Assembly (NCBI GenBank): GCA_025435555.1
Contig: JAIWWG010000098.1
Coordinates: forward strand, 43,984-107,983
Origin: Chytriomyces cf. hyalinus JEL632
Lineage: Eukaryota > Chytridiomycota > Chytridiomycetes > Chytridiales > Chytriomycetaceae
Reading direction: 5' to 3'
DNA length: 64,000 bases
This document shows positions 1 through 64,000 of this stretch, one piece after another; positions within the stretch are counted from its first letter, which is position 1; every line of letters begins with the position of its first letter. The translations under genes and the position numbers were made by a program. The notes under the pieces are model-generated. The model searched no databases. It was not told the origin of the DNA and was given only the letters and a program-made list of their open reading frames with translations.

Positions 1-2120
1 TATGCTGCGAAAGGGGACTATAAAGCCACGGCGGGCCTATTCGCGAAATACTTCAACCACGGTACCTCGTCTTTTTATTTCGCTTGAATCTGCTGACGTT
101 TTTGGTGTTTAGAAACAGAGGAATCGAAACTCAACAGTCAACAAGAAACAAATCGACCAGATACCAACCTTCAACCGGACATTGCTTCTTACAGCATTCT
201 CATAAAAGCGTGTATCAATGCGAAAAATCTGAAGGGCGCATTCGCAGTGTATGAAGGAATGAAGACGAAAGGTAAAGGAAAACAAGCAGAAATCGTTTCC
301 AAACAAGCTGACGGGTCAGATTTCATCCAGGCTTCAATCCAAACGTTCAAATATTTACATCGCTCATCAAAGGATGCTTGGAAAATAACGATATTAAACG
401 CGCATGGCGAACATTCGACTTTATGCGAGGAGAAATCTGCAGCCCGGATTCAACGTGCTACAGCTTAATGATTCATGCATGTTCCCTGGATATGCAAGCA
501 GAACGAGCGTTAGATTTATTTCAAGAAATGCACGACGCAGGCCTTGTTGCGACCGAAGTCACTTACACGGCACTTTTGAAAGCATTGGGAAGTCGGCCAG
601 ATTATCACGAAGAAATGTGGGCGATTGTTGACCAAATGGTGGATGCAGGATGGGAAGTGAATAATGTTGCGTGTAAAGTACTAATTCGATCTTCTGGCGA
701 GAATGGCAATATTGCGAGATTACGGTCTATCTGGTGAGTTGGACGTTTTGGGCAAGATTGCGTCGAAAACTTATAAACCCTTTCAATGTGTACACAGGAA
801 TTGGATGATTTACAAAGCTTCCACCGGCGATTCATCAATTCAGTTGGATGAAACAATTCATCGAGGTGTGCTGGAGGCCCTAAGTTTCTGCGTTCGATTG
901 CAACGGCGCATCCGCAAAGAATCCCTGCCCGCCCCACAACTCGAACCTACAAACGAAATAACTGAAGCAGCGGAAACAACTGAAGCAGATCCGGAGAGTT
1001 TAGATGTGATCGAAACCGCAGCCGAAATTGCAATCAGAGAAGAAGCTCAGGCCCTGCGCGAATCTCCCATTTTTGTTGAACCCATTCCCGCGAACCACGC
1101 CTTGTCACATTTGCATCTCGGAAACACGGATAAAACTCCTTACGCCATTATTGCGGATGCATCGCGAATTTGGGCAAATTTAGTTGAATCGCGACCCGAG
1201 CTGGTGTCAAGTAAGCTTGTGGACGCGTATTTGGGAGTCTTTTGCGCTGTACCGGGAAACATTGTCACTGCTGCCACGGCCATGAAAATCTATGATCAAA
1301 TGTATGTTTCGGATGCATTCGTTGCAAACGAGAGCAAAAATGAAAGCACATCTCGAGAAGGTGCAACAACAACACCGACAACAAAATTCACCAACGTAGA
1401 CACGAGTCTATCAAACCCAGTACCCAAAACCGCAAATACCTACAAACTCGCACTCGAACTCGTCACAAAAGATAAAAAACTGATGATTGAACGAGGCCCA
1501 GAAATATGGGCGGAATATCTGGCGTGGGATCAACTTCAGGAAACAAAAATGCTTGAAAGTGCTGTGCACGGAAATTTAACTGCAGGCGAAAAAGAAGCCA
1601 AGCGCGTCCGGGAAGGGCGCGGGAAAAACGCGCTCAGGGATGGTTTTGTTTCAATGATCAAAGGGCATGCAAGGTTAGTTATTGCGAAATATGTCGTCTC
1701 CGGGTCATAGAAATACTGAAGTTTCGCTGCACCTCCACGTTCAGGACAAATCAAGTTGAATCTGCATTAGAAGTTTTAGAAGCCTCCACCATATTCCGAC
1801 AAGACCCAACCTACCTCCCTCCAATCTCATTCACACATATCCCAAAACTTGTCGACCGCGTGCGAGATCTCGCGCAGGACGGTGACTTGGCCCCAGCCAA
1901 GCGGTTGAAGGAGCTATGCCCACCGCCTGCTCCACAAAACGCCATGGACGAAGTGAAGCAAATGCTGCAGTCCAAATGGTCCGGCTCAGATAATTGGTGG
2001 GGTTGGGAGGCAGTGGGTATTGATGAAAATATGCGCAGGAAAGTCATTCGCCAGCAAAAGAAGGAAAGTGACAGAGTTAAAATGTATTGGGAAAACAAGA
2101 GGCAGCACAAGCGGAAATGA
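1..2120 (+). CDS. Pentatricopeptide-repeat (PPR) protein, 5' end outside window
   Basis: The gene enters the window already in frame and is spliced. The first exon ends near 59 with a GT donor, the next runs from about 112 to 271, and the third starts near 331. The translated exons show classic 35-residue PPR helical pairs, for example IASYSILIKACINAKNLKGA followed by an AVYEGMK-type turn, and STCYSLMIHACSLD with RALDLFQEMHDAGL. PPR proteins of this kind usually bind organellar RNA in mitochondria. The middle (about 800–1680) is less repetitive and Glu/Ala/Thr-rich. A last exon from about 1720 ends in a basic tail (KRQHKRK) with the stop at 2118–2120. The length and non-PPR C-terminal half would suit a mitochondrial ribosome-associated or mRNA-processing PPR protein, but the subfamily is not clear. 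No targeting peptide can be judged because the start is missing. Confidence 0.75.
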
Positions 2121-2358
2121 TGAAAGGGAAAAATCAAATAATATAAAAAACCAGCATTGGCAATTTAATATTCTCTGTTTCGACCACCAGTGGATATTAT
2201 TGCTAACTCCACATCCATGATTACACGTTTACTTCATGTGGACGGCCGATCACTTCACCCGCTTTTTGAACAAAAACATTTCCGTCAACGCCAGCAAGTG
2301 CGATATGTCCCCAGTGGCAGGGACAATCGAATAAGAACAATGATTTAGGGCAAAAAGC

Positions 2359-2430
2359 GGGCCTCACGGGGAATTGAACCCCGGACCTCCTGCACCCAAA
2401 GCAGGAATCATACTACTAGACCATAAGGCC
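2359..2430 (-). tRNA. tRNA-Pro (anticodon TGG)
   Basis: The reverse strand folds as a complete 72-nt tRNA: acceptor GGCCTTA pairs with TGAGGCC, anticodon stem CCTGC/GCAGG closes loop TTTGGGT (anticodon TGG, proline), and T-arm stem CGGGG/CCCCG closes loop TTCAATT. There is no intron and no encoded CCA. A run of five T immediately downstream on the same strand is the expected polymerase III terminator. A second copy lies at 6231–6302. Confidence 0.95.
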
Positions 2431-2857
2431 ACGAAGCATTCCTTTGTAGCGCTTAATATAAACTTTAAACTTGAGCCTAACCAGGTCGTATTACTACCTT
2501 TATTCTACTTAGACTCTTAGGTTCCCAGGTGGGCCTGACATTGATCAAACATGGGCTACACAGTACCCCCCTCTGCATCATGATACTCAGAACGGAATCA
2601 GGTAGCATAGCTGTCTTAACGTAACTTCTTTCGTCTTAAGCCAACTCATTTCGACATGTTGTGACGTCCCCCCTTACCTCAGCAATATTCTACGAGCATT
2701 GATTTCAAAACAAAATGATAGAGGCAGCCTTCTTGAGGACAGATTTTGACATCTGACAAGCTGAGGGATTGCTGGGAACTTGTCAGCTTGCAAAAATCAT
2801 TACCAACTCTCATCAACAAAAATGTGGTTTTTACTGTTTTTGTTCATGTATTTCATG
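2431..2857. other. Intergenic, no gene seen
   Basis: This 427-nt stretch separates the tRNA-Pro from the 3' end of the zinc-finger gene. It is AT-rich with no open frame worth reporting and probably holds that gene's 3' untranslated region plus the tRNA upstream flank. Confidence 0.5.
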
Positions 2858-4915
2858 CTATAATTTCACAATCAACTCGTCCGGAAAACAACGCGTAAGC
2901 TCTTCATACGCCCACTCTTTAAATGCGTCCATCAAATCGTCGGGAATCATGTACATGGTGCCGCCTCCTTTTACAATCACATAATCGGCGAATTTCTGCT
3001 GCAGCTCAGCTTCCAAGAACAGGCGCACGCCTCGTTTGACTGCTTTCCGAGAATCGTCTGGAAGCATTGGAAATGAGGGCATGATTTCGCGGATAACGCT
3101 GTGCATTTGGGAGATTTGGTATTGCCAGTGGCAGAATTGGTGGTATTAGCAGTTGCCCAATACAACGATCAGTGGCGTACCTGATGTATTTTTTCCCAGA
3201 CCCGCTTCCTCGGTACGCGGCAGCCTTAAATATCGATCCTTCGACCGAGGAATTGCGTCTTAATCCCGAGTTATGACCATCGAAAGAGTCGCTTTTGGCA
3301 AAGACAGTTGAAGGGGTGAGTTCTTGCAAATGGCCGCGGGGACCTCTTCGCCCATCTCCTTTTGAGGGACGCCCCGTTTTGTTATCACCGTCAAAGTGAT
3401 CAAGAAACGCTTGCTGCAGATATTCTGGGACCGCGTAGCATCCGAGCGTACTTTTGCTGGAGCTGGTCTCAGCAATCAGCCGAACCTGATTGGAAAGTGA
3501 AGGTGGAATAGCAATAGAGGTAGCATGAATATAAAATGACAAGGTTGAAGCAGTCAAACGTCGGTATAAAATAGTCTTCACCTCGGGAAACTGATTCATT
3601 TTCTTGAAGCTCGTCATCTTCAAACCACTTGCATTCACAATCTTGTGCCGCGGTCGCTGGTATCGAATAATGTCCATCCACGCCCGAAAACGAAGCGTGT
3701 TTGGCGTTCCGTCAGGAAGGTATGGGATAGGTTCCGTTGGAAAATACAAAGGAGAGTGATCGCCGTATGATTGGTCAGCAGTCGTCAGAGCGGGCGAAGA
3801 ATTTTCCGCGCTTTGCTTGAAGGGGTATGCGTCGTAGTTGTGTGATAGCGGGGTCCAGTTCATCTGAGTGGGTTCTGAGAAGGGAAGGTAGATTTCCCGG
3901 ACAGCTGGGGGAACACTGGGACACCTTGCAAACATGTGCTTCTCCCATTCTCTTTTGGAGTCAGATTTGATGGGTGCGGAGCAGTAGTTGCAAGAAACGA
4001 TTCGATTGCGTCCAATTCCTTTTTTGGTGACATGATCGTCGATAGAAGCGGACAACTTCTCAGTACCCTCCATGTCAGCGCCTCCCTCAAGGAATGAATA
4101 CGCATCTGCTGAGGAGAGAGAGATTCGGACAGTCTCCGGTGTCGAATCGCAGCTGGCAATATGCTGGATCCAGTCACTTTGATGCTTGCTCGAGAATGGG
4201 CTGAGGCAGTAGCGGCACTTCACCTCGCCGTCTTCGGATGTGAGAACGTGCAACTGGACATCTGCTGATACTGCGGAGTCGCTGGTAAAAGAACTGTTGG
4301 AAACGGTGCTCTTGCTGTGTGTGTGAAGAAAGTGTCCGTCCGCATGGATACTCGGTGCCGTTGTTTCGGATGAAATAGAATCGTGTGGCTGCAATCGCTT
4401 GAGGCCTCGCTTGTCAGTGATAGATTGGTCAACGGCGTCTCGATGGGTGCTACTTGTTTCACTTCCATTATGATGATTTTGTGAGACGAGATTGGTTGAT
4501 CGTTGGCCACCTGCTAACAACCACAACAAAGTAGCAACACAAGCTCGTGAGGAGATGCTGTAGACTTGCTAGCTATGGCAGCTGGGGTAATTTGAGATGA
4601 CTCACCATGCGTGAAGACAACCGCTGTTGCCCCTCTACCCCTCAGATCCGCCACTTCCATTTGAAGCTTCTCATTTGCCTCAGACAGGAGCTGGCATTTT
4701 GCAATGGCCGAATTGTGTGACTCCAGTTGTGATTTCAACAGTAGTGATTCCTGGGCCAACGTGTTGACCTCGGCGTTAGCGGCTTCCGTTTGTTCCGTGA
4801 TGCTCCGAAGATCGGTGAATGCCTCGGCTAGCTTGTCCGCTACATGCATTCTAGCTTCCAGCAGAGCAATGTACTGGACAGCTAGGTCGTTTCTACTGTT
4901 GCTGCCTGTGTCCAT
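2858..4915 (-). CDS. Coiled-coil, double BED-like zinc-finger protein (copy A)
   Basis: Spliced gene. Exon 1 (4915 to about 4605) encodes an amphipathic Leu/Glu/Ala-rich coiled coil starting MDTGSNSRNDLAVQYIALLE. A long second exon carries two C2HC zinc fingers of BED-like spacing: CRYCLSPF…W…H…C near 4200–4140 and CNYCSAPI…W…H…C near 3990–3930. A conserved block follows (FLPDGTPNTLRFRAW, then DIIRYQRPRH), and a last exon at 2858–3106 has KAVKRGVRLFLEAELQQKF and GGGTMYMIPDDLMDAF. The same domains, order and intron positions occur in the gene at 6546–8629, so the two are tandem paralogues. The C-terminal domain is not one I can name. Zinc coordination and tandem fingers suggest nucleic-acid binding, but that is inference. 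The start is the first Met of the coiled-coil exon, matching the paralogue. Confidence 0.8.
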
Positions 4916-5519
4916 TATTCCGCCCTTTTATTTTTATGCCAATTGGTAAAAATGACGAACAACTTGTTATCCCCCGTTCTCTTGACCTGCGCTGTCGTTG
5001 CTTCTTCTTCGTACAACACACCCCTATTTGCGCACCACCGGAGAATACTGGAGTGTGTGCCGTATCCATCATTGCGAAACACCAGTCAAGACCACCCACT
5101 TTGATTCAGTTCGTTTCCTGAAAGGCATTCTCTTCCCGTCTTTGCAATGAGCAGACAGACAGTTGGCATGGTATTGTACTCGAGTGAGGCCTTGCGCTGA
5201 GCGATTGCAGACGCTGAAAACCGCCGGTAAAAAGTGAACACTGGATTCACCTCTCTGCCCTTCCACAGTACGCCGTGCAACGAGACAAGTCCGTCTTGAT
5301 CAGTGCGCAGAGGTCAATCTTGAGTCGGATGGATTCCATCCATTCCCTTTTTTTTTGGAATGCGGCATCGCCAACACACACATGGAAACACACACTGAAA
5401 CACACACACACACTTGGCTCGCAGTAATCCGACGATGAGATTCAGAGCGTAGGGTCTCCTTTCTGATAAACTGTCCCGAGGGTGGCATGCGGGACCTCTC
5501 CGCTATCAAGCATATCCAA
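4916..5519. other. Intergenic with CA-rich microsatellite
   Basis: Upstream flank of zinc-finger copy A. The only structure seen is a CA/CACA-rich tract around 5372–5414 (interrupted dinucleotide repeats) and a short T-run near 5348–5356. Open frames here are short and overlap the repeats, so no gene is called. Confidence 0.5.
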
Positions 5520-5550
5520 CAACTCGCTCCCACTCGACAGAGAGACATTC

Positions 5551-5614
5551 AAAAAATTTAACCGCCGAAGCGGCATCCACTCAAGTTAAGCGTGTCATCC
5601 TTGCACAGGGAGCC

Positions 5615-5645
<31 letters not shown>

Positions 5646-5685
5646 CATATGTGTCACGCCGCAACCCACAAGGAGTTGGGCGGAC
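5551..5685 (-). ncRNA. U6 spliceosomal snRNA (copy 1)
   Basis: The reverse strand contains the invariant U6 core: a GGAACGATACAGAGAAGATT block with the ACAGAGA box that pairs with the 5' splice site, then TTAGC (AGC triad) and a CTCCCTGTGCAAGGATGACA-type internal stem-loop region. A GC-rich 5' hairpin (start set at GTCC, 5685) precedes the core. A 3' hairpin CCGC-TTCG-GCGG follows, then T6 at 5556–5551. The 5' end is inferred from its spacing of about 30 nt from the TATA box. Total is about 135 nt, somewhat longer than human or yeast U6 because of the extended 5' and 3' hairpins. It is transcribed by polymerase III and acts in the spliceosome, consistent with this intron-rich genome. Confidence 0.95.
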
Positions 5686-5709
5686 AGTTTGTGAAGAGTT
5701 TCTGGTCGC

Positions 5710-5717
5710 TATTTATA
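5710..5717 (-). promoter_or_regulatory. TATA box of U6 copy 1
   Basis: TATAAATA on the reverse strand about 30 nt upstream of the inferred U6 start, the arrangement of TATA-dependent polymerase III type 3 promoters. It is identical in copy 2. Upstream elements cannot be separated because the whole flank is duplicated. Confidence 0.8.
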
Positions 5718-5783
5718 CCCTCTCCAGCTTTGGAGACACGGCGATTTTGGGACTGAAAAATGTGCTTGTTTGACTCAGCATTG

Positions 5784-6230
5784 GCTCAGTGCGCATTCAA
5801 TGGCTGCATTCTCTCCTCGGTCACTCTCGTCAACGCTCAACTTGTGCAGAAACGCCCAAAGCTGCTGCAGCTATTGATGGCCCTCCAATCTGTTCCCAGT
5901 TGACACCTCAGTATATTTCGGATATGTATATCTCCCATCCTATGTATGGACCTTCCGTGTCTCTCTGATAATGCAGTGGTGCGGCTTCTTCTCATCTGAT
6001 ACTCAGCCCATCTTGTTATCACAAGCAGGGGGCGAGCCACAGAGCACGAGTTCTGCCAAGCGGAAAGAAAAAACAGAAAAAACGTCATCCGTTTCGTCAC
6101 CAAATACTGAACATTGGCTCCATTCGGATTGAAGACATTCTTGCGCGGTAGGTCCACCTATTTGAGACTCGTTTGAAAATGTCAGACAGACATTAATCAC
6201 TGTGTCGTGTGGCAAGAGCAGAAAAGAAGT
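5784..6230. other. Intergenic, no gene seen
   Basis: Sequence between the U6 upstream flank and the second tRNA-Pro. Only short unrelated open frames are present and no similarity to the flank of the other U6 copy is visible. Confidence 0.5.
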
Positions 6231-6302
6231 GGGCCTCACGGGGAATTCAACCCCGGACCTCCTGCACCCAAAGCAGGAATCATACTACTAGACCATAAGG
6301 CC
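6231..6302 (-). tRNA. tRNA-Pro (TGG) second copy, T-loop C56G, possibly inactive
   Basis: Identical to the tRNA-Pro at 2359–2430 over its 72 nt except for one base. Position 6248 is C on the + strand, which changes the T-loop from TTCAATT to TTGAATT (C56 to G). C56 is nearly invariant: it pairs with G19 in the tRNA elbow and is the most critical base of the internal B-box promoter. All stems and the anticodon are intact and a T4 terminator follows on the reverse strand. It is therefore either a recently damaged copy or an odd functional variant. The adjacent zinc-finger gene is also duplicated, so the tRNA was probably copied with it. Confidence 0.8.
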
Positions 6303-6545
6303 GCGAAATGAGTTGGTTTTGATGCATTTATAAAACATTTTTCTTGTCCACCGTGTAATCATAGAACCAGTTTAATGGCTGGTCCAGGAGAAATGCCAAC
6401 TGTCTCCTGATATCCAATGCATGTCTTTCTGTTTCGTTCAGTTAGCGTAACAGTCGTAGCTGTCCCAGTCAGTCCTGTACAACGTTTTCTTTATTGGTTC
6501 ATTATTTCAGTGTTATGCGAAACTGCAAACATCCCAAAGCCATCG

Positions 6546-8629
6546 TCACGGTAGCATGACTGCCTTTCCTGGAAAGCATCTCGAGAGTTCTTCAAAAGCC
6601 CAATCCTTGAACGCGTCCATCAACTCATCTGGGATCATATACATGGTTCCTCCGCCCTTCACAATCACGCAGTCGGAAAATTTATACTTCAGCTCGGCTT
6701 CGAGAAATAGTCGAACACCTCTCTTGACTGCTTTCCGAGAGTCGGCGGGGAGAGTGGGAAAGTCTGGCATTATTTCTCGGATGACGCTGAGATTCAAAGT
6801 GTGAGCGATGGGATTGGTGAAGAAAAATAAAGATAGCAACAAAAAAGAGGCGTACTTGACATAACGGGTTCCGTTGATATTCTTTGATGAGACGGGTTTC
6901 TTGTCGCTGTGCAGATTCGAGTCATTGAGTTTTAATGATGAATCCAAGCTGTCACTCGCGATGGGGTCAGGGACGAGAGGAGATTCCGGCCTGACTTCAT
7001 TTCGTGCTTTATGATCATTGCTGGCAGTACTTTCAACCTCGTTGGATATTTTTATAGGCGAGACATCGGCAGTTGGTTTCTTGCCGGAGGGCTCTTCATC
7101 AAAGTGGGATAGGAAGACTCTGTGCATGTTTTCCGGGATCGCAAAGCAGCCACTCGAAAATTTGCTGAAGCCCGTTTCTGGCATGAGGCGAACCTGCGAG
7201 TTTTTGTCAGAATACGAAATCAGAACAAAAATGAAAAACAACACCAACCACTGGAAACTTGTAGTTTCTCTTAAAGGTGGTCAGTTTAAGCCGGCTTGCA
7301 TTCACAACAACGTGGTTTGGACGCTGGTATCGGATAATGTCAACCCAGGCACGAAAGCGCAGCGTATTGCGAGTTCCGTCTGGTAAGAATTCGGGTGGCT
7401 CAGTGGGATATTGCAAGGGTTCTGCCAAGTCATCGTCAAACTTGGGAGGGGACATGCTGACGGGAGTTGATGATTTCGGCGGTGCAGGAAGCTTCAAAAC
7501 CAAGGATTTTATCGCGCCTTCGCTGGACGCGGTTCTTGAGCGCGTCACTTCAGGTGTTTTTGTATCATTGGCAACGCTGGGTGTTGTCGCGCTTTTCGTT
7601 GTGAGAGCCACCTTTGCGTTCTCAAAAGCCTGCTTGACAGACAAGGGAATACGAGTACACTTGGAATACATGTGTCTCTCCCAATCTTTTCGCTTTTCAG
7701 AGTTGATGATAACGGTGCAATAGTTGCAGTGTACGGTCCGGGTTCGTCCTGAGCCCTGCTTCGTGACATGTTCGTCGATGATGACCGATGGAGTTCCGCG
7801 GCCCTCAATCAAGGTGTATGCATGAGGTGAGGAGAGCATGCGTTTGGCCGTGTCTGGAGCAGCATCGCAGTTGACAATGTGCTGAATCCATCTGCTTTGA
7901 TGTCTGCGAGGGATGGGCACGAGGCAGTAGCGGCACTGCACTTCTTCCTCATTACTGGATGATTTGATGACATGAGTTTTGACGTCGGCGGACACTGCTG
8001 GGTCGCTCATGTGGGACGGTGCTGAGGTGGGTTTGCCATCACTGGGACTGATTGATGCCGCCGCTAAAGAAGTGAAGTCATCCTGTTTAAAGCGCTTGGA
8101 GATTCTCTTTCCAGCGAGAGCGTGATCTGGGGTGTCTCGCTTTGTGCTGCCAGTTTCACTTCCAGCACGAATATTTTGTGCTGAGCCATTAACAGACCCC
8201 AACCTGGCCGGTTCACCTGCGCAGACAGATGGTTGCAGTGTTAGAAAAGCATCAACGCTTTAACAGCGGGGTACAGCATGAGCAGAGGTATTACAGGGGG
8301 TGTTTTCCTTGACGGCACTTACCCCTGTTCACAACGCCAGCTGCACTTTTGGCTCGGAGGGCCACCAGCTCCTCCGTCAAGGCCTTGTTTTGATGCTCTA
8401 ATAGCTCTAATTGCCCAATGCCTGTCTCTCGTGCCTCCAGCCGTTGTTTAAGCAGTAGTGCTTCGCTGGTTAAAGCCTCTACTTCTGTTTTTGCTGCGTG
8501 GCACTTTTCCTCGGTACGCCGGAAGATCACGTACGCCGCCCTGAGCTTAGCATCGATTTCAAGCTTATCCTCCAGTGCGGCAATGTACTGTGTGGCAATG
8601 TCGTGGACCGCTTTGGTGGGACTGGCCAT
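6546..8629 (-). CDS. Coiled-coil, double BED-like zinc-finger protein (copy B)
   Basis: Paralogue of the gene at 2858–4915 with the same architecture and intron positions. Exon 1 (8629 to about 8325) is a coiled coil starting MASPTKAVHDIATQYIAALE. The main exon carries CRYCLVPI…W…H…C and CNYCTVII…W…H…C fingers and a FLPDGTRNTLRFRAW block. The later exons carry the VRLMPETGFSKFSSGCFAIP segment, a Ser/Asn-rich spacer, and KAVKRGVRLFLEAELKYKF with GGGTMYMIPDELMDAF. The conserved islands are far more similar between copies than the linkers, so both appear to be under selection. A tRNA-Pro lies 244 nt beyond the 3' end, as in the other unit. Function unknown; nucleic-acid binding is inferred from the fingers. 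Confidence 0.8.
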
Positions 8630-8940
8630 TTACTTTTTTGCGTGATCTTTTTACTCTGAAAACACAGCCCCGACCATGCCTTTCATTGGAGTCAGGCAGA
8701 CGGGTTCAAGGAATATAACGCTGGTACAGCCACTGCTTCCGTATATATTTTTTAGACGGGGATGATGTGCGAAGGTGCGGTGTTTGTTGTGGTCGCTGGG
8801 ATTGCCAAGACCAAAACAAGAGGGCCCCTTTCTTCTTCACGCACGAGAATCGTACCCTTTTTTTTATTGCAAATGATAGACCCCTGAAAAATGATCCCAG
8901 CGACCCTCTGAGGAATACTGAAAATAGAAAACAAAACCGC
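8630..8940. other. Intergenic, no gene seen
   Basis: About 310 nt between the start of zinc-finger copy B and the 3' end of the next reverse-strand gene. It should contain the former's promoter; no specific element is recognised. Confidence 0.4.
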
Positions 8941-11900
8941 TTATTGCTCTTCGCCCGAATAAAATCGAGCATCATATTGCATTCGATACAGCTGTTGTTG
9001 CTGTTGCACCTGCATCGGAATAGGTGCGTGCAGTCCAACCATCATTCCATCGTTCGTATAACCAGTCGGATGTAATGCCTGACTGCTTTGAGAGAAGCTC
9101 CGATCCGCCACTTGAAAGGCTTGCATGGCCATTGTGTTTTGGTAGTCGTACTGCTGTATAGAAGGGTGTACACTTCCGACCATGTTCCGTCCGAGTACCG
9201 GTGAGTATCCTTGGAACGTGTTCATGAGTGGCGAAACCTGCTGGTAAGGGCTTGGAAGTCTCGCGGTTTCAACAGTGTTGCCAGCGACACTCCGGGACAT
9301 CATTGTCCGCTGCTGATGCAAATGATGTTGCTGCTGCAGCATTGAAAACTGGGCTTGTTGTTGTTGCTGTTGTTGCTGTTGCTGCTGCAGAAACTGCTGT
9401 CGATGCAAAGCACTGGCTGCAGCAGAAGACTGTGCCACCGCCTGCGCCTGAGCTTGAGCCTGTGCCGCAGCCGCAGCAGCCGCATGCATGTTGACCGACT
9501 GTTGCTGGTACGCCTCTGGCCCGTGGCTCAAGAATGTGTCCACGTGAACAGACGGCGCACGCGACGTGTTTGACAGGGTTCGAGACATTGCCGTTGCCGC
9601 GCTCGCATGCGTCGCCCCTTGAAATATCCCGCTTAATCCAACATCTTGCGAAGATGAGTTCGAAGGGATGGGTATTGCTGCGCTCATTGCCCGGAAGGAA
9701 TTTTTCTCGTATTGTTTAAAGACGACAACGGGAGGGTCTTTGGTCTCGGAGACTCCAGATGCATGTGTGCGGCTGTTTGCTTGTGCAGCTGGCGTTTGCA
9801 GCATTGCAATGGTTTCCCGTACAAACTTCTCAGATGGTGGTGACGGCGGGGCTGGTGGTTGTTTGGACGCTTGAGAATCCTTGCCGCTCTTATCATGCAT
9901 ATCAAAAACAGGAGCGACGGCTGTTTTAATCTTTCGATCAGCCAAGGCAAATTTTTTGGAAGGTGCAAACGTACCCGCATAAACTTGCGACCCACAAATG
10001 ACCTTGTCGCCACGAATTTTCTTTAGCAGCTCCACCATATCCCTCAATCCAGCCCCTTCACTCGCGAGACTAAGTCCATCCAAAAAATCCAAATTCTCTA
10101 ATTGAACGCGCACAGTTTGCAAGTCGTTTCTGAGCTCCTGCACGGCTCCAGCTCCAAACGCAACCAACACCAGCTTCGCTACCGTTCGCATCCGCTCTTC
10201 AACATCCACGTGCGACTCTGATTGCTTGAAAAGATTCATAGTAGCTGAAGAAAGTGCGTCACGTAACCGAGTTAAAACTGAAGGAGTTGGGCGATAGATG
10301 CCACTTGACGCGATGCAAGGCAAAAGAAATGCGAGATCCAAATCGAATTCCAGGCTGAATTGCTCCGAGTCTTTTAAAATGTCGTCGAAAGTGCCGCTGA
10401 TCTCTCGAATCAAGTTTGCATCAGTCGGAGTTGAGCCCTGCAAACAAAACCTGTTGAGTGAAACATAGATCAGTTTCAATTTCACAGCATGGGAATGCAC
10501 CAAGGTTTCGCTCACCCAATGACTGAGCGAGCGAAACGAAAGTACTGCCGAACAGCCTCCAGGCCTGGGCTGTTTTGATTCAAAGACGCCCGCATTGCTG
10601 ACAATATCCGAGTCGCAACTGATGCTCCAGAATCGCCGCAAGCGTCAAAAAGCGCGCAAATGATTTCCAGGCGACCTCTCAAAACATCAGCCCGTCCCAT
10701 AAATAAATCACGACCATCGATGCAGCGAAGGGCCTCATCAACCATGGCTTCAATAAGCTCCCGAGAAAACTGCGACCCTTGTGCCAGAGATAAAATAGAT
10801 TCCAAACAAGAATTCGTGACTGCAGAGAGTGTCCAATCTGCTGAAGATGGCCCCGCGCCGAGAATTCGAAATAGAGAAATAAGCTTTGGCTTCACAGCTT
10901 CAAGCTCTTGAGTCCAGTATTGGCGGATGATCCATTCGTTCTCTGGATTGAATGGCCTCGATGGCATCAGATTCACGAGTGTTTCGATGTATTCAGAGTA
11001 ATTGCCGCAATCTTGCTCGCCCGCATTCAGAATCACGTCCAGAGTTTGCGAGAGTTTCTGAGAAAAGCGTGGCAAAACAAAAACCTTTTCCTCTGTGAAA
11101 GCCGCTGCTGCGTCGGGATCAAGCGGCCGTCTTTCCACGATTTTCGCATGGTGGAGATAAGGATCCAGGCTTGGACTATCGAACGTGACCATGGACATCA
11201 AATCCTTCAATATTGAAAAAGTCAGTTCCGAAAGCCTAGAAAGAGCGACAAATAATTGGGAGGCTGATGTCGATTGGGCAGTTTGCGGAGACTTTTTGTC
11301 ACTCCGATGCTCTTCCGCTTTGATACCCAGTTTCGCAGAAACGTAAGCACGCACAACCGCTTGGCTGAGTGAATAAATAGACCCCTTTTCCTGTACAGCG
11401 TCGCTTCCGGCACATGCTGGCGATAAGCGGCGTTTGGATGATGCCACAAGCACCCCAGCGATATTCACATCATGAACAGTATTTTTGATTTTGTTTGCAA
11501 GATCCAGGCAAGCATGCGCCAGTTTCACAGCTTCCAAACGAGCATATACGGGCAGATGAGTGTTTCGAACGCAGTTCCTCACGACATATGATACAATGTT
11601 TGGCAAATGAGCACACAAGGTGGGTTTGAAGAGTAATCCGCGCGACGAAACAAACGCACTTTGCTGTGTGAAGGCAAGGATGGTTGCGAGTCCGTTGTTG
11701 GAGTGGGAGATATGTGACAAGAATAAGACGCGGATAGCCAGCCGGGCGAGCTGGTCCGAGAGTGCAGCTGAAGCCTTTGAAGTCCCGATGGATGCAATAG
11801 AGTCTGGATGCACTATCGAGTGCAGAACTTGAGCAACTGGGTCGGCGTGGTTGATGAACAGCAAATTGTCGAAGAATAAATTGAGCCGCGAATCAGCCAC

Positions 11901-12347
11901 CGAACTTGGACTTGTCGAAAGAAGAGAAAACAGTGCGTCCGAACTCCCGCCCCCACTCGATAGAACTCGCATCAAAATTCGCTGATAAAGAACAAATGCG
12001 ATTGATTTCGAAGGGTGTGAGGCTGTTGCGTGGTGCCCAACTTGTGTCCATGATTCAGACTTGCTAAAGTCAAGCGAGTTTCCCGCTCTGAAAAGACACG
12101 GCGGAGTCATGCATTCCAGCGACAGGGTCTGCTCAATGGTGTCCGTTTCCCCTTCGGCCATCCCGGCCCTCTTGTCCCTATCGAACCCGTTCGTTTTCAT
12201 GCCCGTGCCCTCCTTCGCGATGCGCTTCTCTCCATCCCTCCCGCTCCTCCCACCAGTCCTCCATGCTGCTATTCCCGTTCTTGTGTCCTTGGTGTCCCTG
12301 TCTCCACTGTCCGCCTCCATCAAAAGTGTCTGTTTTTTCCCCTTCAA
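8941..12347 (-). CDS. Large helical protein with Gln/Ala-rich C-terminus, unrecognised
   Basis: Two exons joined by a 65-nt intron (10451–10515, GTGAGC donor, CAACAG acceptor, phase-consistent) give about 1,110 residues. The N-terminal 80 residues are rich in Arg, Asp and Gly. The next 700 or so are mostly predicted helix without low-complexity sequence, suggesting an armadillo- or HEAT-like scaffold. The last 300 residues are disordered, with Ala and Ala-Gln runs (AAAAAAAQAQAQAQA) and about 11 consecutive Gln encoded near 9352–9395. This organisation resembles Mediator or other transcription/RNA-processing scaffolds, but no signature supports a name. The first Met is at 12347; an alternative at 12320 (MEADSGD) is equally plausible. 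The stop of FIP1 lies only 85 nt upstream on the same strand. Confidence 0.65.
9352..9395 (-). repeat. Gln-coding trinucleotide tract
   Basis: A run of CAA/CAG codons (read on the reverse strand) inside the C-terminal exon of the gene at 8941–12347. The mix of both Gln codons makes it less prone to slippage than a pure CAG run. Confidence 0.7.
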
Positions 12348-12432
12348 ACTTTGGATTTATGCAAAACCTGCATCAACAATTTCTTATTCATGCGTGATTT
12401 TATTCCGCCGCATCGCTTTTGACGCATCTCAA

Positions 12433-14713
12433 TCATAACGCCGCTTGTCATCCATTCTTTTGTTGCGCGGGTCTCCTCTGGGTCCGCCCCCTGGCCCACC
12501 CCATCCACCACCTCCTCTCCCTTGATCTTCCCATCGACCCGCACCACCGCCAGCACCACCAGCACCATCATCGCGATCGCGATCCCACTGCCCCCGATCA
12601 TCCTGCCAGCGCCCATCCGCAGGACCTCCCCTCTTATCCTGTGAAAATTAAAAATAATGACAAAGAGGGTTATTCGAAGCCGGGAAATAAAGAGATTAGC
12701 AAATCATCTTACATCAAAGTACCGGTCGTCTCGTCCGCCACCTCCACCTGCGCCGCCTCCTCGATCATAAAAGCCATCATTCCCACGACCTCCACCTCCC
12801 TGATGTCCACCACGAAATCCACCCTGCGGAGGGGACGCATGGGATGGCCTAGGTCCACCTAAAGGAATACCATCTCCATGATCTGCAAAGAGACACTCGT
12901 AAATTTATGGTTGTTCTTGGTCCGACCAAAAAACAATTAAAACTAACCGGCACCACTTGCACCGTAAAATCCCCTTGAAAATATGAGGTATGATGTGTGC
13001 ATTTTGAGCAAGCGCATAAAGATGTATCGCAAAAAGGTTGAAATAATACCGATCGCCTTGGTACATTCCACCACCGCCAGGAGGCATTCCGCGTCCGCGC
13101 ATTGGCGGCATCCCTCGCTGATGCTGTTGCTGTCGAAACATATTTTGCTGCTGGAATCCCTTAAAAAAATCGGAGAGAATGTCAGCGTTTAAAGTGATCG
13201 CAACGCGTCATTTTGTATTTTTCCCTTTTTGGAATAGAAGGAAATGCGCACCTGATTTTGAAATCCGCCACCACCTGGAGGACCCACTGTTTCAAAATAC
13301 CACCGGTGATCAGCCTCTAAGCAAATGGAAAATAAGAAAAGGAAGGACGCGTCTTACTCGGGCCACCAAAGTCATTTGGTGGAAATCTGCCGTCATTCCT
13401 CGGCCCTCCCGAATCCATTCGCCTAACAGAGGTGGGCAGGTAAAAATGATGTCCAGAACACAAAAAAATCAGAATTCATCAAACTGCTTACCCCGTGTCC
13501 ATTCCTGGGGGCTCATCTCCCGCAACCACTTTAATATTTGAGTCATCTAAACCTCGCGGCCGTTTTCCAAACGCGTTCAAATCTGCGCCCCCAGGAGGAG
13601 GTCCCAACCCACCCGGCGGAGGCATCATGCCCGGCGGTGCTCCCATTCCAGCCATTGGAGGCGGGCCCATACCAGGTGGTCCCGAAACTCCCATTCCTGG
13701 CGGTGGTGGACCCATTCCTGGGGGTAAAATCTGAGGTGGAGGCATGCCCATACCCATACCCATGCCCATTCCCATGGGTCCTCCTCCCATTCCTGGCGGG
13801 GGAGCGATGCCACCGCCCATCCCTCGTTGCTGTTGCTGCATCATTTGCATTTGCATGGGGTTGAACTGCTGTTGCTGTGGCATGCGTTGGTATTTTTGCT
13901 GCTGCATGCCCATCATGCCCCCAAAAAACTGCTGATCACTGCCCATGTCCTCAATGACCTGTTTCCAAAACAAAGACAATAACGGTTGACGAACGGTCGA
14001 ATTCTAAAGAAATCCAAAATTTACATGAATCCGTTTCTGCATCAGAGCCTCTTCACGCATACTTTTTTGCTTGTTGCAGTACGCGCGCCAACTGACTTCG
14101 TTGAACCCAAAGTTGAAATAATCTGTGATGTCCGCTCCCGGTTTCCGCCACGGCTTGTCTTCGACTCCATCCAAATCAAGGTCAAACAAATCTTTGCCTT
14201 CAATTTGACCGACTAGGTTAATGTCGATTGCTCCAGCTTTTGTGGGCACTCCTGATGCTGCTGCCGTGGCGGCGGCGGCGGTTGTGGATGATTGCTGTGT
14301 GGTCGCAGATGGGTCCGAGGCGCCTTTGTCGGTAACAGAATCGGGTTTGTCACAGTGCCATAGCGGGAGAATAGAAAGAGTAAGCGAATATACCCATGGG
14401 CTTAATCGAGATCGGTGCAGCTCTGTACATTGCGAGTTGTTAAGTATTCGGAGGGTTCGATGAACGGCATCGCACTCACTTTGGGGCCTCTGCCGCAGCA
14501 TCCATGACAATCTCAATATCCTGAAATCAATGCGCGAGTTGCGGGACAGATCCGTTTTTGAAGACAGGGGTGAGAGGACAAGTCAACACGGGTGCTTTTA
14601 TTTCGCAAGAAGTAAGCGAGAGGTTTCCGCCTCACATCTTCAGAGTCCTCCTCGTATTCGCCCTCGTCGGCATCGTTCTCATTGCTCGCGTTGAGGAGAT
14701 CGTTGTCGTCCAT
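12433..14713 (-). CDS. FIP1: FIP1, pre-mRNA polyadenylation factor subunit
   Basis: A multi-exon gene with the Fip1 signature in its third exon (about 14330–14030): [20 protein letters not shown], then [20 protein letters not shown]. This motif defines the Fip1 family, which tethers poly(A) polymerase in the cleavage and polyadenylation factor. Exon 1 (from 14713) is acidic ([20 protein letters not shown]). Exon 2 is 43 nt or so ([14 protein letters not shown]). Downstream exons encode a Met/Pro/Gly-rich low-complexity region (PPPGMGG-type repeats), then Arg/Gly-rich pieces. The last exon ends [13 protein letters not shown] with the stop at 12433–12435. The acidic N-terminus, Fip1 motif, Pro-rich middle and RD/RG-rich end match longer animal-type FIP1L1 more than compact yeast Fip1. 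It is divergent from TFIIE-beta with a gap of only 79 nt. Confidence 0.9.
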
Positions 14714-14792
14714 GCCCAGTATTTATCGACTTCGCAACTAAATATTTATCGACTTCCAAAGAAATCAAACCGGCCGAATTCAAAGCTGAAGC

Positions 14793-15900
14793 ATGAGTGG
14801 CAGCAACAAGGCACGCATGCAGGTGCTGCTGACCTCGATGCTTTCGCATTTGAAGGCAACCGAGGGCCAAGTCAAATTCAGCGACGTATCTGCGAAGCTC
14901 AACACCGACATTCTCTCGTCCGCCGACTTTATCAAGCTGTGGAAGGACTGCGCAAAGATCTGCTACGATGAAAAGGCGGAAACAATGTGGTACAAGGTAA
15001 GCGGTGTCTCTGTTTAATACTAAGTGTGGCCCACTAAGACTCTCGAATACGCGAATTCCATCCATTAACCGGCCATGAACCAACCATCGACGAACCATCG
15101 ATAACCGTTTCTGAATCACCTCTCTATGTCCTTGTTGTAATAAGCACGATTTCGCGATTCGGTCAAAGACGGAGCTGCTGGATTTACTCAAAGCAAATGT
15201 CCAGGTGGGCGGATTGGACGTGAAAGCTGTGAAAGCCGGTTATTCTGGCGTGATTGATGCCATCAAGGTGCCCTTCTATTTGGCTGTGGTTTTAATTCTG
15301 GGTGGTTGGGAGCCTCATTCTCATCGTTTCTTGCACGAATGCAACTTGACTGCAACTTACATGGGCAGGAACTTGAGGCAGAAGGTCAGATTCTCGTGTT
15401 ACGGACGAAAGATGGAACGCCGAAAACTGTCTATTTCAACAGTTTGCAGGATGGTTTGACAAGAAACCTTGATTTCGTTTCGAAGCGCGCGCCTCATTCA
15501 CCTACTCATTTCGCTTCATGGTTAAATGACAACCAGCTGTTCCCAGGAAATACCCGTCATCAACGGAATTTAAAGCATACTGGGATAAAGTCACTGTTCC
15601 AAATGACGATGAAGTGTCAAGAGTTCTTGCACAAGGTTTCGCTTTATTTCCATTCTTCGTGCGTTAACAGCGACCGTCTCTGACCGATGATGTATCTGCA
15701 ATTTAGCCGGATTATCCGTCACGGAAATGGCTTCCGGGAAACCAACAGCAACGGTAGGTGACTGTACCGCTTCCATCGTGTTGCTGATGGCTCGTATGCA
15801 CTTGCAGAAAACCAAAACAAAAGGAAAGTCGCGAGGGAGGAAGGCCAAAATCACAAACACGCATTTGGAGGGCGTGGACCTCAGCCTCGCATTCAAATAA
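14793..15900 (+). CDS. TFA2: Transcription initiation factor IIE subunit beta
   Basis: TFIIE-beta helps TFIIH load and open the promoter in RNA polymerase II initiation. Exons read: 14793–14996, 15145–15267, 15369 to about 15456, one starting near 15541, and short ones from about 15708 and 15809. The first winged-helix domain contains HDFAIRSKTELLDLLKANVQ. The second contains ELEAEGQILVLRTKDGTPKT then VYFN. A following segment has EFKAYWDKVTVPNDDEVSRV, corresponding to the F-x-x-L/Y-W-x-x-V motif of the family. The C-terminus is basic and ends RKAKITNTHLEGVDLSLAFK, matching the conserved tail of animal and fungal orthologues. The total of roughly 250 residues is near the usual size. It shares a 79-nt bidirectional promoter region with FIP1. 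Confidence 0.9.
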
Positions 15901-16090
15901 TAAAAAACCAGAAAACATCGCATCGCACAAAACACTCACTCCCTGCCATATAACAAATTAAAAATCATATGGTGTCGCAAGATGAGGAAGTTGGTCGCAA
16001 GATGGAATGTCGAAGAAGGGTTGAGAACGTTGTCTGTGGAAAGGAAATCGTGAAAAGCGTTCACCAAAAAACAAAACCGACCAGAAAGCC

Positions 16091-17257
16091 ATGATGTCCA
16101 GGTAAGCATCATTCACCCATGCACCCTAAACAGCACTTTCCGCGCATCGCAACGTGACGCATATCGCGTGCGGAAAGAGCCCTTCCGCAGAGGATATCAT
16201 CAACAAGTGCCAAGCATCAGCACCGCTCACACCCACACTCACATCCAACTCTTCCCACGCACACAAAACAGCGCTACCACAACAATCGCACCCGAAGTCC
16301 TCTGGGCACAGCGCCCTGACGAGCTGTACATCACAATCAATGCACCCGACGTTGCCAACCCAGAAATCACCCTCACCAAAGACCAGCTCAAGTTTGTTGG
16401 CCTCAGCGCAAGCAGCGGAAAGCAGTTTTCTGTGACTCTCGACTTCCTTAAGGAAGTGGACCCTGAGGTAACGCTTTACTGATTTCCCTTTTTTTGGCGG
16501 AGTGCGTGACAAGGCACTCGAAACCTAAAAAACAAAATGATTGCTTTACTACATTTTTTAGGCTTCCAGACAGAATCTGAATTCTCGCGCTCTCATCTTT
16601 GTCATTGCCAAGAAGGAGAAGGGTGAAGCATACTGGCCACGTTTGCTGAAAGCGTCCGCTGGAAAGCCCCACTTTCTCAAGACTGACTTCAGCAGATGGA
16701 AGGACGAAGATGAGGAAGATGAAGTTGATGCCCCTGCCAACGACATGGACATGAGCAACGTGAGTGTCGATTTTATGTTTCTCATTTCTTTGCTGCGCGA
16801 AACTTAACAAGGGTGCTTTATTCTTAATCCTTGTTGACCACAGTTCTCTGGAATGGGCGGCGGTGGTATGCCAGGTATGGGTGGTATGGGCGGCATGGGA
16901 GGAATGGGAGACATGATGGGAGGCATGGGAGGCATGGGAGGCATGGGAGGTTCGAACAAACTTCCACATCCCACCTCCAATGATTTCTTTATTCAATCAT
17001 CGCATAATCTGTCTTACGAACGCTGCTTTTATGTTCAACTTGCAACTTCGATTTACTGACTCATTTTACCCTTCCCCATCTCGATCCAATTAGGTATGGG
17101 AGGAATGGACATGCAAGCCCTGATGGCGCAGATGGGTGGAGGTGCCGGCGGCATGGACTTTAGCAAGTTTGGTGGAGCCGGTGACGACGCAGCCGACAGT
17201 GACGATGGTGAAGACATGCCAGAGCTTGAGGAAGCTCCATCGGCACCTGCCAGCTAA
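16091..17257 (+). CDS. SBA1: p23 / Sba1 Hsp90 co-chaperone
   Basis: p23 binds ATP-bound Hsp90 and stabilises client complexes in the cytosol and nucleus. Exons: 16091–16101 (only 11 nt, MMS plus two bases), 16272–16467, 16562–16759, 16844–16949 and 17094–17257, all phase-consistent. The CS domain begins APEVLWAQRPDELYITINAP and continues through LKFVGLSASSGKQFSVTLDF to AYWPRLLKASAGKPHFLKTD with FSRWKDEDEE, the family's WPRL…K…WL/DFxKW hallmark. The C-terminus has a GMGGMGG-type Met/Gly repeat and an acidic tail (DGEDMPELEEAP), both common in fungal Sba1. The first coding exon is tiny but the splice phase and family alignment support it; the second Met at 16094 could also be used. Confidence 0.92.
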
Positions 17258-17688
17258 ATAACGACTGATCAAATGTGGGGAATGTAATTAATTGGGCTGT
17301 CCACCTTGGGATAGCTCCCTTTTTGTTGTGTGAGGGCGAGTAACGGTTGCAGAATAAACTTGCACTGATGAAACAGAGCATATATTAACGGCATGGATTG
17401 TGTTTTCACGCCGGAGTGAGTTTGAGTGTTATGCTGGGGTGTCCGACCCAAGTTCTGAGTGCGCTTATGGTAGTATGGGGCTTATTGCCACCTACAGAAG
17501 ACTCACGCTTCATGTTCCGTCATCCGGACAACACCAGATGGCTCATTTGTCTTGGATTCTTGCCGTGCCAATTGGGTTCATGCTTGGCCTTGACTCTATG
17601 GACAAATGTTGTTGGTGTTGCGGCTTAAGCAAGCAGCCGTCATTCCTAATGCCGCAGTCCTCACTCCTGTTGCGTACGACTTCACATG
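17258..17688. other. Intergenic, no supported gene
   Basis: The 3' flank of the p23 gene up to the U6 repeat arm. It contains several overlapping mid-length open frames on the + strand around 17400–17760, none with recognisable protein features or splice logic. An AATAAA signal for p23 is at 17354. Confidence 0.5.
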
Positions 17689-17754
17689 CAATGCTGAGTC
17701 AAACAAGCACATTTTTCAGTCCCAAAATCGCCGTGTCTCCAAAGCTGGAGAGGG

Positions 17755-17762
17755 TATAAATA
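17755..17762 (+). promoter_or_regulatory. TATA box of U6 copy 2
   Basis: TATAAATA about 30 nt upstream of the inferred U6 start, identical to copy 1. Confidence 0.8.
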
Positions 17763-17786
17763 GCGACCAGAAACTCTTCACAAACT

Positions 17787-17826
17787 GTCCGCCCAACTCC
17801 TTGTGGGTTGCGGCGTGACACATATG

Positions 17827-17857
<31 letters not shown>

Positions 17858-17919
17858 GGCTCCCTGTGCAAGGATGACACGCTTAACTTGAGTGGATGCC
17901 GCTTCGGCGGTTAAATTTT
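17787..17919 (+). ncRNA. U6 spliceosomal snRNA (copy 2)
   Basis: Same molecule as copy 1: a 5' hairpin, the ACAGAGA box inside GGAACGATACAGAGAAGATT, the AGC triad, the internal stem-loop region, a UUCG-type tetraloop hairpin at the 3' end (CCGCTTCGGCGG) and T5 at 17916–17920. The snRNA sequence is identical to copy 1, so both are probably expressed, unless the shorter T-run weakens termination. The 5' end is inferred from TATA spacing. Confidence 0.95.
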
Positions 17920-17951
17920 TGAATGTCTCTCTGTCGAGTGGGAGCGAGTTG

Positions 17952-18393
17952 GACTTGCTCTAACGTCCAACGACGTGGGTGACTGGAGGTCCCCTGCATG
18001 GAAGACGAAGACCCACCCTATGGAGACAGTTTCCCACAGCGGATACACTGCTCGCCGAGTCATTGTGTGCTCGCTGTGAGAATGATGGCCAATTCCTGTA
18101 AGTGTCGCATTTACCGGAAACCATGGATTGATTCCATCCCACTCAAGAGGGTCCTCTGGGCGAGAACATGCTTGGGTCCACTTTGCAAAGCATGGAAAGA
18201 GAAGAAATCATTATCACACTGGCCCATCATCACGTTTGCCAAGACTTTGGTGCCCGTTCAAAGTTGTGGACATTGGTACAGCCAGTCTGTCAGATCACCT
18301 CAGTTCCAAGCCACATACAACGGATTCGGGAATGCGTCAAATTCGTCAGTTGGCATGTTTATTAAGCGACTGCTGCTGCTTTTTTATATCCCG
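17952..18393. other. Intergenic, no supported gene
   Basis: Between the U6 repeat and the 3' end of YIF1. Open frames exist on the + strand (to about 18411) but have no convincing domain and overlap each other. One stretch near 18168–18240 reads like a helical segment but is not supported further. Confidence 0.5.
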
Positions 18394-20064
18394 TCAAATG
18401 TAAAACAATGAAAACGACGTTAACGCTTGAATTCCGACAAAGATAAACAGCAAATAGATTCTTTGCTGCCTCTGCGACGCCACCAAAGTGGATGTGGATG
18501 ATTCTGGCAAGACGAGATACTTCATACTCCGGAGCTGAGAGAGGGGAAAGTTTAACAACGTAGAGAAGGACAAAAATAGAAAGCACTCAACTGTAAAGAA
18601 ACTGTATGATATAATCAGGTATGCCAGGACCGGGTAAACCAGTGCAGGGATTGGGAACAAGAGGTTCAAAACCAGCGCAAACAAAACCCTGCAAGAATAA
18701 AAATTCAGGGCCAACAGTGCCTATGCGAGAGTTGAGAGAAAAACAGCACGCACGGAACAAACTTGTAGCCACAATACGCAATCAAATCCAGGAACAAAAC
18801 ATCGCTGAGCACATTCAGCAGGTAGCAGCACAGTTTAAACACAAGAACTTCGAATGCAATAATCACAAGTGCAGTGGAAGATGTCATTCCCAGTACTTCG
18901 GGTTCAAACCTGTTTTTGGAAGCAAGTCATCAGTCACGGCGGCGTTCGAATGAAACGGAGCAGCAACTCACTTCTTCCTGACATTCAGAATGATGCCAAC
19001 CATGAGAACGTACGTGACAAAGGACATGATCGGGATGTACAAATCGGGTGCATTTAAATCCTCGCGGGGTGGCTTGAATCCTTCCATTTGGCCGTTATGC
19101 TCGCTTCGCACAACCAACCGCGTCCACGACTTTTGCCGAAATGAAAATAAAAGAACGCGCAGCTTGTTGAGAACATACGAGTTTGAAACGGTGAAGTAGT
19201 ATTTGAGTTTTGGAATATTGACGATCTTGCCCAACTGTATAAACAAAAAATAAAAGAGCTCAAATTAAAAGGATATGCGAATAGGGCGAAAAATTGCGGT
19301 GTGTTATTTACATTTTGATTGACGATAGATTGACCTTCCTTCAATGCCACAGAACCAAGTTGCATCCCCAACTGTCCTGCCGCGCTCTTTTGAAAGTCCT
19401 CAAACTGCTGCTGCCCAAATACCGGAGGCTGTGCGAATGAGCCTTGCTGAGGCTGTCCCGCGAATCCGCCTTGTTGCAGAACTGGAGTGGCATTAAACGC
19501 TGCTGCGGCTTGCATGCCCTGACCCACTTGACTCCCTGCATAATTGAATCCAGCATTTGCGTTGATGTTTGGATTCGCATTCATGTTTTGGTGCACGCCG
19601 AATCCAGGCACACTTTGGCCATAGCCTGCGTTGACGTTTTGAAATTGGGTTTGTTGTTGGTTGAATGGGTTTCCGTAATTTTGGTTCGCAGCAGCATGTG
19701 CATTGAACGATGATCCTCCGCTTGAACTGGTGCGCATTTGCGGCGGGATCGATCCCGTGTTGCTTCTGCGCTGGGGACCGGTCGCCATGCTTGGCGGTTG
19801 TTGGGCGTAGTTGAAGTTGCTCGGGCTTCGCTGCTGCCCAGGCCCCATTTGAGGGTATCCTTGGTTGGGCGGGCCTTGTTGATGATGGGTTCCTTGCTGT
19901 TGGTGTGCTCCATGCTGAGGATACCCAGCTTGTGGGCTCTGTTGGTGCTGCGCACTTCCGCCGCTCGCGTTACTCCGCCGCGTGGGCCCGGTCCCCATCC
20001 CAGGCGGAGCGTTGGGGTTGAAGTTGCTGAACGGGTTGTTGGGTGTCGGCGGTTGCCACGACAT
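18394..20064 (-). CDS. YIF1: YIF1, ER–Golgi vesicle membrane protein
   Basis: Yif1 works with Yip1 and Rab GTPases in ER-to-Golgi transport. The N-terminal exon (20064 to about 19311) is a long Gln/Asn/Pro/Gly-rich cytosolic region (MSWQPPTPNNPFSNFNPNAP). It ends with the family motif GQLGMQLGSVALKEGQSIVN. The next exon has LKYYFTVSNSYVLNKLRVLL then GFKPPREDLNAPDLYIPIMS and FVTYVLMVG, the diagnostic Yif1 block. Further short exons supply transmembrane helices (STALVIIAFEVLVFKLCCYL; LFALVLNLLFPIPALVYPVL), and the last ends in LLFIFVGIQALTSFSLFYI. The membrane region matches family length. The N-terminus is longer and more Q/N-rich than in animals. Confidence 0.92.
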
Positions 20065-20307
20065 TGGTTCGATAAGTTGTAATATTTATTTTTTTTTGAA
20101 AAGAAAAGTGAAATGGAGACATCCAAAACGAATGCGCACTTGAACGCATTCTTCAAACATTCGCTTTTCTTTCCCTATTTTTTTGTAAAGAAAACACTCG
20201 TGTCAGCAACCGTGACTGACCTCAGCAGCAACGACCCCCTCCAAGCTCACACCCTTCCCTCATGCACCCTACCCTCCGTAAAAATCAAAAAGCAAAGCGC
20301 GTGAAAT

Positions 20308-22592
20308 TTACATTTTGGGAGTGTTGTGAGGAGCCCACTTGTATCCGTCGTCACGAACAAAGCCAAGGTTCTTGACAAAGTCGGATGCACGAGCTGGTCC
20401 TCGGCTGCCATACTGGTACAAGTCCGGCTGGATTTTCTCTCCTTCAATCTTGTGCAAGAGAGGGGTAAAGATTTTCCACGCGGCCTCAAGCTGTTGAATG
20501 CATGAAATAGGGTGAATCGGTCAGGAGAAGATACAGTCAAGCAACAACAAGTCTGCTCACCTCATCATCACGAACAAAGTTGGATTTATCACCCTTCAGG
20601 CAAGCCAAAATCAAGGACTCGTACGCGTCGGGAATCTTGGCATTCTGGTATCTCTTTTCGTAACTCAAGTCTAGTTCGGTAGTGTGAGTTTCGGTCGACA
20701 AGCCAGGCTCTTTGTTTTCAAACTAATAGACATGCGAAAAGTTGAACTTTCTGGTTCGGCAGTTACTTAATGACTGCAAACCTTCATATACACAGCTTCC
20801 TTTGGTTGCAAACGGATAACAAGTTCGTTGCGAACAGTGTTTGGATAGATGTTTCCCGGCACGTTGTTGAATTGAATGCGAATGTCGACCTTGCTTTCGT
20901 CAAGAGCTTAAATTTGCGGAAAGAGCACTATCAGCATGCAAAACCAATGCCGAACACGGACAAAAAATAAGTCACCTTTGCCGCACTTGAGAATGAACGG
21001 AACACCCTCCCAGCGTGCATTGTTGACTCGGAATACAGCAGCAGCGTACGTTGGCGTCACAGAGCCTGATGTCCAATTGTTTTTTTAGATAAAAAAATTT
21101 ATACGGGAACGTTGGCGCAGATATTTGCTCACCGTGAGGAACGGTTGGGTCGTCCAAGTATCCGGGCTCTTTCTTATCGGCGCTCGCCGCGTATTGTCCA
21201 AGGACCGTGTCATCCAACTTGAGCGGCTTAATTGCGCGCAGGACTTTGACTTTCTCGTTTCGGATATCTTCAGCCTCCAAAGAAACAGGTCGCTCCATCG
21301 CGATGATCGTCAACACTTGAAGCAGGTGGTTTTGCATGATCTATCAGGCGAGTGATAAAAGTTCAACATCGAAACATGGCAGCAGAAGTGAAAGTATTTT
21401 GAGTGCTCACGTCACGAATGATTCCAAAGTCGTCAAAGTATCCACCGCGACCATCGGTTCCAAACTTCTCCTTGAACGTGATTTGGACGTTATTGATGTG
21501 CGTGCGGTCCCAGATGGCGCCAAAGAATACGTTCGCAAAGCGGAGAACCATCAATGACTTGACCATCTCTTTTCCAAGGTAGTGGTCGATGCGGTAAATC
21601 TGGACAAGTCAGATTGAGAGAGAGATTTGAAATTGATTATGAGTGGTTCACAGAAACTACACTGAAGGGAGCATAGGGATGAAATAACTCACCTCCTCTT
21701 CCTTCCAGTTGGCCGCCAGAGCCTTACCCAACTGAATGCAAGAGTCCAAATCTTTTCCAAACGGTTTCTCAACCACCAACCGATTGCTGCCACCCTCCAC
21801 ATACACATTCTCCCTCAACCCAGCACTTGCCGGAATAAAGACACTAGGTGGCAGAGCCATGTAAAACACTCTCGTCCTTTTCGCCTCCGCAAAGACTCCA
21901 GGCCCTTCTGGCGCATTCGCAACAGTCGATTCCTCCAACCCAACGATAAAGTAATGCAGCTGCTGGAACGACTTGGCGTCATCGTACTTTCCGCTCACGT
22001 ACGTGCATACTTTCAAGAATGCTTCGAGCTTCTCGGGTTGGTCGGTTTTGATCTTGGAGCTGACGCGGGATTGGAAGTCGGCAAGAGCGATGGCGCTGCG
22101 GGCGTATCCAACAATCTGAACGTTCTGTGGCAGGTAGTTGTTTGCATAGAGGCCAAACAGGGCTGGGTACGTTTTTTTGAAAGCGAGGTCGCCTGGTTGG
22201 TATTTTTGGGGGATGGTCTTTTATGAGTCTTTTTGATTCAAGGCATGATGGCAACATTGGAGGTGGAGCAATCTTTTGATTCGCTTGTAGCGCTGGTTTT
22301 CGGATAAGCATTGTCGTTGGCAACGAGCTCGTGTTGAGGTGTTGCACGCGCCGATTGAAGCTGAAAAGAGCCCGATCGACCACGATCCCAACGCGCAAAG
22401 ATACACGGACGAGATACAAAGACTGAATAAGAATGGGTGCAGCCAGTGTCTTACCTGAGGCGCCGAGAACTGAGAGACGAAGAAAGAAGAGGAGATAAGA
22501 GCGAGAACATGAGCAGAGAAGCGGCATAAACGGCCCGCGCGGCTGTTGAGAAGCAGTCACTCACCGACGATGGTGGTTGTTTCGACAGGCAT
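20308..22592 (-). CDS. ZWF1: Glucose-6-phosphate 1-dehydrogenase
   Basis: Catalyses the first, NADP-dependent step of the oxidative pentose-phosphate pathway in the cytosol. Exon 1 (22592–22565) encodes [10 protein letters not shown] 15-nt microexon (22455–22469) supplies most of VLGASG. Exon 3, starting near 22207, continues [20 protein letters not shown], so the nucleotide-binding motif is split over three exons. Downstream are the EKPFG element ([20 protein letters not shown]), the substrate-binding/catalytic RIDHYLGKE block, [20 protein letters not shown] and [20 protein letters not shown]. The last exon ends APHNTPKM with the stop at 20308–20310. Near 500 residues in total, normal for the family, with all key motifs intact. 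Confidence 0.95.
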
Positions 22593-22779
22593 TGGATGGT
22601 TGGAGTTGTTGGAGTGCAGGAGCGGGTTCTGGATTTTGCAGCAAGTTGTTGTTATCGCGAACAAAAGCCACAATGCGAAATGCATTCCCCCAAAGATTTC
22701 AAATGGAAATGAAAAGCTTTGAATAATTACACAATCAGAACAACACTTTATTCCGTGTCTTCATGTACATGTGAATGCG

Positions 22780-24285
22780 TTAGTACCACTTGTCTGACCC
22801 CGCCGGCGCTGCTCGCGTTGCTGCGCGTGTCGGGATTATGCTCCGTTTCCCCGTCATTCCAAACGTCGACACAATGTCCTGTAGGCAAAGAGCACTGTGT
22901 CAGCTGTCTGTCGAAGCGTTGAACCAGGTCTCTTACATTGTACATATCATGCGTCAGTTCGATAATGTGCTGCTTCTGTTGCTTCTTTGGCTGCTCCTCC
23001 TCCTCCTCTTCTGGATTATCCTTGGTCATATTTACTATAAAATGGCAAAGTCAGTTCACCCATGTAGCACATCATCGCAACAATAGTCGAACCTAGCATA
23101 GGCTGGCCGTCTTCATCTATATCGATCGCAACTGAGCCATCGCGAACCAAAAAGCTTATGTAAAAGATATTTTCGACACTGTCGAGAACAACGCAGCGGG
23201 GCAATTAAACATCGCGGCATTTCGGCACAAAAAGAACGCGGGGGAGGGGGGTACCTTTGACCAAAGGAATCTGGATTTATCGCAAATTCGAAAAAGTTTT
23301 TGGACCGGAGTTTCTTTAAAATCTTGTGAATAGTTTGGACGCTCTTTGCTGTTTCGTTTTCCTGCTTTTCAATATCGTCTTGTTGGAGCTGCAAAACTTG
23401 CGTTAAATCAGGGAGACATACACAATCGCAAAAACAAATGCAAAATGTCAACCTGCTGCGGCTTCAGCAACGTGCTCGCATCCTTATTAATCCGCGCAAC
23501 ATTCCGCTTCCCTTCCTTCCTCGCTTTCGGTTCCGCCGCCAGCGGCCCATACAAAAAGTCCAACGACGGAGCCCTGAATCCACAAGGTGCAACTAACCCG
23601 GCCAACTGGTTCCACTCCAAATCTCTCCGCTGCTCATCCTCTTCATCCACAACGGCCTGTCTTCCTAGTTGAATCTGTTTCACATCGAGTTTTCGTTTGA
23701 CGCGGTGTAAAAAGTCTTTGACATCGAGAGAGCGGCCTGAAAGACGCATATTGTTGACTTTGATGACGCTGAGTTTCGCGACGGATGTTAATACTTTTGA
23801 ATCGAGGTATGCTTCTTGCGACGTTTCAACTAATGTGGTGTAATCGGTCAGGATGGAAGTTGGAAACGTGGGTACATGGATACCTCCCCCAAGTTGGGCC
23901 ATTTTGTACCTTGTTCAAACAGTCTGTTTGTCTTGCTCAGTGTTTCTCTCAGTGCATCGGAACTCTGCTTGACCCACTCGCTCTTGTTCTCTGAGTTCGT
24001 TTAAGTAGTCCATGAGTGTCAGCCATGCAAGCTGGACAAGATCAAAACCAAAAGCAGAAGATATGCACCATTCAGCTCTGCCTGAACTGCGCGATACTCT
24101 CGTCTCAACTTTCTTCTGTTTTCGAGCGTTAGGGCTTGATCCTCTTCATCCTCTTCTTCTTCTTCCTCCTCCTCTTCTTGTTCTTGTCCTTGATCATCTG
24201 CGCTTTCCATCATCTGTTCGTCCTGGTCGCTTTCGCGCTCGCCTTCCGGCCGTTGTTGCCGCTGCCGGACCTTTGCTTCAGACAT
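22780..24285 (-). CDS. NSE4: Nse4, kleisin subunit of the SMC5–SMC6 complex
   Basis: Nse4 bridges the SMC5 and SMC6 heads in the DNA-repair complex. The N-terminus (from 24285) is highly acidic with a Glu/Asp run, then LENRRKLRREYRAVQAELN. A middle exon has EAYLDSKVLTSVAKLSVIKV and VKDFLHRVKRKLDVKQIQLG, the N-terminal kleisin region. Later exons contain FFEFAINPDSFGQ and VENIFYISFLVRDG, the diagnostic C-terminal winged-helix motif. The last exon, joined at an AAT/GAC junction near 22890, reads DIVSTFGMTGKRSIIPTRAA and stops at 22780–22782. This ending matches the conserved Nse4 C-terminus better than the unspliced frame that continues to 22748. Confidence 0.9.
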
Positions 24286-24436
24286 CGTAATTTTTTTTAT
24301 CCATTTACGGACACAAACACACAAACAACCACTTCCAAGCAAAAACTCCTTCGAAAATACAACAAATAGATAGGAAAACAACAGGAAAAAGACGCGACAG
24401 TAAATATGCGTGCAACAAAAAGTGGGGTTCCCAAGC

Positions 24437-27383
24437 TCAGTAAGGTGAATTGACGATCGAACTTCGGCTCTTGAGCATCTTTGCAGGCGTCTGCAGCGTT
24501 GATTTAGAAATCATGTGCACGTTCTCGGGTAGTGCCACAATAATGTTGCGATCTGCGACAAGGACATGGGGTTTTAGTTTTTTTGATGCGTGAGAAAGCA
24601 CTAACTCTTGATTTACCTTCTCCAAACTTGAAGTTGTCAGCAACAACATCACTTCTGTACTGCTTGATGGTATAGTCGTTGAGCTTTCCGATCTTGGCTT
24701 TCTTGAAGTTCCATGTAATCACACTTTTGTGAAGAAAGAGCAACCATGAGTTCCAAGTGAACGGCAGTCGTAAAACAAAAACATGAAATACTCACAAAGG
24801 TCCAGTTGAAGTGACAATTGAAGTTTCCTCGAACCCATCTCCTCCCAAACTCGTATTAAACTTGGCCGGTGTGAATGCAACAGATCCACCCATCCAAGCA
24901 ACGTGCTCGGGCCGCAGCTGCAACCGCTTCGGGACGGGCTTTTGAGCACCCAAACTCTTGTTGAATCCACTGAACGCGGCACCTTTTGCAGCATCGTTTG
25001 CCTCGGTTCCAACAAGGAGCAAGTAATTCTTGCATGTCGCAATCACCCATTTTCCGCTCTCGGTCGTGTCAATTCCAAGAATCGGGTCACCAAGACCAGG
25101 CAAATGAGTTTTGGCGCGCATACTTAAATTGTCCCCGTACAGCCGGATGTCTCCTTTAGAACTTCCTACTGCCAATTTTCCGCTTCCTGTGGTTGTTGCG
25201 CATTGGAATTTGCCAACATTTGAAACGTAGGATTTGCTTTCGCTTCGGACGAGCTTGTCTGCGAGGCGGGGGTCGATACGGAAGATGGAGTTGTTGTTGA
25301 TGCCCACAAGCGTCCGGCTAGGTGTCATGGAACTGTTCTTGGCTATTTTATCGTGCGATTTAGTTGCGTCAATGAAAGAATATGTTTGATACAAAAGAGG
25401 AATGTGTTACATACCTTCGGGGATAATTTCAGTCACAGGTGTCACATCATCAATCTTCCACTCTTCCACCACCTTTCCAACATTCAGATCCATTTTGTAA
25501 ACAATATGATTCTCATTCGGGCGCATCAGAAGCATGCTCTGATCCTGGTCATGTAACAGCACTCTGGATGGAGTAAACGATTTCTTGTCCGTGAGCGACT
25601 GAACATTGTTGATGACAGTGCTGTACTCAAGCGAGTCCTGGTCAGGGTGGCCCAACACTCCGATAGCGGATCCGCGCACAAAGTAAGATCGATCCTTGTG
25701 CCCGACAGTCAAACTTGTAATCTTCGCGTTTTTGTCTCCCGGCGCGTTTCCCATATCCGTATCACCTTGTCGTACATTCTCCTCTTCCTCAGAATCGCTA
25801 TAATCGCTTTTTTCATCTTCGCTATCGTCCTCGCTTTCCTCGGCATCCTGCATCTCAACGTCCTCCTGGTATGCATTCACAAGGAACCCTCGGTCCTCCT
25901 CCTTCAACTTTTGAAATTCGCTGCGGTTCAAGGCTTCGTACATGCATGCGCCGTACGCGTTGCGGAAAGCTGATTCGTCTGGGGCACCACCACGGAATTT
26001 GACACACCACGGGTACACATCGTCTTGTCCTTCTTGGCGCCATAACCAGACAAAACAACAGTCATGTGCGTTGAATTGGCCGTTCATGTCGCTTGTTAAG
26101 GGTTGTGACATGAAAGGGCCAGTTGCGTCAGTCAGGACGAGGAGGTATTCGAAGCGCGATGTGCGGACACATTGGACGACAATGTTTTCGCGAATCATAC
26201 TAAACTGAAAACGATTATGCGCGCATGTAAAGGAGGGTCGGTGAGTGGGTCTTAAAGAGAAAGTTAAACAGTTTGTGGCGCACCTGCGAGAAGCGGCTGT
26301 CATAGACAAACAAGTCTCCGGGGACTTGTACGAGGGTCTCACTCGTTTCAGGAACAGAGGCGGGTGCATTGATGGGAAGTGGTGTTGTGCCCATGCTCAT
26401 GGGCTCTGGAAACTGACGTGGAGTTTTCAAGGCATCATCTTCATTCTTTGCAGAACCAAGACGGCTCTTTCCCTTTTGTTCTCCAGCAAATATAGATGAT
26501 TTCGCTGTTGGAGTAGTGGGTTCCCTGACTGGAGCTTTCCCTGACGAGACACTCTTGGTTTTTCCATCCGGCGTCGAGACTGAAGTAACAAGACCCCCAG
26601 GCACAGAAATGCCGTCATCTTCCGCGGCCAAAAGTGCAGCATTCTTCTTTTTCGCAGCAGTGTTTGGTTTCGAAGCGCCGGCTGCAGCATTTTTCTTGGC
26701 GGCACTCTCGATGCTGGCCTCTGCACTGGCCTGGATAAATCGCACGTATGCCTCCATCTCCTTGTCCGAGACTTGCTCGTGCGAGCGTCTGTTTCTGCGT
26801 TCAAACATGCATGCGTAGACCATGGATTCGAATGTGTTGATCATGGCTGGACGGGTAACGTCCGTGTCGATGATGTACTCGTACGAGACGGAACAAGCTT
26901 GTTTTAACAGTGTCAGAGAGTGTTTAAGATGGATGAAACAAGGTCATAAAATACCTGGAGTGGATGCAATGGGATCCGTCCAATGAAACGACGCCTCCGA
27001 GGGCATGATGAACAGAATGGCTTCGTCAATGAGAAATGCAAATTCGTCATCGTCATCGTCGGCACCGCTTCCGAGCGAGCCTCCTTCATCTTCTCCTTCT
27101 TCAAAAATGCGCGTGGAGACCAACTAAGAGGAAGGAAAGTGAGCAGACTGACAAGAAGCAAGATGCAACAAAATCAACAAATAGTTACCTGGCAGTTGTA
27201 CTGCACATCAGTCCTTCTGATTGTGAGTGCCGCATTTGCAAAGAGCATCTGTGTTGCCTCGTCGGTGCGGGTGGCCGAGACACGGCGAGTGATGCGGTGT
27301 AGTGATCCGCCCTCCAGCTGAAGAAGGGCTGCGTCGCCGCTGCTGCCCCAAAGGGCTGTGCCGAGAGACTTGAGCAGGAACAT
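24437..27383 (-). CDS. VID27: VID27-like protein
   Basis: VID27 was found in yeast as a vacuole import and degradation factor; its biochemical role is poorly defined. The gene starts MFLLKSLGTALWGSSGDAAL, typical of the family, followed by RITRRVSATRTDEATQMLFA. A linker rich in Ala/Lys/Ser lies around 26800–26400. The central exon (about 26190–25430) has FVWLWRQEGQDDVYPWCVKF, an acidic Asp/Glu/Ser stretch, and the start of a WD-like propeller (KNAKITSLTVGHKDRSYFVR). The C-terminal exons carry KLAVGSSKGDIRLYGD, LGDPILGIDTTESGKWVIAT and VITWNFKKAKIGKLNDYTIK, the conserved Vid27 domain. The stop is at 24437. Length near 800 residues fits. All domains look intact. Confidence 0.9.
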
Positions 27384-27652
27384 GCGCAGTTTAAAACGTG
27401 ATTTTTATTTAAAAAAAGAGTTCTGGACAAGCACAAAAAGTGTCCGATCGGATCCTTTAATTGTAACTAATGTCCAACTCTCTCATGCTCACACTCCCAT
27501 CTATATGATTATGCCCTCATCTCAAAAAGGGCGGGCTTGAATTGATGACCCGCCAAAATTGTTTTCGAATCTGTGCCAAAAGCAAGGGCCACTGAAAACA
27601 AAAAACTCAGCTTCAAAACAACACCAACAGCTTCAACAACAACAACGCGTAT

Positions 27653-28761
27653 ATGCACACCTTGGCCATTCCATTAGCTGTCCATCTACTTGCCGCTGCG
27701 GCTGCACACGCTCAAGACACGAGTATAACACGACTTCATCAAATGCTCACTTGGACCCTTTCCTCAAAACAAGCCATCCCTTTTTCCACAGACAACATTT
27801 TCATTCCGTTCAACATTGCAACTGGCGCTGTCGTCTCAGCCACAAGCGCATCCACCACAGGCGCGTGCTTCCCGAACCGCTGCGCCGCTTCGAATGTCAT
27901 CAGCCTGACAACCAACACCACTGGGCAGTGGGTCTCAAGCCCTGGCGTATGCAATCCCACGCGTAGCGAGACACTCAGTCTGGATTGGAGCCAGAACTTT
28001 GGTGTCCAGTTCATTACTGAGGTGCGCTACCACTTTGGCGCGTTGTCGGGTGAGTGTTGGCTGCACCCTGAGTATTTTACCTGTCTTTTTGAAGTTTTAC
28101 CGTGAAATCTGTCTTTTGACGTGTTCTCTGAACAGCTTCAAATGCAAACTTGGTTGTGTACGACACGCAGCCCATGAACATCAACAATCCCACTGCTGTG
28201 ACTTACACGGATACGGATGAATGGATCGTGTATGTGTTTGAAGTGCCTGTCACTGCAACCAGTCTCTCGTTTACCTGGTCTGGCCTCTCGAGCCCAGACG
28301 GCAACGTGTCTTGTGCTGTGGGAGTGCGCGACATTGAAGTGTGGACAGGTTCGAATCCTAGAGACAAAATTTTGAATCCACTGCTGACTTAACTTAAAAA
28401 CACAGGACCCTCCCCAAACGGGCTCTCGGGAGTCATGCGCCCACGTGCAAGCCTGTCCGCAGGCGCAATTGTCGGAATCGTGCTTGGAACGTTACTCGCA
28501 TCGTCGCTGCTTTTTCTGGGCGTATTTGTGCTATTCCAGCGCAGAAAGAATTTGATGGCACGCATGACGCGCGGGTACGAGCTTGGACGATTTGGCGGCG
28601 AGCGTTTGCGCGACGATGGTGATGCGGTGCATCAGACGGGGTTTGATGTGTTGGGAGCAAAGATGCATTCTGCGAGGACAAGGAACTTTTTGGCAGCAAA
28701 TGTTGATGCAGCTAACGCTTCCTCTGCTGCTTCCTCTTCTTCTTCAACAAGGGCTGTTTGA
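27653..28761 (+). CDS. Secreted/type I membrane protein, unrecognised
   Basis: Three exons (27653–28050, 28136–28348, 28406–28761) join in phase. The N-terminus is a clear signal peptide (MHTLAIPLAVHLLAAAAAHA, cleavage likely before QDTS). The extracellular part of about 230 residues has Cys residues, N-glycosylation sites (NTTGQW, NVSC) and alternating hydrophobic/Thr/Ser strands suggesting a beta-sandwich. A single transmembrane helix near residues 225–247 (AIVGIVLGTLLASSLLFLGV) is followed by RRKN and a cytosolic tail with a Ser run. The layout is that of a cell-surface receptor or adhesion protein, but no family is recognised. Start chosen because the signal peptide follows at once. Confidence 0.75.
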
Positions 28762-28985
28762 GAAATGCTGGACTGCTTTATTAGACGCGTATTTATTGAA
28801 AATGTATGTGTGTGAAAGGGATCTGTGCAAAATAAAACTGACAAGTCAGGAGCCAGTTTATGAGATGCGGTCAGCATAGAAAACGCGTGAGCGTAATAAA
28901 AGAACAAGAGGCCAATCCATCCAATAAAAAATGCGTCCAGCACTCGGACGCAATGAAAAATACATACACAAGAACTACATCAGTT

Positions 28986-30657
28986 CTACATCAAAAGTCC
29001 CTCCAACACCAACGAAGCAACAAGCTCAACCACAACCCCTGCATCCATCCCCGTGACCCCACTGACTACTGCTTTGAACGGATTCACTTGCACCTCCAAC
29101 ACTTCAGGCAACGCGTCCAAAATGTCTTCGATAAACGCTACCCGCACAACATTTCCACCTTCAGTAAATGCAAACACTTTTAAGTCGCATACTTGAACGA
29201 CAGTGGCACCGTCGCCAAAGTCACCACCAGTCAGACCGCTCAATGTTCCCACCATCAAACCCTTCATGAATCCTTTCGCGGATCCAACGACTCCTTTCAA
29301 CAAACCGCGCCCACCAAGCCCCTTTGGAAGAAGTGCTGGAGTAATCTCCAAATTAAGGTCAAAAATTTTACTAACACCAACTGGACTTGTTTGCGTGGCA
29401 TCCACGTGTTCAGCAGTCATTGCGCCAACAATAAGAGGCCCAATACACCCACTCGCGGCGTACTCGCCATTCACTTTGACATCAAATTCAACGCGATGCA
29501 GCTGCACATGCAAACTTGGCGGATGTGAAAACGTGGCGCGAATTCCACTCTTGAGAACTCCTGTTGCCGTTGTGGTTGTTGGTAACCGTTCTACGCGTGG
29601 GTCTGGAAGCATGCCATCCACGCCACTGGGACGAATGTATGGTGTTTGTTGGATGGCTGCTGCTGCTCGTTGTTTGGATGCGTTGACGGCGTTTTGGTAC
29701 AAGTTAAGTGGGCCGACGGAAACTGGGGGTATGATTTCAGATTCGGATCTGGATTCGGTTAAAAGTTTCGACGAAGCAGCGGTTGTGGGTGGCAGTGCGT
29801 TATAGGCGCGCACAGCGTCTGGAATGTGGATTTTTTCAGGGACAATCACTGGCGGAGGAATAAAAGACACTGGAGAATCCCGTTGTTGCTGTTGTTGCTG
29901 CAATTGAAGTGCCTTTTTGGCGGCAATATCGTTGCGTATTTTGTCGACAAGAAGCGCGCCATTGATTTGAGTTTTGAGTAGAATATTTTTCCAAATGAGG
30001 ATCCCCATGACGTGAATGGAAACTGTGAGGGACACTGAGAGCATGAGGCCATCCATAAGATTTTCGGACTGTTTTTTTTTTTTTCGATGAAGGAGTTTTG
30101 TATCGTTTAAGTCACCACAAGAAGCCACAAAATGCGAAGAATGCGGAATAGAGTACCTTTGCTTGTGCGGCAATTGCGCGAATGAATTTTCTGAAAGTCA
30201 AGTTATTGGCTGAGTGCGAGTGGAATTGGACAAGCATGTGCTCCTGATTGACTGACAAATGCTTTTGCCCGCCGTTGAAGAGAATCGGATCCGACAAATT
30301 CACAGCTAAGACTGTTGCCCCGTTCCAAGCGACTTCCACGGGTCCCTGGGCAGTACCCGAGGCTACAAATGAGGCTGGCAGTGGCAGTGGATATGGCAGC
30401 GGCAGCTCCAACAGCATCGACACTGCAACGGCATATGCTGTGTTGGCGTTGGAGCGGGTCGTTGTTGATGATGGCCCTGGAGTTGCGGTGCGGGCAAACT
30501 CCAGCACACGGAGACGGTGGATAGTCGGCTCAGTCTCCCGCCCCTTCTCGGCACCCACTTTGGCGCCCGCAGCTGCAAAGACATGCGCAATGACGCTGGG
30601 CGCCATCAGATGCGCAAGAAGGAGTGCTAGCACAGTTGCAACAGCCACATAAATCAT
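28986..30657 (-). CDS. Membrane-anchored protein, unrecognised
   Basis: Two exons (30657 to 30157, and 30068 to 28986) separated by an 88-nt intron with a polypyrimidine tract. There is an N-terminal hydrophobic segment (MIYVAVATVLALLLAHLMAP) and a second one after the intron (GLMLSVSLTVSIHVMGILIW), with a long Ala/Pro/Thr/Gln-rich linker. The C-terminal 200 residues are a beta-rich, Val/Gly-rich domain (HVQLHRVEFDVKVNGEYAAS; VEVQVNPFKAVVSGVTGMDA). One or two membrane passes with such a domain is reminiscent of fungal DUF3712-like surface proteins, but I am not confident of that. The start at 30657 is favoured because the upstream frame would overlap the adjacent PPAT gene. Confidence 0.6.
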
Positions 30658-30698
30658 GTCTTTTTTCAGGGTTAAAAATTGATGGGTCCAAACGTTAT

Positions 30699-31775
30699 TC
30701 ACACAGCTTTGTCCTTCTGCTTTGCGATCCATTCCCTCAAATAACTGCTGGATATCTTGTCTGCGAAGCTGTTTGATCCACCACCACTTGGGGCAACAGC
30801 AGCAGCAGCTGGGTTCACAATAACACCAATGACATACATGTCCAGCAGCGGCAACCCATTCTCTTCCCTCAGCGCATTCACAGCCACACACCCAGCTTCA
30901 GTCTCACCGCTCGCAACAATTGCGTCCATTTCAGCTTCATTCCGAGTCGGTCCAAAGTCATCCAGAATTCCTTCAACGCGGTACTGCACGCGCGGTTTGA
31001 ACATTTTCAAGAACGATTCCACGGCGGAAAGTCGCGTTTCGAGTGACTCCATTTGCTCAAAATACGCTTTTTTCGCAAGTCTTTGCGGCGTGTTTGCAAA
31101 GTCTGTAGTCAGTCACAATAAGTCACGCTGTGTGTGTAAAGAAATGGCTCAATGACACGGGTTGATACCGTATACGCCGCAAATGAGTTTCTCCTGTGCA
31201 AGCCATGCTGCTGTTGAGAGTAGTATCAGATGGCCGTGATGCAAATGATCGAACGTTCCTCCAAGCACAACTGTCTTGCATTCCCGCAGAGAGTCGGCCA
31301 CAATGGGAATCGCCTTGAAGCTGGGGGTGCTTGATGACTGAGGGAGGGCAGTGTCGTTGATGGTCAGTGGAGTGACTGAGAACGGATCCAGACCGAGTTC
31401 GGTTCGGATCTTGTTGAATGCATCTGATTCACTGACTTCATCGCTGACCATGGTATACACGGTTGCTTCTGTATGTGAGACGCTCGATACAACAGCACGC
31501 ACATCCGACACATCTGCGATAAGCACACGTACTTGCAGAAGGGGGTTTGACTGCGTATGCGCATGTGCCGCAGAGTACACTTGCGAAAGAAGTCCATGCA
31601 TCAATGCCGTGTTTCTCAACGACCCAGTGGCACTGTCAGTCGATGCTGTCTCTGAGTGAGATACAACCACAAAGAGATGAGTCAGTCGGGGCTGGAATCC
31701 AGCACTTGCCACGAGGCACAGCTGAGAGGCATCCGTGCTGCTGATACTGACAAACCCGTATTTCATGTGTTCCAT
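30699..31775 (-). CDS. CAB4: Phosphopantetheine adenylyltransferase
   Basis: Transfers AMP from ATP to 4'-phosphopantetheine, the penultimate step of coenzyme A synthesis. Two exons joined by an intron of about 50 nt near 31099–31150. The nucleotidyltransferase motif VVLGGTFDHLHHGHLILLST is present with its TxxH-type histidines. Downstream are DDFGPT, AGCVAVNALREENGLPLLDM and KISSSYLREW, the last being the S-S/T-x-x-R ATP-binding motif. An extra N-terminal domain of about 170 residues precedes the catalytic core, as in eukaryotic PPAT proteins. There is no fused dephospho-CoA kinase, so this is the stand-alone fungal type rather than the animal CoA synthase fusion. The start is 38 nt from the divergent C12orf4-like gene. 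Confidence 0.9.
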
Positions 31776-31813
31776 TTTGCATTTACTTGGTTACTTGTGC
31801 ATCATAAACTTAC

Positions 31814-34793
31814 ATGCAAGCAAGCATCACCGTCAACATTGAACGCACCAACCCAGCCAGCGGGTCTCAATCGCTCCTGGCGCGTGCATGTGCATCTCTG
31901 GCACTTGCTGATGCAGTTGCCGAGCAGGAGAACGAGGCCATGAACAAACGTGGGTACTGACAACCCGTACCCCAACTCACACTCACAGCTCAACTGACTG
32001 TCTCGAAACAATGCCAGTCCTGTCCCAAGCACTCAAAGCAGCTCCCAAAAAACCAAATCTGCTGATACAGCGGTTCACTCATAAACCCGCTGTCCAGGAC
32101 AGCTTCGCGAGCGCGTATCAGCACGTGTCGCGCACTGTCCTCTTTGACACGTTAATGGATCTCGAACATTCGTATTGTATGGCAGTCCGCGCATGCATGT
32201 CTGAAACAGCGTTTTTGAGGGAGAGGGAGGGCAGCTCCGATTTGGCAATGTTTGACGCAACGAGGGACTCGATCCTGACCTCCTTGCGAGCAGAACAGAG
32301 AGCAGAGTACAGGGATTTTGTGACAAAGGTATTCTTAGCGTCTGATTTGCGCGTTTTTGTTGTCAGTAATTCACCACGTCTCCTATGTAATTACACCAAA
32401 GGTACATAACGAACTACTCGCCCACACAGATGTGCCTTTCGAAAAGGGATCAGTCCAAATCAAACCGCTCATGTCCGAATCTTCATCAAAACACGCCAGC
32501 AGCGAAGATGCGACCATTTCATTAACCGAGCACCGCGCAAACGCGACTGCAATCACATCTTCACTCGCAAAATTGAACCAAGAATCCGATTCGGTTTTGG
32601 AAGGTGCGCTTGGAAAGTTGAGAAGGTCTCCTTCGAAAAGTTTGATGCGCGTTGGGAGCGTCGAAGCTGTTATTGCGACATCCTCGACTTCACCTGCTTT
32701 CGTGTCGAGCGCAACGACACCGAAACTTGCGCATGAATTATCAGCATCTACTACCGATATTTCGGTGTCTGTGGATTCTGAATCAAATGATGTAAGCTGA
32801 GATGTTTTCAATTCCGCCAGCAACTGTTTTGGTTCAACTGTTGTTTCACCAGCCGGAGTTGGACATAATGGTTTTTGAAATCAAAGAAATGGGATTCACG
32901 CAAGACCAGGCGAAAGCTGCGTTGGAACTTGAGAAACGAAACTTGGTAAACAGTTCTTGCCTGAACGAGAATCGTAAACTGACAGCGCATGTCTGCTGCA
33001 TCCATGAAAAACAAAGGAGCGCGCTCTTAATCTTCTCTTGGAAAACCCATCGAAGGTAGAAAAACAAATTCGAGATTCCGCCACTCGGTCTATGCTCTTT
33101 CCAGATGGCACCAATTCAAAAACGCGCAAACCTGCAAAACCGTCACGCTCAATTTCAAGTAGCTCCTTGGCCGAAATTAGTCGTTCAAGTCCTGGCGGTT
33201 TGGACTCGGTCGCGAATCCTGCGCGCAGAGTTCAGTCCAACCCGTGGAACAACCAATCATCTCAACACCAGCATCCATCCAATCCGTCACCACTCTCAAT
33301 GAAGAAAACAGTAGTCACTGCATCAACAGCATCCATGGAAGAAGTAAATGCGAAACGACAACAACAAGGTCAAACTTCTGCTGCTGCCGCCACAACGTTT
33401 TCCCCTTTTGCTTTCATACAGCAACAACAAGCGAAAATATCTGCGGATTTGGCCGCATTGACTGGTGCTACGGTCAAACCTGGGAACTCGGACTCTGCGC
33501 ATACTGCCTCAGGCATCACTCCAAACCAACAACTCAACAATTTTCAAAAAGGATTCACGAACTTTTTGGGAAAAGCAATGGAAGCGCTTCATATTGAGCC
33601 AATGTGAGCCATCCAAGAATTTTTCTTTACCGTTTCCTCACCTCACTGATTGCGATTCGGGTTTAAGGCAAAGCAACGAAACGGACGTGCCGGATAAAAG
33701 CCACACCGAACGATCCGAATCCTTCACGGCCTACTTTGGAACTCAAGTTCGAACCATGTACACGATTCGACTTTCCATTGTTCCTTCTCTGAGTGATGCA
33801 GTGTTGAGAGCCGATAATTCGGCGCAAGAGCAAATCTTGAGAGCACAAACGACAGCGAGTTTGAACTCGAACAATCTCAGCGGTTGCGTGCTACTTTTGA
33901 GTCCGTCTCAGGTGGATGGTTATGCATATGGAACAACTGTGAATCAGGGTGAGAGTGCTTTTTGGTGTGAAGCTTGTTGTTGCTGACAACGGTTGCAGCA
34001 TTCATATCACGATGCAGGGAAGCGACAGAATTTCATTTCGAGGACTTTGAAATCCAGTGGAAGAAAGCATTGGACAAGTGTCCGTTGGACGACTTTGGGT
34101 ATCCAGTTTTGAGAGAAGGTTGTTAACTTGTCCAAAGTTTTTTGAGCTAAAGAAACCTCGAAACACAGGCGACTTTTTTACTACACGACACTCGAATCTG
34201 CCTCAAATTCATGTTCTGTTCCATTTGATTGTTCCTGATGATGGTCGGTTTAACTTCTTTTGGCGATCATTTGATGTTAATATGGATGTTGTTTTTCAGC
34301 TGCACAGGCAGAGCTTTATTCAGTCTCACCCGTCATGGTGGGCTACCGAAACATTCTAAAACTGGCCCACATGAGAGACATCAATCACCTCTTTGTGCCC
34401 ATCCTTCTTCAAACCGAACGCACCCATGATCAAACAAGATCATACGCATCAAGCGCAACACATTCTCCAACCCGTAGCATCTCTGACCAAATAGACGCAC
34501 GCACACCGCTCACTTCAACTTTTGAAAACACCGCCGCACTCGCTAAGCAAACCGAAGCCGTCTTGAAGGGCACAAAAGGGCTCATTATGGAGCAAACGCG
34601 AAGCATCAAACACAGTGGAGACAGTCGTGGTGTGGATACGCGAAGTCGGTCGATTCAGTTTGTTGTGCCGTTGGACTCATGTGTGAGTTCTGCAGCAGCG
34701 GGTGGCGGTGGTGTGGAGATGGGGAGTGCAGTTGTGGAGGAGGGGTTTCAGGTTATTTGTGGGAAGATTTCGGATGTGTTTCGGACAGTGTGA
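31814..34793 (+). CDS. C12orf4 (FERRY subunit Fy-4) homologue with inserted UBA domain
   Basis: In mammals C12orf4 is a subunit of FERRY, a Rab5 effector that carries mRNAs on early endosomes. Exons read: 31814–31953, 31989–32328, 32402–32791, 32853–32945, 33017–33603, 33668–33948, one from about 34000, one from about 34170, and a last to 34793. The N-terminal half has TLMDLEHSYCMAVRACMSET. The C-terminal half has SFTAYFGTQVRTMYTIRLSI, GDFFTTRHSNLPQIHVLFHL and VMVGYRNILKLAHMRDINHL, each aligning with conserved C12orf4 blocks. Between them, residues about 291–335 form a UBA domain (FEIKEMGFTQDQAKAALELE, then RNLERALNLLLENP), followed by a Ser/Gln-rich linker. Ubiquitin binding is inferred from the MGF motif. 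The start ATG fits phase and the divergent promoter. Confidence 0.85.
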
Positions 34794-35450
34794 TTTTGGG
34801 TGTTTGTTTAATTGTATGTTTGACCTGGGAAATTGACTCGTTGCATCCCACAACAGTGTTCAAGAGTAATAATTTTTCAATGAGCTGTACCATGGGCCAA
34901 AGAATGCTCAAAAGCATCATGCAGAGTCATGTGTTTTATCAGTGCCGCGGAATTCTCCAACCAGTGTTGTGCTGCGCTAAATTTTTCTCCCAAAATTGTC
35001 GTGACAATCCGGGCGAAAACTAACGTCAAAGTGCGACTGAGAGGCTGAACTTTGGAGAAGCTGTATGCATCCCCCGGAGAAGGACGGCAGCCTCCATCGT
35101 GAGAGGGTGTGATTCAGCTCACTGCGCGTCGCCCAACCCCCCAAATTTTTTTTCTTGCTCTGCGCTTCAACCAGAAACTTGACGGGACGCGTCTTTTTCG
35201 TCTTCACCCTGTTGGGTGTCAGGGACTCTAATGTCCAGTGACATTTCGTTTTCAAATGCCCTGGTTGGTCGTTTCAGCGCAAACAGAGTTTAAACTTGTC
35301 AGTTTGAAAAAGTTCATTTTATAACCGTCGAAGCTCTTATCTCAAACTCGTCTGTGACCTCTTGGAGTGAGTAGCCTGCACAAAGGCACTTGTTCACCAA
35401 AACAGGCTTGTCAAAAAACCTGAAGCAGAAAAAACCTGGAACCATGCGAG
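34794..35450. other. Intergenic, no gene seen
   Basis: The 3' flank of the C12orf4-like gene up to tRNA-Phe. Short open frames only, no recognisable RNA or repeat. Confidence 0.5.
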
Positions 35451-35523
35451 TGCCGCCTGCGTGGATCGAACACGCTGCCTTAAGATCTTCAGTCTTACGC
35501 TCTCCCAGATGAGCTAAGGCGGC
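35451..35523 (-). tRNA. tRNA-Phe (anticodon GAA)
   Basis: The reverse strand folds perfectly as a 73-nt tRNA: acceptor GCCGCCT with AGGCGGC, D-stem GCTC/GAGC, anticodon stem TAAGA/TCTTA with loop CTGAAGA (GAA, phenylalanine), T-stem GCGTG/CACGC with loop TTCGATC, and discriminator A. No intron. A T6 run lies about 12 nt downstream on the same strand, the polymerase III terminator. Confidence 0.97.
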
Positions 35524-36254
35524 TCTGTGGACTGAGACTTAATTAGTTGTATTAACTCATGTAGTGCGCCTTCCATGTATTTTAGGAATTGTCTCCTCCG
35601 ATTATTTTTGGAGGAACTTCTCCAATTCTCTCCAACGCCACGATTTTCTCTCACTTCATTCTAATTTTTGGAAAACCTTTACTTAACTATTTAAGCGCGT
35701 CGCTTTCTTTGAATAAACTCCAGTCTCTCCATAAACTCTTAACTCTCTCTCTCTCTCTCTAAACTCAAGTCCTGAATCGAGAACCTCGTCCAATACTCGT
35801 ACCTATTCTCTATCATGGACTTTCAAATATGGGGATGATATAAAACTACTCAAACTCATTTCTCACTAACACGCAACTCCGCATACCTGTGTTTGCTTTT
35901 GTCAAGCGTCAGATACAACTGTTGATGCATTGCAAGCCAAGCATGTGTGGCGATCGGTGAGCTTGAAGCTGACGTTGATGTGGAAGCTGTTCTTGTGAGA
36001 CGGCCGCTGCTGCCGGTATAATCGTTGGTATATCTGTGCTGGTGGGATGGGTGTGTGTCGGGGTCTGTCTGTCTGTCTCTCTCAGTCTCTCTGTCACTGA
36101 GTTGAGTGGTGACAGATTCGCGTGATTCATGCAAAATGGGGAACATTGAGATGAATTCTTTTCTTTTTTGCAACCAAAACCTGACAGGTTCGATCAACGA
36201 CACTTGCTTGTCCGAAGATGCGCTGAATATCCGGCCCACAGAAATACGCACAAG
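35524..36254. other. Intergenic region upstream of FGAM synthase
   Basis: Contains a pure (CT)9 tract and a GTCT/CTCT-rich stretch around 36062–36098, both typical of promoter-proximal simple repeats. A 131-codon open frame on the reverse strand (36251–35856) runs through the repeats. It has no recognisable domain and abuts the FGAM synthase start, so I do not call it a gene. An alternative internal Met at about 36146 would still be unsupported. Confidence 0.45.
35743..35760. repeat. (CT)9 microsatellite
   Basis: Nine perfect CT dinucleotides in the intergenic region between tRNA-Phe and the FGAM synthase gene. Confidence 0.95.
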
Positions 36255-39200
36255 ATGGGTCTTCTTGTTCTTCCGGGCTCAGCCGCGCTTTCCGAGTTCA
36301 GATGTGACCAGCTGACAGACCGCATCAACAAAAAGCTTGCGTCAGAATCGGCGCCAGAAGGTGGAAAGAGCTTTGCCAAGAACGTCGGCAAAAGCTACGC
36401 AAAGAGCCAAGCGAGTGGAGTCGGGGTAGTTGCGCGTGTCGGTGCATACTTTATACATCTTGTCCAGACAACGGACAAGTTTGATGCAGCGTCGAAGGAG
36501 GGGAAAGAGACGGTCGAGACGCTGCGGATGCTTCTTCGGTTCGTGTTGTTTAGTGATGTAGGGTTGTTTGTGTTAACTCATTCTCGCAGATACGGCACGA
36601 TTGAGGGTAACACCGTGCATCCCGATGACGAGTCTATTCTTGCATCCGTTGTGTGTGAGTGCCTGTCTTGTCTGTGACTGCGCTCTCTCGCTCTGCCTTA
36701 TTCATCAATCCGTCGTGTCCAAATAATCAGCACAAGAAAAGAACAACAAGGCCGTGCTGGTTGTTCCCCGCACTGGAACGATCTCTCCATGGTCGAGCAA
36801 GGCCAGCGACATTGCGCGTATCTGCGGCCTGGGCCATCACATTACTCGAGTCGAGCGTGCGACTGTCTACGCCGTTCACTGCGTCGATCCTGCGGCGCAG
36901 ACCCACGTCCTTGACGCTGTTTCTGGCCTTGTGCACGACAGAATGACGCAGTCGATTCTATCCGTCGTGCCTGCTTTCAATGCCTCCACCCAGCCGAGAA
37001 CCATCAAAACAGTCCCTCTCGTCCAGGCATCCAAGTACGGCGGAGAGGGAGCCGCAACAGACGTCCTCATCAAAGCAAACAAGGATTGGGGTTTGGCTCT
37101 TGCCCAAGAGGAGATTTCTTACCTTGTCAAAGCCTTCCTTGGCGAGCAGCTGGGACGCGATCCCACAGATGCAGAGCTCATGATGTTTGGACAGGTGTGC
37201 ATTCCAAAATACCGTCATTCAGTACTCCACATGCGCCACTAACATTTCTTCAACAGGTCAATTCTGAACACTGCAGGCACAAAATCTTCAAAGCAGCTTG
37301 GACTATCGACAACCAAGAAAAGCCGCATTCTCTATTTGATATGATCCGCAATACCTACAAGCTGAACCCCTCGCGAATTATATCGGCCTACAGTGACAAT
37401 GCTGCCGTGCTGAATGGACCGGAGAGTTCCCGTTTCGCTGCTTCTTTGGATAGCAAAAGTGAATATGTGCTGTCCAAAGAAACTGTGCATACTCTTGCAA
37501 AGGTTGAAACTCATAACCACCCAACTGCTGTTTCCCCATTTCCTGGTGCCGCAACTGGATCTGGTGGTGAAATTCGTGACGAAGGAGGTATTCGAAATAA
37601 TCGGAATTCCTGTCGTGAAACATGCTTACGTTCCCCTTCGTTTCACAGCTGTTGGACAAGGATCGAAACCTCGAACGGGTCTTACTGGTTTCACCGTGTC
37701 CAACTTGCGAATCCCTGGATTTGTCCAGCCATGGGAAAGAAATGATTACGGCAAACCTGCACACATTGCATCAGCTTATGAAATTATGATTGAGGGACCT
37801 TTGGGAGGAGCCGCATTCAACAACGAATTCGGACGACCCAATATTTGCGGATACTTTAGAACTTTCGAAGCATCGGCGAATGGCGAAATGCGTGGATACC
37901 TCAAACCAATCATGATTGCCGGTGGAACTGGATCCGTGCGTCCTATGCATGTTTTCAAAAAGGAGATTCCTGCAGGTTTGCTTGCGTACTCTCGTTCCGA
38001 AGGTGCCCATTTTTAAATGTGCGAAAACCGATCCCTTTTTTCCCTCACAAAAAAAGGCTCTCTGATTATCGTTCTTGGTGGGCCATCAATGTTAATTGGA
38101 TTGGGTGGTGGTGCCGCTTCGTCCATGACCTCTGGAACCTCTTCCATTGACTTGGATTTTGCATCAGTTCAAAGAGACAATCCCGAAATGCAACGCCGCG
38201 CGCAAATGGTTTTGGACGCTTGCACGAATCTTGGCGATTCCTCCCCACTTCTCGCCGTCCATGATGTCGGAGCTGGAGGACTTTGCAATGGACTTCCGGA
38301 ACTCGTCCATGACAGCCACCGTGGAGCCGTTTTCGACATTCGCGCTGTCCCTTGCGATGACCCAAGCATGAGTCCCATGGAAATCTGGTGTAATGAGAGT
38401 CAAGAGCGTTACGTTCTTGCCATTGCTGCCGAGAGCAAAACCCAGTTTGAAAATATCTGTGCAAGAGAGCGGTGCCCCTTTGCTGTGGTTGGACATGCTA
38501 CTGCTGAAGAGCGCTTGATCGTGAAGGATTCGCTTCTTGGCAAGGATGTTGTGAATTTGAGCATGGACACTCTTTTCGGAAACGCGCCGCGCATGTACCG
38601 CACTGCTGAGACGAAAAAGTTTGTGGGCGAGGCCTTCAGATTGCCTGCCGGAGTTGTTGGACTGGACGAAATTGCGGCAAGAGTGTTGCGTTTCCCAGCT
38701 GTTGCAAGCAAGAGTTTCTTGATTACAATTGGAGACCGGACAGTTACTGGACTCGTTGGACGAGACCAGATGGTTGGTCCATGGCAGGTATGACGGATAG
38801 ACTGTTTGGTAGATTGAAGAATGTGTGGTCTAAACCTCATTGATTTAGGTTCCTGTGGCGGACGTGGCTGTTTCCCTCACTGGCTACAGTGACATGACTG
38901 GTGAAGCCATGTCCATGGGCGAGCGCACTCCCCTTGCTTTGATTTCTCCCGCTGCATCAGCACGAATGGCCGTTGCGGAAGCCCTTACAAACATCCTGGC
39001 TGCAAATGTCAAATCTCTCGGAGACATTCGTCTGTCGGCAAACTGGATGTCATCCGCTGACCACCCTGGAGAAGGATCTGCACTCTACGAAGGAGTCTTT
39101 GCTGTTGGAATGGACATGTGCCCCAAGCTGGGTGTGACGATCCCTGTCGGAAAAGACTCAATGTCCATGAAGACACGTTGGACCGATCCAACCACGAACG

Positions 39201-40792
39201 AAGCAAAAGCCGTGACAGCCCCACTGAGTTTGATTATTACTGCTTATGGCCCCGTCGAAAATACCTCCGAAACTCTTACCCCGGAACTGCGCCAAGTTAT
39301 AGAGGATACTGCCCTCGTGTTTGTGGATTTGGGTTACGGAAAGCAGCGAATGGGAGGAAGCTCACTGGCCCAAGTGTACAACACATTTGGTAACGAGGCT
39401 CCTGACTTTGAAGATGCCGAAGCTTTCAAGGCGTTCTGGAAAGCCATGATTGCATTGAATGAGAAGGGGAATGTTGTGTTGGCGTACCATGATCGGTCCG
39501 ACGGTGGTCTGTTCACTACTGTCGCGGAAATGGCATTTGCTGGTCATCTGGGAGTCGACTTGGACGTGACTGCACTTGGCTCTGATTACATTGCGTCCTT
39601 GTTCAACGAAGAGCTTGGTGTTGTTGTGCAGGTTCGCAAAGCGGACGTGGAATTGTTCAAGTCAACCCTCGCATCCAATGGATTCCCTGCAGCCCATGTC
39701 CACACTGTCGGAACTGTGGGATCGAAGCATTCGACTTCGTTGACTGTTCGTCACGGCGGAAAATCCATTTTTAAGGAATCTCGTGTCACTCTGCAACGCA
39801 CTTGGGCCGAAACCTCGTACAAGATGCAATCTCTGCGTGACGACCCTGTCTCGGCTCACCAAGAGTACAACTCACTTTTAGACGCAAGAGACCCAGGTCT
39901 TCAAGCACATCTCACATTCAACACCAGCGAAGTTCCCGTGCAGATTCACTTTCCGCTGTCACAAAACAAACCCAAAGTGGCTATCCTTCGTGAGCAGGGA
40001 ATTAATTCGTTTGGAGAAATGGCTTGGGCCTTTCATACTGCAGGTTTCACTTGCGTTGATGTGCACATGACGGACGTGATTGAAGCTCGGGTTAGTTTGG
40101 CTGGATTCAGTGGATTGGCATGCCCAGGTGGTTTCTCATATGGTGATGTTCTCGGAGCCGGTGCTGGTTGGGCCAAAAGTATCTTGCTCAATTCAAACGC
40201 ACGGCGAGAGCTTTCCACATTCTTTGAGAGAAAAGACACATTCACGATTGGTATCTGTAACGGCTGTCAAATGCTTGCAGGACTCAAGAGTATCATTCCT
40301 GGAGCTGCTGGGTGGCCTGTGTTTGTACGCAACAAGAGTGAACAGTTTGAGGCACGTGTTGCGACACTTGAGGTTGTGGGTGGTGAGACACTGTCAAAAG
40401 TCTTTTTCGATGGAATGGAAGGCAGCCGAATTCCTATTGCTGTTGCTCACGGTGAAGGAAAGGCTCAGTTTGTAAGCGATGCTGAGAGAGACGCAGCTGT
40501 CAGTGGTGGTGCAAACGGATGCCTGGCGCTCCGGTACGTGGACAATTATGGCGCGCCAGCTGGACCAGAAAAGTACCCGCTCAACCCGAATGGCAGTCCG
40601 TTTGGACTTGCTGGAGTGGTTAGTGTTGGTGATGGCGGAAAAGTTCTGGCGATGATGCCGCATCCAGAGCGTGTGATTCGTGGAGTTGCCAACACCTGGG
40701 CCACCCCTGGCCTGGACCGGGCTGGAGGTGAGCACAGTGGATGGATCCGCATGTTTAGAAATGCGCGATTGTGGGTTGAGCGCCAGCAGTGA
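36255..40792 (+). CDS. ADE6: Phosphoribosylformylglycinamidine (FGAM) synthase
   Basis: Converts FGAR, glutamine and ATP to FGAM, the fourth step of purine synthesis, in the cytosol. The single chain of about 1,330 residues has the usual order: N-terminal PurS-like region ([20 protein letters not shown]), linker, and the synthetase core with [58 protein letters not shown] and [20 protein letters not shown]. The C-terminal glutaminase has [11 protein letters not shown] (nucleophilic Cys) and [11 protein letters not shown] (catalytic His). Introns are short; one at about 37591–37650 is needed to join IRDEG to AVGQG, and another at 36539–36590 is 51 nt. The last coding exon from 38850 is 1.9 kb. 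All catalytic motifs are present. The ATG at 36255 gives the conserved N-terminus. Confidence 0.96.
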
Positions 40793-40909
40793 AGTGGACG
40801 AGAGTGTGTGTTTGTTTCTGTGTTTCGACGGGAAATAAAATTTAAAATTTGCAAATTTTTTTCTTGTACCGATTTCTCTGTAATTCGGTCACGAATTTTT
40901 GTCCGCGTA

Positions 40910-41878
40910 ATGCACCTCCACCAGCTCTTTGCCCATTCTCAAGAGCTTGGCGCCAGCATCGCCGTCTACCTGTGTCCGCAAGACATTGCTTCACTCAGGC
41001 TCAGCGGGAAGCTACTGTGGCTGTCGCTGGCATTCACCGGCGAGCGAGCCTTTGCCGCGATGGCTGTCACATCAAACACCCAGGACTGGGACTGGTCGTT
41101 TGCAGGGTTCCATTTATATGCGGCATTGCTGGAGCGAACTGGGTTTAACGATGACCTGTTCTCGGCTCTTCAACTCGGCTCGATCGAGCAGCATCGGGCT
41201 CGGAAATTCGGAAAACTGGCGCATGCTATCGCCTTCTCGGCAAACAATTCAGCTATAGACTGGACAACGAATAACCACGCTGCATTGCGATGGCTTATCC
41301 AGATGGGTTACGAGCGGCTTGCTTGTGACCTCGTTGCCAGCGTCAGCAGCAGCACTGATGAGACATACCTGCAGACTCTGCTGCCATGTGCTACGTATGG
41401 CCGTCTTGAAGTGTTACGGGCACTGTTGCATCAGAATTCGGCCCATTTTATTCCGCGAGGGGCGTTGCGGTTGTGCCTCACTTCAGCGGCTCATAACGGT
41501 CATACGGAGGTTGTGGCAACGCTTCTGTTTTGCGGATTTGTGCCCCCCGATGCAGATGCATACCTCGGTTTCCTCTACGCATGCAAGCTTGGGCATATGA
41601 GCGTGGTGAACGTGTACCTGTCGACGTTTGGGTTCGGGCGATTCAAGGCCAAACGTACTCGATCAAAGTGGAGAGAAAGCTTCAAAGAACTGTTGAGATT
41701 GTTGGGAAGGCGTTATGTGCCGGCGGCTGTAATGACGGTTGTTGCGCATGGAATTTTCCTGGCGAATGATGCGGGGATGGAGGAGATGAAGGAGTTGCTG
41801 GTGGCGTATCTGAAAGGGGTCAGAGGAAAGAGGTTAATTCTGCGGCGACGGAGGTGGATGCGACGCAGGCAGCAGTAG
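40910..41878 (+). CDS. Ankyrin-repeat-like protein
   Basis: A single-exon gene of 322 residues. The N-terminus (MHLHQLFAHSQELGASIAVY, then LCPQDIASLRLSGKLLWLSL) resembles an F-box-like helix pair. Degenerate ankyrin repeats follow, e.g. ATYGRLEVLRALLHQN and SAAHNGHTEVVATLLFCGF, with the A-x-x-G-x-x-x-V-V-x-x-L-L pattern. The last 30 residues are strongly basic (RLILRRRRWMRRRQQ). Small intronless ankyrin proteins with an N-terminal F-box-like segment are common in chytrid genomes. A longer frame opens at 40808, but 40910 gives the sensible N-terminus. The role is unknown; protein–protein interaction is inferred. Confidence 0.7.
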   Translation: MHLHQLFAHSQELGASIAVYLCPQDIASLRLSGKLLWLSLAFTGERAFAAMAVTSNTQDWDWSFAGFHLYAALLERTGFNDDLFSALQLGSIEQHRARKFGKLAHAIAFSANNSAIDWTTNNHAALRWLIQMGYERLACDLVASVSSSTDETYLQTLLPCATYGRLEVLRALLHQNSAHFIPRGALRLCLTSAAHNGHTEVVATLLFCGFVPPDADAYLGFLYACKLGHMSVVNVYLSTFGFGRFKAKRTRSKWRESFKELLRLLGRRYVPAAVMTVVAHGIFLANDAGMEEMKELLVAYLKGVRGKRLILRRRRWMRRRQQ

Positions 41879-42406
41879 CGAAATGCGAGGCTTGGGACTT
41901 CCTGAGTGGGCGTCTTTTGCGATCGACTATGGGAACAAACTTGCTGTTCAAGTTGCTGACGAACTTTCGATGATGAAATGGGGAGGATTTGCAGGGGGGG
42001 AGCGTATTATGCATGTAAAAAAGAAGACCAACGTAGAAATAAACTGGCTGAATACTCGAGCGTTCTCGATGGAAACAAACACGCTGTTTGTTCTTTCTGC
42101 GATTGTTTGGTTGATGGCCTAAACGCGGGTCTCGATTTGTTTGGCGAAGTTGGTCAGCGTTTTTATGGACGACATGTAACTCACATATGCAACCAGCGTC
42201 CACGCCGCTGATCCGACTAGCATTCACATCCACAATTCAACTAATTAGAAGTAGCGGCATTTTGAAATGTGAGAGATGGTTTGTCAAGGACCGAGTTGTC
42301 ACTCGCCGGGACAAAACAAAAAGAAAAGACGTCTGCTCTCGTTGGCCTTCGTTGAAGCCCTGAATTAGCGCCTGATCCGTCTGTGTGATATCAATAGTTG
42401 GCAATA
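41879..42406. other. Intergenic with one possible tiny reverse-strand ORF
   Basis: Between the ankyrin-like gene and the PAH-domain gene. Apart from the short ORF described at 42119–42223 I see no coding or RNA features. The right end should contain the PAH gene promoter. Confidence 0.4.
42119..42223 (-). CDS. Possible 34-residue single-helix membrane peptide
   Basis: A short complete ORF with start at 42223 and stop at 42119–42121. It begins MLVGSAAWTLVAYVSYMSSI and ends KTLTNFAKQIETRV: a hydrophobic helix followed by an amphipathic basic tail, the shape of small mitochondrial or ER tail-anchored subunits. An in-frame TGA lies directly before the ATG. AG dinucleotides just inside the ORF mean it could instead be a last exon of a small spliced gene. 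The low length makes chance occurrence quite possible. Confidence 0.2.
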   Translation of the reverse strand: MLVGSAAWTLVAYVSYMSSIKTLTNFAKQIETRV

Positions 42407-43403
42407 ATGGATTTGACTGCTGCTACTACTCAGTTTATCGCAAGGGCGCGGCGCATGGCGTGCGTGGATCTTCATATTCTCGATCAAGTTGTGGATATTC
42501 TCTCGTCCACGTTTCTGCTGAACATGTGAGTCACTTTGGCTGTCGGGCCCGTCTCTCCGTTTCTTAAACTGACCCCAACGCCAGATTCAACTTCACAACT
42601 TACTCACACGTGGAGAACCTCCTCAAACCAAGCACACTGCTTCAAAACGACTTCAAAACAACCTTCTCGGCATTCAACTTTGACGCCGGCAACAATTACC
42701 CAAACTCAAAATTTTCAGCGTCCCCAAGTCTGGCCTTGCCCGTGTCAGCGATCGGCGAAGGAATCGAATTCGGCGTGCAAGAGCCGTTTATTACCCCGGC
42801 ACAGAATTATTCCAATACCTCGGCTTTTCAAGGCACGCAAAACTGCAACGCGGTCAACCCGTTTCAGAGGCATTCTGGCACCGAATATCCGTACCCTTCC
42901 AAAAACAATCCCCCCAGCGAATACTATGGCTCTGAACTGCACGCACAGCACCCGCTTCCGTCCTACGGAGGGCAGCAGACAAATGGGTCGTACTACGACT
43001 CGGTGGGAGACAGATACATGCAGCACATGAAAATGCAGCTGACCATGGACCCCGATCGACTGAGCGCATTTCAAGATATTGTCAATTCACTTCACAGGTT
43101 TGTACTCTTGTAACCGACATCTTGAAGCTGACTTTGTAAACCAGAATGGACACTCTGGAAGCAGCACAGCGTGTCGCGTACCTGCTGCGGCATACCCCGC
43201 AGCTGCTGGAAGGTTTTAATACCCTCCTCCCAGCAGGATACAGCCTCATTGTCACGCAGGATTCAAACGCACCCGTCACGATCAAAACACCGTGGAAGAG
43301 CGTAACGCTTGTTCGAATGGACGGCGTCGCTGCCGCCCAGTGCGGTACTACTGCGCAAACAGGGAAGACGGATGTCCCGCCAAGCGCCGAGTTTATGGGC
43401 TGA
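42407..43403 (+). CDS. Small protein with one paired amphipathic helix (PAH) domain
   Basis: Three exons (42407–42525, 42585–43097, 43145–43403) join in phase to about 296 residues. The C-terminal third has the PAH signature: DPDRLSAFQDIVNSLHR, then AAQRVAYLLRHTPQLLEGFN and TLLPAGYSL, equivalent to SIN3 sequences ending in GFNxFLPxGY. The N-terminal exons are Asn/Ser/Pro-rich with a short helical start (MDLTAATTQFIARARRMACV). SIN3 has several PAH domains and a large HDAC-interaction region; neither is present, so this is a stand-alone PAH protein, perhaps a transcription-factor-binding adaptor. An AATAAA signal overlaps the end (43412). The stop is followed in the same frame by TRM13. Confidence 0.8.
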
Positions 43404-43463
43404 GTTCATAGAATAAAAATCATCCCAACGCCCAAACAACCTGACCCACCAAAGCCGCATCAA

Positions 43464-45001
43464 TGCCACCATCTCGTTGTGAACAAGAACCGGTACTGTC
43501 CCTTGCGCATCTCAGACTCCAGCAACCAGAAGTTCTATCCGAACCACGATCCGGCAAAGTTGGCCGAAAGAGTTCCATGTCCTGTGCATCCAACGCACAC
43601 AGTGTTCATCAAAGATTTCTCGAAGCACGCGAAAAAGTGTTCTCGTACAACATTCGAAACTTGCGCATTCTACCCCTGTGATGTGAATCTGCCCAGACGA
43701 ACCTTGTCCAGAAGCCAAAGCTGTCTGAACTACCCCTGGCGCAGCTGTCGGAGTTGTTTGATCGAATACGCAAATGCTTTTCGGACATGGACAAGCATAG
43801 CATGCCATACAAGGGTCCACTGAATCTGACTGACGCTGATTCCGCATTCGAAGGTGTGAGCGAGACAAAGAGTGTGCGCCAGATCAAGGCGCTTCTTGGC
43901 ATCATGGACAACCATTCGCTGCTTTCGAATAAGGACGTGTTTGTCGAAATGGGATGCCGGACTGCGGAACTGTGTGCGTGTGTTTCCGTTGAGCATTGCG
44001 AACCTGTGCTGACTACAAAAGCAAAATACTACAGCCCACTGCTTGAACAAGACAGTTCGAAGGCAAATATCCAGCTCAATATCATCCACCGAAAAGGACG
44101 CAGGAGCTCCAAGATTTATTCTGGTTGATAGAGAAACGAGCCGATGGAAAGTCAAAATGAACGAAGGTCACTTTGAAAAGATCAAGATTGACATCAAAGA
44201 TTTGGTGCTTCAGAAGTGCAAATGGCTCGAAACTGGCAGGGCCTCAGACGAGACTGGCGGTGTTTTCTGCATTTCGAAACATTTGTTAGTTGTTGATCTC
44301 GTTGTTGTTCACGCGTTAATCACATCTGTTCCTCCAGATGCGGTGCTGGAACAGATCTGGCCCTGAGATATCTTTCCAACTACGCGCTTGAATCTCGACC
44401 GATGCGCTTGCGGGCAATTCAGGTTCAGTCGCCACAAACGCGCCTGAAGCATATTCTGACACCCGACAGCAACCGTGTTTAAATCCAGATTGCTCTTTGC
44501 TACCAACATCGCTGCACTTTCGAATCATACGTCCACCCAAAGTTCATCACGGACTATCTCAAATTCAGGCCGACCGAATTTTCATTTCTGTGTCAAATAT
44601 CCTCCTGGGGAGCGTCACCGCCGGCCGATCAATCGAATCCCAAAAAGCGCCGAAAGTTTGAGGGTCTCAATGATGCCTCAAATCAAACGCCAAATGAAGA
44701 ACAAAACTCGGGAGATGATGAGCATCATGCTCCCGACCTTGACGAAGATTCATCCACTCAACTTCATTTCTCGCGTTTAAAACAAGAGCAACGGCGAGAA
44801 CTCGGGCGTATGGCAAAGGCTTTACTGAACGGAGGGAGACTCCGATTCCTTCGCGAAACACTTGGTTGCAACACAGCCCAAGTTGCAGAGTACATAGGCT
44901 GCGATGTGACTCCCGAGAACACGGTTGGGTGTGTTGGTGGAACAGGGCAAATACAAACTGTGTCTCCTCGTTTCTTTCTTTTTGTTTTTTGCGCAAGTTG
45001 A
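43464..45001 (+). CDS. TRM13: TRM13, tRNA 2'-O-methyltransferase (position 4)
   Basis: TRM13 methylates the ribose of nucleotide 4 in the acceptor stem of some tRNAs (Pro, Gly, His in yeast). The N-terminus has the TRM13 CCCH finger (QCHHLVVNKNRYC), then a CHHC finger (VPCPVHPTHTVFIKDFSKHA, KKC). The methyltransferase region has DVFVEMGCRTAEL, APRFILVDRETSRWKVKM, FCISKHL joined to CGAGTDLALRYL, and IALCYQHRCTFESYV, all diagnostic. The C-terminus includes GRMAKALLNGGRLRFLRETL. Small introns are needed: about 43683–43720 (38 nt), one ending at 44021, one ending at 44338, and one at about 44421–44480. No in-frame ATG lies between the preceding stop (43401) and the first finger, so the true start must be in an upstream exon; 43464 marks the first conserved codon. 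The last residues are uncertain. Confidence 0.85.
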
Positions 45002-45014
45002 ATATTAAAAAGAA

Positions 45015-48000
45015 ATGGCCTTTCGGAACATCACCGCACAAGATGCTGTGGTCCTTACAACGAGTCCGATCGTATCTTCCCTCAAGGCTGTTCCACCGAC
45101 CGACCTCCCTCTGCCGCTTCTCGGGGCATCAGCAGTCAGCACTCAGACAAACTCGGCCGTTTTGACAACCCAAGGCTCTGGAGTCTCCGTGCACGACGTG
45201 AGCAGATTTACCGTTGCTGCGCTGTCTCATATTCATTGAATGGTATATTTAACATGCGAACGTACCATTTCTTTGGATCCAGTTGGACTCCGGTCACTGC
45301 ACCTTTTCCTTCTCCGTAGCCCCATCAGTCACCTTCCTGTGTCCCTCAGTTCTGATCCCACTTCAAGAATCTGTGGAAGTGGCTGCAACTACAGCCCCAA
45401 TCGAATCGGAAAATGACAACCAGGAGGAAGCTGTGGATGAGGACGCTGTTGCCGAAGACGATGCCGCCCCGCAGAAAACTGAAGTCAATGGTTTGGTGTA
45501 CGCAGTCGTTGCGAATGCTCCAGAAAGTGGCCAAAAGAAACAGGAAGGCAAGCGGATCTGGGTTTGGGCTGTGGGGGAGAAGGCAAAGAAAATGTCCATC
45601 AATGGGAGAACTCAGGCTGGAGGACCTGGAAAGCCTGACTGGGTCAAAACGGTATGCGCTTTGTTTGGTCTTCCCTCTGAGAAGGAGGGTATTTCGCGCG
45701 GATTTTAAATGTTTTCTGCTTCGACAGGCTGAGTCTACCGTCTGTCATATCGATGCGCATGGGAGCTTAGGTCTCGTAGTGTTCCACAATACGGGGCTTA
45801 TTTCAGTATTTAAATGTGACCTTACGCGACCGCTGGCGACGAAAAAGGCTCCTGGTTCAAATGGAAAAGTTGTATGGATTTCGACATCAACCTTGCGGAA
45901 TACGGATTCCGGAATCGTTTCAGAAAGAGCGGTCGTGGTTCAAGAAGAGGACAAATATATCTGTAAAACTGTGAAAATCGAAACGAAAAACGGAGTAAAC
46001 GGAGCCGACGTAGTCCATTCTATTCAGTCGCAAGAACGAGCGCTTGAATTCGATGGCAGTCATCCCGTCCGTTTTTGCTTTGGTTCAGAGGAGAAACAAC
46101 TTTGCGTCGCACGTTCGTTAATTATGACTTCCTTGACGGTTGCTCAAGTAGTCGTATTGACATCTTTTTCCTTGTTTTTTCTAGTCTCGAATGGCGAAGT
46201 TAAGATTTTCTGCCTCAAGTCAAATCGCATGGTTGGCAACATCAAAATATCACACCTGCAATTATCTGCACTCGCAACAAAGGATAAAATTAACGATTTG
46301 ATTCCGTCATCAGTAACAATGCAAATCATTGGAAAGTCGTACCTGGCAATATTGGCGTTATCTGACCGCAAAGGCCATGGTAAAATGTTCCTTCATTTCT
46401 GCCATTTAATGAATCTAACATTGGGGACTTTGCAGGGTTGGACATTCTCTCGATTTGGGATATTCGATATGGGACAATGCAATTTCACAAAATCTTGAAT
46501 GTTGAGGGCGATTCTTCGAACGCATCAACCGATCCAACCACGCTGGTGGCAAAAGAACCACTGTTTGGTCGTTGTTATAACGTGAGCTTCAAATGGAATA
46601 CTGCCCTGTTAACAAGAAGACTCATGTAACGTCTCGTTATGCAGATCGAGGCCACTTCAACTCCTTCTTCTGGACCTGTTTTATGCATCACCACATCAAA
46701 CTTGCGATCCAAGCCCTCCAAAAATTTGATTTCTTTCGCCACGAGCATCACTTTGGTGCCTTACTACTGCCCACCTGCTTCCCTGATGGCGGCATTTGGA
46801 CGTCTTGGCGGATCGCTCAAATTTTCTCTGGAATCTGGCAAAGCGGGAAATCTTCCTGGACTTGCAACTGTTGCGCAAGATCCACCTCCAGTTACAACAT
46901 TAGCAAGCTGGATGACTGGTTTGTCCAAATTGGAAGAATTGGACAGCGCGTATGTGTCGAAAATTACCGCGTCTGGTCTGAACGCGGACTCAATGGCCCT
47001 CGAACTCCTTCGATGGATCTGGGAAAAGACGCAATTGCTTCACATGTCGGGAGCAATGGAGAAACCCAAAACAGAAGGCAGTGCTGCTTCCATCGTCAGC
47101 GCAGTGAATTGGGAAAAGCTTCCCGTGATTGAAATTTCGCAGCCTGCCATGATCAAGATTCTCACGCGTGTTCTTGGTAATGCAAAATCTTACCCTGTTC
47201 ATGCCCTTCAATACTTGGTTAGGACGAAACGCGTACCTGCGTCGTTCCAGTTTTCTTTAAAAGACTCTCAAGGCGTTGAGACGACACAAACCATGAGCGT
47301 CATTGATTCCGTCCTTGCGCGCGACGATCTTAAGACTTTGCATCTGCTCCTCAATACCTCTTGCATTGGTATGGAGGAGGCGAATGTTCTGCAAGTCGTC
47401 AAGTACATTTGCTCCGTAGATGCGGATGGGAAACGTCTCGACGAACGTCGGGCCGCCATTGACGCGTTTGTGAAATCCACTCTGAATGGCAATAAGCTTC
47501 TTTCAGAATACAAGCGGTGCCTCACACGTGTTGGAAACGATCCTCGACCATCGAGTCCCAAAGTGTTTGACGGCCGGCGATGGTTTTTTGAAAAGTTGTT
47601 TGCTATCCCTCAGCAAAATGATTTTGTGTTTGCGCGAGCGCTGCGAATGTTGAATATTGAAGAGCTGCATGTGGTTGTGGATTGGGGGGTTCAGCTTCTT
47701 GAAATTGACGTGCGCAAAAAGTCGGAAGTGGCCAGACGGAAAGCTGCGCTTGAAAAAAGGAAAGGGACCAAGCAAGTGTATGCATTGGTTGACGAAATGC
47801 AGGCTGCGGATTTGGAAGCGAGTTCCTCGGAAAGCGAAATCAGGAGGCAGCTTTGGTGGTTATGGGACACTCCCGGAAAAAAGAACGAGTACGCGGACTC
47901 CATCTGTCAGGTGAATTCGTCTGAGGCGCAATTAGTTTGTCCTGCCTGTTCTGATATTTGCGTGTTTCCAGGCCATTGATGTGATGAATCTCGTCATTGA

Positions 48001-48265
48001 CGCGCATCTAACCACCATTCTTCTCACCCCGTCACTCCAAGACCTCGTTGCACGGTTAAAGGCGTGTATTGACTCTGATTTACATCAGTTTAGTTTAATG
48101 GAGCGGCGGCTGCTGGGATGCCTGTCCGTGTTTGAGCTCCCCACCAAAACTGCAAGCGATAAAAAGCAGGAAGTTGGCCAACAGTTGCGGCAAAGATGGA
48201 AGCGCATGGTAGCGCAGGTCAATGACGGTGTCGGGACCTATGGCGGAGAAGTGATGAGCATCTGA
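45015..48265 (+). CDS. NOL11-like ribosome-biogenesis factor
   Basis: NOL11 is a subunit of the t-UTP/UTP-A complex that acts on pre-rRNA transcription and early processing in the nucleolus. Exon 1 is 45015–45197 (MAFRNITAQDAVVLTTSPIV), exon 2 45283–45651, exon 3 from 45728, and several more follow, the last from about 47973. The N-terminal half is a degenerate beta-propeller (STVCHIDAHGSLGLVVFHNT; LDILSIWDIRYGTMQFHKIL, the latter like NOL11 LSVWNIKFQTLQ). The C-terminal half is helical, ending AIDVMNLVIDAHLTTILLTP then LQDLVARLKACIDSDL, comparable to the NOL11 C-terminal domain. An acidic linker lies in exon 2. The total of roughly 950 residues is longer than human NOL11. The assignment rests on several short matches and is moderate. 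Confidence 0.7.
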
Positions 48266-48361
48266 GAACAAACAGTGGAACAGGTGGTGAAGGTACAATG
48301 AAGATAGTCTCACCCTCACAGTTATAACGTGATCACATGGAAGTGCAATTAAAAGAAAAAC

Positions 48362-50041
48362 ATGAAGATTTTGATCCGAGTCTTGGTCAGTTTCCTTGTC
48401 GGATGCGTGGCAGTCCTTGCAACCAAACAGCAACCAATCGTTGGTCAGGGCCAGCGAGTTAACAAGTTGGTAAGGTGTTCACCGGGGAGCTCACCGGGGA
48501 GCTCAATTGAGTGTGGCATTTGGCTCACTTCGCCTTCAGACACTTGCAGACCACGCTACATACACCGTACACCTGCACAGCTCTAACGAGAACGACTGGT
48601 GTCCAGACACAGCCGACAGATTTACGGGCTATTTCGAGACGCCGAACGGCTTCTTCTTTTTCTACTTCTTTGAGTCGCGAAGTGAACCTGAGAAAGATCC
48701 GCTGATTCTGTGGATCAACGGTGGGCCGGGATGCTCTTCAGCTCTCGGGCTTTTCATGGAACTAGGACCGTGCCGTGTAGATCTCGGCGGAAACTCGTCC
48801 TCCTTGTAATCCGGCTTTTTTTTTTTTTTTTTTCTTATTTTGCCTCCCGCACTTAACTCGATGAACATATTCTTCCAGCAATCCATATAGCTGGAATACA
48901 AAAGCGAATCTTATGTTTCTGGATCAACCTGTGGATGTCGGATTTTCATACGCGAAACCTGGCGGCAAAGTGAGCGATTCGGAACAGGCAGCAACCGAAG
49001 TGGACATTTTCTTTCAGATCCTCTTTTACAATATTCCCATATACTCGAAAGCTCCTCTTCAGTGAGTATGGCAATTCTTCGCTTTTTTTTATTTTTTATG
49101 GAATTCCTGCTTGTCGCTTAACCATCCTTTTCTTGTTTGCAGCATTTTCGGCGAAAGCTACGCGGGTCATTACATTCCTGCGATTGGACGAAAGATTTAC
49201 CGGGAAAACCTGGCTGCACCGCAAAAGAATCCAAACCGCATTCATGTGAATTTGGAGTCACTCGGTATTGGAAATGGTTGGGTCCGCCCTCTGATTCAGT
49301 TCGACTATTTCGCCGAATTTCTCGTCGATAAAAAATGTTCGTGATCATATTGGGGGATTTCTTGCGAAGGCTAATATTTTCTTCACAGACGGTCCACTGA
49401 TTTCGAAAAACCGATACGATTCATTGAAACAAAAATACCCGCTATGCAAAGCCCTGAGCGCACAATGCGAACGCCGCCCATCTCGCTACACTTGCATACC
49501 CGCAGACAGCTACTGCGAAGGTGCATTCGGCCTGCCATCAGAAGTGAAACGAAACGCGTTCGATGTCCGCCAGCCTTGCGATCCTGACAGCGGCAAAGAA
49601 TGCTACTCTATTATGGAGGACATTGATTCGTACCTGAACTTACCGTGGGTGCAAACTGCATTGGGTGTGGACCGGGAATACCTTGGCTGCAGTAGCGGTG
49701 TGGGAGATTGGTTCTATTGGACTGGAGATGGTGGGATTCGGTATGACACGGCTATTGCAGAGGTTCTCGAGGGTGGTGTGAAGGTGTTGATTTATGCTGG
49801 TGACGCCGATTTTGTTTGTAACTGGAATGGAATCGAAGCCTGGTTGCACGAGATGGAATGGTCTGGGCAGCAAGGATACCGCGATGCTCCCAAGACGTCG
49901 TTTATGGTCGCTGACGTTGAGTCTGGATACTTTAAAACACACAGCAATCTGACCTGGCTAGTCATGTTTGATTCTGGACACATGGTGCCGTACGACAAGC
50001 CAATCGAATCGCTTCAAATGCTTATGGACTGGATCGCTTAA
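48362..50041 (+). CDS. Serine carboxypeptidase (S10 family)
   Basis: A secreted or vacuolar peptidase that removes C-terminal residues. It starts with a signal peptide ([20 protein letters not shown]). After a 37-nt intron (48475–48511) the mature region begins and includes [20 protein letters not shown] and [20 protein letters not shown] (oxyanion motif). Next come [13 protein letters not shown] and [20 protein letters not shown] (nucleophilic Ser), then [20 protein letters not shown] (Asp) and [15 protein letters not shown] (His). The full Ser-Asp-His triad is therefore present. Further introns lie near 48806–48879, 49063–49141 and 49337–49389. The length of about 470 residues fits. Closest in style to carboxypeptidase Y and its vacuolar relatives. 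Confidence 0.93.
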
Positions 50042-50122
50042 ACAAGGATTTTTGCTTTATTATTTAACTTAGCTGGAGAATCGGATCGGGTGCTCATTAC
50101 ATGTGTTGACAACTAAAACAAA

Positions 50123-53100
50123 TCAACTACCGGACCCTAGATTCCTTCTTTCTTCTTCCTCTCTTCGAACGCGTCGCATTCGTTCTTGATACACGGCTTC
50201 GATCTTTCCCTTCATGTCGTCAAACTCTTCGAGGATCCCCATAAACGCCGGCCTGGTGAGCTTGTACATCATGCACGGCGTTGCGGCTACAACCGTTGCT
50301 GTTCTGGGTATGTTTGCAATGAGGGCCACCTCTGATCGAGAGAGTTTAGCGAAATGGAAATTAAAGTAGTCGTACGCACCTCCAAAGAAGCCTCCGTCAG
50401 ACAACGTTGCAACTGTTCTCCCACCTACAATGATATTCACCGATCCATTTTTTACAAAGTACATCTCGTGGCCCATCTATTGGTAACGGTACAATCAGTA
50501 TGCACGGAAAGTGCAGGGCTAATGCTTGTCACCTCTCCCTGTGCAAAAACGACATCTTCCACAGCAAAGAACGAAACAACAAGCGAACTTGCTATCCGCT
50601 TCAAAAACAAATCATCGCGCCCATCATTTTCCTTCCGACTCAAATACGTGACTTTAGATGCAAGTTCCTGCGCAGCCTCCAACTTGCGCTGCTCTTCTTC
50701 TAACCGAATCTTTTCCATACGTTCCCGGTAAATGACTTCAACGCGCCGCCGCACGTCTTCAAATTCCTCCAAAATACTCGTGAACGCGTCTCGAGTGAGT
50801 TTGTAGAGCATGCTGGAGGTTGCGGCTTGGACTGTTGCTGTTCGTGGGATGTTGGCGATGAGTGCGATTTCACCAAAAAATGCGCCATCTCTGAAACTGG
50901 TGACTTTTTTGCCGTTGGCGATAATGTCCACCACGCCGCTCATCATAAAGTACTGGGTAATTTGGGGGTTAGAGCTTTCACCCTATAACAAATGAGGCAG
51001 AAACAGGACTCACCATTTCGTTGCCCATCTCACCCTGAGTGATGATGACATCCCCGGGCACGTAGTAACAAGCAGTCAGAGCAGTCGCAATTCGGCCGAC
51101 AAAGAGGTCATCCCGTCCGTCATGCTGTGCTCGTCTTAAGAAGGATACCTTTGAAATCAACTCTCGGCAGTTGTGTGTTGCGATTTCCATTCGCAGCGAG
51201 TCATTCATTTCTTCCAACAGTGTGCGCTATAAAAACCGTGCTACTTAAGACTTGGGGGAGAGAAGTAAAGGACAGATGGAGTTGTTGTCCCACCTCTTCA
51301 AAGAACTTGCCGCGATATTTAAGTTCATAGTATCGAAGCATTTTACGACGCGTTGATGGTAGCAAATCTTTCCATCGCATATACTCTTGGACTTCGTCGA
51401 GCTTTTGCCGATACAGCCTTCCTGAGGCGTCCAGGCCCATTGCAAGAGAAGATATGGCACCAACGATGCACGCGTACTGGGCAGGGTGTAAAATAAGGTT
51501 AATGCGCGCACAAGGATTATGTGAGGCACTCACGAAACCAGCCCCGGTGGTTACGAATGCAAGCACTACCCACTGGTCAACAGCGATTTGAGGCCTGAAA
51601 GCAAGCGTTGTTTTGAATAAATATATCAGATTCAATGAAGGATTCTCAACTTGTAAGTCATTGGAAAAGTATTCCCGACGGCCTGAAATGCGGGAAAACG
51701 GTGGAAAAAAACAAAACGTCAGAACGGTATACTTCAATGTCCTTTTAAGCAAAATCTCACGGAAAAGAGGCCCCAGGTGTACTTCTCCAGGATGGTCTGG
51801 TCTTGAATGATCAATAACTCCCCGTTCTGGAACCCGGTGACGCGACCGATAAAGAAGAGCGCGCACGCTTGAATGTGTAAAAAAATGCAGAACCAAAACG
51901 TGAGCGGGAAAATAACAGCCACAGTTTGACCAATGCCCAGCGCGTTCTGCATCATTTTCAACGTTTTGATGTAGACAGGTGAGGTCATAAATATAAGCGG
52001 CAGCTTGTATAGACGCAGTAGACGTATGATGAACAGGTACGGCGCCTCAGGGATGGGCAGTAGTTCGAAGGGAAACGACGTAAGAATGTCGATGGCGAAC
52101 CCGTGTCTGAGGTAGTATCTTCTCCACATGTACAAGGTTGGGTGGGAGAGGGACTGCATCGCAGGATGTGAGGCCTTCAAGGTAAGCAAGTAGACTGCGC
52201 TATCGAGAAGGTAGGATACTGTCAAAAGGGTGGAATATTCAAACGGCAGTTGTATCTCGAACGCGATGCAGAACGGCACTATCCAAAGGTTGCTGATGTA
52301 CAGGAGCGAGATGAAGACTTCAAAAAACACTGAGAACATTGAGAGAGGATTGATGCCAGTGTTCCACAGTGTAAAGGCATCGTTTAGTTGGGATGGAGAG
52401 CCCCCGGCAGCCACATCGCCAGACTGTGGATCTAATTCATCTTTCTCCTTCATATCAAGAGTCGACACCAGCGAGCCCTTCGATGTCCACTTCTGCATGG
52501 TTGCAGCAGTATGTAACACGCCCTTCCAGAACGAAGCCCGAGCCTGGCTCCCAGGGGAACTTGACGACAGTTTACCTGCGTCCAGATACTTCCCAGAAAG
52601 TCCCAACATGTCCGAACGTGTACTGGTGGCGTCTTTGTTCGAGTCGTTCTTAATTTGAATGGACACTACTGAGCAATCTGCTTTGATGCTTTCAGAGGGT
52701 ATAGCGCCCAACTGATTCCCGCTCGAGAAGGACTTTTTTGATGCCTTAAATTCAGCCGTTTGTACGTTGGACAGCGCGCTGGGATTCAAAACTGAGCTTT
52801 TACGCGTTCGCTTGGACTTAAGCGACTCAGCACTCCCTGGCACACTGTTGTCTATGTTGACTCGTGCAATGATGGACGGCTTGCGGCTTCGTGGTGAAGA
52901 AGCTGCGGCAGACTGCCGACCTGCCAGTTGCCGCATCGGAGCAATGTACTCGTTCGAACTCGTACTGAGTAAAGCGTGTTGTTTTCGTGAGTTGAGGGAT
53001 GTTTGGAAGGAAGAATTGATTATATAATCACCAACTCGAGTCCATACTATACTGGGAAGACGTGTTCCATTTTTTCGATCGTTCGGCTCCTTTCCGACCC

Positions 53101-53777
53101 ACAGCCGGGGCAATGAAATTCTGCGAGACTGAAATCTCGTCGTTGTAGTCGAGCTTGTTGTGCCTACTTTCTGGACTGCAAATGTCATCAGGCAAAGTAA
53201 AGTCTTCATCCTTGAAACTAGCATGGGAAAGGGACGCGTTTTTGGCATCTTTCGATTGAGCTGCCGCCTTGTCATTGCCTTTTCTGTGCAGGGTGGGTTT
53301 CTTTGTCAGCTTTTTGCTGGCGACGGAAGCAAGAGACCCGTTACTGTTGAGAGCATCTCCACTGGTAGTGTGAGGAGCTTTTGCCAAGCGCATAAGGCCC
53401 CCCATCCACTTTGATTTTGTGTGCTCGTCCGTGACGGCGTTGGCTATACTGTCTTTGCTCTCGTCCACTGAGTCATCGAAGTCGCCGCCGTTATTCCAAT
53501 CTTCGCGGGGTAAGCTTCTGTTTGCGTTCATTGCGTAGCTTTTGATGAGAATTTCGGGTGTTTGATTCGCAATGTCGGATCCGGCGCTATAGCCTTGATG
53601 AGCACCGAGAGCCAGGACCAGTTTCTGCGCGATGGGTCGTAGCAAGAGCATCTGCTGGTCCAGGAATTCAAATTGCTTTTTGAAGTCGGCAGCGAGCCGC
53701 GGAAGTTCTTCGATGGGGAAGGACATCTCCCTCGTGCGGACTGAAATGTGTTGAAGCGACTTTATTTTTGTCGGCAA
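50123..53777 (-). CDS. Cyclic-nucleotide-gated channel with two tandem CNBDs
   Basis: About 1,050 residues. The N-terminal cytosolic half is Ser/Lys-rich with an early helical segment (FPIEELPRLAADFKKQFEFL). Transmembrane helices S1–S6 lie around 52370–51540, with an S4 carrying few charges (YLFIIRLLRLYKL). The pore is spread over small exons and reads AVGNTFPMTYK then PQIAVDQWVVLAFVTTGAGF, with no GYG or GET filter. S6 and the C-linker follow (IVGAISSLAMGLDASGRLYR; YMRWKDLLPSTRRKMLRYYE). CNBD1 has YYVPGDVIITQGEMGNEM and FFGEIALIANIPRTATVQA; CNBD2 has MGHEMYFVKNGSVNIIVGG and EVALIANIPRTATVVA. Both keep the FGE…R-T-A phosphate cassette, so both should bind cAMP or cGMP. A coiled linker joins them. 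The alternative start at 53726 (MSFPIEE) matches the paralogue better. Confidence 0.88.
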
Positions 53778-54006
53778 TCCCGACGGTTGACAAGACGGAC
53801 AAAAAAAAAACCTCAGGCGTGACTCATTTCAGACAGAAATCCAGCTGCTACGGCGCTACCGTATATTTTAGCTACTGTGTTTGCGTGTATTAAGGCGTAA
53901 ATGTACGTGTGCTTGTTTGGTACCAGTATATTTCTACCAAGAACGAACCCCTATTTTAGTCAATAACCCAAATCCCCCCCAAAAAGAGCACAGCGCATCA
54001 CGAATT

Positions 54007-55135
54007 TTAGAAGCCTCGGGAAAAATCTACAAGTCCAGGAATGTCCCGCCAAAAACATCTTTATACTGTTTGCAATAACTGGCGCAGCGTCAGCATCATC
54101 CGTAAGGGTTGCCATGTGAGGAGTAATGAACACACTGGGATGGCCCCATAAACGCGACGGCAACGGCAGCGGCTCCACTTGGAAAACATCCAAAATTGCG
54201 TGGCTCAGTCCGATGCTGGGTTCGTCCAACGCGCGCAACAGATCTTGTTCCACTACTGTGGCGCCTCGACCAAGGTTGATGAAAGTAGCATCCCTTTCCG
54301 TCATTCGCGAGAAAATTTCGAAATCAAACAGGTTGTGTGTGCTGTTTTTTGCCGGTAAGATGTTAACGACCACGTCAGCTTTCTGAACGGTAGTTTTGAG
54401 CGCGTTAATCCCTGCGACAACTGGCACTTGATGAGTAAATGCACTGAGCCCGTCGTCGCTCATAACAGGAACCGTTACAGTTCTTGCCGAGGTGCCCATC
54501 CCAAGACATTGGTAAATTCATTCTGAACAAAAGGACCCTGGCTACGCCTGAACCTAGCACGCCCATGCCCGCAGCAACAACACGAAATTGCGAAGTAGGT
54601 TTTGGATTCCGTCCGAGTTTGGAGTGCGCATCCATTTCTTTTGGCGCTGCAGTTTTGAGTATTCGTCAAATGTTCTGTTTCTTGATATGACGTGGTACAG
54701 CGCTGTTTATGCCATTCGTGATCCCAGCGACGCGTCAACAAGGCGTACGCAGGGAACATTGCGGGTGAAGAGCGGGTTGTTGAGCAGCTTGTCCTAAATC
54801 ATTTTATCATGAAGCATGATGAATGTATTAAGTATTGGTTGATCAGTGATTGATTGGCTGAGAGTCAAACTGGCACTTACAACGCCCGCCCACGCCACGC
54901 ACACGAGCCGCAGTCTGGGCATGCGGTCCCACTGCTCAAAGTGCGAATCCACCACAGCAATTTCGACCGACTCAAGGCCGCCTCCGTCGCTGGAAGAAGA
55001 GACAAGTTCGAGCGGGTCCAGGCAACTCAGGCTCTCGTCCGAAGCGAATGTGTCGCGAAGATGTTCGAATGCGCTGGCACCGGTGCTGCTCTGTACTTTC
55101 CGAGCTGGTTCCGTGTTGAGGTAGACAATTCGCAT
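54007..55135 (-). pseudogene. Broken D-isomer-specific 2-hydroxyacid dehydrogenase
   Basis: The family reduces 2-oxoacids with NAD(P)H. The first exon is intact (MRIVYLNTEPARKVQSSTGA … RLVCVAWAGVV, donor near 54880), followed by KLLNNPLFTRNVPCVRLVDA. An in-frame TAA then replaces the expected M-A-E-Y, near 54703. The Rossmann segment FRVVAAGMGVLGSGVARVLL is in a second frame, NEFTNVLGW in a third, and RTVTVPVMSDDGLSAF returns to another. The catalytic half NILPAKNSTHNLFDFEIFSR, FINLGRGATVVEQDLL and FITPHMATL (His) is open, but the canonical C-terminus LVDFSRGF is again out of frame, ending at 54007. One stop plus at least four frame changes exceeds what introns explain. It sits between the two channel paralogues. 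Confidence 0.8.
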
Positions 55136-55264
55136 GGTTCCGTGTCAATATACTTCTGATGATTTGCCAGGTGACGTGATTATTTCGTTCAATTTCTTTA
55201 TTTATATTTTTATTTTTGTTATGTTCCATTTACTGTCATTCGATATCTAGCAGGTGGCTACTGC

Positions 55265-58200
55265 TCACATTCCAAGCTTCACTTTCTCCATGCGCTCGCG
55301 GTAGATGATGTCTATCCGCTTCTTGACATCGTCAAACTCAGACACAATGCTTTCGAAAGACTCCCGCGTCAGCCGGTACAGCATGCATGCCGTGCTGGCC
55401 TTGACTGTCGCCGTTCGCGGAATATTCGCAAGGAGCGCAACCTCTAAATACACACAGTTCAAGAACTTAAACTGCGCGCTTCAAGTAAAAGCGTACCTCC
55501 AAAGAACGCGCCATCCTTCAAAGTCGTGACCACATTATTCCCAACAATAATATCGACGGATCCATTCTTGATAAAATACATTTCATGGCCAAGATCACCT
55601 TGCGAAAAGACGCAATCTCCAGGAGTAAAGAACGACGCAACAAGCGATTTGGCAATGCGCAAAAGAAAAAGCTCGTCCTTTCCGTCTCCCTCGCCTCGCT
55701 GCAAAAAGGTTACTTTCGAAACAAGTTCTTGTGCCGCGCTCAGTTTTCTCGCGTCTTCTTCGATTTTGACGCGTTCCATTCGTTCAGCAAATATCACTTG
55801 CACATTTTCCCCGACATCTTTGAACTCGTCCATGATACTTTCAAATGCGGGTCGTGTCAGCCGGTAGAGCATGCAAGGCGTCGCTGCAGCGATCGTCGCA
55901 GTCCGCGGAATGTTTGCAATGACTGCGACTTCTCCAAAGAATGAACCCTCCTTCAAGTACGACACCTTCTTGCCGCCTACCACAACATCCACGGTTCCAG
56001 TCTTGACAAAGTACTTGAAATAAATGCGTTAGTCTTGTCTAGGTTATTAAAATGAAACGCATGAACACACCATATCATTTCCAATCTGACAACGCGAATA
56101 AAAGCACCCTTAAGTCACAAAATTAAAACCCAGGTTTATAAAATACTCACATCCCCTTGGTTAAACACAGTATCCCCAGAGACATAAAATGCAGCGACCA
56201 GCGAAGTTGCGACGCGGTATACAAACAAGTCGTTTCTTCCATCGTCAATTTCTCGTCGAAGAAACGGCACTTTGGCCATCAATTCTCGAGCAGCGGCAAT
56301 TTTGCGGGCTTCCTCTTCTAATCGGATGCGTTCCATTCGCTCCTTATAAATTATATCCACTGTGGGCGTATTCAGTGTGGTGTTAAAAAACAGCAGCGTC
56401 AAAAAAAATCATCGAACCGTTTCTCCGAACATCTTCAAAATCTCTAAGAATGCTTGTAAACGCGTCGCGCGTCAGTTTGTACAGCATGCAGTACCTCTCT
56501 GCTTGAATTGTTGCTGTTCTTGGAATGTTTGCAATCAGCGCAACCTCTGTTTTTTTTTTTTTTGCGAAAAGAGAAAAAGACGGTAAGCGAAACCATCGCT
56601 CGTCAGCCAAAGTTTATCGAAGCGGACCTCCAAAGAAGGATCCCTCGTTCAAGGAAGAAACCCGGTTCTCCCCAACAATGACGCTGACGCTGCCTGACAG
56701 CATAAAGTACTGGCGGAAGGAAAGAATGACGTTAAAACAAAAAGTTCATTAAGCGCCTACGCACACATTACCATATCGTTTCCAATTTCACCTGTCGAGT
56801 AATATAGAGACATCAAATGCAAGGTTAGCATCTTGGTTGAGTACAGCCATTGTCTCCATTCAGACTACCTTGAAATATAATGATATCACCGGGCACAAAG
56901 TAACACGGGACCAAAGACGTGGCAATTCTTCCGATAAACAAGTCGTCGCGTCCATCTTTTTGATGCCGGTTCAAGAAGGACACTTTTGAAATCAGCTCCT
57001 TGCAATTATGAACGGCAATCTCCATTTTAAGCGATTCGTTCATTTCATTCAACAGCGTTGTCTGTTGATGGAATTAAGGTCATGCGCATATCAGGCCCCT
57101 CCCACGTGCAATGCCACGTCACAGACAGGTGTTTCTCACCTCCTCAAAGAACTTTCCCCTGTACTTGAGTTCGTAATACTTCATCACTTTCCGCCTGGTT
57201 GTGGGATCCAGGTCTTTCCAGCGCATGTATTCTTTGAGCTCATCGACTTTTTGTTTGTATAGTCTGGCTGACGCGTCAATGCTCATTGCTACGGATGAAA
57301 TCACACCGACAACGCTTGCGTACTGCGTATATGTTTTGTCAAGTCAACTATTCTTTGAATAAAAACACCGGTTTTTTTACCAGCACGGCGCCAATCACTG
57401 AGAATGAAAGGAACAGCCACCTCTCGATGGAAGTCACTGGCCTTTTTTGAGGGAAAATACAAAAAAACCAAATTAAGGAATCGCCCAATCCATGATCAAG
57501 TCAAGAATTGCTGCTCACCGGTAGGCCAACGGAAATGTGTTTGCCACAGCCTGGGAACAAAAAAGGTGATCAGTATTGGATGTCAAAGAAAATAAACTCC
57601 CAAGTGTTATTCTTTTGGTACCTGAAACATTGCCCAGGTATATTGTTCCCAAATTGTGGCATTCATTATTTTGCCAATTTCATCGTTCGAGCCTTCATAA
57701 ATGCGTCCAAACAAGTACAGAACGCAGGCTTGAAGATGAAAAAAGATCAATGAGATGAACGTCAGCGGCACAATCACAGTCAACGAGGACCCTAAACCCA
57801 TCCCCTCCATCGTTTTTTGAAATGCAAATGATGTGGGTGATACAAAGGCCATTTCCGACAGCTTGTACACTCGCAGCATGCGGATACACCACAGGAAGTG
57901 GCTGTACTCGTATGGAAGGAGTTCAAAGGGGAACGATGTTATCAAATCGATTGCGAATCCGTGGGTAAAGTAGTAGGACTGCCAGTGTCTCAGCGTCGCG
58001 TTTTTGATGGATTGCATGGCGTGGTGGGACCGTCGGATCGTGAAGCACGACAAGAAACAGTCCACGGCAAACACTACCGTCACAATGATGGAAAATGCAT
58101 CTGATAGGTCCAACAGGAATCCCATTTTGAGCGGAGCCATCCATAAAACCGCCATATTGACGGCTGTAACCATCATATTCGTTGAGCATGCCCATGCAAA

Positions 58201-59866
58201 AAAAAATGTTTTTGGAATCCTTACCAAAGTGAATCAATTCCATGCGGCAAAAGAAAGCGGACATCTCGTTGAACCCATCTTGAAAAAAGGACCATTTCTT
58301 CTTTTCAGTTTCCAACTTTTGAACAGAGTTGGAAAGCGGTTCGTTTTGAGGAGTTGCATTTTTGAATCTATCTCCGAGAGACTCGGCGCTGCGGTTTGGC
58401 TGATACGATGTGATTGCCGTGGCTTGCTGGATCACTTTTTGGGTCATGGTTGATATCGTTCGAACGAGACCCATGCTTCTTCTGGAGCCGTGCAACGAGA
58501 ACCTTTTGGGAGGTTCTACTGAAAGTTTTGAAGCAGTATCGACGACTGGGAGGTTCAGTTGTTGGACCAAGTTGCCCTCAGAAACTCCCTTTTTGCTGCG
58601 TGCGGATCTCGCGACAGAACCCAGCGAATCTTGCGCCATGATGGTAATTGTGGGGATAGCGCCTTGCTCAAGGTCGAACGAATGTGTGGAAAGAGACCTT
58701 GCCTTCTTTGGTACAAGATGAATGGGCTCCTGTGCCGGCTTTCTGTCCATCATCTTCTGCCACAGCGGCTTCCGAGTCTCTTCTTCATTCTCAAAGACCA
58801 GGTCTCGACTGGCTGTGAGATCAATGTAGTCGACATCCGCTTTTGCTTGAAGACGCTGGACCACGGACGGCCGCTTCAGCGTTGAATTTGAATGGTTTCC
58901 TTTTGAGGCTAAGAATAGCCGCGCCTTGGAGCCAGCGAGCGTGATTGACTTTCTCAGGTTTTGGCTGCCAGGAGTGTCGTTCGGGGATGTAACGCTCAGC
59001 TCTTGCTGGTAATACGCCTTGGGTGCTTTGGCGCTGGTGTGCCGCGACAGCGACTTTCGCACTGGAAGTAACCCGCCAGCAGCTAGATTGGAAGGTTGCA
59101 GACTGGCACTGTGGGTGTCAGCCGCTGCGTGTGCTTCTGCCTGGGCTTGCGCCAGTTCATACACTTCTTGAATATCAGGAACGCTGCCCAAGACGCTGTT
59201 TCTACCGGAGGTTGCTGAATATGCCGCAATATTTTCGGGCGGTGTTTCACATTCGGAAGAAATTGAGTCTGTGTCGGCATCGTGCGTTTCCCGCTTTTCA
59301 TCCAAATTCGCGGCACACGCGTCTTGATTGAGACTGCTCCTGATGCTGCTGTTTGCAGAAGATATACTTCTCACATTGACTCTAGGCGACGGACTTCGTG
59401 CGGGTATTTTTTGAAATTGAATGGTATCTCCCATCCTGGATCCACCAACTCCCGCGTGCAATGACATTGGTCTATTCGGCTTTTGAACCCCACGTTCCAG
59501 CGTAAAGCTCTTTGTTCGTTCGTTGTTTGCCATCGGGCTTAATGGCGCGGTTGTTGATGGCCCCACAGACTCCAACTGCGAATCTTGCACCACCAATGAG
59601 CTTTTTGAACCAAAGTGTTCGCGGATGGAGCCGGAACCCACAGGCAAATTGTTGACAAACATTTCTGGAGCGTGGAACCAAGTTTCCCACGTGTTCGAAG
59701 GAGCCCCATCTAGCCGCGTTTGTGATGGCTTCAAAAGGCTGAAGAGTGAGTGTGCGGCGGGACGTAGGATGGACAAGTGCGATTCAAGCTGATCAAACTT
59801 GTGTTTGAAGTCTGCGAGTGCAGCCAGGATGTCTGTGACGTCAATAGGTTCCGCACGGCGAGCCAT
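55265..59866 (-). CDS. Cyclic-nucleotide-gated channel with three tandem CNBDs
   Basis: Paralogue of the gene at 50123–53777, about 1,150–1,200 residues. The start MARRAEPIDVTDILAALADF aligns with the other gene's MSFPIEE start. A 540-residue Ser-rich cytosolic region precedes S1–S6 (58150–57290), with S4 HFLWCIRMLRVYKL. The pore reads AVANTFPLAYR then PVTSIERWLFLSFSVIGAVL, again without GYG or GET. The C-linker is YMRWKDLDPTTRRKVMKYYE. CNBD1 is about 57050–56430, CNBD2 about 56345–55790, and CNBD3 about 55785–55270. Each has FFG-E-V-A-(L/V)-(I/L)-ANIPRTAT. Two microexons encode the same CNBD loop: 56772–56791 (20 nt) and 56071–56085 (15 nt). Coiled linkers such as IYKERMERIRLEEEARK join the repeats. 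The protein ends right after CNBD3 (RMEKVKLGM). Confidence 0.88.
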
Positions 59867-60363
59867 CGTTTTCAGAAACTTGTGTTCGGAAAAATTTGGG
59901 TGTAAATCTTTTCCCGTTCAAGTTTTGGTCCAAACGCAGCAGACGAGTTTTTCTTAACGTCCAGACCCTTCTCAGCCATATACCCATTCAGTAGTGCCAA
60001 GATGTGATGAATTGGTTGAAATGATATAAATCAGTGGGAATTAAAACCGCGTCTTGTTCGACATTGGGTATATAGTAGGTATAGTAGGTGAAAGGAGAGA
60101 GAATGACAGGAACGGTCGCACTGACTCCCCTTCGACTCACTCTTGTTGGTAACTGACGAACAGAGAGAAAGACATACGTAGTGGCGGAGGTGGGTGAAAG
60201 AGGCGAGCAACTACCGCTCGCGAAAGGGGAAACGACGCGGGATTTGAGGGTAGAAAAAGGGAAACAGTGTTCCAAATGCCAGCTTCTGACAGTTGACCCG
60301 ACTTTATCGCAGATAAATATTTTCTTTCTTTTTGTTTTTACGTAAAATTCTCAACATCCAAAG
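59867..60363. promoter_or_regulatory. Divergent promoter region, channel / AC19
   Basis: About 500 nt between two divergently transcribed genes, the three-CNBD channel (reverse) and RNA polymerase subunit AC19 (forward). It must hold both promoters. I see AT-rich stretches near 60310–60345 just upstream of AC19 but no element I can name. Confidence 0.4.
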
Positions 60364-60968
60364 ATGGCAATGGTAGAACCCGTCGACGGGGCCGGCATGA
60401 CCGTGCCCCAAACAGAAGGCCCAAAGATTGAGATTGTGCGTGGCTTCAACGTGACACTCCCTTGCGAGTACTCACTACTCACTATTTACAGCTGAAGGGC
60501 GACTATGACGATCCAACGGCAGTTACATTCGTACTGAAGGACGAAGACCACACCCTGGGAAATACTCTGCGATACCTGCTGATGAAGAAGTGAGGAATAC
60601 TCGATTGCCGTTGTTTCGTTGAAGGCTGAACCCGCGCAACAGCCCGAATGTTTCCTTCTGCGGATACTCTCTGCCGCACCCGTCCGAATATAAAGTGAAC
60701 CTCCGTATACAAACTGATGGTGCGTATTCTTTTCATTTTTCGACTGTTTGCTGGGCAAGTTGGTAAACTTTCTTTTTTGAAAGGCAAAATCACGGCGGTT
60801 CAAGCTTTACACAAGGCTCTTGATAATTTAACGCAAATGTGCGAGCACATTTCTTCGATATTTTCAGAAAAGGTATGCCGGTTTTGTTCGCAATGTTTAT
60901 CGGTTTTGAAAGACTGACTCTTTTGGCGGTCATCGCAGATTGCCGCGGGAGTCGAAAACGACATCTAA
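60364..60968 (+). CDS. RPC19: RNA polymerase I and III subunit AC19
   Basis: AC19 pairs with AC40 as the alpha-like assembly platform of RNA polymerases I and III. Five short exons: 60364 to about 60435 ([20 protein letters not shown]), then [32 protein letters not shown], a third with [25 protein letters not shown], a fourth with [20 protein letters not shown], and a final one of IAAGVENDI with the stop at 60966–60968. The DEDHTLGN…LRY…CGYS.PHPSE pattern is the family hallmark. About 130 residues, normal length. All splice junctions keep phase. Confidence 0.93.
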
Positions 60969-61319
60969 CTTCGCAGATATCAATCGAAATAAACCCCGTA
61001 ATACGTCCCTTATTCGTACTGCCGTTCGAAACATTTTTGCATCCTAGTTTTGCGAGACTGGAAAGAGGACATGACTTGCCTGTTTGATATCAATGAAAGG
61101 GAAAGCTGTTACTCGGCTATTCGTAGTGGCGATGAGGTTAGAACGTCAGTTCAGATGTGCAACAGCTTCATCAAAAGGCTTTGGCCCAATCGACCACGAT
61201 TTTGACCGGATTGTTCCCGTCTACTCTATTCCCTCGGGCCACAGACTTTGATTTCGCGCTTGGCTTGAAGGAATCCAACTGCTCCTGCTATACTATCTGG
61301 CACGCGGGAGAAAAAGATG

Positions 61320-61910
61320 AACATTTACGTGGCACCGTCGGTGGGTGACCAGTTGCCGACAGAACTCTTCAATCACAGCGATTATACTCAGTACATGGAT
61401 CTGTCAATTGCAGAAGCGGATGCGGCACTTGAATCAGGAACGTTAGGCGAGCACCTCTTATCGTCTGGATCGCGACTCCCACGATTCGATGCAGCGATCG
61501 TTTTACGTCCCGAAGGTGTCGATGGTGTTGTTTTCCCATCTCAATTCCATGACAAATCTCTCGTTGCCCCAAGAGGCGCAATCTTTTACTTGAGCGCTGA
61601 ATCATCTCGCATAAATGAGAATGCGATGGCGTTACTGCTGCAAAAAGGAACTATTATCAGCACATCCCGCTGAGGTGATTTCAAGCGGGCGCTGCAAGTT
61701 TTGTTGCAATGCGATGGCGACAAGGCAGAGTTGATTGGAAATAAGCTCGAGCAGCTAGTTACGCATCGTTATTCACTCTCGAACCTGCCCTTAGCGATGG
61801 AGGTGCTGTTGCAGGAATCAGAGCAAGTTCTGCAACAACCATCTCAGTCCAATGCTTCATTCCAAACACTGGCGGTCCATGCGTGCTCTTTAAATGTACT
61901 TCTCTTTTAG
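61320..61910 (+). pseudogene. C-terminal half of a zinc alcohol dehydrogenase, forward strand
   Basis: Two adjacent open pieces resemble the C-terminal part of a medium-chain dehydrogenase. The first reads RGAIFYLSAESSRINENAMA then LLLQKGTIISTSR before a TGA at 61671. The second, starting just after, reads DFKRALQVLLQ and later LVTHRYSLSNLPLAMEVLLQ, matching the L-I-T-H-R-(F/Y)-x-L motif near the end of such enzymes. The in-frame stop and the lack of an N-terminal half on this strand mark it as broken. The material before 61440 is not recognisable. The fragment abuts a reverse-strand fragment holding the N-terminal and NAD-binding portions. Assignment is moderate. Confidence 0.5.
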
Positions 61911-62700
61911 CTAGAGAAATGGCGAGGTGCAATCCTTTTGGTTTCCAGTCGTGTCAAAGACAACATCGAATTCAAGGTGTGCCAATGCAGATTCCTCCCC
62001 TTCCACAGACTTTGGCACTGAGACAATGTGGTCAGCGCCAAACGATTTCGCAAGTGATACGTGTTGAAGATTTCCCTCGCGCACGAGAGCCGTGATCTGG
62101 ATGTGTACCCAGAATTGCGACATGATCTGATTTTTGAATAAAGATGAATCGATTGTATGCAGTGCAGGTGCGAAAGGGTCGATCAGAGTTCCGCTGAGCA
62201 GACTGAGCGTGTTTCTTGGGACGGGAATTGTGTTTTCAACCGGAGCAACCATGAACGGAGCGAGGCCACCTGGCCATGTATTGATTCCCATTGTGATCCT
62301 GCTTGGGCATTGCGTCGGGAGGGTGGTGTTGGCACAGTATGGACATGATTTCTGGCGGCAGCTGTTGTTGATTTCGACAGCAGCAAAGTCAGCGTCCTTC
62401 AAGAGTGCGTGGCTAGAGGGCACGGAAGAAAGTGCCTGTCTGCCAGTTGTCATGACTCAGAACAGTGAAATGCGCATCGGGCACAGTCTGTGCAGCAGAT
62501 GCCGCAAGAGAGGGTCTCTGCATCAGAGTTTGTTTGAGTGGTCCAATACAAGAGCAGGACAAGCGTTAATTCACCTTGCACACACACCACTCGCCGTCCA
62601 GTGCCAGATGATCAACGCCATTGCGGATTCCTGACTTGGGAGAGAAAGAGTACTCGGACAGTTGCAGGCTGGTGCCTTCGTGCAGTTCAAGCGGACATGT
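61911..62700 (-). pseudogene. N-terminal/NAD-binding part of a zinc alcohol dehydrogenase, reverse strand
   Basis: Reading leftward from about 62700, a degenerate N-terminal stretch (ELHEGTSLQLSEYSFSPKSG) is interrupted by a TAA near 62575. Then come VEINNSCRQKSCPYCAN (structural-zinc region, with Cys residues missing from the usual four), ITMGINTWPGGLAPFMVAPV, NTIPVPRN and LIDPFAPALHTIDSSL, typical of Zn-dependent medium-chain dehydrogenases. A frame change follows, after which SFGADHIVSVP and LEFDVVFDTTGN give the end of the Rossmann fold. The stop is at 61911, exactly where the forward-strand C-terminal fragment ends. The start of RAP1 lies about 40 nt to the right on the other strand. Confidence 0.6.
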
Positions 62701-62742
62701 CAGATAAAATAAAATAAATAAACGGCGAAGTCGTCACTGTTC

Positions 62743-63819
62743 ATGGTTGATGGTCGGCCCCTCCGCTTCAGTATTGCTCGAAGTGGGAAGTTACGAGAGA
62801 CATACCGAATTCTGATTGAGGTGAGTTTTCTTTTGCGATACTTGATGTCTCCTTCTTCACCGCATTCACGACTCCTGAACAGCAAAACGGTGGGGTGGTG
62901 TGTGAGCCGTCGGAGCAGAACCTGTTTCTGCGTCTCGGCGATCAGAGTGTGGCGCATGCACGGAATGACTTGTACAGCTGCGAATACATTCAAGATGCGA
63001 TAAAGTGAGTTCAGGATGTATTCTGTTGAGCATACTCATTAATCAACAACTGCTCTTTTGAAGACAGAATCGTTTGCCGGACAAGGAGGCATTCAAGCTG
63101 CATCCAGGTCCGAACGCACCTGCGCTACCATCAAAGTACTTTTTTTAAAAACTTCTTCATGCTCCCACATGCTGGCTCATGCTCTTGACAGAGGTCGTTC
63201 TGCATTTTCGAACGAAGACGACGCGATTCTGATAGACATGTTTGTTAAAAGCAAAGTCCATTTGAACGGAAATGCTCTTCACAAAGATCTTGCTGCAAAG
63301 GTGCACTTCATCCAAACTCTTTTCAACGACTCATTTCTTCTTGTGTGCCCGCAGTACCCTCAACATACGTGGCACTCGTGGCGCGACAGAGCAGTCAGAT
63401 TTCTTTTGCCAAAGTTGGAGCAGAGTGGTCAGTTAGTGCGCCTTCGTGCCGTGTATGAAAACAATGATCCGTTTCCAGAGAACATCAATGCCGACATCAC
63501 CAATCCAGCGCAAGTTGATTCACGATCAGTTAATGTGCAGATAGCTATCTCCCCGAATCACGAGAATCAGAGCATACATACGTTGGGATCCTTCTCTTCA
63601 AGCACATCCATGCAACGCGTTTTACCGACGGACTTCGAAGAAAAAGACAGCGCCAGCGGTTCGAGTGCTACAATGCGACTGCGTTATGGCAAAGAACGTG
63701 AAAATATTCCATCAGTCACCGCATATACCAACCTTACAATCAGTGAAACTCGAAATGTGCAGCCAGTGGCGCAAATTTCGAAGGCTCATAATTTTCTCGA
63801 TGATTTCGATCATGTTTGA
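62743..63819 (+). CDS. RAP1: RAP1/TERF2IP-like telomere protein (BRCT + Myb)
   Basis: RAP1 is a shelterin component at telomeres and a silencing/transcription regulator. Exon 1 begins MVDGRPLRFSIARSGKLRET, the start of a BRCT domain. Exon 2 has NGGVVCEPSEQNLFLRLGDQ and YSCEYIQDAIK, equivalent to the BRCT K-x-I-x-x-x-G-G-x-V and Y-x-x-I-x-D elements. Exon 3 is NRLPDKEAFKLHPGPNAPAL. Exon 4, from about 63195, carries the Myb domain RSAFSNEDDAILIDMFV with LNGNALHKDLAAK, spliced over an intron (63301–63354) to YPQHTWHSWRDRAVRFLL. This matches the Rap1 Myb, including H-T/S-W-(Q/H)-S-W/L-(R/K)-D-R. The remaining 130 residues are Ser/Asn-rich with no clear RCT domain. The first ATG at 62743 fits the BRCT start. 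Confidence 0.82.
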
Positions 63820-63844
63820 ATTTCTATGAGGCCTTTCTACCAAA

Positions 63845-63962
63845 CTTAAACACAGCAACTGTTAGTTGTGTGCACAGCCAGATCAGAGATAACAACTTAT
63901 TTAATACCTTAAACACAGCAACTGTTAGTTGTGTGCACAGCCAGATCAGAGATAACAACTTA
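63845..63962. repeat. 55-bp direct repeat, two copies with internal hairpin
   Basis: Positions 63845–63899 and 63908–63962 are identical over 55 bp, separated by 8 bp (period 63). Each copy contains an imperfect palindrome in which CACA-G-CAACT and AGTTG-TGTG pair around GTT, able to form a 9-bp hairpin with one bulge. It lies in the 3' flank of the RAP1-like gene, close to the window end; more copies may follow outside. Confidence 0.95.
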
Positions 63963-64000
63963 AAGAGAAAAACTAAAACAAAAACTCCTTCTTATATCCC

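Follow-up and report, generated by a model that had tools for sequence, protein, structure and literature searches.

HCN-like channels with two and three cyclic-nucleotide-binding domains in series in the chytrid Chytriomyces cf. hyalinus JEL632

Well-studied channels with cyclic-nucleotide-binding domains (CNBDs) have one ligand site per subunit. HCN1 and HCN4, for example, have a single CNBD per subunit and a CIGYG selectivity filter. Polypeptides with more than one CNBD include the CNGK and tandem 6TM-CNBD channels, in which the whole 6TM-CNBD unit is repeated, and PKG and the regulatory subunits of PKA (PKA-R), in which tandem CNBDs in series control a kinase and one site is tuned by another. 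Among zoosporic fungi, the CNBD channel BeCNG1 of Blastocladiella has been tied to zoospore phototaxis and a cGMP pathway (PMC4046227, PMC9616733); it bears a GYGD signature (PMC4046227), and the portions of the two accounts available to us mention no tandem CNBDs. According to one survey, a long R/K-rich S4 is a criterion for HCN channels and the filter of animal CNG channels is TIGE, without GYG; metazoan CNG is singled out in its set, plant CNGC is also mentioned, and the main text names no chytrid (PMC7576140). A literature search found no described channel in which a 6TM part is followed by two or three CNBDs in series, in agreement with an earlier sequence-only reading of the present locus, which knew of no channel with three.

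Two channel genes with stacked CNBDs

The window analysed here (64,000 nucleotides of Chytriomyces cf. hyalinus JEL632, to which all positions refer) contains two genes for HCN-like channels, both on the minus strand. Gene A (50123..53726) has 9 exons (53726-53032, 52964-51761, 51682-51651, 51594-51534, 51476-51294, 51226-51014, 50952-50533, 50476-50380 and 50331-50123) and gene B (55265..59866) has 13 (59866-58225, 58163-57622, 57550-57519, 57441-57381, 57322-57140, 57061-56869, 56791-56772, 56709-56628, 56546-56418, 56359-56151, 56085-56071, 56013-55497 and 55443-55265). In-silico splicing gave GT..AG introns and an open frame throughout, yielding proteins of 1037 and 1267 amino acids, respectively; the boundaries proposed in the sequence-only reading, 59866 for the start of gene B and 50123 for the end of gene A, proved correct. 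The genes, which it described as paired, are near each other on the same strand but not immediate neighbours, since a 2-hydroxyacid dehydrogenase ORF (PF02826, ~53963-54517, same strand) intervenes. The gene B model is identical (100%, letter for letter) to database protein P0001 of the same strain, which was retrieved in a protein search that restricted candidates to 0.55-1.75 times the query length, scored the 7992 with most words in common with the query and listed the best 120 of 209 matches. Protein P0005 from the relative C. hyalinus is 98% identical to gene A across the transmembrane part and C-linker (protein names are as given by submitters). A second copy of the A/B pair, termed the C112 copy, retains frames and splice sites.

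Each protein consists of one 6TM pore followed by a stack of complete CNBDs. The prediction of two CNBDs in A and three in B, in one protein each, was borne out by a Pfam search of the spliced models, with two PF00027 stretches in A (E 9.9e-38) and three in B (E 5.1e-59), and the FGE...PRTAT cassette expected in every repeat is indeed found in 5/5. In gene A, CNBD1 (aa 751-890) lies at 50671..51151 and CNBD2 (aa 891-1037) at 50126..50670; in gene B, CNBD1 (aa 846-985) lies at 56289..56986, CNBD2 (aa 986-1130) at 55732..56288 and CNBD3 (aa 1131-1267) at 55268..55731. An alignment of the CNBDs shows that E, R, T and the C-helix R, which we take by HCN2 numbering to be the residues contacting the cyclic nucleotide, are retained in all five. 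Comparison with the C112 copy gave dN/dS values of 0.05 and 0.06 for the two CNBDs of A, and of 0.01 and 0.03 for CNBD2 and CNBD3 of B, while CNBD1 of B has 0 replacements in 140 codons (overall range 0.00-0.06, versus 0.20 and 0.31 for the N-termini). Judged by these ratios, all five CNBDs are under purifying selection. The eight repeats formed by these five and the three of the Obelidium protein P0003 are 53-77% identical in pairwise comparisons, and the CNBD repeats of A and B have intron places in common; chance repeats are therefore ruled out.

S1-S6 and the C-linker, split by introns in both genes, occupy 51152..52354 in gene A (aa 436-750, delimited by alignment to gene B) and 56987..58291 in gene B (aa 526-845), with dN/dS values against the C112 copy of 0.02 for gene A and 0.09 for gene B. 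A Pfam search of these membrane parts gave no significant domain (DUF1689 only, below the cut-off with E 0.065), nor did one of the long first exon of gene B. The assignment of A and B as channels follows from a phmmer match of gene B to HCN4 (E 2e-25), from the presence of Ion_trans (PF00520) in relatives such as P0004, P0006 and P0012 among the matches listed in the protein search, and from the predicted structure of P0003. The order typical of the CNBD-channel superfamily, 6TM with pore loop, then C-linker, then CNBD, is seen both in the phmmer match with B and in the P0003 model and its fold searches. That model (AlphaFold2, 809 aa, mean pLDDT 85.7, pTM 0.53) has three beta-rolls connected by long, unbroken helices at 488-523 and 633-668, the mutual arrangement of the three CNBDs being uncertain at this pTM. 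Fold searches with it also returned similarity to HCN, in a comparison list that covers residues 1-506 and hence hardly the folds of CNBD2 and CNBD3. By sequence, PKGs rank first among the solved relatives of the CNBD tail, ahead of PKA-R and HCN.

The filter itself departs from all the systems above that carry GYG. Pore alignment places NTFPMTYKP of gene A at 51591..51673 (mostly in the 32-nt exon 51682-51651) and NTFPLAYRP of gene B at 57438..57541 (mostly in the 32-nt exon 57550-57519). Thus FPMTYK and FPLAYR stand in place of the CIGYG of HCN proper and of the GYGD of the K+-selective BeCNG1 type, and GYG or GFG occurs in 0/108 readable filters among 115 rows of the family. On the alignments, the pore is HCN-like yet without GYG, and it may conduct something else or nothing. 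The S4 segment counted has 3 R/K in A as in B, unlike the long R/K-rich S4 of HCN proper; voltage gating is doubtful for this reason, and S4-driven gating was dropped as an explanation. A and B thus resemble CNGK and the tandem 6TM-CNBD channels in having several CNBDs per polypeptide, but possess a single membrane part; they share the serial CNBDs of PKG and PKA-R, attached here to a pore; and like BeCNG1 they are CNBD channels of a zoosporic fungus.

Spread of the family, origin of the extra CNBDs and neighbouring genes

Among the matches listed, triple-CNBD channels occur in two genera, Chytriomyces and Obelidium, and double-CNBD channels in more. The stacked layout is real and conserved and, as far as these sequences tell, is inherited in Chytriomyces and Obelidium rather than a local oddity. 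The genome has about 45 loci of the GYG-less family, such locus counts being lower bounds for the exons found and including near-duplicate copies. Repeats shorter than 100 aa were excluded from the repeat counts and the tree. In the three triple-CNBD proteins, all eight usable repeats retain E, R, T and the C-helix R (cassette E and R 8/8, C-helix R 8/8). In double-CNBD proteins, cassette E and R are kept in 22/22 first and 19/20 second repeats, and the C-helix R in 22/22 and 15/20; 8 of the 20 second repeats are without T, 5 without the C-helix R and 1 without the cassette R, some ends being cut or gapped. A working distal site is thus not kept in every member. A protein search with Spizellomyces P0055 (8 rows) added solely P0121, which has no membrane part by the family model. 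A search with the tandem tail (best 120 of 268 matches) returned other CNBD proteins, classed from precomputed domains as kinases, LRR/F-box proteins, peptidases, TPR/cyclase proteins and one antiporter. It brought the number of new ids to 61 (P0121-P0181), among which P0131 alone has a membrane part by the family model, which would miss unrelated channels. P0131 is of a four-repeat type, with 3 Ion_trans and 4 CNBD stretches (4 and 4 in P0120), an architecture unlike that of A and B.

In the CNBD tree, the split between distal repeats (among them CNBD2 of gene A) and proximal ones has support of 99/97, and the middle repeats group with 100/98; CNBD3 of gene B is 77% identical to the third CNBD of Obelidium P0003 and groups with it (100/96). 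The tree, in which bootstrap values are not fully settled, columns are few and some distal branches long, supports the view that the distal CNBD originated once in this lineage and that the middle CNBD of gene B had a separate origin, on the proximal side, before Chytriomyces and Obelidium split.

At two family loci, copies of one region, the channel has exons for rhodopsin and guanylyl cyclase as its tail-to-tail neighbours. The channels adjoining the cyclase are single-CNBD members, A and B not being beside a cyclase, and the other two rhodopsin-cyclase loci of the genome have no family channel alongside. This neighbourhood hints at cGMP as the ligand, as in the pathway of BeCNG1, and makes the family genes candidates for zoospore light sensing; the role in zoospore signalling suggested by the sequence-only reading is through it somewhat better supported, though still inferred.

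Proposed working and alternatives

We consider it probable (about 0.6) that A and B encode the pore-forming subunits of cyclic-nucleotide-regulated cation channels that are not K+-selective, with CNBD1 driving the C-linker and the distal CNBDs tuning the response. Four subunits would form the channel; cAMP or, more likely, cGMP bound to CNBD1 would move the C-linker and open the pore or ease its opening, as in HCN and CNG channels. Because a C-linker precedes CNBD1 only, any effect of the distal CNBDs on the pore should pass either through CNBD1 or from subunit to subunit. CNBD2 and CNBD3 would accordingly act via the helix that continues the C-helix of each CNBD into the one that follows, altering how tightly, how cooperatively or for how long CNBD1 responds, as in the tandem CNBDs of PKA-R and PKG. 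The steep or multi-step gating by 8 or 12 sites per tetramer that the sequence-only reading suggested would further require that four subunits assemble and that every site binds ligand.

It could instead be that A and B conduct nothing alone and join GYG-bearing CNG-type subunits as modulators lending extra ligand sites. The absence of GYG from all 108 readable filters fits this idea, as does the presence in the same genome of a GYG-type CNBD channel (L025, reading TTTGYGD). We nevertheless think it unlikely, given that the loci examined comprise only three of GYG type (L025-L027) against the roughly 45 of the family, that animal CNG channels conduct with a TIGE filter, and that the membrane part is strongly conserved. 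A structural or docking role of the distal CNBDs, in coiled assembly or partner binding without ligand sensing, is quite improbable for A and B, whose distal CNBDs are under purifying selection and, like the usable repeats of triple-CNBD proteins, retain the four residues; in several paralogues, eroded second CNBDs and long branches speak for such a role, the erosion indicating that the fold can persist without a full cassette. As this genome and those of relatives contain clusters of CNBDs without the family membrane part, a channel gene might also have been wrongly joined to separate CNBD genes. All three CNBD-CNBD junctions, however, lie inside single exons (50952-50533 in gene A; 56359-56151 and 56013-55497 in gene B), the deposited proteins of C. 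hyalinus and Obelidium have the same domain order, and the C112 copy keeps the frames and splice sites, so that fusion by annotation has a negligible chance and is ruled out.

Beyond the reading of A and B as conducting, ligand-regulated subunits, we regard a wider one as possible, though less likely than not: that chytrids evolved their own clade of CNBD channels, with a GYG-less filter derived from HCN, an expansion to some 45 loci in one genome and coupling of members to rhodopsin-guanylyl cyclases for the steering of zoospores by light. The series of one, two and three CNBDs (4, 8 and 12 sites per channel) would have arisen by adding PKG-like CNBDs, and the number of sites may determine how sharp the response to cGMP is or how long it is remembered. 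The natural series of one-, two- and three-site subunits on related pores makes the relation of site number to cooperativity a question that can be asked. With its loss of GYG, the chytrid family also joins the small number of CNBD-channel clades whose filter is non-canonical.

Genes A and B carry two and three CNBDs in series

Gene A (53726..50123, minus strand) comprises 9 exons encoding 1037 aa and gene B (59866..55265, minus strand) 13 exons encoding 1267 aa; both splice cleanly with GT..AG introns, and a 2-hydroxyacid dehydrogenase ORF lies between them. The window corresponds to contig C241:43984-107983 of a 37.8 Mb genome. The sequence-only reading had proposed channels with two and three tandem cyclic-nucleotide-binding domains (CNBDs), and this layout was borne out: Pfam finds two CNBDs in gene A (A1, A2) and three in gene B (B1-B3), and the gene B model is identical, letter for letter, to the deposited model P0001, 'cyclic nucleotide-binding-like protein [Chytriomyces cf. 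hyalinus JEL632]'. A single open exon spans each junction (A CNBD1-CNBD2, B CNBD1-2 and B CNBD2-3), so that separate genes would need starts within an exon. An N-terminal stretch, ADFK..F..L.....L.P, is conserved in A (about 53693-53600), in B (59824-59740) and in Obelidium P0004; in A and B it is followed by a long variable region in which Pfam finds no domain. Elsewhere in the window are two U6 spliceosomal RNA genes (5551-5665 and 17807-17920) on opposite strands, ~12 kb apart.

On another contig (C112:309000-325000; loci L009 and L010) the A-B region recurs as a colinear copy whose largest block is 91% identical; the copy represents either a second haplotype that has diverged or a segmental duplication. 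Its frames are open and its splice sites kept. Compared with this copy, dN/dS in gene A is 0.20 for the N-terminus, 0.02 for the membrane part, 0.05 for CNBD1 and 0.06 for CNBD2; in gene B the values are 0.31 (N-terminus), 0.09 (membrane part), 0.00 (CNBD1), 0.01 (CNBD2) and 0.03 (CNBD3). Constraint on the extra CNBDs is as tight as on the first.

Origin and spread of the stacked domains

Genes A and B are related and old. Consecutive exon lengths of 32, 61 and 183 nt are common to their membrane parts; the intron place M|YF is common to A1, B1 and B2, and FFG|E to A2, B1 and B3. B1, B2 and B3 are 71%, 66% and 77% identical to repeats 1, 2 and 3, respectively, of P0003, an Obelidium channel with three CNBDs, and each is less identical to the other P0003 repeats than to its same-numbered one. 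Among the window's own repeats, B3 is nearest to A2 (64%). A tree was built from 133 CNBDs of family proteins, each >=100 aa, with 9 odd or split proteins excluded. All 22 distal CNBDs, comprising the second domain of 20 double-CNBD proteins and the third domain of 2 triple-CNBD proteins, split from the 111 others (support 99/97), and the three middle CNBDs form one group (100/98) on the proximal side. The number of columns behind this tree is small, some of its distal branches are long, and its bootstrap had not quite settled. The simplest reading is that the distal CNBD would have had one origin in this lineage and that the middle CNBD would have been gained separately.

CNBDs were counted in 121 sequences (the best 120 of 209 matches plus gene A): 89 have one, 24 two, 4 three, 1 four, 2 six and 1 seven. 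By their coordinates, P0040 (counted as three), P0032 and P0101 (counted as two) look like split single domains. After correction, 3 triple-CNBD channels (P0001, P0002 and P0003; the third CNBD of P0002 is cut) and 22 double-CNBD channels, gene A included (the second CNBD is cut in P0022 and P0044), are left in this set. By protein names, the double- and triple-CNBD channels among the matches listed come from Chytriomyces, Obelidium, Physocladia, Rhizoclosmatium, Podochytrium, Siphonaria and Entophlyctis; all four species looked up in the taxonomy are Chytriomycetaceae. Six-CNBD proteins (P0111, P0115, P0122 and P0126) also occur among relatives.

Ligand residues and an altered filter

The reference positions for ligand residues were E582, R591, T592 and R632 of HCN2. 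At the matched positions E, R, T and R are present in every repeat of A and B: they are kept in both repeats of gene A and in every usable repeat (8/8) of the three proteins with triple CNBDs. First repeats of double-CNBD proteins keep E and R in 22/22 cases; usable second repeats keep E and R in 19/20, T in 12/20 and the C-helix R in 15/20. The second site is apparently degenerate in some relatives, without such loss in A or B.

From S4 to the C-linker, gene B matches HCN4 (phmmer E 2e-25); however, where HCN has the filter CIGYGRQAP, the alignment places PLAYR-P of gene B, without GYG. The pores of 115 channels were surveyed (the 121 sequences less P0041, P0111, P0115, P0120, P0097 and P0106, hence again from the best 120 of 209 matches plus A): GYG or GFG was found in none of 108 readable filters, and the motif N.F[PQ] in 95 of the 115. 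The filter of P0055, from Spizellomyces, reads NTFPITGFRP. A CNBD channel with TTTGYGD is present in the same genome (L025), and the loss of GYG is therefore not an assembly effect. Most of the filter motif is encoded by a 32-nt exon (51651-51682 in A, 57519-57550 in B), skipping of which would delete the filter and shift the frame, making it a possible alternative-splicing switch. One survey describes strong departures from TVGY/FG as rare and found in single channels rather than clades, metazoan CNG being the sole such clade named, and names fungal Kv-like representatives from Basidio-, Asco-, Glomero- and Mucoromycetes (PMC7576140); another study reports no CNG or HCN homologues in the fungal genomes it examined (PMC3410928).

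The family in the genome and its possible function

By hand count, about 45 loci genome-wide carry the family membrane part (43 loci plus A and B), near-copies and one locus broken by a contig end included; L025-L027 were excluded and look like other, GYG-type CNBD channels (GYG was read in L025 only). Within the loci examined, double or triple CNBDs occur in A and B, in the C112 copies of both and at one locus on C100 (L018). Clusters of CNBD matches with no match to the family membrane part are also present, with 9 matches in L023 (C218:49500-58500), 6 in L024 (C123:286500-294500) and 4 in L022 (C1:515500-521000). Across contigs C21, C33, C42, C53 and C62, CNBD matches with equal scores recur on four or five of the contigs with the same spacing, as recent copying would produce.

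Four loci (C182, C215, C186 and C207) combine exons for rhodopsin and for guanylyl cyclase, and each is presumed, following the literature, to be one fused gene. On C207 (L012, 151000-158500) and C186 (L014, 29500-36500) the cyclase stop codon is 106 and 140 bp, respectively, from that of a single-CNBD GYG-less family channel, tail to tail; the two regions look like copies of one. No family matches were found beside C182:96-97 kb or C215:55-57 kb. As a functional hint the adjacency is suggestive only, since there are perhaps two independent cases, of which it represents one, and it was spotted after the fact. Two papers give zoospore steering as the supposed role of rhodopsin cyclases (PMC9616733; PMC7655827).

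A/B-type proteins are deposited in NCBI under generic names, and no description of a channel that carries multiple CNBDs behind a single pore was found in the open-access literature searched. Four subunits would form a tetramer, for which the 8 or 12 ligand sites proposed from sequence are an upper bound; its pore would conduct cations, cGMP would be the ligand and the distal CNBDs may tune the channel.
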